Positions 1-35,218 of a stretch of DNA of 35,218 bases are shown here, in pieces; the first letter of the stretch is position 1, and every line of letters begins with the position of its first letter. This DNA is from a virus: positions 1 to 35,218 of IMG/VR virus record IMGVR_UViG_3300049915_000066; one strand, given 5' to 3'. Position numbers and translations under genes: made by a program. The notes beneath the pieces were generated by a model. It saw nothing but the letters and a program-made list of their open reading frames with translations, searched no databases and was not told the DNA's origin.

Positions 1-424
1 AGGCTCACCATCGAGGGGATGGACAGGCAGTGGGCGCTGGTCATCGTGGACACGGTGGCGCGATCTATCGCCGGGGCTGACGAGAACGCGGCGCAGGCGA
101 TTGGCATGTTTGTGCAGTCGTGCGATGCCATCAGGGAGGTGGCGGGCGGCACTATGCTGGCGGTGCATCACTCCGGCAAGGACAGCAGCAGGGGCGCCAG
201 AGGCAGCAACGCGCTGCTGGGTGCGATAGACACAAGCATCGTAGTCGGCAAGCTGGACAGCGTGGTCACGATCAAGGTGGAGAAGCAGAAGGACGCCGAG
301 CCGATTGACGAGATGAACTTCAACATGACGACCGTGCAGGTGGGTGTCACCGACACGTCTGTCGTGCTGGAGCGCACGGATGCGCCGGTGGATGCGCCCA
401 AGCGCAGGAAGCCGCTGGCAGCGA
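1..424. repeat. Left copy of terminal overlap
   Basis: This segment matches 34795-35218 base for base except at positions 12, 28, 63, 243, 273 and 297 (418 of 424 identical). Both copies lie inside the primase-helicase reading frame and are collinear with it. The simplest reading is that a circular or circularly permuted genome was linearised with an overlap, giving a unique length of 34794 bp. Five of the six differences are synonymous third-position changes and one is Gln to Lys, so the copies probably come from different members of a population. Confidence 0.9.
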
Positions 425-636
425 GCCAGCAGAGGGCGTTGACGGCGCTACAGAACCTGTGTGCAGAGCGTGGTGTCAGGGTGCCGATTGGCGAGTGGCA
501 TAAGGCTCATGAGCGCGATTGTCCCGACACACATACGTCTACACGCAAGACGGCGCGTGATGCTCTGGTGGATGGCGGTTTTGTGGTCATTGCGGACGGT
601 ATTTGCTGGATAAACAAGGAGTTAGGTGAGTTTTGA
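1..636 (+). CDS. Primase-helicase, C-terminal part (continues from 33583-35218)
   Basis: This is the 3' part of the gene that begins at 33583. The frame is open from base 1, so any internal ATG, such as the one at 19, is not a real start. Joined across the overlap, the full protein is about 615 residues. The part here carries the Walker B strand (LVIVDTVARS), then AVHHSGKDSSRGARGSNALL, a segment typical of RepA/DnaB-type ring ATPases, and after about residue 540 a basic C-terminal tail of unknown role. The family unwinds DNA at the phage fork. The stop is at 634-636. A GC-rich hairpin (645-662) and the CCGTATC repeat region follow directly. Confidence 0.85.
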   Translation, partial: RLTIEGMDRQWALVIVDTVARSIAGADENAAQAIGMFVQSCDAIREVAGGTMLAVHHSGKDSSRGARGSNALLGAIDTSIVVGKLDSVVTIKVEKQKDAEPIDEMNFNMTTVQVGVTDTSVVLERTDAPVDAPKRRKPLAASQQRALTALQNLCAERGVRVPIGEWHKAHERDCPDTHTSTRKTARDALVDGGFVVIADGICWINKELGEF

Positions 637-889
637 GGGCGATACGGCGGTGTGCGCCGCCGATACGGAAGTTGTTCTAGTTTGGATTTTTGGGTGATGG
701 CGTATAGTAGAACACGATACGGGAAACTTTTTGAGACGCCTATCGTTATAAAACAGATAGTTAGGATAGCAATTCCCGTATCAACCGTATCGGTACGGAG
801 TGTCCGTATCGGTGCGGTACGGTACGGTCCCCCTATAGGGACCGTATCGCCGTATTGGCCGTATCAGTATTTTGGTAAAGGAGGTGATT
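637..889. other. Intergenic CCGTATC/GATACGG repeat array, possible replication origin
   Basis: No gene is supported here. The region holds eight exact copies of CCGTATC or its complement. Three read GATACGG (641-647, 662-668, 716-722). Five read CCGTATC (776-782, 785-791, 804-810, 842-848, 859-865), and there is one near copy, CCGTATT (850-856). The two orientations flank an A/T-rich stretch at about 723-775. A hairpin pairs CGGCGG (645-650) with CCGCCG (657-662). A second pairs TACGGTCCC (823-831) with GGGACCGTA (838-846). Iterated, oppositely oriented motifs next to an A/T-rich core, beside the primase-helicase gene, look like an iteron-type origin or a multi-site operator. No convincing sigma-70 promoter was found. 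Confidence 0.6.
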
Positions 890-1489
890 ATGGCTGTTAG
901 AAAGAGACCGAAGAAGGCGCCGAAGGGATTGGACGCTAGGTTCTATCCGAATGAGCGAGACGCGAGGAAGTGCCAGAACGCTCTGGTGGAATACGACAGG
1001 GTTGTCAGGTCGTATGAGGCGAAGTGGGGCATCGACCGACTTCCCGGATTGGTGGATGCAGAAATGCGGGACCGCTGGTGGCAACAGTGGGATAAGCTGA
1101 ACGCGGCGATTGAGAAGGGGTCGGGTCCAGAGGTTGAGCATGCGGTGGAGGTGACCATTCGGGCATGTGGCGTACTGGAGGCCCGCGCCATTGAGCTTGG
1201 GGCGAATCCGCTCACCGGGGATCGGTGGGAGTGCCAGCTACCAGACGGCGGTGTGCTGGCGATTGTCAGGGATGCCGCCGAGGTGGTGCCGGTGCATAGT
1301 GAGGGCAGGTACGATCAGGTGTACTGTATGGACGAGGTAGCGAAGATCATGCAGCAATGGCGGGCAGACGAGGCCGGCAAGCTGGCGGAGAGCGTGAAGG
1401 GCGTGTTTCCGGGTGCCGTGGTGGACAGCATCGAGAAGAGGGTGCCGACAGCCACGGAGGTTGAGTTGAACGATGAAATACCGTTTTAG
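890..1489 (+). CDS. Hypothetical protein with SSB-like C-terminal tip (199 aa)
   Basis: I do not recognise the family. ATG 890 is chosen because a full-length Shine-Dalgarno, AAAGGAGGTGAT, precedes it at 876-887; longer frames reaching back to TTG 872 would start inside that site. The protein has a basic N-terminus (RKRPKK), a central helical segment rich in Trp and acidic residues, and no membrane segment. It ends in ELNDEIPF, an acidic tail with terminal Ile-Pro-Phe like the DDDIPF tip by which bacterial SSB recruits replication partners. Its place directly after the possible origin and primase-helicase fits a replication-associated role, which is inference. It is the first gene of a tightly packed run reaching TerS, and the strong SD suggests high expression. 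Confidence 0.8.
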   Translation: MAVRKRPKKAPKGLDARFYPNERDARKCQNALVEYDRVVRSYEAKWGIDRLPGLVDAEMRDRWWQQWDKLNAAIEKGSGPEVEHAVEVTIRACGVLEARAIELGANPLTGDRWECQLPDGGVLAIVRDAAEVVPVHSEGRYDQVYCMDEVAKIMQQWRADEAGKLAESVKGVFPGAVVDSIEKRVPTATEVELNDEIPF

Positions 1490-1499
1490 GGAGGCGTAC

Positions 1500-1769
1500 G
1501 TGGAAAACATAAACAGCGATGACAGGGAAATGCTTTACAAGAGTCGGCAGTATGTGCTGATCGGCTCAGACGGCTGGGTTGACGTGCGAGGGCTGTCGGT
1601 GAACATTATCAAGACAGGCGATGGGGTGCGGCTCGAGGTTTGGCCGGTGGAGACAGACGGGTTGAGTGCAACGAGGCCGCTGGGTACTATGGAGGTGACT
1701 GAGCCTGAGAAGGAGCGCGGGCCGTCTCCGAGGAAAAGGTTTAACTGTGTTAAGGGGGAGAGAAAATGA
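1500..1769 (+). CDS. Small hypothetical protein (89 aa)
   Basis: GTG 1500 is preferred because AGGGAGG (1487-1493) lies just upstream at normal spacing. The alternative ATG 1473, in the same frame, would add nine residues and overlap the previous gene by 17 nt, with a weaker GGAGG at 1456. The protein looks soluble and beta-rich in its middle (QYVLIGSDGWVDVRGLSVN) and ends in a basic, proline-containing tail. No catalytic motif is visible and the family is not recognised. Its stop overlaps the next start as ATGA, implying translational coupling. Confidence 0.7.
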   Translation: MENINSDDREMLYKSRQYVLIGSDGWVDVRGLSVNIIKTGDGVRLEVWPVETDGLSATRPLGTMEVTEPEKERGPSPRKRFNCVKGERK

Positions 1770-1948
1770 TACAGCAAGGTGACGGAGAGATAGCGCACAG
1801 GCTGAGTAATGGGCTTTGCCCAAATTGCAAGACGGCGATAGAGTGCTGGCACATTGATGTTAAGGCCAACACCATTTCTGCTGATTGTACAACCTGTGGT
1901 TTGGGCATTATAGATTTGCTAGATGGAGAGAAAAGTGAAACGAGCTAA
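1766..1948 (+). CDS. Small zinc-finger-like protein (60 aa)
   Basis: The protein has two Cys pairs, CPNC (residues 18-21) and CTTC, about 20 residues apart. This spacing is typical of a small treble-clef or zinc-ribbon fold. ATG 1766 overlaps the previous stop (ATGA) and follows a GGGGGAG Shine-Dalgarno. The end overlaps the next frame by 26 nt. Proteins of this kind in phage early regions often bind DNA or modulate host enzymes, but nothing in the sequence picks a function. Confidence 0.7.
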   Translation: MIQQGDGEIAHRLSNGLCPNCKTAIECWHIDVKANTISADCTTCGLGIIDLLDGEKSETS

Positions 1949-2204
1949 AGTGCTGGACGATGCAAAGCAGATGGTCACGAAGGACCGGGCTGCGGATCAC
2001 GGTGATATGGAGGACAATTTTGCGCTGATCGCAAGGTATTGGTCAGCGCATACGGGCCACAAGATTGAGCCGCAGGATGTGGGCGTGATGATGGCGCTTC
2101 TAAAAATGGCGAGGGCGAAGAGCAATCCGTATCACGAGGATAATTATGTCGATGGCGCCGGGTATATGGCATGCGCGGCGGAATGTGTGCATGTAGATGG
2201 GTGA
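1923..2204 (+). CDS. DUF6378-like phage protein (93 aa)
   Basis: The sequence shows the pattern of the phage family I know as DUF6378: a DRAADHGDMEDNF segment, a Trp-containing helix (ARYWSAHTG), then MMALLKMARAKSNPYH and DNYVDGAGYMACAAE. The family is widespread in phage early regions and has no established function; conserved His, Asp and Lys residues hint at a small ligand-binding or enzymatic fold. The start could be ATG 1923 or GTG 1935, the latter having GGAGAG at 1925-1930. The gene overlaps the zinc-finger gene upstream and the next start at 2197. Confidence 0.75.
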   Translation: MERKVKRAKVLDDAKQMVTKDRAADHGDMEDNFALIARYWSAHTGHKIEPQDVGVMMALLKMARAKSNPYHEDNYVDGAGYMACAAECVHVDG

Positions 2205-2412
2205 TGTTCTTGATTTTGAGCGCGGGTCTTTTGTGCGGTTTTTTAAGGAGTACGTTGACTGCGGCTGGTGTGACCAGCCGACAAGGGGTCGGGTGTACGA
2301 GGAGAGCCAGAAGATAGTGTGCAGTGTCTGCAATGGGGTGCTGCTGGAGATAGACGATGAACCGATGTTGATGCTAACGCTTGAGGAGGACGACTTCGAT
2401 GGTAGCGCATAG
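2197..2412 (+). CDS. Small CxxC zinc-binding protein (71 aa)
   Basis: Two CxxC pairs, CGWC and CSVC, sit about 20 residues apart with basic residues between (PTRGRVYEES), so a zinc ribbon is likely. The C-terminus is strongly acidic (EEDDFDGSA). ATG 2197 overlaps the upstream gene by 8 nt, and the end overlaps the TerS start by 14 nt, so it belongs to the same cistron chain. It is the last small early-type gene before packaging. The function is unknown. Confidence 0.65.
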   Translation: MGDVLDFERGSFVRFFKEYVDCGWCDQPTRGRVYEESQKIVCSVCNGVLLEIDDEPMLMLTLEEDDFDGSA

Positions 2413-2917
2413 AATACCCGATAGTGTGTTTGACGAGTTTTTCAAGCGCGTGGCGGAGGGCAGGTCTGGCAGCAGCGTCAGCAAGGATGATGACATGCCG
2501 GCGTGGTCAACCGTGTGGCGAAGGTTTGTCAAAGATCAGGCGATGATGGACAAGTATCGCACGGCGCTGGAGTCGCGTGGGCAGGTCTATGCTGACAGGC
2601 TGGACGAGCTTGACGACATGCTGCTCAAGGGATTTATCACGGAGTCAGCGCATCGCACGTTGTCAGACAATATCAAGTGGCGGTCAGCACGGATGACGCC
2701 AAACGTGTATGGCGACAAGGCGCAGATAGATGTTAAGGCTTCGCCTAGTGAGGACTACATCAAGGTATTGCAGCAGGTTAACCAGACAATCGAAATGAGG
2801 CGGGCTAATGCGATAGAGCATCAGGACGAGAGAGACACACAACCGCAACCGCTACGCGCGGGCGAGGGTGGTGTTAACGAAGATCAGGTTAACAACGATG
2901 TCTCAGGGGCGACATAA
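2399..2917 (+). CDS. terS: Terminase small subunit (172 aa)
   Basis: The small terminase recognises phage DNA and starts packaging with TerL. The sequence has an N-terminal DNA-binding-like region (roughly residues 1-60) and a central helical segment with YRTALESRGQVYADRLDEL. It then has the family signature IKWRSARMTPNVYGDKAQID, like the W...P..YGDK motif of Sf6-type small subunits. The C-terminal tail is polar and probably disordered. ATG 2399 is chosen over an earlier in-frame start at 2381 because GAGGAGGA (2383-2390) sits 8 nt upstream. It overlaps the previous gene by 14 nt. TerL follows after an unusual 186-nt gap. Confidence 0.8.
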   Translation: MVAHRIPDSVFDEFFKRVAEGRSGSSVSKDDDMPAWSTVWRRFVKDQAMMDKYRTALESRGQVYADRLDELDDMLLKGFITESAHRTLSDNIKWRSARMTPNVYGDKAQIDVKASPSEDYIKVLQQVNQTIEMRRANAIEHQDERDTQPQPLRAGEGGVNEDQVNNDVSGAT

Positions 2918-3103
2918 TTATGATAATATATTGTTCCACGGCTAAGTCATTGATTTCGTTGCATCCAGCAAACGCATAATGGACGTTATGCGACAAAACG
3001 TGAAACATTCCCGTGAAACAATGACCCCCTCCCTCAAATCACACGCCGGGGCGCGAATAAATATATACCCCCCTCTCGAAATCCCTAGCCCACGGACCCA
3101 CAC
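2918..3103. promoter_or_regulatory. Regulatory gap before terL with inverted and direct repeats
   Basis: This 186-nt gap stands out in a genome where most plus-strand genes overlap. TTGATT (2950-2955) and CATAAT (2975-2980), 19 nt apart, form a weak sigma-70-like promoter. An inverted repeat, GCATAA (2974-2979) with TTATGC (2986-2991), overlaps its -10. Downstream, the 9-mer CGTGAAACA occurs twice (2999-3007 and 3012-3020), one 13-nt step apart. The rest is C-rich with an A/T patch at about 3056-3070, and terL has no clear Shine-Dalgarno. It is a good candidate for the late-gene promoter and operator. No ORF is supported. Confidence 0.5.
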
Positions 3104-4504
3104 ATGACCCAATCCCCCCTATCTGCCGACACCATCGCCGTCCTGCGTGACGACCCCGCCCTCTTCGTTGAGACGGTCCTGCAAGCCAAGCCCCAGCGCT
3201 GGCAGAAGAAGGCTCTGGACGCGATTGCGGCGCATGATCGCGTGGCGGTCAAGAGCGGTCACGGTGTCGGGAAAACGGCATTTGAGTCGTGGATCGTGTT
3301 GTGGTGGCTGCTGACCCGCTATCCGACCAAGACGGCTGTGACCGCCAACAGCGCCCACCAGCTAAGTGACGTTCTGTGGACCGAGATTGACCGCTGGGCG
3401 CGGAACATGCCGCAGCCGTTCAAGGACTTGCTTGAGTTTAAGGCGGACAAGATATCCCTCAAGGGCGCGTCAGACAGCTTCGCGGTGGCCCGCACCAGCC
3501 GCCGGGAGAACCCGGAGGCGCTTGCTGGGTTTCACTCGCCGAACATGATGTTCATCGTTGAGGAGGCGTCTGGTGTGCCAAACGTGATCTTCGAGACTGC
3601 GTCTGGCGCGATGTCCACCCCCGGCGCGAAGATTATTATGTGCGGCAACCCCACCCGGTCTGACGGGTATTTTTATGATGCCTTTCATGCTGACCGGGAG
3701 CGCTGGCACTGCATCACTGTGTCGTGTGAGGAGGGCGAGTATGTCGATCCGAAATTTATCACTGATATGGCTGACAAGTACGGTGAGGCGAGCAACGTCT
3801 ACCGTGTGCGCGTGTTGGGCGAGTTTCCCACGCAGTCGGATGACGTTTTGGTGCCGCTGCATTTGGTTGAGGAGGCGACCCGGCGGGACGTGGAGGCTGG
3901 ACCCACCACCCCGGTTGAGTGGGGCCTTGACGTTGCCCGCTATGGCGGCGACAGGTCCGCTCTGGCCAAGCGGCAGGGCAACGTGCTGGTCGAGCCGATC
4001 AAGACGTGGCAGGGCAAGGACTTGATGGAGTTGGCGGGCATCATACTGGCTGAGTACGATGCCGTCCCGTATCGGATGCGCCCGCAGGCGATCTATGTGG
4101 ACGCGATTGGTCTGGGCGCTGGCTTGGCGGATCGTCTGCGCGAGTTGGACCTGCCCGCCGTTGCTGTGGCGGTGTCGGAGAGTGCCAGCATGAAGGATCG
4201 CTTTAACAAGCTGAGGGACGAGTTGTTCTGGAGCGCCCGCGAGTGGTTTGAGGCGCGTGACTGCCACATGCCGGCGGACGACACGCTGATTTCGGAGATT
4301 ACGGGGATTCGGTATAAATACCTCAGCACTGGCAAGTTGAAGGTTGAGAGCAAGGACGAGATGAAGAAGCGCGGCCAGAGGTCGCCTGACGTGGCTGACG
4401 CCTTTGTGTTGAGCTTCGCCGGCGCAGGGGCGGTTGCTGGAGGCTGGTCAAGAGGTTATAATAGCAATCGCACATTGAACCCCTCAACGAATTGGATAGT
4501 TTAG
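3104..4504 (+). CDS. terL: Terminase large subunit (466 aa)
   Basis: TerL is the ATP-driven motor and nuclease that packs DNA into the prohead. The N-terminal ATPase shows Walker A SGHGVGKT (residues 51-58), Walker B MMFIVEE (148-154) with its catalytic acid pair, and a coupling motif CGNPTRSDGYF (180-190). The C-terminal RNase H-like nuclease shows GLDVARYGGD (274-283, first Asp276), VDAIGLGAG (332-340) and SPDVADAF (427-434). The length is usual for the family and all key residues are present. ATG 3104 is the first Met, but there is no good Shine-Dalgarno before it. The stop abuts the next ATG. The subfamily, and hence headful versus site-specific cutting, cannot be settled by eye. Confidence 0.95.
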   Translation: MTQSPLSADTIAVLRDDPALFVETVLQAKPQRWQKKALDAIAAHDRVAVKSGHGVGKTAFESWIVLWWLLTRYPTKTAVTANSAHQLSDVLWTEIDRWARNMPQPFKDLLEFKADKISLKGASDSFAVARTSRRENPEALAGFHSPNMMFIVEEASGVPNVIFETASGAMSTPGAKIIMCGNPTRSDGYFYDAFHADRERWHCITVSCEEGEYVDPKFITDMADKYGEASNVYRVRVLGEFPTQSDDVLVPLHLVEEATRRDVEAGPTTPVEWGLDVARYGGDRSALAKRQGNVLVEPIKTWQGKDLMELAGIILAEYDAVPYRMRPQAIYVDAIGLGAGLADRLRELDLPAVAVAVSESASMKDRFNKLRDELFWSAREWFEARDCHMPADDTLISEITGIRYKYLSTGKLKVESKDEMKKRGQRSPDVADAFVLSFAGAGAVAGGWSRGYNSNRTLNPSTNWIV

Positions 4505-6562
4505 ATGGTGGACGCATACGGCTATTACCGGCAGGGGTTGCTCGATGAGGGCGTTGAACTCCCGCAGGTGAGCGGCACTGACTTTCTTCGCGGCGCAAAA
4601 TACGCGCCTTTTGATTTGCTTGGCGCGCCGGTTGATCTGGCTAATATGGCGCTTTCCCCGCTTGGCCTTGGGAGCGACATGCCGGTTGGCGGCTCTGATT
4701 ATCTGATTAATAAATACGCTGATCTAGGCGATTTGCTGGGCGTTAACTATGACCGGCCCACCGGCAGCGGTAGTGAGCTTTTGGGCCGCATTGGCGCCGG
4801 CGTAATATCGCCCGCAGCGATTATGACCGCCTTGGTAAAAACGCCGGTCAATATGTCGAAGTCTATCAGCGCGTTTCGAGATGCGCGCCAACTAAGAATG
4901 GAGGCAGCAGAAGCTGCCTCCCAAGGAAATGCAGCAAAAGCTAATGAGGCTAATGTTGCTGCAAGTGTGCTTGAGGTGGAAGCCGCTCCGTTAACCAGTG
5001 TTCTGCAAAGGATAGACGCAGATGGCAAAGTCCCGGAGTTTACCGTCAAAGACGATGGAACCTATCTCACAGTTAGATCAAGCCTTGCTGACCCCAGCGA
5101 AGGCGCCGAAACGGTCGCCAGAGCAAGAAAAGATATATCAGCGGGAGATGCAGCGGCTAAGGGCGATGAGCCACTATCGGCCTCGGAAGTCCGTTTTATC
5201 GTCCAAAGCCCCGAACTAAACTCTGCAAGGCAATTTGGCGACAGCATTGCCATCGCGGTAAACGATGCCCCGCTGGATGCGGCCTTGCTAAAGGGTGAAA
5301 CGGGATTTGCTGGGAGGGAGTCAAGCGTTGCGAAGCAGGCTGCCATTGGGCGGGCATTTAGCTTGGCTGTCGAAGGTAGCCCAGAGTATAAGTCTCGGGT
5401 CTTTGAAGAATATGGCAAAAGGTTCCCCAATTTGCTTGAGGCGGTTGGCGCAAAAAACTTCGATGATTTTGTGCAAAAATCGTATAAGCAGATGGAGGCA
5501 GAGACAGAGGCTCAGTTTAACCGCCTTCCCGTCAATACGTTTTATCACCCCGGCGATTTTGAATATGTAACGTCCGCAGGCGGCACTAACTCTATCGCTA
5601 TGCTTCGGGACATTAATCAGGCCCGCAATCTTAATGTTTTTCGAGGCGGTGATCCTCATGAGTTTTTAAGCCGGATAGACCCACAAACCGGCCTTAGCTC
5701 AAATGAGAAATTTCGCGCTGTTCACGATTATGCGGGCCACGGCATTTTTGGTAATAAATTTGATGCGCTTGGTGAAGAGCGAGCTTTCGGTGTTCACTCT
5801 CAGATGTATTCGCCTCTCGCTCGATTTGCTATGGCGTCAGAGACGCGTGGACAGAACAGCTTTGTTAATTACAGCCCGTTAAATGTTGATCTGGAGGCAG
5901 AAATAGCCTCCAAGATGGATGAATTGCAAAAAGTCAAAACAGATGCAGACAAGCAAGCTATTTTGACCCAGATACAAGACCTAAACAGCCAAAGGCTTTA
6001 CGGAGATCAAAAGGCTGTCCTTTTGCCGCCTGAGATGGTTGACCTTTCGTATCAGGGCGGAATGCCGGAATATTTACGCGGCGTAAACACTCCAAGCCCC
6101 GGCACTACGGTTGATGATCTGCCGTTCTATCACTTTTCCAAAACGGGCGGCATTTTAGAGCTTGACCCCTCTTTTGCAGGTTCTCGTATGGGCAGGGGCG
6201 GAGACAATTATGCCGCTAAGGAAGCGGAGTCTTTGAGAGCGTATGACAGGCCAAACAGGGTCTACGCATTTGCTGACAAAATGCCCAAATACGAAATTGA
6301 TCCGGCTATGAAGGGTGCTGATTTTGTTTATCGGGGGAAGGCGTCTGGCTTGTATGATAGAGAGGCTGACCTACTTGGGCTAAACAAACTAGCGACCCAA
6401 AGGAATGTGGGCGCGACAGACCCTTACCTTTACGCAAAGGATTTTGAGAACGTAGTCAAAGACTACGGGTACAGTGGGGTGGTGGCGCCGTTTGCTGGTC
6501 AAAGGGCCGCTCTTTTGTACGAACCTGTGCCAGTCACCCCATACAAAGGATTGTTAAAGTGA
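4505..6562 (+). CDS. Large polyvalent-type virion protein, possible ADP-ribosyltransferase-like C-terminus (685 aa)
   Basis: This large protein sits between TerL and the small basic genes. The N-terminal ~110 residues contain Gly/Ala/Leu-rich, membrane-seeking stretches, followed by charged helical regions. Residues 403-445 carry FRAVHDYAGHGIFG, then GEERAFGVHSQMYSPLARFA, a His/Asp/Glu-rich block I recall from multidomain phage proteins that could bind metal. The last ~150 residues begin with FYHFSKTGGILELDPSFAGS (541-560) and end with a GYSGVV segment. This layout resembles the ADP-ribosyltransferase-like domain of injected polyvalent phage proteins. Packaging in the virion and injection are inference. 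ATG 4505 directly abuts the terL stop. It could instead be a structural protein with no enzymatic activity. Confidence 0.7.
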   Translation: MVDAYGYYRQGLLDEGVELPQVSGTDFLRGAKYAPFDLLGAPVDLANMALSPLGLGSDMPVGGSDYLINKYADLGDLLGVNYDRPTGSGSELLGRIGAGVISPAAIMTALVKTPVNMSKSISAFRDARQLRMEAAEAASQGNAAKANEANVAASVLEVEAAPLTSVLQRIDADGKVPEFTVKDDGTYLTVRSSLADPSEGAETVARARKDISAGDAAAKGDEPLSASEVRFIVQSPELNSARQFGDSIAIAVNDAPLDAALLKGETGFAGRESSVAKQAAIGRAFSLAVEGSPEYKSRVFEEYGKRFPNLLEAVGAKNFDDFVQKSYKQMEAETEAQFNRLPVNTFYHPGDFEYVTSAGGTNSIAMLRDINQARNLNVFRGGDPHEFLSRIDPQTGLSSNEKFRAVHDYAGHGIFGNKFDALGEERAFGVHSQMYSPLARFAMASETRGQNSFVNYSPLNVDLEAEIASKMDELQKVKTDADKQAILTQIQDLNSQRLYGDQKAVLLPPEMVDLSYQGGMPEYLRGVNTPSPGTTVDDLPFYHFSKTGGILELDPSFAGSRMGRGGDNYAAKEAESLRAYDRPNRVYAFADKMPKYEIDPAMKGADFVYRGKASGLYDREADLLGLNKLATQRNVGATDPYLYAKDFENVVKDYGYSGVVAPFAGQRAALLYEPVPVTPYKGLLK

Positions 6563-6810
6563 GCAAGGCGGATTTGTGTTATTTTCCAACCAACAAAATG
6601 TGTTCTTTGGATAAAATTTTAGATGACGAGCATTTCCCTGAAAACAAAAACAATGTTTTTCGGCAAGAGACTGTCACTTATGAATATGTCGATGATGGCG
6701 TCAAAGTCACGCGCCACGTCAGGAATTTTAGCGGCGACAACCATTATGATAGTCGCTCGTCCGAAATAATCGTCACAAAGGACCGCTGGAATGGCCCCAA
6801 GCGCACCTAA
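6559..6810 (+). CDS. Small hypothetical protein (83 aa)
   Basis: The gene starts at GTG 6559, overlapping the upstream stop (GTGA), with AAAGGA 11 nt ahead. The protein is polar and mostly beta-like, with segments such as ETVTYEYVDDGVKVTRHVRN. It has no membrane segment and only two Cys, spaced as in a pair near the N-terminus. It overlaps the next gene by 20 nt. It may partner the large protein upstream, to which it is coupled, but no family is recognised. Confidence 0.6.
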   Translation: MSKADLCYFPTNKMCSLDKILDDEHFPENKNNVFRQETVTYEYVDDGVKVTRHVRNFSGDNHYDSRSSEIIVTKDRWNGPKRT

Positions 6811-7108
6811 AGACCCCCGCCTAGCGAAATATGGCGTTAAGGGTTACAATATGCCAAAGCGCACACCCAGCCACCCGACCAAGTCGCATGTGGTTGTGGC
6901 GAAGGTGGGCGACACGGTCAAGGTCATTCGCTTTGGCCAGCAGGGCGTAAAGACAAATCAGACGGTTGGGCAGCGCAAGGCGTTTGAGAGCCGTCACCGC
7001 AAGAACATAGCCAAGGGCAAGCTGTCTGCGGCGTATTGGGCGTCAAAGGTCAAGTGGAACCCACAAAAGACCAAGTCGCCATCTAAAAAGTGGAAGAAGG
7101 GATCGTAA
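6791..7108 (+). CDS. Basic small phage protein (105 aa)
   Basis: The protein is highly basic, with a conserved-looking core HVVVAKVGDTVKVIRFGQQG followed by an RKAFESRHRKNIAKGKLSAA helix and a Lys-rich tail. I have seen this arrangement repeatedly in marine podoviruses near packaging genes, without a known function. The composition suggests binding to DNA or RNA. AAGGA at 6778-6782 supports ATG 6791. The stop overlaps the next start as TAATG, and it is the first of a chain of tiny coupled genes ahead of the portal. Confidence 0.75.
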   Translation: MAPSAPKDPRLAKYGVKGYNMPKRTPSHPTKSHVVVAKVGDTVKVIRFGQQGVKTNQTVGQRKAFESRHRKNIAKGKLSAAYWASKVKWNPQKTKSPSKKWKKGS

Positions 7109-7287
7109 TGGCCGCAGGGCTTCACTATTTCAGAGACGGCACAAAATATCGTGGCGACATACACAAACACAATGACGGCGTCATCATGACTGGCGCCCGC
7201 ATGACGCCCAAGAGCAAGCGCGTCTATCATTTCGCAGATTTGTCCGAAACAGCAAAAAAGAAAGCGAGAAAGAAAAATGCCCGGTAA
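7108..7287 (+). CDS. Small basic protein (59 aa)
   Basis: ATG 7108 shares its A with the preceding TAA (TAATG). A longer frame starting at 7090 would run through the end of the previous gene without a better ribosome site. The sequence has an aromatic, polar N-terminal half (GLHYFRDGTKYRGDIHKHND) and a basic helix with repeated Lys at the end (ETAKKKARKKNAR). The function is unknown, and size and charge match its neighbours. Its 3' end overlaps a 15-codon frame at 7277. Confidence 0.65.
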   Translation: MAAGLHYFRDGTKYRGDIHKHNDGVIMTGARMTPKSKRVYHFADLSETAKKKARKKNAR

Positions 7288-7324
7288 ACACTACGGAAAA
7301 GGCAAGGGCGGGAAGAAGAAGTAA
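7277..7324 (+). CDS. Tiny basic peptide (15 aa)
   Basis: A 15-residue frame, MPGKHYGKGKGGKKK, lies exactly between two coupled genes. It overlaps the upstream gene by 11 nt and its TAA overlaps the next ATG (TAATG). Without it there would be a 36-nt untranslated gap in an otherwise gapless chain. Seven of 15 residues are Lys and the rest mostly Gly, so it looks like a nucleic-acid-binding peptide. Short MPGK..Y-type peptides occur in other marine phages as far as I recall. It may only keep ribosomes moving to the next start. Confidence 0.45.
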   Translation: MPGKHYGKGKGGKKK

Positions 7325-7521
7325 TGCCGAGGCGCTTCCCCAATGTCCCGAAAGATAAAAAGACCGGCGTTCCGAAGAAGTATCTTGCGGGCGCTAAATC
7401 TAAAACACGCAAGGCGGCTGAGATCAAAAAAACTGCTAAAGCGTACAAGGAAGGCAAGAAGATAGACGTGAAGGCCGTCAGCAAATCCAGAACGAAGCAA
7501 GGGAGACGAGGCCGTGCCTAA
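7324..7521 (+). CDS. Lys-rich small protein (65 aa)
   Basis: The protein is very basic, with a KKTGVPKKYLAG segment followed by KSKTRKAAEIKKTAKAYKEG, and it ends in KQGRRGRA. It resembles short Lys-rich phage proteins that recur next to portal genes, without known function. ATG 7324 is coupled to the 15-codon frame (TAATG). The 3' end overlaps the next gene by 8 nt. Nucleic-acid or prohead association is inferred from charge and position only. Confidence 0.7.
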   Translation: MPRRFPNVPKDKKTGVPKKYLAGAKSKTRKAAEIKKTAKAYKEGKKIDVKAVSKSRTKQGRRGRA

Positions 7522-7762
7522 AGCAAAGCCACTATCCGAGGCAACAAAGAAATCGCTCCGTGCCAAGGCGGAGAAGAGCAAGTTTACATATGGCGAACTT
7601 GCTCAGGTATACCGGCGCGGTCAGGGCGCGTACCTTTCAAGCGGATCACGCAACGTGCCAATGGCGGCGTGGAGTATGGGCCGGGTAAACAGCTATATGC
7701 GGGGCGACAAGGCTCGCACCGCCGACAAAGACATCTACAAGAAAGCAAGAGGCAAGAAATGA
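7514..7762 (+). CDS. DUF5824-like phage protein (82 aa)
   Basis: The segment FTYGELAQVYRRGQGAYLSS followed by NVPMAAWSMGRVNSYMRG and ADKDIYKKA matches the pattern of the phage family I know as DUF5824 (VY.RG..A, then W..GRV.SF..G, then a D.D). That family is small and without assigned function. The start is GTG 7514, with GGGAGACGAGG just upstream. It overlaps the previous gene by 8 nt and the next by 4 nt (ATGA). Confidence 0.75.
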   Translation: MPKAKPLSEATKKSLRAKAEKSKFTYGELAQVYRRGQGAYLSSGSRNVPMAAWSMGRVNSYMRGDKARTADKDIYKKARGKK

Positions 7763-7959
7763 TTGTTTGTGATGACTGCCCGTATCGCGGGCGCTGCGAG
7801 AATATGGGGCGCTGCATACAGGGCAAGAACGCCCACATTGCGGCGGAGACCATTGTTCCGCCTGTTCTGGACATTAACACCACCAAAGGCCCGGCCAAGA
7901 CTGTCGCGCCTGAGAAATCCACGACCCTCAAGAAATTAGCCAAGAAGGTGAAAAAATGA
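7759..7959 (+). CDS. Cys-rich N-terminal small protein (66 aa)
   Basis: ATG 7759 overlaps the preceding stop (ATGA); a longer in-frame option from 7669 would lie wholly inside the previous gene and is rejected. The first 17 residues carry four Cys in CDDCPYRGRCENMGRC, a compact zinc-binding knuckle. The C-terminus is a Lys-rich helix (TTLKKLAKKVKK). A metal-binding head with a basic tail suggests a nucleic-acid binder. The function is unknown. Confidence 0.65.
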   Translation: MIVCDDCPYRGRCENMGRCIQGKNAHIAAETIVPPVLDINTTKGPAKTVAPEKSTTLKKLAKKVKK

Positions 7960-8138
7960 TGTACGGTAAAAAGAAAAAGGTCACCCCTCCTATGCCTAAG
8001 CCGCGCCGTGGCACAATGAACGAGATGATGGGCAGCGACATGATTATGCGGGCTGCGCCCGTCACTCCGCCGGCTCGCTCCCCGCGCCGCCGCAAGTCCC
8101 CCGGCCACAACACCACGTTGGGCAAGTACGCAGAATAG
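7956..8138 (+). CDS. Small basic Met/Pro-rich protein (60 aa)
   Basis: Tandem Met codons (7956 and 7959) open the frame, which overlaps the upstream stop by 4 nt. The sequence is basic and Pro/Arg-rich, with a Met-rich middle (MNEMMGSDMIMRAAP), then RSPRRRKSP and a short tail. It is probably disordered. It is the last of the tiny genes, and the portal gene follows after 8 nt. Confidence 0.6.
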   Translation: MMYGKKKKVTPPMPKPRRGTMNEMMGSDMIMRAAPVTPPARSPRRRKSPGHNTTLGKYAE

Positions 8139-8146
8139 AGGGCATT

Positions 8147-10183
8147 ATGGCCGACAAAATGGACGACTACCAGCTATCGAGCATTGTGTCCTCTGAGATC
8201 GTGGACTCGCTCAATCACTTCGACAGCGAGTACACGCAGGAGCGTCTACGCGCCATCGACTTTTACCTCGGCGAGCCGCTAGGGAACGAGCAGGCTGGAA
8301 AGTCGTCCGTTGTGGACACCACTTTCGCGGATACGGTTGAGACCATTATGCCCAACCTTATGCGCGTGTTCACGGCCAACGATCAATATGTGCGCTTCGC
8401 ACCGCGCACCGCCGAGGACGTTAAGGGCGCGGAGCAGGCCACAGATATGGCCAACTTCGTCATCAACCACGACAACCCCGGCTACAAGGTTCTGCACACT
8501 TGGTTCAAGGACGCGCTGATGTTCCGCCTCGGTGTCGTCAAGTATTTCTGGGACGAGACCGAAGAGGTTAACGAAGAGGAATATAACGGGCTGAACGAGG
8601 ACGAGCTTGTGATGCTCCTCAACGACCCTGACGTTGACGTTGTCTCGCAGGAGGAGACTGTCACCGAGACGATGCTGGCGGATGACGGCTCGCTGGTGCC
8701 TCTGGCCAGCACCTACGACCTCAGCGTGAAGGTGACGCGCCGCTCCGGCAAGATCAAGATCATCAACGTGCCGCCAGAGGAGTTTCTTGTGTCCCGCCGG
8801 GCCGAGAGCCTTGAGGACGCGCACTTTGTCGCGCACCGCACCACAATGACTGTGTCTGACCTAGTCGCTATGGGCTACGATCAGGACGAGGTTGAGGCGC
8901 ATGCAGGCGCTGGCGACCTTGACGTTGACCGCGAGCGCACCTCGCGCTTCCAAGACCTAGAGGCCGCGACAGGCACTGACGCAGCCGATCCCGCTCTCCG
9001 CGAGGTGCTGTACTACGAGTGCATCATGAACGTGGACTTTGACGGAGACGGGATTGCCGAGCGCCGCCGCATTTGCGCCATTGGTGACGGCGGATCACAC
9101 ATCCTGCACAACGAGCCTTTCGACCACATCCCGTTTGCGGTTGTGACGCCTATCATGATGCCACACCGCCTCATTGGCCGGTCAATCTACGACATGACCG
9201 AGGACTTGCAGGTCATCAAGACCACGCTGATGCGTCAGTATCTGGACAGCGTGTATTCCAGCAGCATGCCGCGCGTTGCCGCTGTCGAGGGTCAGGTGAA
9301 CCTCGATGATCTGCTTTCTGCGTCTCCGGGCGGCGTGATCCGCGTTAGACAGCCGGGCATGTTGCAGTCGATTTCTGGCGCACCAGTGGGCGGTGAAATA
9401 CGGCCCCTTATGGACTATGTTGACAGCATCAAAGAGAACCGCACGGGCATCTCAGCGGCATCGCAGGGTCTTTCTCCTGACGCCCTACAGTCAACCACAG
9501 CATCCGCAGTAGCAGCAACGGTTCGCGGCGCACAGGTTAAGATGGAGAGCATAGCCCGCACATTTGCTGAGACGGGTATGAAGAGTTTGTTCAAGGGCAT
9601 CCTGCACCTTCTAACCAAGTACGACAACAAGCCGCGCACCATCCGCCTTCGCAATAACTTTGTGCCTATCAACCCGGCGGAGTGGGACAGCGAGTTTGAC
9701 GTTGTCGTGCAGGTCGGGCTTGGCACGACTGACGATGAAACAAAGATTGCGTTCCTGACACAGATCGCGGCGAAGCAAGAGCAGATCATGATGCAGCTTG
9801 GGCCGAGCAACCCGATTGTCACGATGGCGCAGTATGTCAGCACGTTGCGCTCGATTGCGGAGATTGGCGGCTTCAAGGATGCCGACCAATTCTTTAGCTC
9901 GCCTGAGATGATCCAGCAGCAGATGGCGATGCAGCAGCAGCAGCCACCTCAGCCTGACCCAGAGGTGATGAAGGCGCAGCAGGACATGCAGATTGCCCAG
10001 CAGAAGCTGGCAATGGACATCGAGTTGCAGCGCGAAAAGATGAACGCTGAGATCGCTCTAAAGCGTGAAGAAATGCAGCTAAACGCTGAACTGCGCCGGC
10101 AGGAGTTGCAGGCTGAGGCGGAGTTGCGTGTCGCCAAGGCGGTGACAGACGCGCAGATATCAACCAACTTGCCGAGGGTTTAG
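8147..10183 (+). CDS. Portal protein (678 aa)
   Basis: The portal forms the dodecameric ring at the capsid vertex through which DNA is packed and ejected. The length and layout fit the P22 gp1-type portals of podoviruses. There is an N-terminal ERLRAIDFYLGEPLGNEQAG region, then SSVVDTTFADTVETIMPNLM (residues 53-72), a central body with long acidic loops (about 130-190), and the FDHIPFAVVTPIMMPHRLIG strand-helix region. The C-terminal ~100 residues are Gln/Met/Glu-rich coiled coil, the likely barrel extending into the capsid. GAGGG sits upstream of ATG 8147. The tiny basic genes precede it and the scaffold/capsid genes follow. Confidence 0.9.
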   Translation: MADKMDDYQLSSIVSSEIVDSLNHFDSEYTQERLRAIDFYLGEPLGNEQAGKSSVVDTTFADTVETIMPNLMRVFTANDQYVRFAPRTAEDVKGAEQATDMANFVINHDNPGYKVLHTWFKDALMFRLGVVKYFWDETEEVNEEEYNGLNEDELVMLLNDPDVDVVSQEETVTETMLADDGSLVPLASTYDLSVKVTRRSGKIKIINVPPEEFLVSRRAESLEDAHFVAHRTTMTVSDLVAMGYDQDEVEAHAGAGDLDVDRERTSRFQDLEAATGTDAADPALREVLYYECIMNVDFDGDGIAERRRICAIGDGGSHILHNEPFDHIPFAVVTPIMMPHRLIGRSIYDMTEDLQVIKTTLMRQYLDSVYSSSMPRVAAVEGQVNLDDLLSASPGGVIRVRQPGMLQSISGAPVGGEIRPLMDYVDSIKENRTGISAASQGLSPDALQSTTASAVAATVRGAQVKMESIARTFAETGMKSLFKGILHLLTKYDNKPRTIRLRNNFVPINPAEWDSEFDVVVQVGLGTTDDETKIAFLTQIAAKQEQIMMQLGPSNPIVTMAQYVSTLRSIAEIGGFKDADQFFSSPEMIQQQMAMQQQQPPQPDPEVMKAQQDMQIAQQKLAMDIELQREKMNAEIALKREEMQLNAELRRQELQAEAELRVAKAVTDAQISTNLPRV

Positions 10184-10185
10184 AT

Positions 10186-11073
10186 ATGCCACCAAGAGGT
10201 TTAATAGAAGCACAGGGTCGGACGACTGCCGGCGGCGGCAACTTTAGCCAAGGCTCAAGCCGGCCATCTGAGGGCGACAGGCCAAGCGATAATCAGCAGC
10301 GCGGCATGAGTCCAGCCGAGTCCGCCGCTAGATATAGCACTCAGGCTTTTGCCGGGATGACCCCTCAGCAGGCTCAGAACATTATCAATATGGGCGGCGG
10401 CAGTGGTGGCGCACCGGGCGCACCCGGCGCCCCTGAGATGTACCGGCAGGCTGCGGCGACAGCCCAGCAGGCTCAGGCTCCCTTTGTCGCGCAGCAGCAG
10501 AGCCTGCTGAGAAACTACCTGTCAGACGTTCAGGACCGGCTGGCTGGGTCTAAGTTGCCCGGCTTTCTTGGCGGAATGTCGTCTCTTAATCTAAGAAATC
10601 TAGCCGGCGCACTTGGCGAGTTTGGCGAAATGCAGCCGTTTGACGCTGCCAACGCTATGCGGGGCCGAATTGTCACAAACGATCTCGGTCAAGTAATTGG
10701 CGTCTATGACGAGCGCGGCATCCTGACAGGCCAAGACCCTGAGCGCGAGGCTGCAATGCGCCGCGCCCAGCTAGGCGAGGGCGGTCAGCAACAAATCGTT
10801 GCGCCGTCACCTGACACCGGCCAATGCCCAGACGGATATATATTTGACGAGGACTTGCAGGCTTGCCGTTTAGACACTGGCGCCATCCAGCCAGCAGACT
10901 ACACCGCGCCCCAAACCTATGGGATGATGGGCCTGCTTGACACTGCCCCCACCGGGCTGCTTGAGTTTGGCCAGCGCTTTGGCCTGCCGCCGGTAGACTT
11001 CTCTGCGGCCAACCAAGCGTTCCGCCGCGCAGGCGGGACTGTGCGCCAGTATCCGGGTTACACACTGTTATAA
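10186..11073 (+). CDS. Hypothetical virion or assembly protein (295 aa)
   Basis: Family not recognised. The N-terminal third is low-complexity (Gly, Ser, Gln, Pro; for example GGGSGGAPGAPGAPEMYRQA) and probably disordered. The middle has short hydrophobic helices (LAGSKLPGFLGGMSSLNLRN). A compact two-Cys motif, CPDGYIFDEDLQACRL, follows near residues 213-228. It is also familiar to me from marine phage virion-region proteins. The C-terminus is Tyr/Pro-rich. Its position between portal and scaffold suggests a minor head or assembly role. ATG 10186 lies 2 nt after the portal stop. Confidence 0.65.
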   Translation: MPPRGLIEAQGRTTAGGGNFSQGSSRPSEGDRPSDNQQRGMSPAESAARYSTQAFAGMTPQQAQNIINMGGGSGGAPGAPGAPEMYRQAAATAQQAQAPFVAQQQSLLRNYLSDVQDRLAGSKLPGFLGGMSSLNLRNLAGALGEFGEMQPFDAANAMRGRIVTNDLGQVIGVYDERGILTGQDPEREAAMRRAQLGEGGQQQIVAPSPDTGQCPDGYIFDEDLQACRLDTGAIQPADYTAPQTYGMMGLLDTAPTGLLEFGQRFGLPPVDFSAANQAFRRAGGTVRQYPGYTLL

Positions 11074-11086
11074 TAAGGATAAGAAC

Positions 11087-11377
11087 GTGAATGAGGGACA
11101 AGCTAGAGAAAAGATTGAGCGATCTGCAAAGGCAGAGGCGCTACTACGCAATGAGATTTTGCAGGACGGCTTCGCTCACTTGGAGCAACAATTTATCGCG
11201 GCTTGGCGTGGCTCGGCAATGGCTGACACAGAGAGCCGGGAACGCCTATACCAACTTTTGCAAAACTTGGATGCCCTAAAGGGCTATTTCCAAAGTGTAA
11301 TAGAGGATGGTAAATTGGCGAAACTGCACCTTGACGAAGTCAAGAGGCAATCCGATTTTAACAATAGACAGAGGTAA
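11087..11377 (+). CDS. Small helical phage protein (96 aa)
   Basis: The start is GTG 11087, with AAGGAT 8 nt upstream. The protein is almost all alpha-helical: KAEALLRNEILQDGFAHLEQ, a Trp-containing middle (AAWRGS), SRERLYQLLQNLDALKGYFQ, then a GKLAKLHLDEVKRQ tail. This pattern recurs in phages immediately before scaffold and capsid genes and has no established function. It may be an assembly chaperone or scaffold partner (inference). The scaffold gene starts 5 nt after its stop. Confidence 0.65.
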   Translation: MNEGQAREKIERSAKAEALLRNEILQDGFAHLEQQFIAAWRGSAMADTESRERLYQLLQNLDALKGYFQSVIEDGKLAKLHLDEVKRQSDFNNRQR

Positions 11378-11382
11378 TTTTC

Positions 11383-12384
11383 ATGTCCGATAACTCGACA
11401 GAGACCGGCGAAATTTCAGTATCAGACGCATTAAGCCTTCTAAGCACCCCACCAGTGGACAATGCAGCGGAAGAGCAGCCAGAGGCGGCAGCGCCTCAAC
11501 CGCAAGAGACAGAGACGCTCGAAGCATCAGAGGACACGGCGCAAGCTCCCGAAGATGACTACGATGACGAGGACGTTGATGACGGCGAAGATGCCTACGA
11601 AGAGGATGACGAGGACGAAGGCGAAGAGGAACAGCTATACACCGTCAAGATTGACGGTGAGGAGCATGCTGTCACCCTTGACGAGCTTCAAAATGGTTAC
11701 TCTCGGCAGCAGGCATTCACAAAGCGCTCTATGGAGCTTGCAGAGCAACGCAAAGCCTTTGAGGCGGAGCAGGCTCAGACGCAGGCACTGAGAGACGCAT
11801 ACAAGCAGCAACTTGATATGTTGCAAAGTCAAATCCAGCAGACAACTCAGCAAGAGCCTGACTGGAGAGCATTGGCCGAAACAATGACGGAGCGCGATCT
11901 GTTCCTCGCCAAAGCCGAATGGGATCAGCAGAAAGAGTATTCCAAGCAGGTCGAGGCAGAGCAGCAGCGCATATCCGCCGAGCAAGCCCAAGAGCAGCAA
12001 GCCCACATGCAGAAGCATCTGGCAACGCAGCGCGAGGACATGCTCAGTCGGATACCGGCTTGGCAGAACGAAGAGACCCGCAATGCCGAGAGGCAAGAGG
12101 TTATCAAGTACGCCCAGCGGCGGATCGGGTTTAGTGAGGAGGAGATTGCCAACGCATCTGATGCGCGCGCCATCGAACTGCTCTACAAGGCGTGGCAATG
12201 GGACAACCTTCAAGAGAAGAAACCCACGGCCAAGAAGCGCACCCGCAAAGCCCCAAGAATGGCCAAGGCAGGCAAGCCAACAACCAAGAGGCAGGCTGCA
12301 TCCAAGCAACGGCAGCAATCGTTTGAGCGCCTCAGTAAAGAGGGCAGCGTTGATGCCGCAGTCAACTACTTAATGGGCAGATGA
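11383..12384 (+). CDS. Scaffolding protein (333 aa)
   Basis: Scaffold directs capsid shell assembly and leaves before or during DNA packaging. The protein has an acidic disordered N-terminus (a long Asp/Glu run at about residues 60-90). A short beta segment follows (YTVKIDGEEHAVTLDELQNG), typical of phage scaffold N-domains. Then comes a long Gln/Glu/Ala coiled coil (about 115-230) and a strongly basic C-terminal helix that would contact capsid. GAGGTAAT supports ATG 11383. It lies directly before the major capsid gene, the expected place. The composition switches sharply from acidic to basic, as usual in scaffolds. Confidence 0.85.
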   Translation: MSDNSTETGEISVSDALSLLSTPPVDNAAEEQPEAAAPQPQETETLEASEDTAQAPEDDYDDEDVDDGEDAYEEDDEDEGEEEQLYTVKIDGEEHAVTLDELQNGYSRQQAFTKRSMELAEQRKAFEAEQAQTQALRDAYKQQLDMLQSQIQQTTQQEPDWRALAETMTERDLFLAKAEWDQQKEYSKQVEAEQQRISAEQAQEQQAHMQKHLATQREDMLSRIPAWQNEETRNAERQEVIKYAQRRIGFSEEEIANASDARAIELLYKAWQWDNLQEKKPTAKKRTRKAPRMAKAGKPTTKRQAASKQRQQSFERLSKEGSVDAAVNYLMGR

Positions 12385-12403
12385 CCCAGAAGGAACCAAG
12401 ATC

Positions 12404-13638
12404 ATGACTACATTCGCAACAGCGGCAGCAGTAGGTGAGCGCGAGCAGCTTGCTGATGTCATTTACCGCATCGACCCTGCGGAAACACCTTTCTTCTCAA
12501 ACGTGAAGAAAGAGACATCAAACGGTATCTTTACCGAGTGGCAGACACAGGAACTCGCCAGTGCCGCTACTAACAACCACGTCAATGAAGGCGCGGCGAT
12601 TTCTACGGCGGCGGCCACCCCGACAGTCCGCCTCGGGAACTACCACCAGATCAGCGTCAAGTCATTCGCAACATCTGGTACTCTGGATGCTGTCGATACG
12701 GCTGGTCGCGAGCGCGAGCATAACTACCAGAAGGTGCTTAACCTGACCTCAGGCACCCCTGTTCTAAATCAGATTGCTATCTGACTGGTTCAGGAAAAAA
12801 ATTGGGTGAATTGCTGGGAAGCCCGGAGGCGGGTAATCAGCAGCCAAGCGCCAGATGGAAGCGAAAGCTGAGGGCTGGTGAAGGTTCAACGACTAGGCGG
12901 TGACGAAAGAATAATCTGCCCACGAGCGCCCAACACGAAAGTGAAGATATAGTCTGATCTACGGTATAACCTGACCACAAGCCGTAGAAGTTGGTCATAA
13001 ACAGGCCAGCGGTAACAAAATGTAAGGCACTTGAGTTACGCCGCGACATCGAGAAGAGCATCACGGACACTAACGTGGCCCGCTCTGGCTCTGAGCCACG
13101 CAAGTCAGCTTCACTGATGACTTGGATCACCAACGGTTCTGTTGGTGCAGGTTCAGGCGCGTTCTCAGCCGGTACAGGCACAGACACGGTGGTTGACGGA
13201 GATGACCGTGTGTTGTCGCTCGCGTTGATTGAGGACGGCATGCAGGATGCGTGGACAGACGGCGGAAACCCATCAATGATGCTGGCTTCTGCTACCAACC
13301 GCGCAAACTTCTCTGACCTGTCAGCGACAGGAAACCTCGTTTCCAATGACGTGAACATGACTCAGGCTAAGGAAATTTCCTATGTTGGTTCAACTTCAAT
13401 TTTCTTAACGGATTTCGGAAGCGTTTCTGCGAATCCTTCTCGGTTCATGTCCAACGACAAGATGTTCCTCCTCGACCCTGAGTTTGCATCACTCTGCACA
13501 CTCAACGGTCGTAACTTCCAAGAGAAGGATATGGGCGACACAGGTGACTCACAGGCTACGATGCTCATTACTGAGTGGGCGCTCAAGGTTCTGGCACCAA
13601 AGGCACATGCAGGTATCTTCGACCTGTCAGGTTCCTAA
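12404..13638 (+). CDS. Major capsid protein, split by group I intron (join 12404-12738, 13023-13638)
   Basis: This is the coat subunit of the phage head. Exon 1 is 335 nt and exon 2 is 616 nt; together they give 951 nt, or 316 residues, in frame. Read through without splicing, the frame stops at 12782-12784 after 126 residues. The exon junction restores a continuous GREREHNYQKVLKALELRRD segment, matching the RE-x-x-Y-x...-LELKRD pattern of DUF5309/SU10-like capsids. The N-terminus (EQLADVIYRIDPAETPFFSN) and the C-terminal MLITEWALKVLAP also fit that family. AGAAGGA precedes ATG 12404. The scaffold gene is just upstream and a strong terminator just downstream. Confidence 0.9.
12739..13022 (+). 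ncRNA. Group I self-splicing intron (284 nt, no internal ORF)
   Basis: All core elements are readable. P1 pairs exon GGTGCT (12733-12738) with guide GGCACC (12752-12757), with U.G at the 5' splice site. P is 12809-12820, Q 12835-12849, R GTTCAACGACTAG (12884-12896) and S AAGATATAGTC (12944-12954). P3 is 12802-12808 with 12927-12933; P4 is 12811-12816 with 12838-12843. P5 pairs CCCG (12822-12825) with CGGG (12830-12833). A P6 extension is 12849-12854 with 12875-12880. P7 is GACTA (12891-12895) with TAGTC (12950-12954); P8 is CAC-GAAA-GTG (12934-12943). The intron ends in G13022. P10 pairs 3'-exon TAAGG with 12747-12751, four of five pairs. A hairpin between P7 and P3 (12896-12920) suggests subgroup IA. 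Confidence 0.95.
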
Positions 13639-13645
13639 GACTAAC

Positions 13646-13677
13646 GAGGGGGCGGGCAACTGCCCCCTCTCTTTCTA
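13646..13677 (+). terminator. Intrinsic terminator after capsid gene
   Basis: An 8-bp perfect inverted repeat, GAGGGGGC (13646-13653) and GCCCCCTC (13662-13669) with an 8-nt loop, is followed by the T-rich stretch TCTTTCT. It starts 8 nt after the capsid stop and ends before the Shine-Dalgarno of the next gene. It likely caps capsid mRNA with partial read-through to the tail genes, and a 3' hairpin can also protect the abundant capsid message. Confidence 0.75.
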
Positions 13678-13688
13678 AAGGGGAAAGC

Positions 13689-14012
13689 ATGAAACGCTAT
13701 CTTTACACCGATCCGCACACAAGGAAGGAAGTCTCGATGGAGCAGGCCAGCGATGGCACAACCATCATTCATCAGAAGCAGCGGTTTGACGATCTACTCA
13801 AAATCAACAAGCAGATGTCCGGCGAGTCCAAAAAGGGCGAGATGATCGGCAACACGCAGCGTCACATGCAGCATGTGGCTGAAATACCGAATGTCGTGTA
13901 TAATCACCTTTTACAGACGCTAGGCACACCGCGTGAAAATCCAAAGGCGTGGAAGGCTTGGTTGAACGACCACCAAAACCGAGACTTTAGGACAGGCGGC
14001 GGACGGATATGA
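13689..14012 (+). CDS. Conserved phage head-region protein (107 aa)
   Basis: ATG 13689 follows AAAGGGGAAA directly after the terminator; a longer frame from 13575 would overlap the capsid gene and the hairpin, so it is rejected. The protein ends with HVAEIPNVVYNHLLQTLG, then WKAWLNDHQNRDFRTGGGRI, a pattern I recall in proteins encoded right after SU10-like capsid genes. Its role is unestablished; a head-completion function is inferred from position. The stop overlaps the next start (ATGA). Confidence 0.7.
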   Translation: MKRYLYTDPHTRKEVSMEQASDGTTIIHQKQRFDDLLKINKQMSGESKKGEMIGNTQRHMQHVAEIPNVVYNHLLQTLGTPRENPKAWKAWLNDHQNRDFRTGGGRI

Positions 14013-14650
14013 GCATAAGCACCTACAGCGAGCTAAAGACGGCCATCGCCAACTTTTTGGCGCGTGATGACCTAACCGCTCAGATACCTGACTTCATTCG
14101 GCTTGCCGAGGCGCGTGTAAGCCGTGAGCTTGAGACGCGGGAGCAGGAGAAGCGGGCCACGGCTTCGCTGGAGGTTGGAGACGAGTACATCGCGCTGCCC
14201 ACGGATTTGCGCGAGGTGCGTGAGGTAAAGCTCAACACCAACCCGATAACGGTTTTGGAATATCAAAGCCCACACGGCTTGGACAAGAGCTACTCAAGCA
14301 CCGGGAACGGCAGGCCCAGAGCCTACAGCGTTGTCGGCTTGGAGATGAAACTGCGCCCCGTGCCAGACACAGCATACACGGCTGAAATTGTCTACACAGG
14401 AAGCCTGCCGGCACTGTCTGACACAAACACGCCGATTGCGTTCACGCGCCACCCGGATTTGTATTTGTACGGGGCTTTGACGGAGGCTTACACATACCTG
14501 CTTGATGAAGCCAGATCGTCACAATACGACTCAAAATTTGGTCGCATCATCGCAGAAATTAAGGTTGACGAGGAGCGATCTCATTACGGCGTTGGGTCGC
14601 TCGCCATTCGGTCCGATTATCAACGCCAGCAAGCAGCAGCGGAGAGTTAA
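14009..14650 (+). CDS. Head-to-tail adaptor protein (213 aa)
   Basis: Adaptors bind the portal and connect it to the tail. The N-terminus shows the usual helical pattern (YSELKTAIANFLARDDLTAQ, then PDFIRLAEARVSRELETRE). An LP.D strand follows (EYIALPTDLREVREVKL), then a beta region (EIVYTGSLPALSDTNT) and a C-terminal helix containing LYLYGALTEAYTYLLDEARS. This matches the T7 gp11/P22 gp4-type adaptor layout of podoviruses. ATG 14009 overlaps the preceding stop. Confidence is good for an adaptor, lower for the exact subfamily. Confidence 0.8.
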   Translation: MSISTYSELKTAIANFLARDDLTAQIPDFIRLAEARVSRELETREQEKRATASLEVGDEYIALPTDLREVREVKLNTNPITVLEYQSPHGLDKSYSSTGNGRPRAYSVVGLEMKLRPVPDTAYTAEIVYTGSLPALSDTNTPIAFTRHPDLYLYGALTEAYTYLLDEARSSQYDSKFGRIIAEIKVDEERSHYGVGSLAIRSDYQRQQAAAES

Positions 14651-14653
14651 GCA

Positions 14654-15040
14654 ATGTCTGCAATGTCGAACTACCTTGAGAACGAAATTCTCGATCACAT
14701 CCTTGGGACCGGCTCGTACACTATGCCATCGGCAGTCTACATTGGCCTGTCCACAGGCTCATTCGGAGACGGTAACACCGGCACGGAATTGACCGGCTCC
14801 GGCTACGCCCGCGTGGCGGCTACGTTTAACGCGGCAGCATCAGGAACCGCTGACAACGCCTCGGCCATCCAATTTGCGGCGGCAACCGGCTCTTGGGGCA
14901 GCGTCTCGCACTTTGGTGTTTTCGATGCGGCATCATCCGGCAACCTGCTGATCCACGGCGCGTTTTCCGCTGCAAAGACAATCGCCTCTGGCGACATCCT
15001 CAAGATTGATGCGGGTGACCTCGACATCAGCGCCGACTAA
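14654..15040 (+). CDS. Conserved phage structural protein (128 aa)
   Basis: The sequence starts with SNYLENEILDHILGTGSYTM and continues with YIGLSTGSFGDGNT, GYARVAATFNAAASG, and repeated WGSVSHFGVFDAASSGNLL-type strands. This is a recognisable, beta-rich virion protein pattern found in many marine phages near tail genes. The precise position in the particle (tail tip, decoration or fibre base) is unknown. ATG 14654 lies just after the adaptor stop. Confidence 0.7.
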   Translation: MSAMSNYLENEILDHILGTGSYTMPSAVYIGLSTGSFGDGNTGTELTGSGYARVAATFNAAASGTADNASAIQFAAATGSWGSVSHFGVFDAASSGNLLIHGAFSAAKTIASGDILKIDAGDLDISAD

Positions 15041-15051
15041 GGGGGCGTCCT

Positions 15052-15714
15052 GTGGCGACACTTGAGCAGCTAGATAATTGGGGGACGATGGATAACATCG
15101 ACTCCTTTGGCACGTTGGAGCAGTTAGATAACCTGACGCTCCAGCAGCCGACTGCTGCTGTATCAATAGCTGCCACAACATCCGCGTCACTCAAGCGCAT
15201 ATTGCACTTTGTCGCCTCTGTAACCGGCGCGGCATCTGTCGCAGCTTATGCCTCGTTTATTGCTAGGTTTGCGGCGTCAGTGTCCACCGCCATTACAACC
15301 TCGGCATCGGTTCTCCGCATCCGGCCATTTGAGGCGAGCGCGTCAATCGCGGCGACATCATCTGGCGCATTCTCCCGCATCAGGGGAATGCTGTCGGCGG
15401 TCTCGACAGCGGTGACCGCGTCAAGCGAAAACGCCGTCACGTTTGTGATGTCTGCGGCGCCGGACATGCGTATGACTGTGGCCGGTCGCCCTCACGTTAT
15501 GGGTGATCGCTGGTCTGTTGTCGGCGGGGATGGTGAGACGTGGAATGTTATAAAGGTTTTTCCCGCTACCCTTGAGGACTTGGACCAGCTAGGCTCGATG
15601 GACAGCCTAAACTATTACGGGACGCTAGAGGATTTAGATGACCTTAGCGAGATTATTCCAAACACAACGTGGACAACGGCCACAACCGGCAGTGAAAGGT
15701 GGGCAGTAAAGTGA
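15052..15714 (+). CDS. Repeat-containing probable tail protein (220 aa)
   Basis: The start is GTG 15052, preceded by AAGGGGG. The two ends carry the same motif twice over: LEQLDNWGTMDNIDSFGTLE near the N-terminus and LEDLDQLGSMDSLNYYGTLE near the C-terminus. Between them lie about three Ala/Ser/Thr-rich units (for example ASVSTAITTSASVLRIRPFE), suggesting a repetitive beta or helical rod. Such LD..G..D repeats are familiar from marine phage tail regions, function unknown. Its end overlaps the next start (GTGA). Confidence 0.65.
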   Translation: MATLEQLDNWGTMDNIDSFGTLEQLDNLTLQQPTAAVSIAATTSASLKRILHFVASVTGAASVAAYASFIARFAASVSTAITTSASVLRIRPFEASASIAATSSGAFSRIRGMLSAVSTAVTASSENAVTFVMSAAPDMRMTVAGRPHVMGDRWSVVGGDGETWNVIKVFPATLEDLDQLGSMDSLNYYGTLEDLDDLSEIIPNTTWTTATTGSERWAVK

Positions 15715-17165
15715 TCCCTTTTGGCGAGTGGCTCCCCGATCAGGCCGACCTATTAAACGCTGGCGTTACCGTGGCGACTAACGTGCTGCCTGCGGCCAAT
15801 GGCTATCACTCTATGAACAGCTTTGTGCCGTACAGCAACGCCGCCACCGCAACGATCAAGGGCATCTTTGCGGCGAAAGACAACGCCTCAAACACTAAGC
15901 TGTTCGCTGGCGATGCGACAAAGCTGTATCTCCACGCCTCAGTGGACAACGACCTAGACGACATCAGCAAGGCCGGGGGCTACACGCTGACCGACTTTGA
16001 GCGGTGGAGATTTGTGCAGTTTGGCGATGACGTTATTGCGGCAGGCGGTGTCGGGGAGACGCCTCAGAAATTCGGACTTGGCACGTCAAGCGCGTTTGCC
16101 GACCTTGGCGGCACCCCGCCGAAGGCTGACTTCATTGCGGTGGTTCGAGACTTTGTGTGGCTCGCCAACGTGGACACTGGCTCTGGGCGTGTTCCATATC
16201 AGTGCTACTGGTCAGGGTTTAACGATCCGACAAGCTGGACCGCAGGCGTAAACCAGAGCGATTTTCAAAACCTGCCGGACTCAGGCGCTATCACCGGGCT
16301 AGTCGGCGGAGAGTACGCGACAATCCTGACAGAGCGAGCCATCTTTCGGGCCACCTACACAGGACCGCCGCTGATCTGGCAATTTGACAAGGTTGTGTCT
16401 GAGCGCGGGTGTGCGTTCAAGGATTCAGTCTGCAACGTGGGCGGTTTAGTGTTTTTCCTAGCAAACGATGGCTTCTACGCATTTGATGGGCAACGCGCCA
16501 CGCCCATTGGGTCGGAGAAAGTTAACGAGTTTTTCAAGAATGATTTTGACTCTAACTATGACTACCGCATGAGCGCCTCTGTTGATCCGATCAATGAGGT
16601 GGCGATGTGGTCCTACACGTCCACGCAGTCACCGTCTGGACAGCCGGACAAGATCATCATGTACAACTACACGCTGAACAAGTGGTCTCTGGCCGAGGTT
16701 GAGGCTGACCTACTCGCGCCTATGTTCTCTTCTGGATACACGGTTGACGGCCTCGACAATCTATCGGCCACTGTTGACGGTCTCAGCATCCAGCTAGACA
16801 GCCGGTTCTTTAAGGGCGGGCAGTATTTCTTCGGCGGTGCGTATGGCGACAAGATTTACACCTTTACGGGCGCACCGCTGACGGCAACTATTGAGACCTC
16901 AGAGGTGCCGGTGTCTATGGGCAAGAACTCCATCGTCACGCGCGTTTACCCGTACTACGAGGACGGCACTGTCTCAATGGCGGTTGGCACCAGAAACACA
17001 CAGGCGAGCCAGCATGTTTTCACCAGTGCCGTTTCACCCAATGACGCAGGGTTTGTCCCGTTTCGCTCGCAGGGCCGCTACCACAGGGCGCGGATGACGC
17101 TGTCTGATGGGTGGTCAAAGGCGCTGGGCATTGACATTGAGGCGCGGGAGATTGGCCGGCGATGA
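15711..17165 (+). CDS. Tail nozzle / tail tubular protein (P22 gp10-like, 484 aa)
   Basis: GTG 15711 is chosen because AAAGG lies upstream at 15695-15699 and the resulting N-terminus (MIPFGEWLPDQADL) matches the usual opening of this family. The alternative GTG 15699 adds four residues. The protein is beta-rich throughout, with repeated strand units (KGIFAAKDNASNTKLFAGD, FVWLANVDTG, LVFFLANDGFYAFDGQRATP) like a propeller. It fits the P22 gp10-type tail hub or nozzle that closes the portal channel. It follows the adaptor as in other podoviruses. Its stop overlaps the next ATG. Confidence 0.75.
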   Translation: MIPFGEWLPDQADLLNAGVTVATNVLPAANGYHSMNSFVPYSNAATATIKGIFAAKDNASNTKLFAGDATKLYLHASVDNDLDDISKAGGYTLTDFERWRFVQFGDDVIAAGGVGETPQKFGLGTSSAFADLGGTPPKADFIAVVRDFVWLANVDTGSGRVPYQCYWSGFNDPTSWTAGVNQSDFQNLPDSGAITGLVGGEYATILTERAIFRATYTGPPLIWQFDKVVSERGCAFKDSVCNVGGLVFFLANDGFYAFDGQRATPIGSEKVNEFFKNDFDSNYDYRMSASVDPINEVAMWSYTSTQSPSGQPDKIIMYNYTLNKWSLAEVEADLLAPMFSSGYTVDGLDNLSATVDGLSIQLDSRFFKGGQYFFGGAYGDKIYTFTGAPLTATIETSEVPVSMGKNSIVTRVYPYYEDGTVSMAVGTRNTQASQHVFTSAVSPNDAGFVPFRSQGRYHRARMTLSDGWSKALGIDIEAREIGRR

Positions 17166-17485
17166 CGACTGAGCAGCGCACCACCAACTTCCGCACACTC
17201 AACCCGATCACCGCGACAACGCGCGAGATCGCCGAGGTACTCAACCGCACAATCAACGGCGGCTTGAACAGCGTTGGGTATGTGACGCTTCCGGGAACCT
17301 CCACGCAGATCACGGTTGACGATCCGAGATATTCCGTCTCGTCTCTGGTATTCTTCACCGGCGTTGACCACAATCCGTGGCATCACGACCCGTACATCGA
17401 CAGTACAAGCACAGACGGCACGATGGTCATTAACTACAGCAACTCAGGACACGATGCTCCATTCGCCTACCTTATTATCGGCTAA
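17162..17485 (+). CDS. Small tail-region protein (107 aa)
   Basis: The gene overlaps the nozzle gene (ATGA). The sequence has an N-terminal helix (TREIAEVLNRTINGGLNSVG), then beta strands (YVTLPGTSTQITVDDPRYSV) and a C-terminal FAYLIIG. This arrangement is a widespread small phage tail protein of unknown role, usually just after a P22 gp10-like gene. The 3' end overlaps the next gene by 32 nt. Confidence 0.65.
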   Translation: MTTEQRTTNFRTLNPITATTREIAEVLNRTINGGLNSVGYVTLPGTSTQITVDDPRYSVSSLVFFTGVDHNPWHHDPYIDSTSTDGTMVINYSNSGHDAPFAYLIIG

Positions 17486-17855
17486 TGACAGAGCCGTACA
17501 CGAATGGAACCGCTGCAAGCGCTGGATTGGTGACGCGCTTGAGTATGCTGGCGGATCACACACAATGGACGATGTGGCGCAAGCTGTGTGGTCTGGGAAA
17601 GCCCAATTCTTTCCGCTGCAAAAGTCTGCTATAATCACCGAAATAGTGGACTACCCGCAGAAGGCTATGTGCCGGATATGGCTCGCGGGCGGGGACTTGG
17701 ACGAATTGATGGACGCAGAAAAGTCTATTGCGTATTGGGCAAAGACGCAGGGATGCGCCGGAATGGAGATCGTTGGCCGCAGGGGCTGGTCTCGTCAACT
17801 GAAAGACTACCGACAGAGCGCGGTTGTATTGATGAAGGATTTTAGCAATGAGTAA
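17454..17855 (+). CDS. Conserved phage protein, GNAT-like fold suspected (133 aa)
   Basis: ATG 17454 is the best start: AGGA lies 6 nt upstream and the conserved part begins with HEWNRCKRWIGDALEY. A longer frame from 17316 would sit inside the previous gene. The core has FPLQKSAIITEIVDYPQKAM, then CRIWLAGGDLDELMDAEKSI and MEIVGRRGWSRQLKDY. This order resembles small GNAT-like proteins common in tail regions of podoviruses. No catalytic acetyl-CoA motif is obvious, so a structural or chaperone role is as likely. It overlaps the next gene by 8 nt. Confidence 0.65.
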   Translation: MLHSPTLLSANDRAVHEWNRCKRWIGDALEYAGGSHTMDDVAQAVWSGKAQFFPLQKSAIITEIVDYPQKAMCRIWLAGGDLDELMDAEKSIAYWAKTQGCAGMEIVGRRGWSRQLKDYRQSAVVLMKDFSNE

Positions 17856-18606
17856 AGGCGGCGGACAGACACGGCAGGTGACCCAAACCCTGACAGACCC
17901 AACCACGGCACCGTTCAAGGAGTTTGGTCTGTCAGAGGCCAAGAAGCTGTATGAGGCTGGGCCTATGCAATACTACCCCGGCCAGACGGTTGTGGGGTTT
18001 TCGCCTGAGTCGGAAATGGCTCTTGGCGCGTTGCGTCAGCAGGCAATACAAGGCTCGCCATTTATCGGCGCGGTTCAAGATGTCGTGATGCAGAACCTGA
18101 TGGGGACTAACCCGCTACAGTCTGCCGCGTTCCGCCCCGCCATTCAAGCGGTTGAGGCGCAGGCCGCGAAGGCCGGGCGGTACGGCTCCGGCTACCAGCA
18201 GGCGGCAGTGGCCGAGGCGCTCGCGCCTATGGCATACGAAGTGCAGCAGCAGGCCATCCAGCAGGCGCCTGCGGCTCGACAGTTTGGCTTCGCTGACCTT
18301 GAGACGCTGGCAGGCGTTGGCGCCGCCAGAGAGGCGCAGCAGCAGGCGCAGCTTGCGGGCGACATTGAGCGCTTTCAGTTTGAGCAGCAGGCACCGCAGG
18401 CTGCGCTGGCGAATTACCTTGCATCTGTGCAGGGCGGTCAGCTTGGTACGCAGCAAATCACGCCATACTATCGCCAGCCAGCGCTTAGCGCCCTTGGCGG
18501 AGCGCTTGGCGGCGCGCAGATTGGTGGGATGATGACGCCAAAAGGCGGCGCTGTTAACCCAATGTATGCCCTCGGCGGCGGCTTGCTCGGCTTGTTTGGC
18601 GCATAG
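17848..18606 (+). CDS. Putative internal virion/ejection protein (252 aa)
   Basis: The sequence is Ala/Gln-rich and helical: AGRYGSGYQQAAVAEALAPM, then FGFADLETLAGVGAAREAQQ and a Gln-rich heptad region. It ends in a Gly/Ala-rich hydrophobic stretch (LGGALGGAQIGG, then ALGGGLLGLFGA) that could insert in a membrane. Size, composition and position before two larger Ala/Gly-rich proteins match the small ejection protein of podoviruses. The role in forming a trans-envelope DNA conduit is inferred. Confidence 0.65.
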   Translation: MSKGGGQTRQVTQTLTDPTTAPFKEFGLSEAKKLYEAGPMQYYPGQTVVGFSPESEMALGALRQQAIQGSPFIGAVQDVVMQNLMGTNPLQSAAFRPAIQAVEAQAAKAGRYGSGYQQAAVAEALAPMAYEVQQQAIQQAPAARQFGFADLETLAGVGAAREAQQQAQLAGDIERFQFEQQAPQAALANYLASVQGGQLGTQQITPYYRQPALSALGGALGGAQIGGMMTPKGGAVNPMYALGGGLLGLFGA

Positions 18607-18615
18607 GAGGATTAA

Positions 18616-20010
18616 ATGGCTGACGGACTTTTGGGCGTTGATTTTAATGACCCCCGGACAAGATCAAACCTTGCAATGGCAATGTCTCTGCTTGAAGCCG
18701 GCGGCCCCAGCCTGACCCCTACATCTCTAGGGCAGGCTATAGGTCGCGCCGGGCAAGCGGGCTTGACCGCATACGACACTCAACAGGCCGCCCTGCGGCA
18801 AAAGACTTTGGATGACCTAGCGCTAAAGTCAAGGCAAGCAGAAATTTCCGAAGTAAATAGGAAGGCAGCTTTAAGAGGGCAATTGTTGCTGGCAAAAGAC
18901 CCAGCGGCCCGCGCTGCAATTCTTGCACAGATTAACCCAGAACAGACCGCCACCAGCGAGTTTGAGGCGGGGTTAAAGCCCCCGACAATGAGGACCATAT
19001 ATAGGCAGGGTCAGCCTGTTATGCAGCAGTGGAACCCGCAGACGCGGACTTACTCTGACATTGGCCCCGGCAAGCCTCCCGAGGCAATTATTAGAGAAAT
19101 ACAAGCCCCCGGCGGAGGAACAACCCTTGCGAGAATAGTGCCGTCTCAGATGATGCCCGGCAGCCTAATGGCTCAGGCGATTGAAGGTGTTGGCATAACT
19201 CCACCAGCCGCAGTCAAGCCGACAACTTTAACTTCTGGAGTCGCCGGTCAGCCGGGCGCGACAACCACAATGCAACTGGTCCCCATCGAAGGCGGCGGGT
19301 TTGAAGCCCAGCCCATTCCGGGGCTTGAGCCAAAAATGCCTGCCCCAAAAACGGGTCAGAAAATCTCTGTCGCCAGTGATGGCACGGTCACGGTGGCGAC
19401 AGGCGTTTCGGGCGCTGCGCTTGAAAAGCCAACGAAAAAAGCCATTGAGGACCAGATACTTGAAACGACAAAAATATTGAGCAGCTTGGATCAGATTGAT
19501 CAACTATATGACCCAAGTTTCTTAAACGTGCCAACAAAGATATCAAATTACGTTGACCTTACTATGGAAAAGCTGACTGGTGTGCCGCCAGAAAACGCGG
19601 ATCAGCTTATAAAGTATTCTCGATTTAGGGCATCGACTCAAGAGTTGTTCAGTACAATACTCAAGCAGCTTTCGGGTGCCGCTGTCACAAAATTTGAGCT
19701 TGATAATGCAAGGACGTTTTTGCCTGATAAGGGCGACTCTCCGAGCATGTTCAAGGCAAAGGTCGATAACTTCAGGACCATAACAAGGGCGGCTCTGTAT
19801 AGAGCGCAGCAGTTGCAAGCCGGTAATGACAAAATTACTGAAGACTTGGCTAGGAAATACCCACTCTCTTTGCAAGCCCCTTCAGGGGAAACGGTTTACA
19901 TAGATCAGTTTGTCGATAAATACATGACTATGGCGGCCCAACAAAATGTTGTCGGCACTCAAGCGGACGCGCTGCGGCTGTGGGCAAAAAAAGCACAAGA
20001 GGCTAGGTGA
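18616..20010 (+). CDS. Putative internal virion/ejection protein (464 aa)
   Basis: A strong AGGAGG precedes ATG 18616. The N-terminal ~110 residues are helical (LAMAMSLLEAGGPSLTPTSL, then AALRQKTLDDLALKSRQAEI). The middle (about 130-260) is Pro/Gly/Thr-rich and likely extended. The C-terminal ~200 residues are again helical (IEDQILETTKILSSLDQIDQ, VDNFRTITRAALYRAQQLQA). There are no catalytic motifs. It is the middle member of a three-gene set that looks like podovirus ejection proteins. The frame ends at 20010, 4 nt before the next start. Confidence 0.6.
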   Translation: MADGLLGVDFNDPRTRSNLAMAMSLLEAGGPSLTPTSLGQAIGRAGQAGLTAYDTQQAALRQKTLDDLALKSRQAEISEVNRKAALRGQLLLAKDPAARAAILAQINPEQTATSEFEAGLKPPTMRTIYRQGQPVMQQWNPQTRTYSDIGPGKPPEAIIREIQAPGGGTTLARIVPSQMMPGSLMAQAIEGVGITPPAAVKPTTLTSGVAGQPGATTTMQLVPIEGGGFEAQPIPGLEPKMPAPKTGQKISVASDGTVTVATGVSGAALEKPTKKAIEDQILETTKILSSLDQIDQLYDPSFLNVPTKISNYVDLTMEKLTGVPPENADQLIKYSRFRASTQELFSTILKQLSGAAVTKFELDNARTFLPDKGDSPSMFKAKVDNFRTITRAALYRAQQLQAGNDKITEDLARKYPLSLQAPSGETVYIDQFVDKYMTMAAQQNVVGTQADALRLWAKKAQEAR

Positions 20011-20014
20011 TTTA

Positions 20015-22102
20015 ATGTCAAACACGATAGACCCATTTGCCACAATGACATCTCCTACGGGCGCGGGACAAATATCTCGCGTTATCGAAACAGGGACCGA
20101 AGGCGCCGCGCGCCCGGTTGACGTGGCGATGGCGTCAGTTATTCAAGACCCAAACGCAAGGATGCGCTTCTACTCAGAGCGTATGGGCATTCCTATTGAA
20201 CGATTTGGCGTTTCTGGCGGAGACATTGTTTACCGCACAGATGTTGGCACTCTGCAAAAGGTTGCCCCGGGTTTTATTCGGGAGACCGCCAAGGGTTTGG
20301 GGCCATCGTTTCCCGCAGGTGGCGCGGCGATTGGGACCATACTTGGCGTCCCCTACGGTCCGCCGGGTATGGTTGGAGGCGGGGTGGCCGGCGCAACAGT
20401 CGGCCAGACCGGGCGCGAGTTTCTCGCCAAAGGTATGGCGGGTCAGAGGCCAAGCCCACTTAGAATAACTCAAGAAGCCTTGCTAGAGGCGGCAGGCGCC
20501 GCCGGCGGCTGGTTTATTGGCAAAGGCCTAACTAGAGCCGCCGCCAGAGACGCGGCAAGCATGTTTTCGGAGGCGACAAAAACGGCTGGGACAACAGCAG
20601 TAAGGGCGCTGCAAGAAACCGTTGATGCAGTAAACAAAAAATATGGCACCAAGATAACGCTGACGCCGGCGGAGTTGACTGGTGATGCAAATCTAGTCGC
20701 TGTCCAAAAGGCTCTTTCAGGAAGCCCTATAACTGGCGAAACAATGTCGCAGTTTGCTCAGGCGCGGGGCGGACAAATTGGCTCCGCGATGGAGCAGGCT
20801 CTTAGGGGGATTGCCCCATCGGCGCCATCAAGAGAAATAGCTGGCGGCGCATTGAGCGAGGCCGCAGAGCAGAGCATTATAAATCTTGAGAAAGCGCGGT
20901 CACGCGCTGGAAGCCCGGCGTACCGAATAGCATTTGAGGAGGGAGAGCAGGTTTCTATTAGTGGATTTGACGCGCTGTTGCAGCAAAAGATAAAAGACTT
21001 CCCCCGCCTGTCTGCCAAGCTAAATAAGATCAGAAGGTTTTACACAGACCCCGTAACGGATGCAGGAAAGCGTGTGGTTGATCGCCAGCCGCGCGAGGGG
21101 CTTGGTCTGGAGTTTATACAGAACAACGTCAAAGAAACTCTAGACGACATGATTGGAGAGGCAGCTGCACGTAACAGAGGGAAAGAGGTGAGGCAACTGC
21201 AAGAGTTGTTGGGCAATCTTCTTTTAAGCCTTGACAAGCAGGTGCCGAGCTTTGCGGCGGCGCGGAAGACTTGGGGGGATTTGAGCCGCCCCGTTGACGC
21301 CGCTGAGGGCGGCGTGCTTCCGATATTGGCGAATAAAAACATCAGAGACTTTGAGTATATGGGGTCTAGGTTTTTCAACTCAGCCTCACCTTCCGCAATC
21401 AAACAAGCCCGCGAAAACATCCTGTCGGTTGAAGGCGGGAAAGACATCTGGGACGCTTTCACAAGGGGGTCAATCGAGGGTATTTGGGAGCAGGCCGGCA
21501 AAGCCAGACTAGGCGATCTCCCGCGCCCCGATCTTTCTGCGTCTATGGCCCCAGCAAGGTTCTGGATAAATTTTGGTCAGGACCAAGGGTATAATCGCCT
21601 CAAGGCCGCTCTTGACCCAGAACAAATGGAAGCAATGGACAACCTCCTCAAGGTTATGGAAGCAGCGTCAAAGGCAATATATGTAGGGACCGACACTGCT
21701 GCCAAAGAATCTGCCAAAGACCTTATAAACACAACAGGCGGCGCTGGCGCGCTACGGTTTTTGTTAAATCCATTTGGCATCCCCGGCGCATTAAGCGATG
21801 TTACTGGAAGGCAGATAACTAACGCTAACCAAAGAAGGCTTGCAGAACTGATCACAAACGAGGGGTCTGTCGAGCAGCTTCAAAAAATTGTCGCTGGTCA
21901 GGGCGGGAAATATTTTAATGAGCGCAACATGACAATTCTCGGAACCGCGCTCACACAAGCCAGCGGGTATGCCGGCCTCCGTGTTGGGGGTGGCATGTAT
22001 GGAGTGGAGCCAGACCCCCTCTCCTTGGAGACCCCCCAAGCACCGGCGCGGTCAACGCCCTCCGGCGCCGGATCTGTGGTTGACCCTTTTGATGTGTTAT
22101 AA
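20015..22102 (+). CDS. Putative large internal virion/ejection protein (695 aa)
   Basis: ATG 20015 lies just after the previous stop, with GAGGCTAGG upstream; a longer frame from 19946 would overlap the upstream gene and is rejected. A Gly-rich, weakly hydrophobic stretch (GGAAIGTILGVPYGPPGMVG with VAGATVGQTG) at about residues 100-135 could cross a membrane. The rest is mostly helical, with a KKYGTKITLTPAELTGDANL segment at about 210-230. The size resembles the P22 gp16/T7 gp16 class of pilot proteins. I see no transglycosylase motif. Role is by analogy and order. Confidence 0.6.
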   Translation: MSNTIDPFATMTSPTGAGQISRVIETGTEGAARPVDVAMASVIQDPNARMRFYSERMGIPIERFGVSGGDIVYRTDVGTLQKVAPGFIRETAKGLGPSFPAGGAAIGTILGVPYGPPGMVGGGVAGATVGQTGREFLAKGMAGQRPSPLRITQEALLEAAGAAGGWFIGKGLTRAAARDAASMFSEATKTAGTTAVRALQETVDAVNKKYGTKITLTPAELTGDANLVAVQKALSGSPITGETMSQFAQARGGQIGSAMEQALRGIAPSAPSREIAGGALSEAAEQSIINLEKARSRAGSPAYRIAFEEGEQVSISGFDALLQQKIKDFPRLSAKLNKIRRFYTDPVTDAGKRVVDRQPREGLGLEFIQNNVKETLDDMIGEAAARNRGKEVRQLQELLGNLLLSLDKQVPSFAAARKTWGDLSRPVDAAEGGVLPILANKNIRDFEYMGSRFFNSASPSAIKQARENILSVEGGKDIWDAFTRGSIEGIWEQAGKARLGDLPRPDLSASMAPARFWINFGQDQGYNRLKAALDPEQMEAMDNLLKVMEAASKAIYVGTDTAAKESAKDLINTTGGAGALRFLLNPFGIPGALSDVTGRQITNANQRRLAELITNEGSVEQLQKIVAGQGGKYFNERNMTILGTALTQASGYAGLRVGGGMYGVEPDPLSLETPQAPARSTPSGAGSVVDPFDVL

Positions 22103-22126
22103 TCGCGCCAAGCAGAGGAGCGCTTT

Positions 22127-23062
22127 ATGAGTAAAGACAAAATCTCCGATTACGATCCCGTAGCCGCGCAGAACACGGACGTGGGCGGGATCAACCTATC
22201 CGAAGGCGTTATGGTTCCAAGCGACCTTAACAACGCCCAGAGGGAGATCATGAGCCACCTCGCGGACTTCGCGGACGGCACAACCGGCGTTGACGTTCTC
22301 AACTTGCAGGACGATGACGCCAGTGCGTCAATCAAGATACAGGCTCCGGCGACATTGACGACAACCACGACTTTCACCCTGCCAGATGGCGATGGGTCAA
22401 ACGGTCAGGTTCTGGACACTGACGGATCAGGCACTCTGGCTTGGACCAAGGTGCAGGCGGAAAACCTTGACGTGGCGGGGGATGGCACCGCCGGGCAGGT
22501 TCTCGCCAGTGACGGCGATGGGTCGTTTAGCTGGGCAAATCAGACAAGCTACCCGCAGGTCATCACGATCAAGACCAGCGGCGACTACGACATCCCGGCA
22601 GACGCGCAGGCGGTGATGATCCGCGCATCTGGTGGCGGCGGTGGTGGCACCGACTTGTTCCCTTCTGGCGGTGGACTAGGCGTTGCTGAAGGCACAGACG
22701 GCGGCAGCACCACAGTCACCAACGGCACGTTGAGCGTTGCGGTCACTGCAACTGGTGGCCGCGCCGGCCACTACACAACAGGCTCAATCGCATCCAAGGA
22801 TGTAATCTCCGGTTCAACTGGTGGTGATGTGATGGTCGGCGCTGGCGCTGCTGGCGGGCGCTCAACAGCAGGGCAAGGCGGCAACTTCACCTATGACGGG
22901 CCTGCGTCTCCGGCCACAAACGGAAACGTGGTTCACAAATATGTAACTGGCGCCAATGTCGGCGGTGAGACCTTGACGATTAGCTACGGCGCTGCCGGTG
23001 CTGCTGGCAATTCCGAAGCGACAGCCGGGCAGGCTGGGTATGTAGAAATCTGGGTATGGTAA
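22127..23062 (+). CDS. Tail fibre protein 1, glycine-rich tip (311 aa)
   Basis: The N-terminal ~50 residues (KDKISDYDPVAAQNTDVGG, then NNAQREIMSHLADFADGT) closely match the start of the next gene's product, so both probably attach to the same virion site. The middle has TTTTTFTLPDGDGSNGQVLD-like strands common in phage fibres. The C-terminal half is Gly/Ala/Thr-rich (for example ASGGGGGGTDLFPSGGG) and ends in AGYVEIWVW, as in glycine-rich receptor-binding tips. It lacks a chaperone domain. AGAGGAG sits upstream of ATG 22127. Confidence 0.75.
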   Translation: MSKDKISDYDPVAAQNTDVGGINLSEGVMVPSDLNNAQREIMSHLADFADGTTGVDVLNLQDDDASASIKIQAPATLTTTTTFTLPDGDGSNGQVLDTDGSGTLAWTKVQAENLDVAGDGTAGQVLASDGDGSFSWANQTSYPQVITIKTSGDYDIPADAQAVMIRASGGGGGGTDLFPSGGGLGVAEGTDGGSTTVTNGTLSVAVTATGGRAGHYTTGSIASKDVISGSTGGDVMVGAGAAGGRSTAGQGGNFTYDGPASPATNGNVVHKYVTGANVGGETLTISYGAAGAAGNSEATAGQAGYVEIWVW

Positions 23063-23071
23063 GGAAAGCAA

Positions 23072-25318
23072 ATGGCCAAGGATAAACTCACCGACTACAG
23101 CGCCACCAATGCCTCGAACACGGACGTTGGCGGTGTTAACATCAACGAGGGCATGCTGCCATCGGATGTGAACAACGCCATCCGCGAGGTGATGACGCAC
23201 CTCAAGGACTTTGCTGAAGGCACTGAGGCGGTGAACTCAATCGCGGTTGGAAACATCACAGTCGGCGGCACCGTTACTGCTACAGGTAATATTGAACTTG
23301 GAGATAGTGGCGGTGTTTCTACTGGACGAGTAAAGTTCGGTGATGGCGACGATTTACAGATGTATTTTGACGGAACAAACAGTGTGATTTCTAGCGAAAA
23401 CACTACTGACATGTATGTTCAGGCAAATAATATATATCTTCGTAGCAGTATTCCGGGGGCAGAAAACGGTATTGTTATTGCGGGTGATGGCGCAGTGACA
23501 GCTTACTACGACAACGCCGCCAAACTCGCCACCACCGCCACAGGCGTGGATGTTAATGGAAATGCTAAACTTACTGGCACAGGCAGGATAATTAAGTTTG
23601 ATAAGAACGGTTCTGGTGAAGATAATGCAATTTATTACGACAACACAACAGCCAACAACAATTTATACATTGGTAGAGACTCGTCAAACGTAGCCTTTAG
23701 AACTGGCGGCTCTGAACGTATGCGCCTGACTAGTGCGGGTTCGCTAGGGCTGGGAGTTACTGCCCCATCACAAACACTAGATATCAACGGAAACGCTAGA
23801 GTTGACGGTGCAATCTACCTTGCTGACCGCATATACCACGATGGCGATACAAACACATCAATTAGATTTCCAGCCGCAGACACAATCTCCCTGAACACTG
23901 CTGGTCAAGAGCGTGTATATATCACATCGGCTGGCAACGTGGGCATCGGCACTGTTTCGCCGGAGAGACAGCTTCATGTCGAAGGTGCTGGATTGATAAA
24001 AAACACAAGTGGTGAAGCGTTATTTAAACTACAAGCGGCAAACAATTCTAACAGTATTTTAGAACTAGCAGATACCGATGATGGCAATGTCGGTCGCATC
24101 CAGTATGAACACGACAACAACGCTATGTTGTTATATACAAACGATTCTGAAAAACTCCGCATCACATCGGCGGGTTCGCTAGGGCTGGGGACTTCGGCAC
24201 CCTCTTATAAATTCCATTCCACTACTTCTTCTGGCTCTGACATTGCTGGCTATTTTCATAACAGTGCTGGTTCTGGAAATGGTAGTTCATTAGTTGCTAG
24301 AGGTGGCGCAAACAACGCAACTCCAAACTTTCAGGTCCAAGATTACAACGGTAACGCTGATTTTACAGTCATTGGTACTGGCAATGTCGGCATCGGCACT
24401 GCGTCACCTGACAGCAACCATAAGCTAGAGGTTGCATCGGGCGGCACGGCAGAGGCTGGCATCCGCAGCGGCAACTCTAGCGAAGCCATCCTAAACTTTG
24501 GCAGAACAAATGACCGCTTGCGTGGGCGTATCGCCTACAACAACAGCAGTGAGTATATGGCGTTCTGGACAAATCAAGGAGAGAAGGTGCGCCTGACATC
24601 GGCGGGTCGCTTGGGAATCGGCACTGACTCGCCAGCGCAGTTGCTTCATGTAAATTCTACAGGAAATGTGGCGGCGGCACAAATTCAAGGTGCATCGCAC
24701 ACTGCTAAAATTAGCACAGACGGTGCAGGGACTATTTTTGGCACAACCACTAACGGTTATATGTTACTTGCAACAAATAATGCGGAACGTATGCGACTGG
24801 ATGCGTCAGGGAATTTGCTGGTTGGGAAGACAAGTTCAAATTTTGGCACAGCTGGCGGCGAAATAAAGTCAAACGGTCAGATTACTGCAACAGCATCTAG
24901 TGCGGCGGCAGGGCAATTTAACAGGCTGACCAGCGATGGTACTATTTTGAACTTTGCCCAAAACAACGGAACGGTCGGCTCTGTCTCAGTCACTGGTTCA
25001 GTCACAACCTACAACACCACCTCTGACATAAGACTAAAGCAAGACATCGAACCGCTGCAAGCCACCGACAAGCTGATGCAGATGAACCCTGTGTCATATA
25101 GCTGGAAGTCTGACCCTGACGGCCCACGCTCTATGGGCTTTATCGCTCAAGAGATGCAAGAGGTAATGCCAGAGGCTGTCAGCACTGGCGATGATGACGA
25201 TGCGATGATGTCGATGGACTACGGACGTATCACACCAATTCTGGTGTCGGCACTCCAAGATGCACACCGCAAGATTGAAGAACTAGCAGCAGAAATTGCT
25301 GAACTAAAAGCCAACTAA
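23072..25318 (+). CDS. Tail fibre/spike with S74-type chaperone domain (748 aa)
   Basis: Residues 1-52 repeat the attachment domain of the upstream fibre. The shaft carries at least five copies of a motif like LTSAGSLGLGVTAPSQTLDI or ITSAGNVGIGTVSPERQLHV, typical of trimeric beta-structured fibres. The C-terminal ~98 residues form a Peptidase_S74 intramolecular chaperone: SDIRLKQDIEPL, then GFIAQEMQEVMPEAV, DYGRITPILVSALQD and a coiled coil. Ser651 and Lys656 are spaced like the family's self-cleaving Ser-Lys dyad. The chaperone probably trimerises the fibre and is then cut off. Likely host-receptor binding. AAGGAAAG lies upstream of ATG 23072. Confidence 0.9.
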   Translation: MAKDKLTDYSATNASNTDVGGVNINEGMLPSDVNNAIREVMTHLKDFAEGTEAVNSIAVGNITVGGTVTATGNIELGDSGGVSTGRVKFGDGDDLQMYFDGTNSVISSENTTDMYVQANNIYLRSSIPGAENGIVIAGDGAVTAYYDNAAKLATTATGVDVNGNAKLTGTGRIIKFDKNGSGEDNAIYYDNTTANNNLYIGRDSSNVAFRTGGSERMRLTSAGSLGLGVTAPSQTLDINGNARVDGAIYLADRIYHDGDTNTSIRFPAADTISLNTAGQERVYITSAGNVGIGTVSPERQLHVEGAGLIKNTSGEALFKLQAANNSNSILELADTDDGNVGRIQYEHDNNAMLLYTNDSEKLRITSAGSLGLGTSAPSYKFHSTTSSGSDIAGYFHNSAGSGNGSSLVARGGANNATPNFQVQDYNGNADFTVIGTGNVGIGTASPDSNHKLEVASGGTAEAGIRSGNSSEAILNFGRTNDRLRGRIAYNNSSEYMAFWTNQGEKVRLTSAGRLGIGTDSPAQLLHVNSTGNVAAAQIQGASHTAKISTDGAGTIFGTTTNGYMLLATNNAERMRLDASGNLLVGKTSSNFGTAGGEIKSNGQITATASSAAAGQFNRLTSDGTILNFAQNNGTVGSVSVTGSVTTYNTTSDIRLKQDIEPLQATDKLMQMNPVSYSWKSDPDGPRSMGFIAQEMQEVMPEAVSTGDDDDAMMSMDYGRITPILVSALQDAHRKIEELAAEIAELKAN

Positions 25319-25330
25319 TAGGAGTAGACA

Positions 25331-25687
25331 ATGGCTAATTCATACACTTGGGACTTCCCAGCATTGGACGTTTGCAACGAGGCCCAGAACGGACACTCTG
25401 ATTGCATCAAGACAATTCACTGGCGGCTAACTGCTGTTTCTGACAGCGAGACAAACGATGAAGGCGAAGCACTAAACGTGACAGCTTATGGCACTGCTGC
25501 TGTAGCTACACCAGACGAGGGTGATAGTGACTACGTTGCTTTCGATGACATCACAAAAGACTGGTGCAAGACAAAGACGCTTGAGGCTTTGCAAAAGACA
25601 GAAGCTGAGATGCAGACAATGCTTGACGAGCAGATGACTGCGCTGGCCAACCCGCCAATGCGGCAGGCTGTCCCGGCTGGCTGGTAG
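25331..25687 (+). CDS. Conserved small phage protein (118 aa)
   Basis: TAGGAGTAG precedes ATG 25331. The sequence has an opening strand (SYTWDFPALDVCNE), a conserved-looking CIKTIHWRLTAVSDSETN, then AFDDITKDWCKTKTLEALQK and a Glu/Gln/Met helix. This is a pattern I recall from marine myo- and podoviruses after tail-fibre genes. It might be a fibre chaperone or adhesin cap, but nothing proves it. Confidence 0.65.
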   Translation: MANSYTWDFPALDVCNEAQNGHSDCIKTIHWRLTAVSDSETNDEGEALNVTAYGTAAVATPDEGDSDYVAFDDITKDWCKTKTLEALQKTEAEMQTMLDEQMTALANPPMRQAVPAGW

Positions 25688-25689
25688 CT

Positions 25690-25854
25690 ATGAACGAGGG
25701 GACCAAAGTCGGGCTGGATGTAGCCGCTGGCACCGGAACTGTGGCGGCGTGGCTAGGTCACGCGCCTGACGTTGTGGCAATCTTCACTGGCGTCTACATC
25801 TTGGTTAGGCTCTGGGAAACCGAAACAGTCAAGAAAATCACGAGGCGCGGCTGA
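25690..25854 (+). CDS. Small one-span holin-like membrane protein (54 aa)
   Basis: ATG 25690 lies 2 nt after the previous stop. The frame is 55 codons with stop TGA 25852-25854. It has a short polar N-terminus (MNEGTKVGLD), a hydrophobic middle (VAAWLGHAPDVVAIFTGVYI), then LVRLWETETVKKITRRG, a charged C-terminus. This topology, with the E.ETVKK tail, resembles short holins encoded ahead of lysozyme. Holin activity is inferred from its place in the lysis region; another two holin candidates occur at 27311 and 27520. Confidence 0.65.
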   Translation: MNEGTKVGLDVAAGTGTVAAWLGHAPDVVAIFTGVYILVRLWETETVKKITRRG

Positions 25855-25855
25855 T

Positions 25856-26041
25856 GTGCTGGAGGCTGCCTTTCTACTGCTGGTGTTTGTTGACGACAAA
25901 AAGGTCAGCCCGGCGTGGTATTTCCGCGATCTGAACGACTGCGTCTATCTGGCGCGTATATTACATAAACAGGGACCGAATAAAATAACAAGCTATTGCC
26001 TGCCAGTGGACGTGGACAAAGAGACGAAGGTGTTTGATTGA
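25856..26041 (+). CDS. Small hydrophobic-N-terminus protein (61 aa)
   Basis: GTG 25856 is the first sensible start after the holin-like gene; a frame from 25772 would run antiparallel to its reading. The N-terminus is hydrophobic (LEAAFLLLVFVDD), then FRDLNDCVYLARILHKQG and YCLPVDVDKE. This two-Cys pattern matches small exported-looking proteins of unknown role in marine phage lysis regions. Its stop overlaps the next ATG by one base. Confidence 0.55.
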   Translation: MLEAAFLLLVFVDDKKVSPAWYFRDLNDCVYLARILHKQGPNKITSYCLPVDVDKETKVFD

Positions 26042-26484
26042 TGCTTGCAGAACTTGCCGCCGCGAATGCTGCTTTTGCAGTAATAAAACAAGTCGTCAAC
26101 AATGGTCAGGACATTGCCAAAGCTGGTAAGGCCATCGGCACATTCATGTCATCGAAGGAAGAGCTGCGCCGCGCTGGCAACAAGAAGCGGGCGCGTGGCC
26201 TTGGCGGTTCTGATCTTGAAGAATTTATGGCTCTTGAGCAGATCAAAGAAAAGGAAAAACAGCTCAGAGAGCTTATGATTTACGCTGGCAGGCCGGGGCT
26301 GTTGCGAGATTATGAGCGCTTTTGTAAAGAGGCCACAGAAGGTCGCGCCGCTGCTGCCAAACGCGTTGCAAAACGCAGAGCCGATATAAAAGAGAAAATA
26401 GGCGCAGGCGCGGTTCTTGCCCTTTTAGCTGCTGCCCTAGCGGCGATGATTTCTTTTGTTGTTTGGTTAAAAGGGCTTCAATAG
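26041..26484 (+). CDS. Phage protein with C-terminal membrane anchor (147 aa)
   Basis: The N-terminal domain is helical (AELAAANAAFAVIKQVVNNG, then SDLEEFMALEQIKEKEKQLR and LMIYAGRPGLLRDYERF). A basic coiled region (KRVAKRRADIKEK) and one hydrophobic span (AGAVLALLAAALAAMISFVV) follow, ending at WLKGLQ. I recall this family from marine T4-like phages and podoviruses, function unknown. A C-terminal anchor in the lysis region would suit a spanin-like or holin-regulating role, but no lipobox or periplasmic orientation is evident. Confidence 0.65.
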   Translation: MLAELAAANAAFAVIKQVVNNGQDIAKAGKAIGTFMSSKEELRRAGNKKRARGLGGSDLEEFMALEQIKEKEKQLRELMIYAGRPGLLRDYERFCKEATEGRAAAAKRVAKRRADIKEKIGAGAVLALLAAALAAMISFVVWLKGLQ

Positions 26485-26895
26485 GTGTCAACAACAACAG
26501 GTCTGATCGGCGAGTACATCACCGCCGCAGCGATACTCGAGCAGGAGGGCTGGCAAGTCTCGATGGCTCAACAGGACGACACCGACCTTGTGGCGTGGAA
26601 GGACGGCGTGTTTATGAGGGTGCAGGTGAAGGCGTCAACGCTGCGCTCGCAGGCAGACGGCAGGGCGCCGGGCTATCACTTCCAGACCGGCAGCGGCGGG
26701 AAGAAACGGATCAAGAGAGGCAGCTATGATATCTATGCTCTGTGCGCGGCCACCGACAGAAGGGTGTGGTTTCAGGCGCAATGCTGTATCAACCAACTGT
26801 CACTGCGTAAGGCGCGGGGGTTCTTTGCTGACCCGCATCTGGAGAGTGATAGCTGGGAACGTGCCGTGCAAATTGTAATGGAGTGCAGAAAATGA
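26485..26895 (+). CDS. Putative PD-(D/E)XK endonuclease (136 aa)
   Basis: GTG 26485 directly abuts the previous stop. The sequence has LIGEYITAAAILEQEGWQVS, then DTDLVAWKDGVFMRVQVKAS, giving Asp34 and a QVK triad (Gln47-Lys49) as in PD-(D/E)XK enzymes with Gln variants. C-terminal YDIYALCAATDRRVWFQA is also typical of the PDDEXK_5-like group, which includes intron-type endonucleases. It sits oddly between lysis genes and overlaps the lysozyme start by 4 nt. It may be a mobile or resolvase-like nuclease; activity is not proven. Confidence 0.65.
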   Translation: MSTTTGLIGEYITAAAILEQEGWQVSMAQQDDTDLVAWKDGVFMRVQVKASTLRSQADGRAPGYHFQTGSGGKKRIKRGSYDIYALCAATDRRVWFQAQCCINQLSLRKARGFFADPHLESDSWERAVQIVMECRK

Positions 26896-27311
26896 GCAAA
26901 CTGATTGAGATGATTAAACGCCACGAGGGTGTGGTGCCACACGCATATCAGGACAGTCGAGGGTACTGGACCATCGGGGTGGGACGCTTGGTGGATGAAG
27001 ATTTGGGCGGCGGTCTGTCTGATGATGAAATCGACTACCTGCTGACCAACGACATAAACCGCTGCATCGAGGAGGCTCAGACCTACCCGTGGTTTGCCGG
27101 CCTCTCAGAGCCGCGACAGGCGGTCGTGATATCTTTGCTGTTCAATCTAGGCAAGCCACGCTGGGACGGCTTCAAGCTCGCGCAGGCGGCGATTGCTGCG
27201 GGTGATATGGCTGAGGCCAGCCGGCAGCTTCTCGACAGCAGGTGGTCGCGGCAGGTTGGCAAGCGGGCGCATGAAATGGCGGCGCAGTTAGAGTCAGGAG
27301 AATGGAAATAA
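26892..27311 (+). CDS. T4-type lysozyme endolysin (139 aa)
   Basis: This glycoside hydrolase of family 24 cuts peptidoglycan at lysis. The catalytic triad is visible: Glu12 in RHEGVV, Asp21 in YQDSRGYWTIGVG and Thr27. The rest follows the T4 lysozyme fold, including LSEPRQAVVISLLFNLG. There is no signal peptide or SAR segment, so export needs a holin, and three holin-like genes flank it. ATG 26892 overlaps the previous stop (ATGA). The length is slightly short for the family but complete. Confidence 0.95.
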   Translation: MSKLIEMIKRHEGVVPHAYQDSRGYWTIGVGRLVDEDLGGGLSDDEIDYLLTNDINRCIEEAQTYPWFAGLSEPRQAVVISLLFNLGKPRWDGFKLAQAAIAAGDMAEASRQLLDSRWSRQVGKRAHEMAAQLESGEWK

Positions 27312-27523
27312 TGGCTGAGATTACTTTTGAGCGGATACTCAAGTGGCGACTGCTGCCGCGCGGCATGATGCTGGTGATGACCTACGCATACCTACAAACG
27401 CTTTTCTGGTTTCAGTCTTTGCCACCCGATGCGATGACAACACAAGCCGCAGGATTGACAGCAACTGTGACCGGGGCAATGACGGGCGCCTTTGGCCTTT
27501 GGCTAGGAAGCGAGAAGTCATGA
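27311..27523 (+). CDS. Two-span holin-like membrane protein (70 aa)
   Basis: ATG 27311 is preferred over ATG 27302 because AGGAG (27296-27300) has proper spacing only for the former. Two hydrophobic spans appear: GMMLVMTYAYLQTLFWFQSL and AGLTATVTGAMTGAFGLWLG. They are joined by a polar turn, and the protein ends in SEKS. A position directly after the lysozyme suggests a holin or antiholin. Its stop overlaps the next start (ATGA). Confidence 0.7.
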   Translation: MAEITFERILKWRLLPRGMMLVMTYAYLQTLFWFQSLPPDAMTTQAAGLTATVTGAMTGAFGLWLGSEKS

Positions 27524-27915
27524 TCCAAGCTCTGATTGGACCCGTGACCGGGCTACTAGATAAATTTATTGAGGACAAGGACCAGAAGGCAAAGCTCGCT
27601 CATGAGGTTGCCACAATGGCCCAGAACCACGCTCAGGAGCTTGCCAAGGGGCAGCTAGAGATCAACAAGGCAGAAGCGCAGCACCGATCCATCTTTGTCG
27701 CTGGGTGGCGCCCGTTCATCGGCTGGACCTGCGGCATTGCTCTGGCGTGGCATTTTGTTCTTGCGCCGCTGACAATGTTCGCCTGCGGCGCTATGGAGAT
27801 TTACATCCCTGATCTGCCAGTCTTTGATATGGACAGCCTCATGACTGTGCTGCTCGGCATGCTTGGTCTCGGCGGTCTCAGGACCGTGGAGAAGGTCAAA
27901 GGCCTCACCAAATAA
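27520..27915 (+). CDS. GTA-type three-span holin (131 aa)
   Basis: The N-terminal half is an amphipathic, charged helix region (DQKAKLAHEVATMAQNHAQE). It is followed by FVAGWRPFIGWTCGIALAWH, a second hydrophobic segment (FVLAPLTMFACGAMEIYIPD) and a third (MTVLLGMLGLGGLRTVEKVK). The W.RPFIGW motif and GLGGLRT..K end are the signature of the holin family known from gene transfer agents of Rhodobacterales. It probably permeabilises the inner membrane. It is the last gene of the plus-strand late unit. Confidence 0.85.
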   Translation: MIQALIGPVTGLLDKFIEDKDQKAKLAHEVATMAQNHAQELAKGQLEINKAEAQHRSIFVAGWRPFIGWTCGIALAWHFVLAPLTMFACGAMEIYIPDLPVFDMDSLMTVLLGMLGLGGLRTVEKVKGLTK

Positions 27916-27940
27916 AAAGACCCCGGCACTAAGGCCGGGG
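27910..27940 (-). terminator. Intrinsic terminator for the minus-strand unit
   Basis: A perfect 7-bp stem, CCCCGGC (27921-27927) and GCCGGGG (27934-27940), has a 6-nt loop. Read on the minus strand it is followed by TCTTTTTATTT, a classic U-tract, so it terminates transcription coming from the minus-strand genes. On the plus strand the sequence after the stem is only CAAGTTTCG, a weak tract, but the hairpin may also slow late transcription. Confidence 0.85.
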
Positions 27941-27985
27941 CAAGTTTCGGGAGGAAACGCGGGCCATCGCACAGCCCGCAAGCGA

Positions 27986-28156
27986 TTATTTATCGTATCC
28001 ATCTTCCGGCTTTTCTACAAGCCCTAATCCTTCGCAGCGTGGGCATTCAGCCATCCGATCCTCAAGATAGCCGCCGCGCGTGTAGTCGATGACGGCCATC
28101 TCTTGATGGTATTCTCCCTGACCATCGCAGTCAGGGCATTCGATTGGGTCTATCAC
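27986..28156 (-). CDS. Mini DnaJ-type zinc-finger protein (56 aa)
   Basis: A 56-codon minus-strand frame starts at GTG 28156, overlapping the upstream stop (GTGA), and ends at TAA 27986-27988. It encodes two CxxCxGxG modules: CPDCDGQG (residues 7-14) and CPRCEGLG (38-45), the zinc-binding repeats of DnaJ. No J-domain or substrate domain is present. It could be a chaperone-like, redox or protein-binding module. It is the last gene before the terminator. Confidence 0.75.
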   Translation of the reverse strand: MIDPIECPDCDGQGEYHQEMAVIDYTRGGYLEDRMAECPRCEGLGLVEKPEDGYDK

Positions 28157-28362
28157 GCCGCCAGCTTGAGATGCCGAGACTTGCCATAGCCCCTCTCCAG
28201 ATGGCCCTTCGCCACAAGCTGACTGATCAGCGAGTAGGCGGCGGTCTTGCTGCGCCCGGTTTTGTTCGCCACCTCCTGCACTGTGGGCGCATACCCGTAG
28301 CGTCTGATGTGGCGCGTAATCATCGCAAGCACGGTGTGCTGCTTCGATGTCAGCGGCTTCAT
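28153..28362 (-). CDS. Stand-alone LexA-type winged-helix regulator (69 aa)
   Basis: The sequence LTSKQHTVLAMITRHIRRYG, then YAPTVQEVANKTGRSKTAAY and LISQLVAKGHLERGYGKSRH is the N-terminal DNA-binding domain of LexA almost motif for motif. The C-terminal Ser-Lys peptidase domain is absent, so it cannot self-cleave. It may bind SOS-type or phage operators. Its start overlaps the upstream exonuclease gene by 4 nt. An alternative is a MarR-like winged helix, but the APTV-EV spacing favours LexA. Confidence 0.8.
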   Translation of the reverse strand: MKPLTSKQHTVLAMITRHIRRYGYAPTVQEVANKTGRSKTAAYSLISQLVAKGHLERGYGKSRHLKLAA

Positions 28363-29321
28363 TGCCTCACCTCCTTCACTGTCAGGGTTTTCTGCCGGAT
28401 CACGCTCTCAGGCTTGGCCGGTACGGTCTTGGCTGGCTGCGCCCTTGATCGCCGCATCGGCCACTTGATGTAGAAGCTGGACCCGTCAACCGTGACGCTG
28501 CCCTCCTCGTGGTTGCCGAGTATCTCCTTGAGGCCAGCCTCGGCAATGTCGATCTGCTGCTCGGCAGCCTTCTTGTCGGCCTTGGCCTGCACCAGCATCT
28601 CCGCGTAAAATTCTCCATCCTCAATCTCGTTCAGATCGAGCGGCGGCGCACCATCGTCCACGCGGTCCCACGCCACGTTGCCGTCAGCCGAGGTGTAGAC
28701 CTCATACCAGTCGATGTCGCGCTTGCGGCGCTCGAACTCGTGAATGGCGTCAATTATGTCATCACGCATCGCATCGTCCACCCGGTACAGGAAGATGCGA
28801 AGCTCATTACCACGATACAGGACGCACACGGCGCCCCAAGCGTAGCCGGTACACATTAGCTGCCCCTGTAGCTGCATTGGGCCTCTGTGCGGCGCCGGTA
28901 CGTCCTCAGCGGCATTCGCCGTGACCTTTGCCTCCAGTACGCCAAGGCCGGTGGTGTCAACGCTGCCACCCTGCGGAACATAGATGCCGTTGGCCGGGTC
29001 GTGCGTGAACGTCTTGCCGCCCAGAGCCTGACCATCCAAAGAGGAGGCGAATGGCAGGTGGTCGTGGAAGATCGCCTCGTCAAACTCCGTCTCCAGATGC
29101 GTCAGGGACAGGCGCTTGGCTGCTTCGGTGAGGATCACGCCCTCAAGCGTGTCGCCCCAGAACATCGGCTCGTTCTGCGGCAGGTAGTCAGGCGCGTTGC
29201 CGGCCTCAGCTTCGATGGCCCTCTTGAGCGCCTCGTTGGGCGTTGCGTATGGGCTGCGGTTTAGGATCACCGGCAGTATTGACGCGGTGACGATGTTGTC
29301 TGGTGTTAGTTTACCGACCAT
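28359..29321 (-). CDS. YqaJ-like exonuclease/recombinase (320 aa)
   Basis: The start is ATG 29321, with AAAGGAG 7 nt upstream; a longer frame from 29426 lies inside the HNH gene and is rejected. Motifs fit the lambda-exonuclease/YqaJ fold. They are FWGDTLEGVILTEAAKRL (54-71), SSLDG with Asp96, LEAKVT with Glu130 and Lys132, and QLQGQL (150-155). The C-terminal third is a charged helical tail. The enzyme class resects DNA ends for recombination, working with a single-strand binding or annealing partner such as the SSB-like product at 32832. Next gene: LexA-like regulator. Confidence 0.8.
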   Translation of the reverse strand: MVGKLTPDNIVTASILPVILNRSPYATPNEALKRAIEAEAGNAPDYLPQNEPMFWGDTLEGVILTEAAKRLSLTHLETEFDEAIFHDHLPFASSLDGQALGGKTFTHDPANGIYVPQGGSVDTTGLGVLEAKVTANAAEDVPAPHRGPMQLQGQLMCTGYAWGAVCVLYRGNELRIFLYRVDDAMRDDIIDAIHEFERRKRDIDWYEVYTSADGNVAWDRVDDGAPPLDLNEIEDGEFYAEMLVQAKADKKAAEQQIDIAEAGLKEILGNHEEGSVTVDGSSFYIKWPMRRSRAQPAKTVPAKPESVIRQKTLTVKEVRQ

Positions 29322-30202
29322 TGGTTTGCTCCTTTTGGTGGTGTGTGGTTTGGCCCGTAGAACTCTTCGGGCATCTTGTTGTTCTTGGCCGTGTTTTCTG
29401 CGGCGGGGATGACTTGCAGGTTCCAAGGCACATGCAACCCCGACACCGTGTCTCCGTTTCGTGGGTAGTAGTGGTCAACGTGATGCTTTACGCCAGTCTG
29501 GCGCGTCTTTTCCGCCGCTTCTTTGTAAAACGAAGCAAAAACATTAGGGTCAATCCATTTGGGAGTTGCTTTTTTCAAGTATCTGCGGCGTAGTTGTGCC
29601 TCAAGTTTCCGTTGCTCTCTATGCTCAATGTCCTCGGCCCAGCGCTGCCGCATACGCTCACGATGTCGCTCTTTGCGTTGCTGTTTCTTTTCTTCGGGGA
29701 TATCTACAAAATAACGCTGGTAGTGTTCACGGTGCAGGTTAGGGTTCTCCTCAAGGCATTTCTTGCGCCATTCTCTGTAACGCTCCCTGCCGCCGCGCTC
29801 GTGGTAATATTCGTAATTAGACTGCAAAACCTTTTCGTGGTTCTCACGCTTCCACCTTTTGCCCCCCTCGCTGTGACAAATAACGCAATGCCCATAGGGC
29901 AGCATCCTTTCAGCTAAATGCCCATTTGGACACGGCTTTCCGTTGAAATAAAAGCGCAACCCTGCCCTTTCTGCTTCTTGCCGGGTCATTATCTTTTTGC
30001 CCGTCTCGGCCTCTAGCTTTGCGACATATTCCTTTCTCTGCTTTTCTCTACGCTCAGGAGAATCCTTAGCGCGGTTGCACTCTAAACAAACCCCCGGCCC
30101 CTTAGCATAACGCGGTGCCACATGCCCATTTTTGCAGGTATTCCCGGTAAAGTAAAACTTGAGACCCCTAGCTCTGGCCTCTTGCTTAGTAATGATATCC
30201 AT
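29306..30202 (-). CDS. HNH endonuclease with two zinc modules (298 aa)
   Basis: The C-terminus has an HNH nuclease core: KHHVDHYYP (239-247), GLHVPWNLQ (255-263) and Asn270/Asn274. The N-terminus has two copies of a C-x-x-x-H...C-x-x-C module, Cys23/His27/Cys39/Cys42 and Cys91/His95/Cys106/Cys109, each preceded by a similar QEA-R-GL-FYF-G segment. The middle is an Arg/Glu-rich helical stretch. Such free-standing HNH genes are often mobile. GGGAG precedes ATG 30202. It overlaps the exonuclease gene by 16 nt, whose Shine-Dalgarno lies in its 3' end. It cuts DNA; the target is unknown. Confidence 0.85.
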   Translation of the reverse strand: MDIITKQEARARGLKFYFTGNTCKNGHVAPRYAKGPGVCLECNRAKDSPERREKQRKEYVAKLEAETGKKIMTRQEAERAGLRFYFNGKPCPNGHLAERMLPYGHCVICHSEGGKRWKRENHEKVLQSNYEYYHERGGRERYREWRKKCLEENPNLHREHYQRYFVDIPEEKKQQRKERHRERMRQRWAEDIEHREQRKLEAQLRRRYLKKATPKWIDPNVFASFYKEAAEKTRQTGVKHHVDHYYPRNGDTVSGLHVPWNLQVIPAAENTAKNNKMPEEFYGPNHTPPKGANQWSVN

Positions 30203-30268
30203 CTATCATCTCCCTTCGATGGACGCCCGGCCACGACAGCCGGGCGCAGGTGGTGTCGGCAACCTCTT

Positions 30269-30553
30269 TTAGCGCGGTAGCGGGACGTAGAAGTCCTTGA
30301 TATCGCCCCACACCCTGTCCTCTGGGTACCACTCCGGATTTGTGTCTTCGCCGAAGCTGTCAGAGCCACAGACCAGCACATAATAATAATATGTGGTCTC
30401 TCCCTCTTCTCCGTCCTCTGCCTTGCCTACGGCAGTGTGGCTCAGGCGTCTGTCGATGATCCGCACCAGCGGATCGCCAAGAACCCGGAAGGGCTTGTCC
30501 AGTGTTTCCGCAGATTGCGGCTTGTAACTGAATGTGATGTCGCTTAGTTTCAT
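30269..30553 (-). CDS. Small hypothetical protein (94 aa)
   Basis: GGAGAG sits ahead of ATG 30553. The protein is beta-like, with RVLGDPLVRIIDRRLSHT and GETTYYYYVLVCGSDSFG, and ends with WYPEDRVWGDIKDFYVPLPR. There are no catalytic motifs and the family is not recognised. It lies between the coiled-coil gene and the HNH gene in the minus-strand early unit, and is probably early expressed. Confidence 0.7.
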   Translation of the reverse strand: MKLSDITFSYKPQSAETLDKPFRVLGDPLVRIIDRRLSHTAVGKAEDGEEGETTYYYYVLVCGSDSFGEDTNPEWYPEDRVWGDIKDFYVPLPR

Positions 30554-30562
30554 GATGCTCTC

Positions 30563-30901
30563 CTATACCGCAGCTTCAAGGCGCTTTGCTTTGGACTTCC
30601 AGATGCCGGCCTGCCGCCGGGCGCCGTTCATCTCGGCGCGGTGTTCGCGCTTGATGTTGACGACCACGTTCTCCTTGCTGGCAACCTCAGCGCGAAGGTC
30701 GGCGTTCTCCTGCTTAAGCGCCTCGACCTGCCGGTGCATGTCGTTGACCCGGTCAGCCATCTTGCGGTGGCCAGTGCCGGCCTCGTCAACGGCGATGCGC
30801 AGAGTGGACAGCAGCTTCACATATTGCGGGGTCACGATGGACCCGGTCATGATCTTGCTATCCGCCTCTGCGATGATCTTCTTGTACGTTTCAATATTCA
30901 T
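30563..30901 (-). CDS. Coiled-coil protein (112 aa)
   Basis: ATG 30901 has AAAGGAGAG upstream; the frame extending to 30949 overlaps the previous small gene and is rejected. Residues about 50-95 form a heptad-type helix (VNDMHRQVEALKQENADLRA), and the C-terminus is basic (RRQAGIWKSKAKRLEAAV). It likely oligomerises and may bind nucleic acid. No family is recognised. Confidence 0.7.
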   Translation of the reverse strand: MNIETYKKIIAEADSKIMTGSIVTPQYVKLLSTLRIAVDEAGTGHRKMADRVNDMHRQVEALKQENADLRAEVASKENVVVNIKREHRAEMNGARRQAGIWKSKAKRLEAAV

Positions 30902-30915
30902 TGGTCTCTCCTTTT

Positions 30916-31059
30916 CTATTGACCAAATCGGGCGATGACCGCCCACCAAGTGTAGGACCGTGAAGCCTCTACGCCGAACACCCAGAGCCAGTCGATCCAG
31001 CCAAGGGTGAAGGCGGTCAGAATGACCGCCCCTAAAATGTCGTCAAAATATTGTCTCAC
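30916..31059 (-). CDS. Trp-rich small membrane protein (47 aa)
   Basis: A 47-codon frame runs from GTG 31059 to TAG 30916-30918. AGGGAGAT lies 7 nt upstream of the GTG. The peptide has a hydrophobic span (ILGAVILTAFTLGWIDWLWV) with five Trp in total, and a second short aromatic segment (YTWWAVIARF). It is plausibly an inner-membrane peptide acting early in infection. The function is unknown. Confidence 0.65.
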   Translation of the reverse strand: MRQYFDDILGAVILTAFTLGWIDWLWVFGVEASRSYTWWAVIARFGQ

Positions 31060-31086
31060 AGTTATCTCCCTGTTGGGGCGGGGCCG

Positions 31087-31407
31087 TTAGGCCGCCACCC
31101 AATTTCCATCTTTATCTTTAAAAAACTCAGCGACAACCTCTGATGGGCGCCCCCAAGGGCTTTTGACCAAGCGGGCGCGGATAACTTTACCAACGCGGTT
31201 CTCGACCATCTGAGGAGGAACAAACCCACCACGCTCAACCTTGTCCCACTCAATCATGTGGTCTTTGATTTTGCCTGCTTTTGCGCCGCGCACATAACGC
31301 GGAAGAGCGTCCAACATATCGGCAGGCATAATGCGGGCCGCATAATCAGCGCCGAAATCTGTCCAAAGCCAAGCGTCCTTAGTAACGATAAGTGCATAAT
31401 TTGCCAT
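31087..31407 (-). CDS. Hypothetical early protein (106 aa)
   Basis: This is the first gene of the minus-strand unit, with CGGGAGACAG ahead of ATG 31407. The protein is soluble: ANYALIVTKDAWLWTDFGAD, MPADMLDALPRYVRG, a basic region (VIRARLVKSPWGRPS), then FFKDKDGNWVAA. No family is recognised and no membrane segment is seen. Being promoter-proximal, it may be made earliest and act on host functions, which is only inference. Confidence 0.75.
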   Translation of the reverse strand: MANYALIVTKDAWLWTDFGADYAARIMPADMLDALPRYVRGAKAGKIKDHMIEWDKVERGGFVPPQMVENRVGKVIRARLVKSPWGRPSEVVAEFFKDKDGNWVAA

Positions 31408-31520
31408 CTGTCTGTCTCCCGTTTAGTTGTTCTATTCCTGTACTACTTATATATCAACACTTGACACGATATACAAGTAATATATGCTCTTTTTTGTAAA
31501 TTATTTTGCAGGAGAGTTAA
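31408..31520. promoter_or_regulatory. Divergent early promoter region with dyad
   Basis: Plus strand: TTGACA (31461-31466) and TATGCT (31483-31488), 16 nt apart, face the regulator at 31521. Minus strand: TTGTAT (complement of 31471-31476) and TATATA (31448-31453), 17 nt apart, face the gene at 31407. An inverted repeat, ACTTG (31459-31463) and CAAGT (31474-31478), lies between them, flanked by ATATAT on both sides (31449-31454 and 31480-31485). The overlapping promoters and dyad fit autoregulation by the ribbon-helix-helix protein. Confidence 0.65.
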
Positions 31521-31724
31521 GTGTCTGAAATTAAACCAACATTGCTGCGGCTCCGAACATCGACCGCAGCCGGATTGAAGGAAGAATTGCAGTATTCGGC
31601 GCACCGAAGCATGTCCGCGCTCGCTGACGAGATCATCGAGATGGGGCTGCGGGTCAAGGCGCGGGAGCGGGCCGAGGCCGCCAACGGCGAGGCTGCGACC
31701 AAGCTGGCGGGCAGTGTGCGCTGA
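31521..31724 (+). CDS. Ribbon-helix-helix (Arc-like) regulator (67 aa)
   Basis: The start is GTG 31521, with AGGAGAG upstream. The N-terminus gives a short strand (KPTLLRLRTS), followed by two helices (AAGLKEELQYSAHRS and SALADEIIEMGLRVKA), the Arc/MetJ-type DNA-binding fold. A short polar tail follows. It probably binds as a dimer to the dyad just upstream and controls both early promoters. Its stop overlaps the next start (TGATG). Confidence 0.75.
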   Translation: MSEIKPTLLRLRTSTAAGLKEELQYSAHRSMSALADEIIEMGLRVKARERAEAANGEAATKLAGSVR

Positions 31725-32170
31725 TGGTAAACAGCCGCAACAAGGGCAAGTCCGGCGAGTATGAGGTGATTGCGATCCTCACCGAGAACCTCGGCGGCGG
31801 TGCCGACAAGCTGGAGTTTAAGCGCGACATTGAGCAGTACCGGCAGGGTGATCTGGGTGACGTTATATGTAATGACCCGGCGTTCCCGTTCACGATTGAG
31901 GTGAAGCGATACCGTCAGGGCGTACATGCACAGCCGCAGTGGTGGGATCAGGTCTGCACGGCGGCTGAGGCGTGTCGAAAGCTGCCGGTGCTGGTCTATC
32001 GCTATGACCGCATGCCGTGGCGGTGGCGCTTCCCCGTGGCGGCGATTGTGGGGATGTCTGACTACATCCCCTCCGGGGACATAGCCGAACAGTACGACTG
32101 GCGTTACGCTATGGAGTGCGACACCGAAACAGCAATGATGATAATCAGGGAGCATTTAGCCGATGTATGA
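31724..32170 (+). CDS. Putative Holliday-junction resolvase-like PD-(D/E)XK nuclease (148 aa)
   Basis: Motifs: RNKGKSGEYEVIAILTE (residues 5-21), YRQGDLGDVI with Asp43/Asp46, and FTIEVKRYRQG with Glu59-Val-Lys61, then QPQWWDQVCTAAE. This matches resolvase-like PD-(D/E)XK enzymes common in phage replication regions. It may resolve branched DNA before packaging. ATG 31724 overlaps the previous stop, and the end overlaps the next gene by 8 nt. Confidence 0.75.
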   Translation: MVNSRNKGKSGEYEVIAILTENLGGGADKLEFKRDIEQYRQGDLGDVICNDPAFPFTIEVKRYRQGVHAQPQWWDQVCTAAEACRKLPVLVYRYDRMPWRWRFPVAAIVGMSDYIPSGDIAEQYDWRYAMECDTETAMMIIREHLADV

Positions 32171-32384
32171 GACGATTTTAGCGTTTTGCTTTGCGATGAA
32201 AATAGGCGGCGAGCCAGCCAACCCGTGCTGGATGATGAAAGAGGATACGCGGTTCTACACGATAGAGCAGTGTCAGCATTATGCCGAGCGCCAAGAGGCG
32301 ACAGTCGCCGCGAGGCTGGCGCAGGACTATGACATGCCGCCGGTGGTGAGCGTGCAATGTGGCGCATATGAGGGCATGCGGTGA
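32163..32384 (+). CDS. Small protein with hydrophobic N-terminus and Cys pairs (73 aa)
   Basis: The first residues (YETILAFCFAMKIGG) are hydrophobic but short for a signal peptide. Cys residues follow in PCWMMKE, EQCQHY and VQCGAY, which could form disulfides if exported. Similar small phage proteins exist without known role. It overlaps both neighbours (8 nt and 4 nt). Confidence 0.6.
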   Translation: MYETILAFCFAMKIGGEPANPCWMMKEDTRFYTIEQCQHYAERQEATVAARLAQDYDMPPVVSVQCGAYEGMR

Positions 32385-32800
32385 GACCCAAGTATGAGAC
32401 ACCCGGCGACCTAGCCAATGAGCGGCACGTTGCCGGCGTTATGGACGGGCTGGGCTACGGCCTTGAGAAGCTGCCGATGCAGTACCGGCTCGACTTCGCC
32501 ATCTTCAAGGACGGTGACTGCCTCGGCTTCGCTGAGGTTAAGACGCGCAGCTTCGAGATGAACAAGTACCCGACAGTGATGATATCGCTGTCAAAGGTGA
32601 TGACCGCAAAGGTCATAACCGAGACCACGGGATTGCCCTGCTATCTGATCGTAAAATATAGCGATGTGATATCAAGGCTTGACTTCTCCGATCCGTATGA
32701 GTTACGGATGGGGGGCAGGGCAGATCGCTCAGACCCACAAGACCGGGACATCTGCGCGTTCTACCCTATCGAGCGGTTCACTATTGTGAGCCACATATAG
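32381..32800 (+). CDS. Second PD-(D/E)XK-like nuclease of the replication unit (139 aa)
   Basis: The start is GTG 32381, overlapping the upstream stop (GTGA). The pattern is NERHVAGVMDGLGYGLEKLP, then YRLDFAIFKDGDCLGFAEVK, with Asp38 and Glu52-Val-Lys54 in catalytic spacing. The C-terminal half (PTVMISLSKVMTAKVITETT) is typical of small PD-(D/E)XK domains. The substrate is unknown; it may be structure-specific or act on host DNA. Confidence 0.65.
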   Translation: MRPKYETPGDLANERHVAGVMDGLGYGLEKLPMQYRLDFAIFKDGDCLGFAEVKTRSFEMNKYPTVMISLSKVMTAKVITETTGLPCYLIVKYSDVISRLDFSDPYELRMGGRADRSDPQDRDICAFYPIERFTIVSHI

Positions 32801-32831
32801 TTGTCGTTATCGTTAAGGAGATAAAGAGAAA

Positions 32832-33500
32832 ATGGCACTAGGATTTCCAACGCAGGCCACCGGCTCAGGTGGCGACATTCTTCCAATAGTAAAATGGGAT
32901 GCCAAGGGCGGCGATCTGATCCGGCAGGATCGGACGCAGGGCGCTGACGGCATGTGGGTAAAAGATGAAAGTGAGGTCAGTTTACCAGTTAAATTCGTTA
33001 TGGACCTCGAGAGGATCGAGGTTGGGTTTGTCTCATTCGCATCAGGAGCGCCTGACTTCCGCGTGGCAAAGATCGGAGAGACGCGCCCGGAATGCCCGCC
33101 TGACCTTGGGGCAGACGGAAAGCCGGCCTTCAAGCCGTGCTTCCGGGTTCGTATCTGCAACAAGGAGTTGGGCGTCAGGGAGTTTAGCCACAGCGCCAAG
33201 ACGGTGCTGCGCGTTATGGATGACCTGCACAACCAGTATGAGGCTCAGAAGTCGGCTAATACTGGTCTGGCTCCTGTTGTGGAGATTGCAGGCACTGAGG
33301 TGGTCAAGATCAACACGCCGCAGGGTGAGTTGCGCTTCAAGGTGCCTCAGTGGTCGATTACTCAGTGGGTTGAGAGGCCCGCTGCAATGGATGGCCGGCA
33401 GGCTGAGGCTGCGCCGACACCACCTGCGTCAGAGGTAGTCAGCGCCGCCGTAGCGGCAACGCCACCTCCCGCTGCTCCGGCTGGCGGCGACCTCTTCTAG
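32832..33500 (+). CDS. Putative ssDNA-binding protein (222 aa)
   Basis: AAGGAGAT precedes ATG 32832. The first ~165 residues look beta-rich (GDILPIVKWDAKGGDLIRQD, SLPVKFVMDLERIEVGFVSF, CFRVRICNKELGVREFSHSA). A helix, LRVMDDLHNQYEAQ, follows. The C-terminal ~40 residues are Pro/Ala-rich and disordered, and end in GGDLF, an acidic-hydrophobic tip as in SSBs. It is adjacent to the primase-helicase. The SSB role is inferred from architecture and context; no sequence match to a named SSB is claimed. Confidence 0.55.
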   Translation: MALGFPTQATGSGGDILPIVKWDAKGGDLIRQDRTQGADGMWVKDESEVSLPVKFVMDLERIEVGFVSFASGAPDFRVAKIGETRPECPPDLGADGKPAFKPCFRVRICNKELGVREFSHSAKTVLRVMDDLHNQYEAQKSANTGLAPVVEIAGTEVVKINTPQGELRFKVPQWSITQWVERPAAMDGRQAEAAPTPPASEVVSAAVAATPPPAAPAGGDLF

Positions 33501-33507
33501 CGCAGTA

Positions 33508-33549
33508 GCGGGCGGCGGGGTGTTTCCTCCCTTTAGCCTCGCCGCCCGT
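33508..33549 (+). other. Long stem-loop between SSB-like and primase-helicase genes
   Basis: CGGGCGGCG (33509-33517) pairs with CGCCGCCCG (33540-33548), and wobble pairs extend it inward to about 13 bp. It begins 8 nt after the SSB-like stop. There is no U-tract, so it is probably not a simple terminator; an mRNA-stability or processing element is possible. AGGGAGAGCAAAGGGA follows as ribosome site for ATG 33583. Confidence 0.55.
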
Positions 33550-33582
33550 GCCTACCTAAAGGGAGAGCAAAGGGAAATTGCT

Positions 33583-35218
33583 ATGACACAGAATATTGCG
33601 GCACATGCCGAGCGCATCGCCAAACACTATTGGGGCGAGCCAAACAAGAAGCTGTCGAAGAAGGGGTTGCTGCGCTGGGGCAACGCTGGCTCTAAGGAGT
33701 TGGACATACAGCGCGGGGTCTACTTCGATTTTGAGGAAAATCACGGCGGGGGTGTGGTGGACATCGTGCGCCGATATGGGCGCCAGACGATCACCGGCTC
33801 AGTGGCTGAGACGTTGCAGCGTGACTTCGGCATAACGAAGCAGACGGCGGACTCGATGCAGCCCGCCAAGTACATCGAGAAAATCTACGAATACTATGAC
33901 AGCGATGGCGACCTGCGGTATCAGGTGCTGCGCTATCAGCCCAAGTCGTTTAGGCAGAGACGCCCGGACGGTAAGGGTGGATGGCTGTGGAACATGAACG
34001 ATGTTGAGCCTCTGCCGTACAATCTGCCAGAGATGATGCTGAACCCAGACGCGCCGGTGTTTATCGTTGAGGGTGAGAAGGCGGCGGAGCGGTTAATGAA
34101 GCTGGGCCTAGTTGCGACAACGTCACACGGCGGGGCCGGCAAGTGGTCTGACGCACTGGCGCCATATTTCGATGGGCGCAACGTGGTGGTGCTAGCAGAT
34201 AATGATAACGCGGGGGAGCGACACGCCGATCAGGTGGTGCGCTCAATCTGGGGCAGGGCCAAGGCGGTCAAGCGTGTTGAGCTTGCCGGGTTGCCGGAGA
34301 AGGGCGATGTAGTGGACTGGCTTTTTCAAGGCGGCACCGCTGAGAAGCTGATGGAGGTGGTCAGGGCCACGCCGGCGCTGGATAATGCGCCAGCGGAGGC
34401 AGAGGCTGCTGACGAGGCTCCAGAGGCGGAGGAAGAGGGCGTCCTAAAGCCGTACAAGCTGATGGATCAGGACGCGGTGTGGTCTATGCCGCCGGTCGAG
34501 TTTCTGGTTGACGAGCTTATCCCTGAGCGTAGTTTTTCGATGATCTACGGGGCGCCGGGCAGCGGTAAGTCGTTTCTGGCGATTGATATGGCGCTCAGTG
34601 TGGCGCACGGCGTGGACTGGCAGGGCAAGAAGGTCAAGCAGGGTCCAGTGCTTTACATAGCGGGCGAGGGTATGGGTGGCTTCGGCAAGCGCTGGAAGGC
34701 GTGGAGCATGCACCACAAGCTCGACAAGCGGCCGGAGATGTACCTGCTGCCCACGGCGGTCAACATGTTGGACAGCGAGGACGTGGCGCGGCTCAGGCTC
34801 ACCATAGAGGGGATGGACAGGAAGTGGGCGCTGGTCATCGTGGACACGGTGGCGCGGTCTATCGCCGGGGCTGACGAGAACGCGGCGCAGGCGATTGGCA
34901 TGTTTGTGCAGTCGTGCGATGCCATCAGGGAGGTGGCGGGCGGCACTATGCTGGCGGTGCATCACTCCGGCAAGGACAGCAGCAGGGGCGCCAGAGGCAG
35001 CAACGCGCTGCTGGGTGCGATAGACACAAGCATCGTGGTCGGCAAGCTGGACAGCGTGGTCACGATTAAGGTGGAGAAGCAGAAGGACGCGGAGCCGATT
35101 GACGAGATGAACTTCAACATGACGACCGTGCAGGTGGGTGTCACCGACACGTCTGTCGTGCTGGAGCGCACGGATGCGCCGGTGGATGCGCCCAAGCGCA
35201 GGAAGCCGCTGGCAGCGA
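33583..35218 (+). CDS. TOPRIM primase-helicase, N-terminal 545 residues (continues at 425-636)
   Basis: This bifunctional replication protein lays primers and unwinds DNA. Residues 1-95 have a TRP-rich start region (YWGEPNKKLSKKGLLRWGNA, then YFDFEENHGGGVVDIV) seen in phage primases. The TOPRIM domain shows VFIVEGEKAAE (159-169, Glu163) and VVLADNDNAGE (202-212, Asp206/Asp208). An acidic linker (270-286) leads to the helicase: Walker A GAPGSGKS (323-330) and Walker B LVIVDT (417-422). AGGGAGAG plus AAAGGGA precede ATG 33583. The reading frame leaves the window and re-enters in frame at position 425; full length is about 615 aa. Confidence 0.9.
   Translation, partial: MTQNIAAHAERIAKHYWGEPNKKLSKKGLLRWGNAGSKELDIQRGVYFDFEENHGGGVVDIVRRYGRQTITGSVAETLQRDFGITKQTADSMQPAKYIEKIYEYYDSDGDLRYQVLRYQPKSFRQRRPDGKGGWLWNMNDVEPLPYNLPEMMLNPDAPVFIVEGEKAAERLMKLGLVATTSHGGAGKWSDALAPYFDGRNVVVLADNDNAGERHADQVVRSIWGRAKAVKRVELAGLPEKGDVVDWLFQGGTAEKLMEVVRATPALDNAPAEAEAADEAPEAEEEGVLKPYKLMDQDAVWSMPPVEFLVDELIPERSFSMIYGAPGSGKSFLAIDMALSVAHGVDWQGKKVKQGPVLYIAGEGMGGFGKRWKAWSMHHKLDKRPEMYLLPTAVNMLDSEDVARLRLTIEGMDRKWALVIVDTVARSIAGADENAAQAIGMFVQSCDAIREVAGGTMLAVHHSGKDSSRGARGSNALLGAIDTSIVVGKLDSVVTIKVEKQKDAEPIDEMNFNMTTVQVGVTDTSVVLERTDAPVDAPKRRKPLAA
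34795..35218. repeat. Right copy of terminal overlap
   Basis: This is the second copy of the 424-bp terminal overlap described at 1-424. It ends inside the primase-helicase frame, which then continues at position 425 of the window. A break in the middle of a coding domain argues against a defined T7-type terminal repeat, which normally lies between genes. It fits a circular assembly or headful, permuted packaging. Confidence 0.9.

Follow-up and report, generated by a model that had tools for sequence, protein, structure and literature searches.

The spacer at positions 637-889 of the IMG/VR virus record IMGVR_UViG_3300049915_000066 is probably a replication origin, in which CCGTATC iterons would be bound by the C-terminal winged helix of the primase-helicase encoded directly upstream. 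Few environmental tailed phages have a known origin. The case made here is comparative and is built on related viral loci, in which the sequence of the repeats can be set against each part of the neighboring proteins.

The repeat array and its genomic setting

The window analyzed is the whole record of 35,218 bases. Its positions 1-424 and 34795-35218 form a terminal overlap of 424 bp with 6 mismatches, so the record closes to a 34,794-bp circle; it either represents a circle or has a terminal redundancy, and its two ends show strain variation. The presence of portal, scaffold, terminase and ejection-type proteins suggests a podovirus-like phage, and neither a DNA polymerase nor an integrase was found among the ORFs searched. 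The primase-helicase is a 636-aa ORF that runs across the contig ends (33520..34794 joined to 1..636). Its helicase part matches PF13481 AAA_25 (E 8.8e-39), and the protein has strong matches to PHROG primase families and a Toprim_3 match of 17.8 bits (cut-off 27.2). In Pfam only AAA_25 and this weak Toprim match were found, with no DUF927, D5/Primase_Cterm or SF3 helicase. At 31724-32800, upstream of the primase-helicase, are two genes for phage PD-(D/E)XK nucleases (PF24608, PF24579).

The spacer of 253 bp extends from the primase-helicase stop codon (636) to the ATG of the next gene at 890. As the first-pass annotation of this DNA had described, it holds eight exact CCGTATC 7-mers within 225 bp (641-865), three in reverse and five in forward orientation, which flank an A/T-rich core (723-775; 34% GC versus a genome mean of 55%) between the primase-helicase and a gene with an SSB-like tail. 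The single near copy counted then has become four one-mismatch copies (792, 816, 821 and 850), and the hairpins, given as two, are present and number three (646-661, 673-714 and 823-846). There are 13 copies in the window versus 2.9 (sd 1.7) expected, a number reached in 0 of 100 dinucleotide shuffles. A genome-wide count of motifs, suggested at the time as a check, agrees: among all canonical 7-mers of the 34.8-kb circle CCGTATC has the tightest local clustering (8 in 225 bp), and the next best, once overlapping shifts of CCGTATC are excluded, reaches 5.

The features of the region are collected in Table 1. The 24-nt hairpin at 823-846 has 9-bp arms and a 6-nt loop, and its core CCCTATAGGG lies between two repeat arms. 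The inverted repeat at 673-714 is compensated in one relative (L005), in which the arms read GTCCTA/TAGGAC. The A/T-rich block at 733-774 is a candidate unwinding element or host-factor site, and no DnaA boxes were found in the window. A T7-type RNA polymerase promoter was considered for CTATAGGG in the palindrome and rejected, because a search of 30 ORFs revealed no single-subunit phage RNA polymerase; CTATAGGG is part of the palindrome, whose core varies among relatives.

Table 1 Features of the putative origin region and its flanking genes, in window coordinates.
Feature	Positions	Strand	Basis
Primase-helicase gene, 5' part (Toprim-like primase and RecA-like AAA_25 helicase)	33520..35218	+	Domain and PHROG matches
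Primase-helicase gene, 3' part	1..636	+	Overlap of contig ends
C-terminal winged helix (H1, H2, H3, two-stranded wing), proposed origin-binding domain	358..633	+	Predicted fold
Predicted recognition helix H3 (TSTRKTARDALVDG), residues covary with repeat sequence	535..576	+	Model, covariation
Repeat 1, CCGTATC (GATACGG on +)	641..647	-	Exact match
Short hairpin GGCGG-TGTGCG-CCGCC	646..661		Sequence inspection
Repeat 2, CCGTATC (GATACGG on +)	662..668	-	Exact match
Inverted repeat TGTTCTA...TAGAACA, 7-bp arms, long loop	673..714		Sequence inspection
Repeat 3, CCGTATC (GATACGG on +)	716..722	-	Exact match
A/T-rich block	733..774		42 nt identical in L009
Repeat 4, CCGTATC	776..782	+	Exact match
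Repeat 5, CCGTATC	785..791	+	Exact match
Near copy, GGTACGG on + strand	792..798	-	One mismatch
Repeat 6, CCGTATC	804..810	+	Exact match
Two overlapping near copies, GGTACGG at 816 and 821	816..827	-	One mismatch each
Central palindrome TACGGTCCC-CCTATA-GGGACCGTA	823..846		Sequence; relatives
Repeat 7, CCGTATC	842..848	+	Exact match
Near copy, CCGTATT	850..856	+	One mismatch
Repeat 8, CCGTATC	859..865	+	Exact match
Downstream gene with SSB-like C-terminal tail (NDEIPF)	890..1489	+	ORF, natural swaps

Arrays with different repeats in related phages

Queries with the downstream protein and the helicase core retrieved more than 100 viral loci. A shuffle test found a significant array just 3' of the primase-helicase gene in 96 of 116 viral loci, whereas none of 115 coding controls from the same loci reached the array score. 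Relatives lacking any repeated motif at this position had been named as the finding that would count against the earlier reading; the close relatives all carry an array in a nearly identical spacer, and beyond them the layout is kept and the sequence changed. The next clade (L009) has TCGTATC-like copies wherever the close relatives have CCGTATC-like ones, and the 42-nt A/T-rich block is unchanged. This block is the same in L009 despite divergence of the surrounding repeats and of the flanking genes.

Farther relatives have spacers of approximately 100-140 bp with different repeats again: CCGTACC, CGTAG/CGGAG, CGGATC, ACGTAGC, ATCACA, GGTC/GGGACC, ATCGCAC/CCCACC, CGTATCG, GGTCGCA, CCGGACA, GGTCGGGT and GGACA. 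Most relatives also have a palindrome made of a C-run, AT and a G-run, such as CCCTATAGGG, CCCTAGGG, CCCTTAGGG or CCTTTAGG, among others. The repeat sequence is lineage-specific, and its copies change in concert.

Among cultured phages, the spacer 3' of the primase-helicase gene is occupied by GGTACA repeats in Idiomarinaceae phage 1N2-2, in which the next gene encodes an NTP-PPase, by GGTTCA in Alteromonas phage PB15, GGGACA in Salicola phage CGphi29, TGGGAAC in Rhizobium phage Y3_1 and GGCGGAGAT in Rhizobium phage N65, in which the array lies between convergent genes. The E. coli K-12 phage mckay (Dhillonvirus) has a candidate array of GCGGGACA, which opens the system to work in a laboratory strain. 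Streptococcus phage Javan199 has a less clean array of TGCGAAAA. Genome contigs of Ancylobacter, Methylocystis, an Opitutae MAG and a Thermoflexales MAG show the same layout. An array 3' of the gene is missing from at least six viral loci (L153, L158, L161, L166, L173 and L230), and none was seen there in Acadian, Gordonia Trine, Caulobacter GB2A, Vibrio 82E32.3 and Bas74.

In Caenibius sp. WL p1 (L238, NZ_CP081845.1) the spacer holds 12 TGCGGAA copies, many of them 9-13 bp apart, and a palindrome, and the order of primase-helicase, array and SSB-tail relative is that of the window. Its annotation revealed no further initiator. Although the record is filed under plasmids, the 38-kb circle is a phage genome that encodes a capsid, a terminase and an integrase. 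The arrays of the Rhizobium, Ancylobacter and Methylocystis elements (spacers of L098, L106, L100, L101, L104 and L102) share a second element resembling AAGTnnTTGAAATCA, often present twice, which recurs in looser form elsewhere.

The winged helix as predicted reader of the array

A winged helix is predicted for the C-terminal end of the primase-helicase, over approximately 80 residues (model pLDDT 72.5). The solved structures closest to it are winged helices, among them those of archaeal Orc2/Cdc6 (Z 9.2-9.6) and of MCM. The Foldseek E-values are weak (best 0.016), the P4 alpha origin-binding domain is absent among the Foldseek matches listed, and a single-protein phmmer search of the domain against the PDB gave no match.

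We measured the similarity of arrays by 5-mer profiles and compared it with protein identity. Across 36 loci, array similarity correlates with winged-helix identity at a rho of 0.67, and with the Toprim part, the helicase core and the downstream protein at 0.17, 0.18 and 0.16. The partial correlation is 0.65 for the winged helix given the core and 0.06 for the core given the winged helix; the Toprim part and the downstream protein likewise add nothing once the winged helix is accounted for. With control for redundancy the Mantel rho falls from 0.67 to 0.51, and in 33 non-redundant loci the partial correlation is 0.34 for the winged helix (permutation p 0.001) and 0.04 for the core, values that are indicative because the loci are related and not fully independent, so that natural swaps weigh most. 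The helicase core was rejected as the reader of the array, its partial correlation being near zero given the winged helix.

Two pairs of loci represent such swaps. L048 and L061 are 95% identical in the Toprim part, 94% in the core and 93% in the downstream protein, and their winged helices are 25% identical, with an array cosine of 0.11; the identity breaks at the linker between core and winged helix. In L039 and L044 the downstream protein is identical, and the helicase half and the array differ; the sequence upstream is mostly 90-100% identical, and identity returns to 97% from the next start codon. As the swaps pair identical proteins with different arrays, the SSB-tail protein was ruled out as array reader.

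At the level of residues, ATCACA arrays are common to helicases that are approximately 50% identical and have GKRRDAR or GNRRDAR in helix 3, and the alignment columns that best mark the ATCACA class lie at the start of this helix. One-residue steps accompany small base changes (KRRDAR with ATCACA, RRRDAR with TCGCAC). The Opitutae locus, which was found later with another query, fits, having GKRRDAR together with an ATCACA array. Computation thus links repeat identity to the winged-helix domain alone, and not to the primase, the core or the downstream gene. Judged by covariation and natural swaps, the putative initiator carries a DNA-binding domain matched to its array; from this we infer that the two bind physically and that the array functions as an origin.

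The downstream protein has a mostly helical predicted fold without a PDB match, and its likeness to SSB is limited to the tail. In this family of approximately 200 aa the SSB-like tail N/D-D-E-I-P is almost invariant among aligned relatives. Lying next to the probable origin, the protein may bring in host proteins that interact with SSB tails.

Origin function, alternatives and known systems

The first-pass annotation had left two options, an origin of a type not yet described and an operator with multiple sites. The comparative evidence speaks for the former, which is now well supported at the level of sequence, and against an operator as sole function. An operator at which the winged helix or another early regulator controls downstream transcription, with no role in replication, is unlikely. 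The array does lie directly upstream of the ribosome-binding site of the SSB-tail gene, the spacer is short in most relatives, and the linkage to the winged helix is also compatible with autoregulation. However, no sigma-70-like promoter was found in a scan of the region, the conserved palindrome and iterons exceed an operator's needs, and the array stays behind the primase-helicase whatever comes next, be it the NTP-PPase gene of 1N2-2 or the convergent gene of N65, which disfavors regulation as the only function. Regulation is possible as a second role beside the origin.

It is highly improbable that another phage protein uses the array as a packaging, partition or incompatibility site. Array identity tracks the winged helix of the primase-helicase only, the core and the downstream protein are unchanged in the swaps, and no Pfam or PHROG match to a partition protein was found among the ORFs scanned, although the terminase small subunit gene is 1.5 kb downstream of the array and iteron-like sites can serve partition. 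We give even less credence to an RNA-level element formed by the hairpins (attenuator, terminator or leader structure). The predicted folding of the strand is strong (z -6.5), but such a score is expected from any inverted-repeat array; the repeats occur in both orientations, with direct copies outside the stems and all changing together, and the region contains no terminator-like site and no Rfam family at gathering score. Chance or low-complexity repeats without function are ruled out for practical purposes by the conservation data, given the 96 of 116 spacers and 0 of 115 control stretches with an array score and the concerted change of all copies.

If the spacer is an origin, its palindrome and A/T-rich block would be surrounded by several primase-helicase molecules, docked by their winged helices on repeats of opposite orientation, and the DNA would open there. 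RecA-like helicase rings could then form on the single strands laid bare, with primers supplied by the primase half and extended by a polymerase, presumably that of the host, given that the ORFs searched yielded no polymerase gene. A palindrome, its two strands being identical, would be well suited to initiation in both directions.

Several known initiators share parts of this layout. The alpha protein of P4 combines primase, helicase and a C-terminal winged helix recognizing short origin repeats in one polypeptide (PMC4234260, citing Ziegelin & Lanka 1995 and Yeo 2002). The window protein has its helicase in one ORF with a primase-like part and a predicted winged helix, beside repeats that the latter may bind. 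The helicase of P4 alpha belongs to SF3, whereas that of the window is RecA-like AAA_25; to our knowledge, neither the palindrome layout nor the exchange of tail and array among relatives has been described for P4. SaPI Rep and SCCmec Cch2 are presented as self-loading initiator helicases with a C-terminal domain that recognizes iterons directly downstream of their own gene, the SCCmec Cch2 origin being putative (PMC7581432, citing Ubeda 2007). The window also has iterons directly 3' of the gene, and covariation suggests that they are read by a C-terminal domain, but the SaPI and SCC proteins carry DUF927 or Primase_Cterm/D5, whereas the window combines AAA_25 with a Toprim-like primase in a tailed phage. 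A C-terminal DNA-binding domain is common to P4 alpha, SaPI Rep, SCC Cch2 and pRN1, and an origin or putative origin 3' of the gene to the last three (PMC4234260, PMC7581432).

Plasmid RSF1010 resembles the window in its RepA-type helicase (PF13481 AAA_25) and in having iterons and hairpins near the origin. Its RepA, RepB' and RepC are three separate proteins (PMC4234260), whereas the window has the primase-like, helicase and winged-helix parts in one 636-aa ORF, the winged helix apparently standing in for RepC. For pRN1 ORF904, the origin lies within approximately 170 bp 3' of the replication gene, the protein has a C-terminal winged helix, and the stem-loop is poorly conserved in sequence (PMC4234260). 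The window shares an origin-like element 3' of the gene and a predicted C-terminal winged helix; pRN1 differs in being an archaeal plasmid with an AEP-type primase, an SF3 helicase and one large stem-loop without iterons, whereas the window has a palindrome and iterons. Lambda O is a phage initiator that travels together with its cognate iterons, which lie inside the O gene, and it loads the host helicase through P; in contrast, the window phage brings its own helicase-primase, and its iterons are outside the gene in the 3' spacer. The origin of the S. thermophilus phage Sfi21 reportedly lies 3' of a primase gene and may be a related case.

With putative initiator gene and iteron array adjacent, both in the window and in the 96 loci, the system is of a known kind, in which an initiator helicase has an iteron origin next to its gene, and belongs to none of the named families: the RepA-type helicase, the fused primase and winged helix, and the variable array motif place it outside them. 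By analogy it would work like P4 alpha/ori, SaPI Rep/ori, SCC Cch2 and pRN1 while belonging to none of them.

More tentatively, although we regard it as quite possible, the winged helix and the 3' element of iterons and palindrome may be an exchangeable address cassette defining a broad, undescribed class of phage origins, in which a readable recognition-helix code (KRRDAR-ATCACA, RRRDAR-TCGCAC, TRKTAR-CCGTATC, TRGSAR-CGGATC) would diversify array motifs and give related phages in one cell non-interfering origins. A search of openly available papers found no report of such an element. If the main reading of the spacer as an origin is right, the origin could be located in any phage with such a primase-helicase from the spacer after the gene, its address sequence could perhaps be predicted from a few residues, and the pairing of initiator and array would probably underlie whether related phages exclude one another or coexist. 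The swap pairs L048/L061 and L039/L044 make initiator-origin specificity testable.

A GC-skew minimum had been expected near the array. The detrended minimum lies instead at 31571, 4.0 kb (11% of the circle) away, and in seven other complete genomes it is 1-11 kb from the array, often nearby (2-22% of genome length), but skew is uninformative as an origin test because it is confounded by gene orientation, with minima tending to coincide with a divergent-gene boundary. Beside the skew minimum, at 31448-31571, the genome is at its most A/T-rich (22% GC in 60 bp), and gene direction changes in this region.
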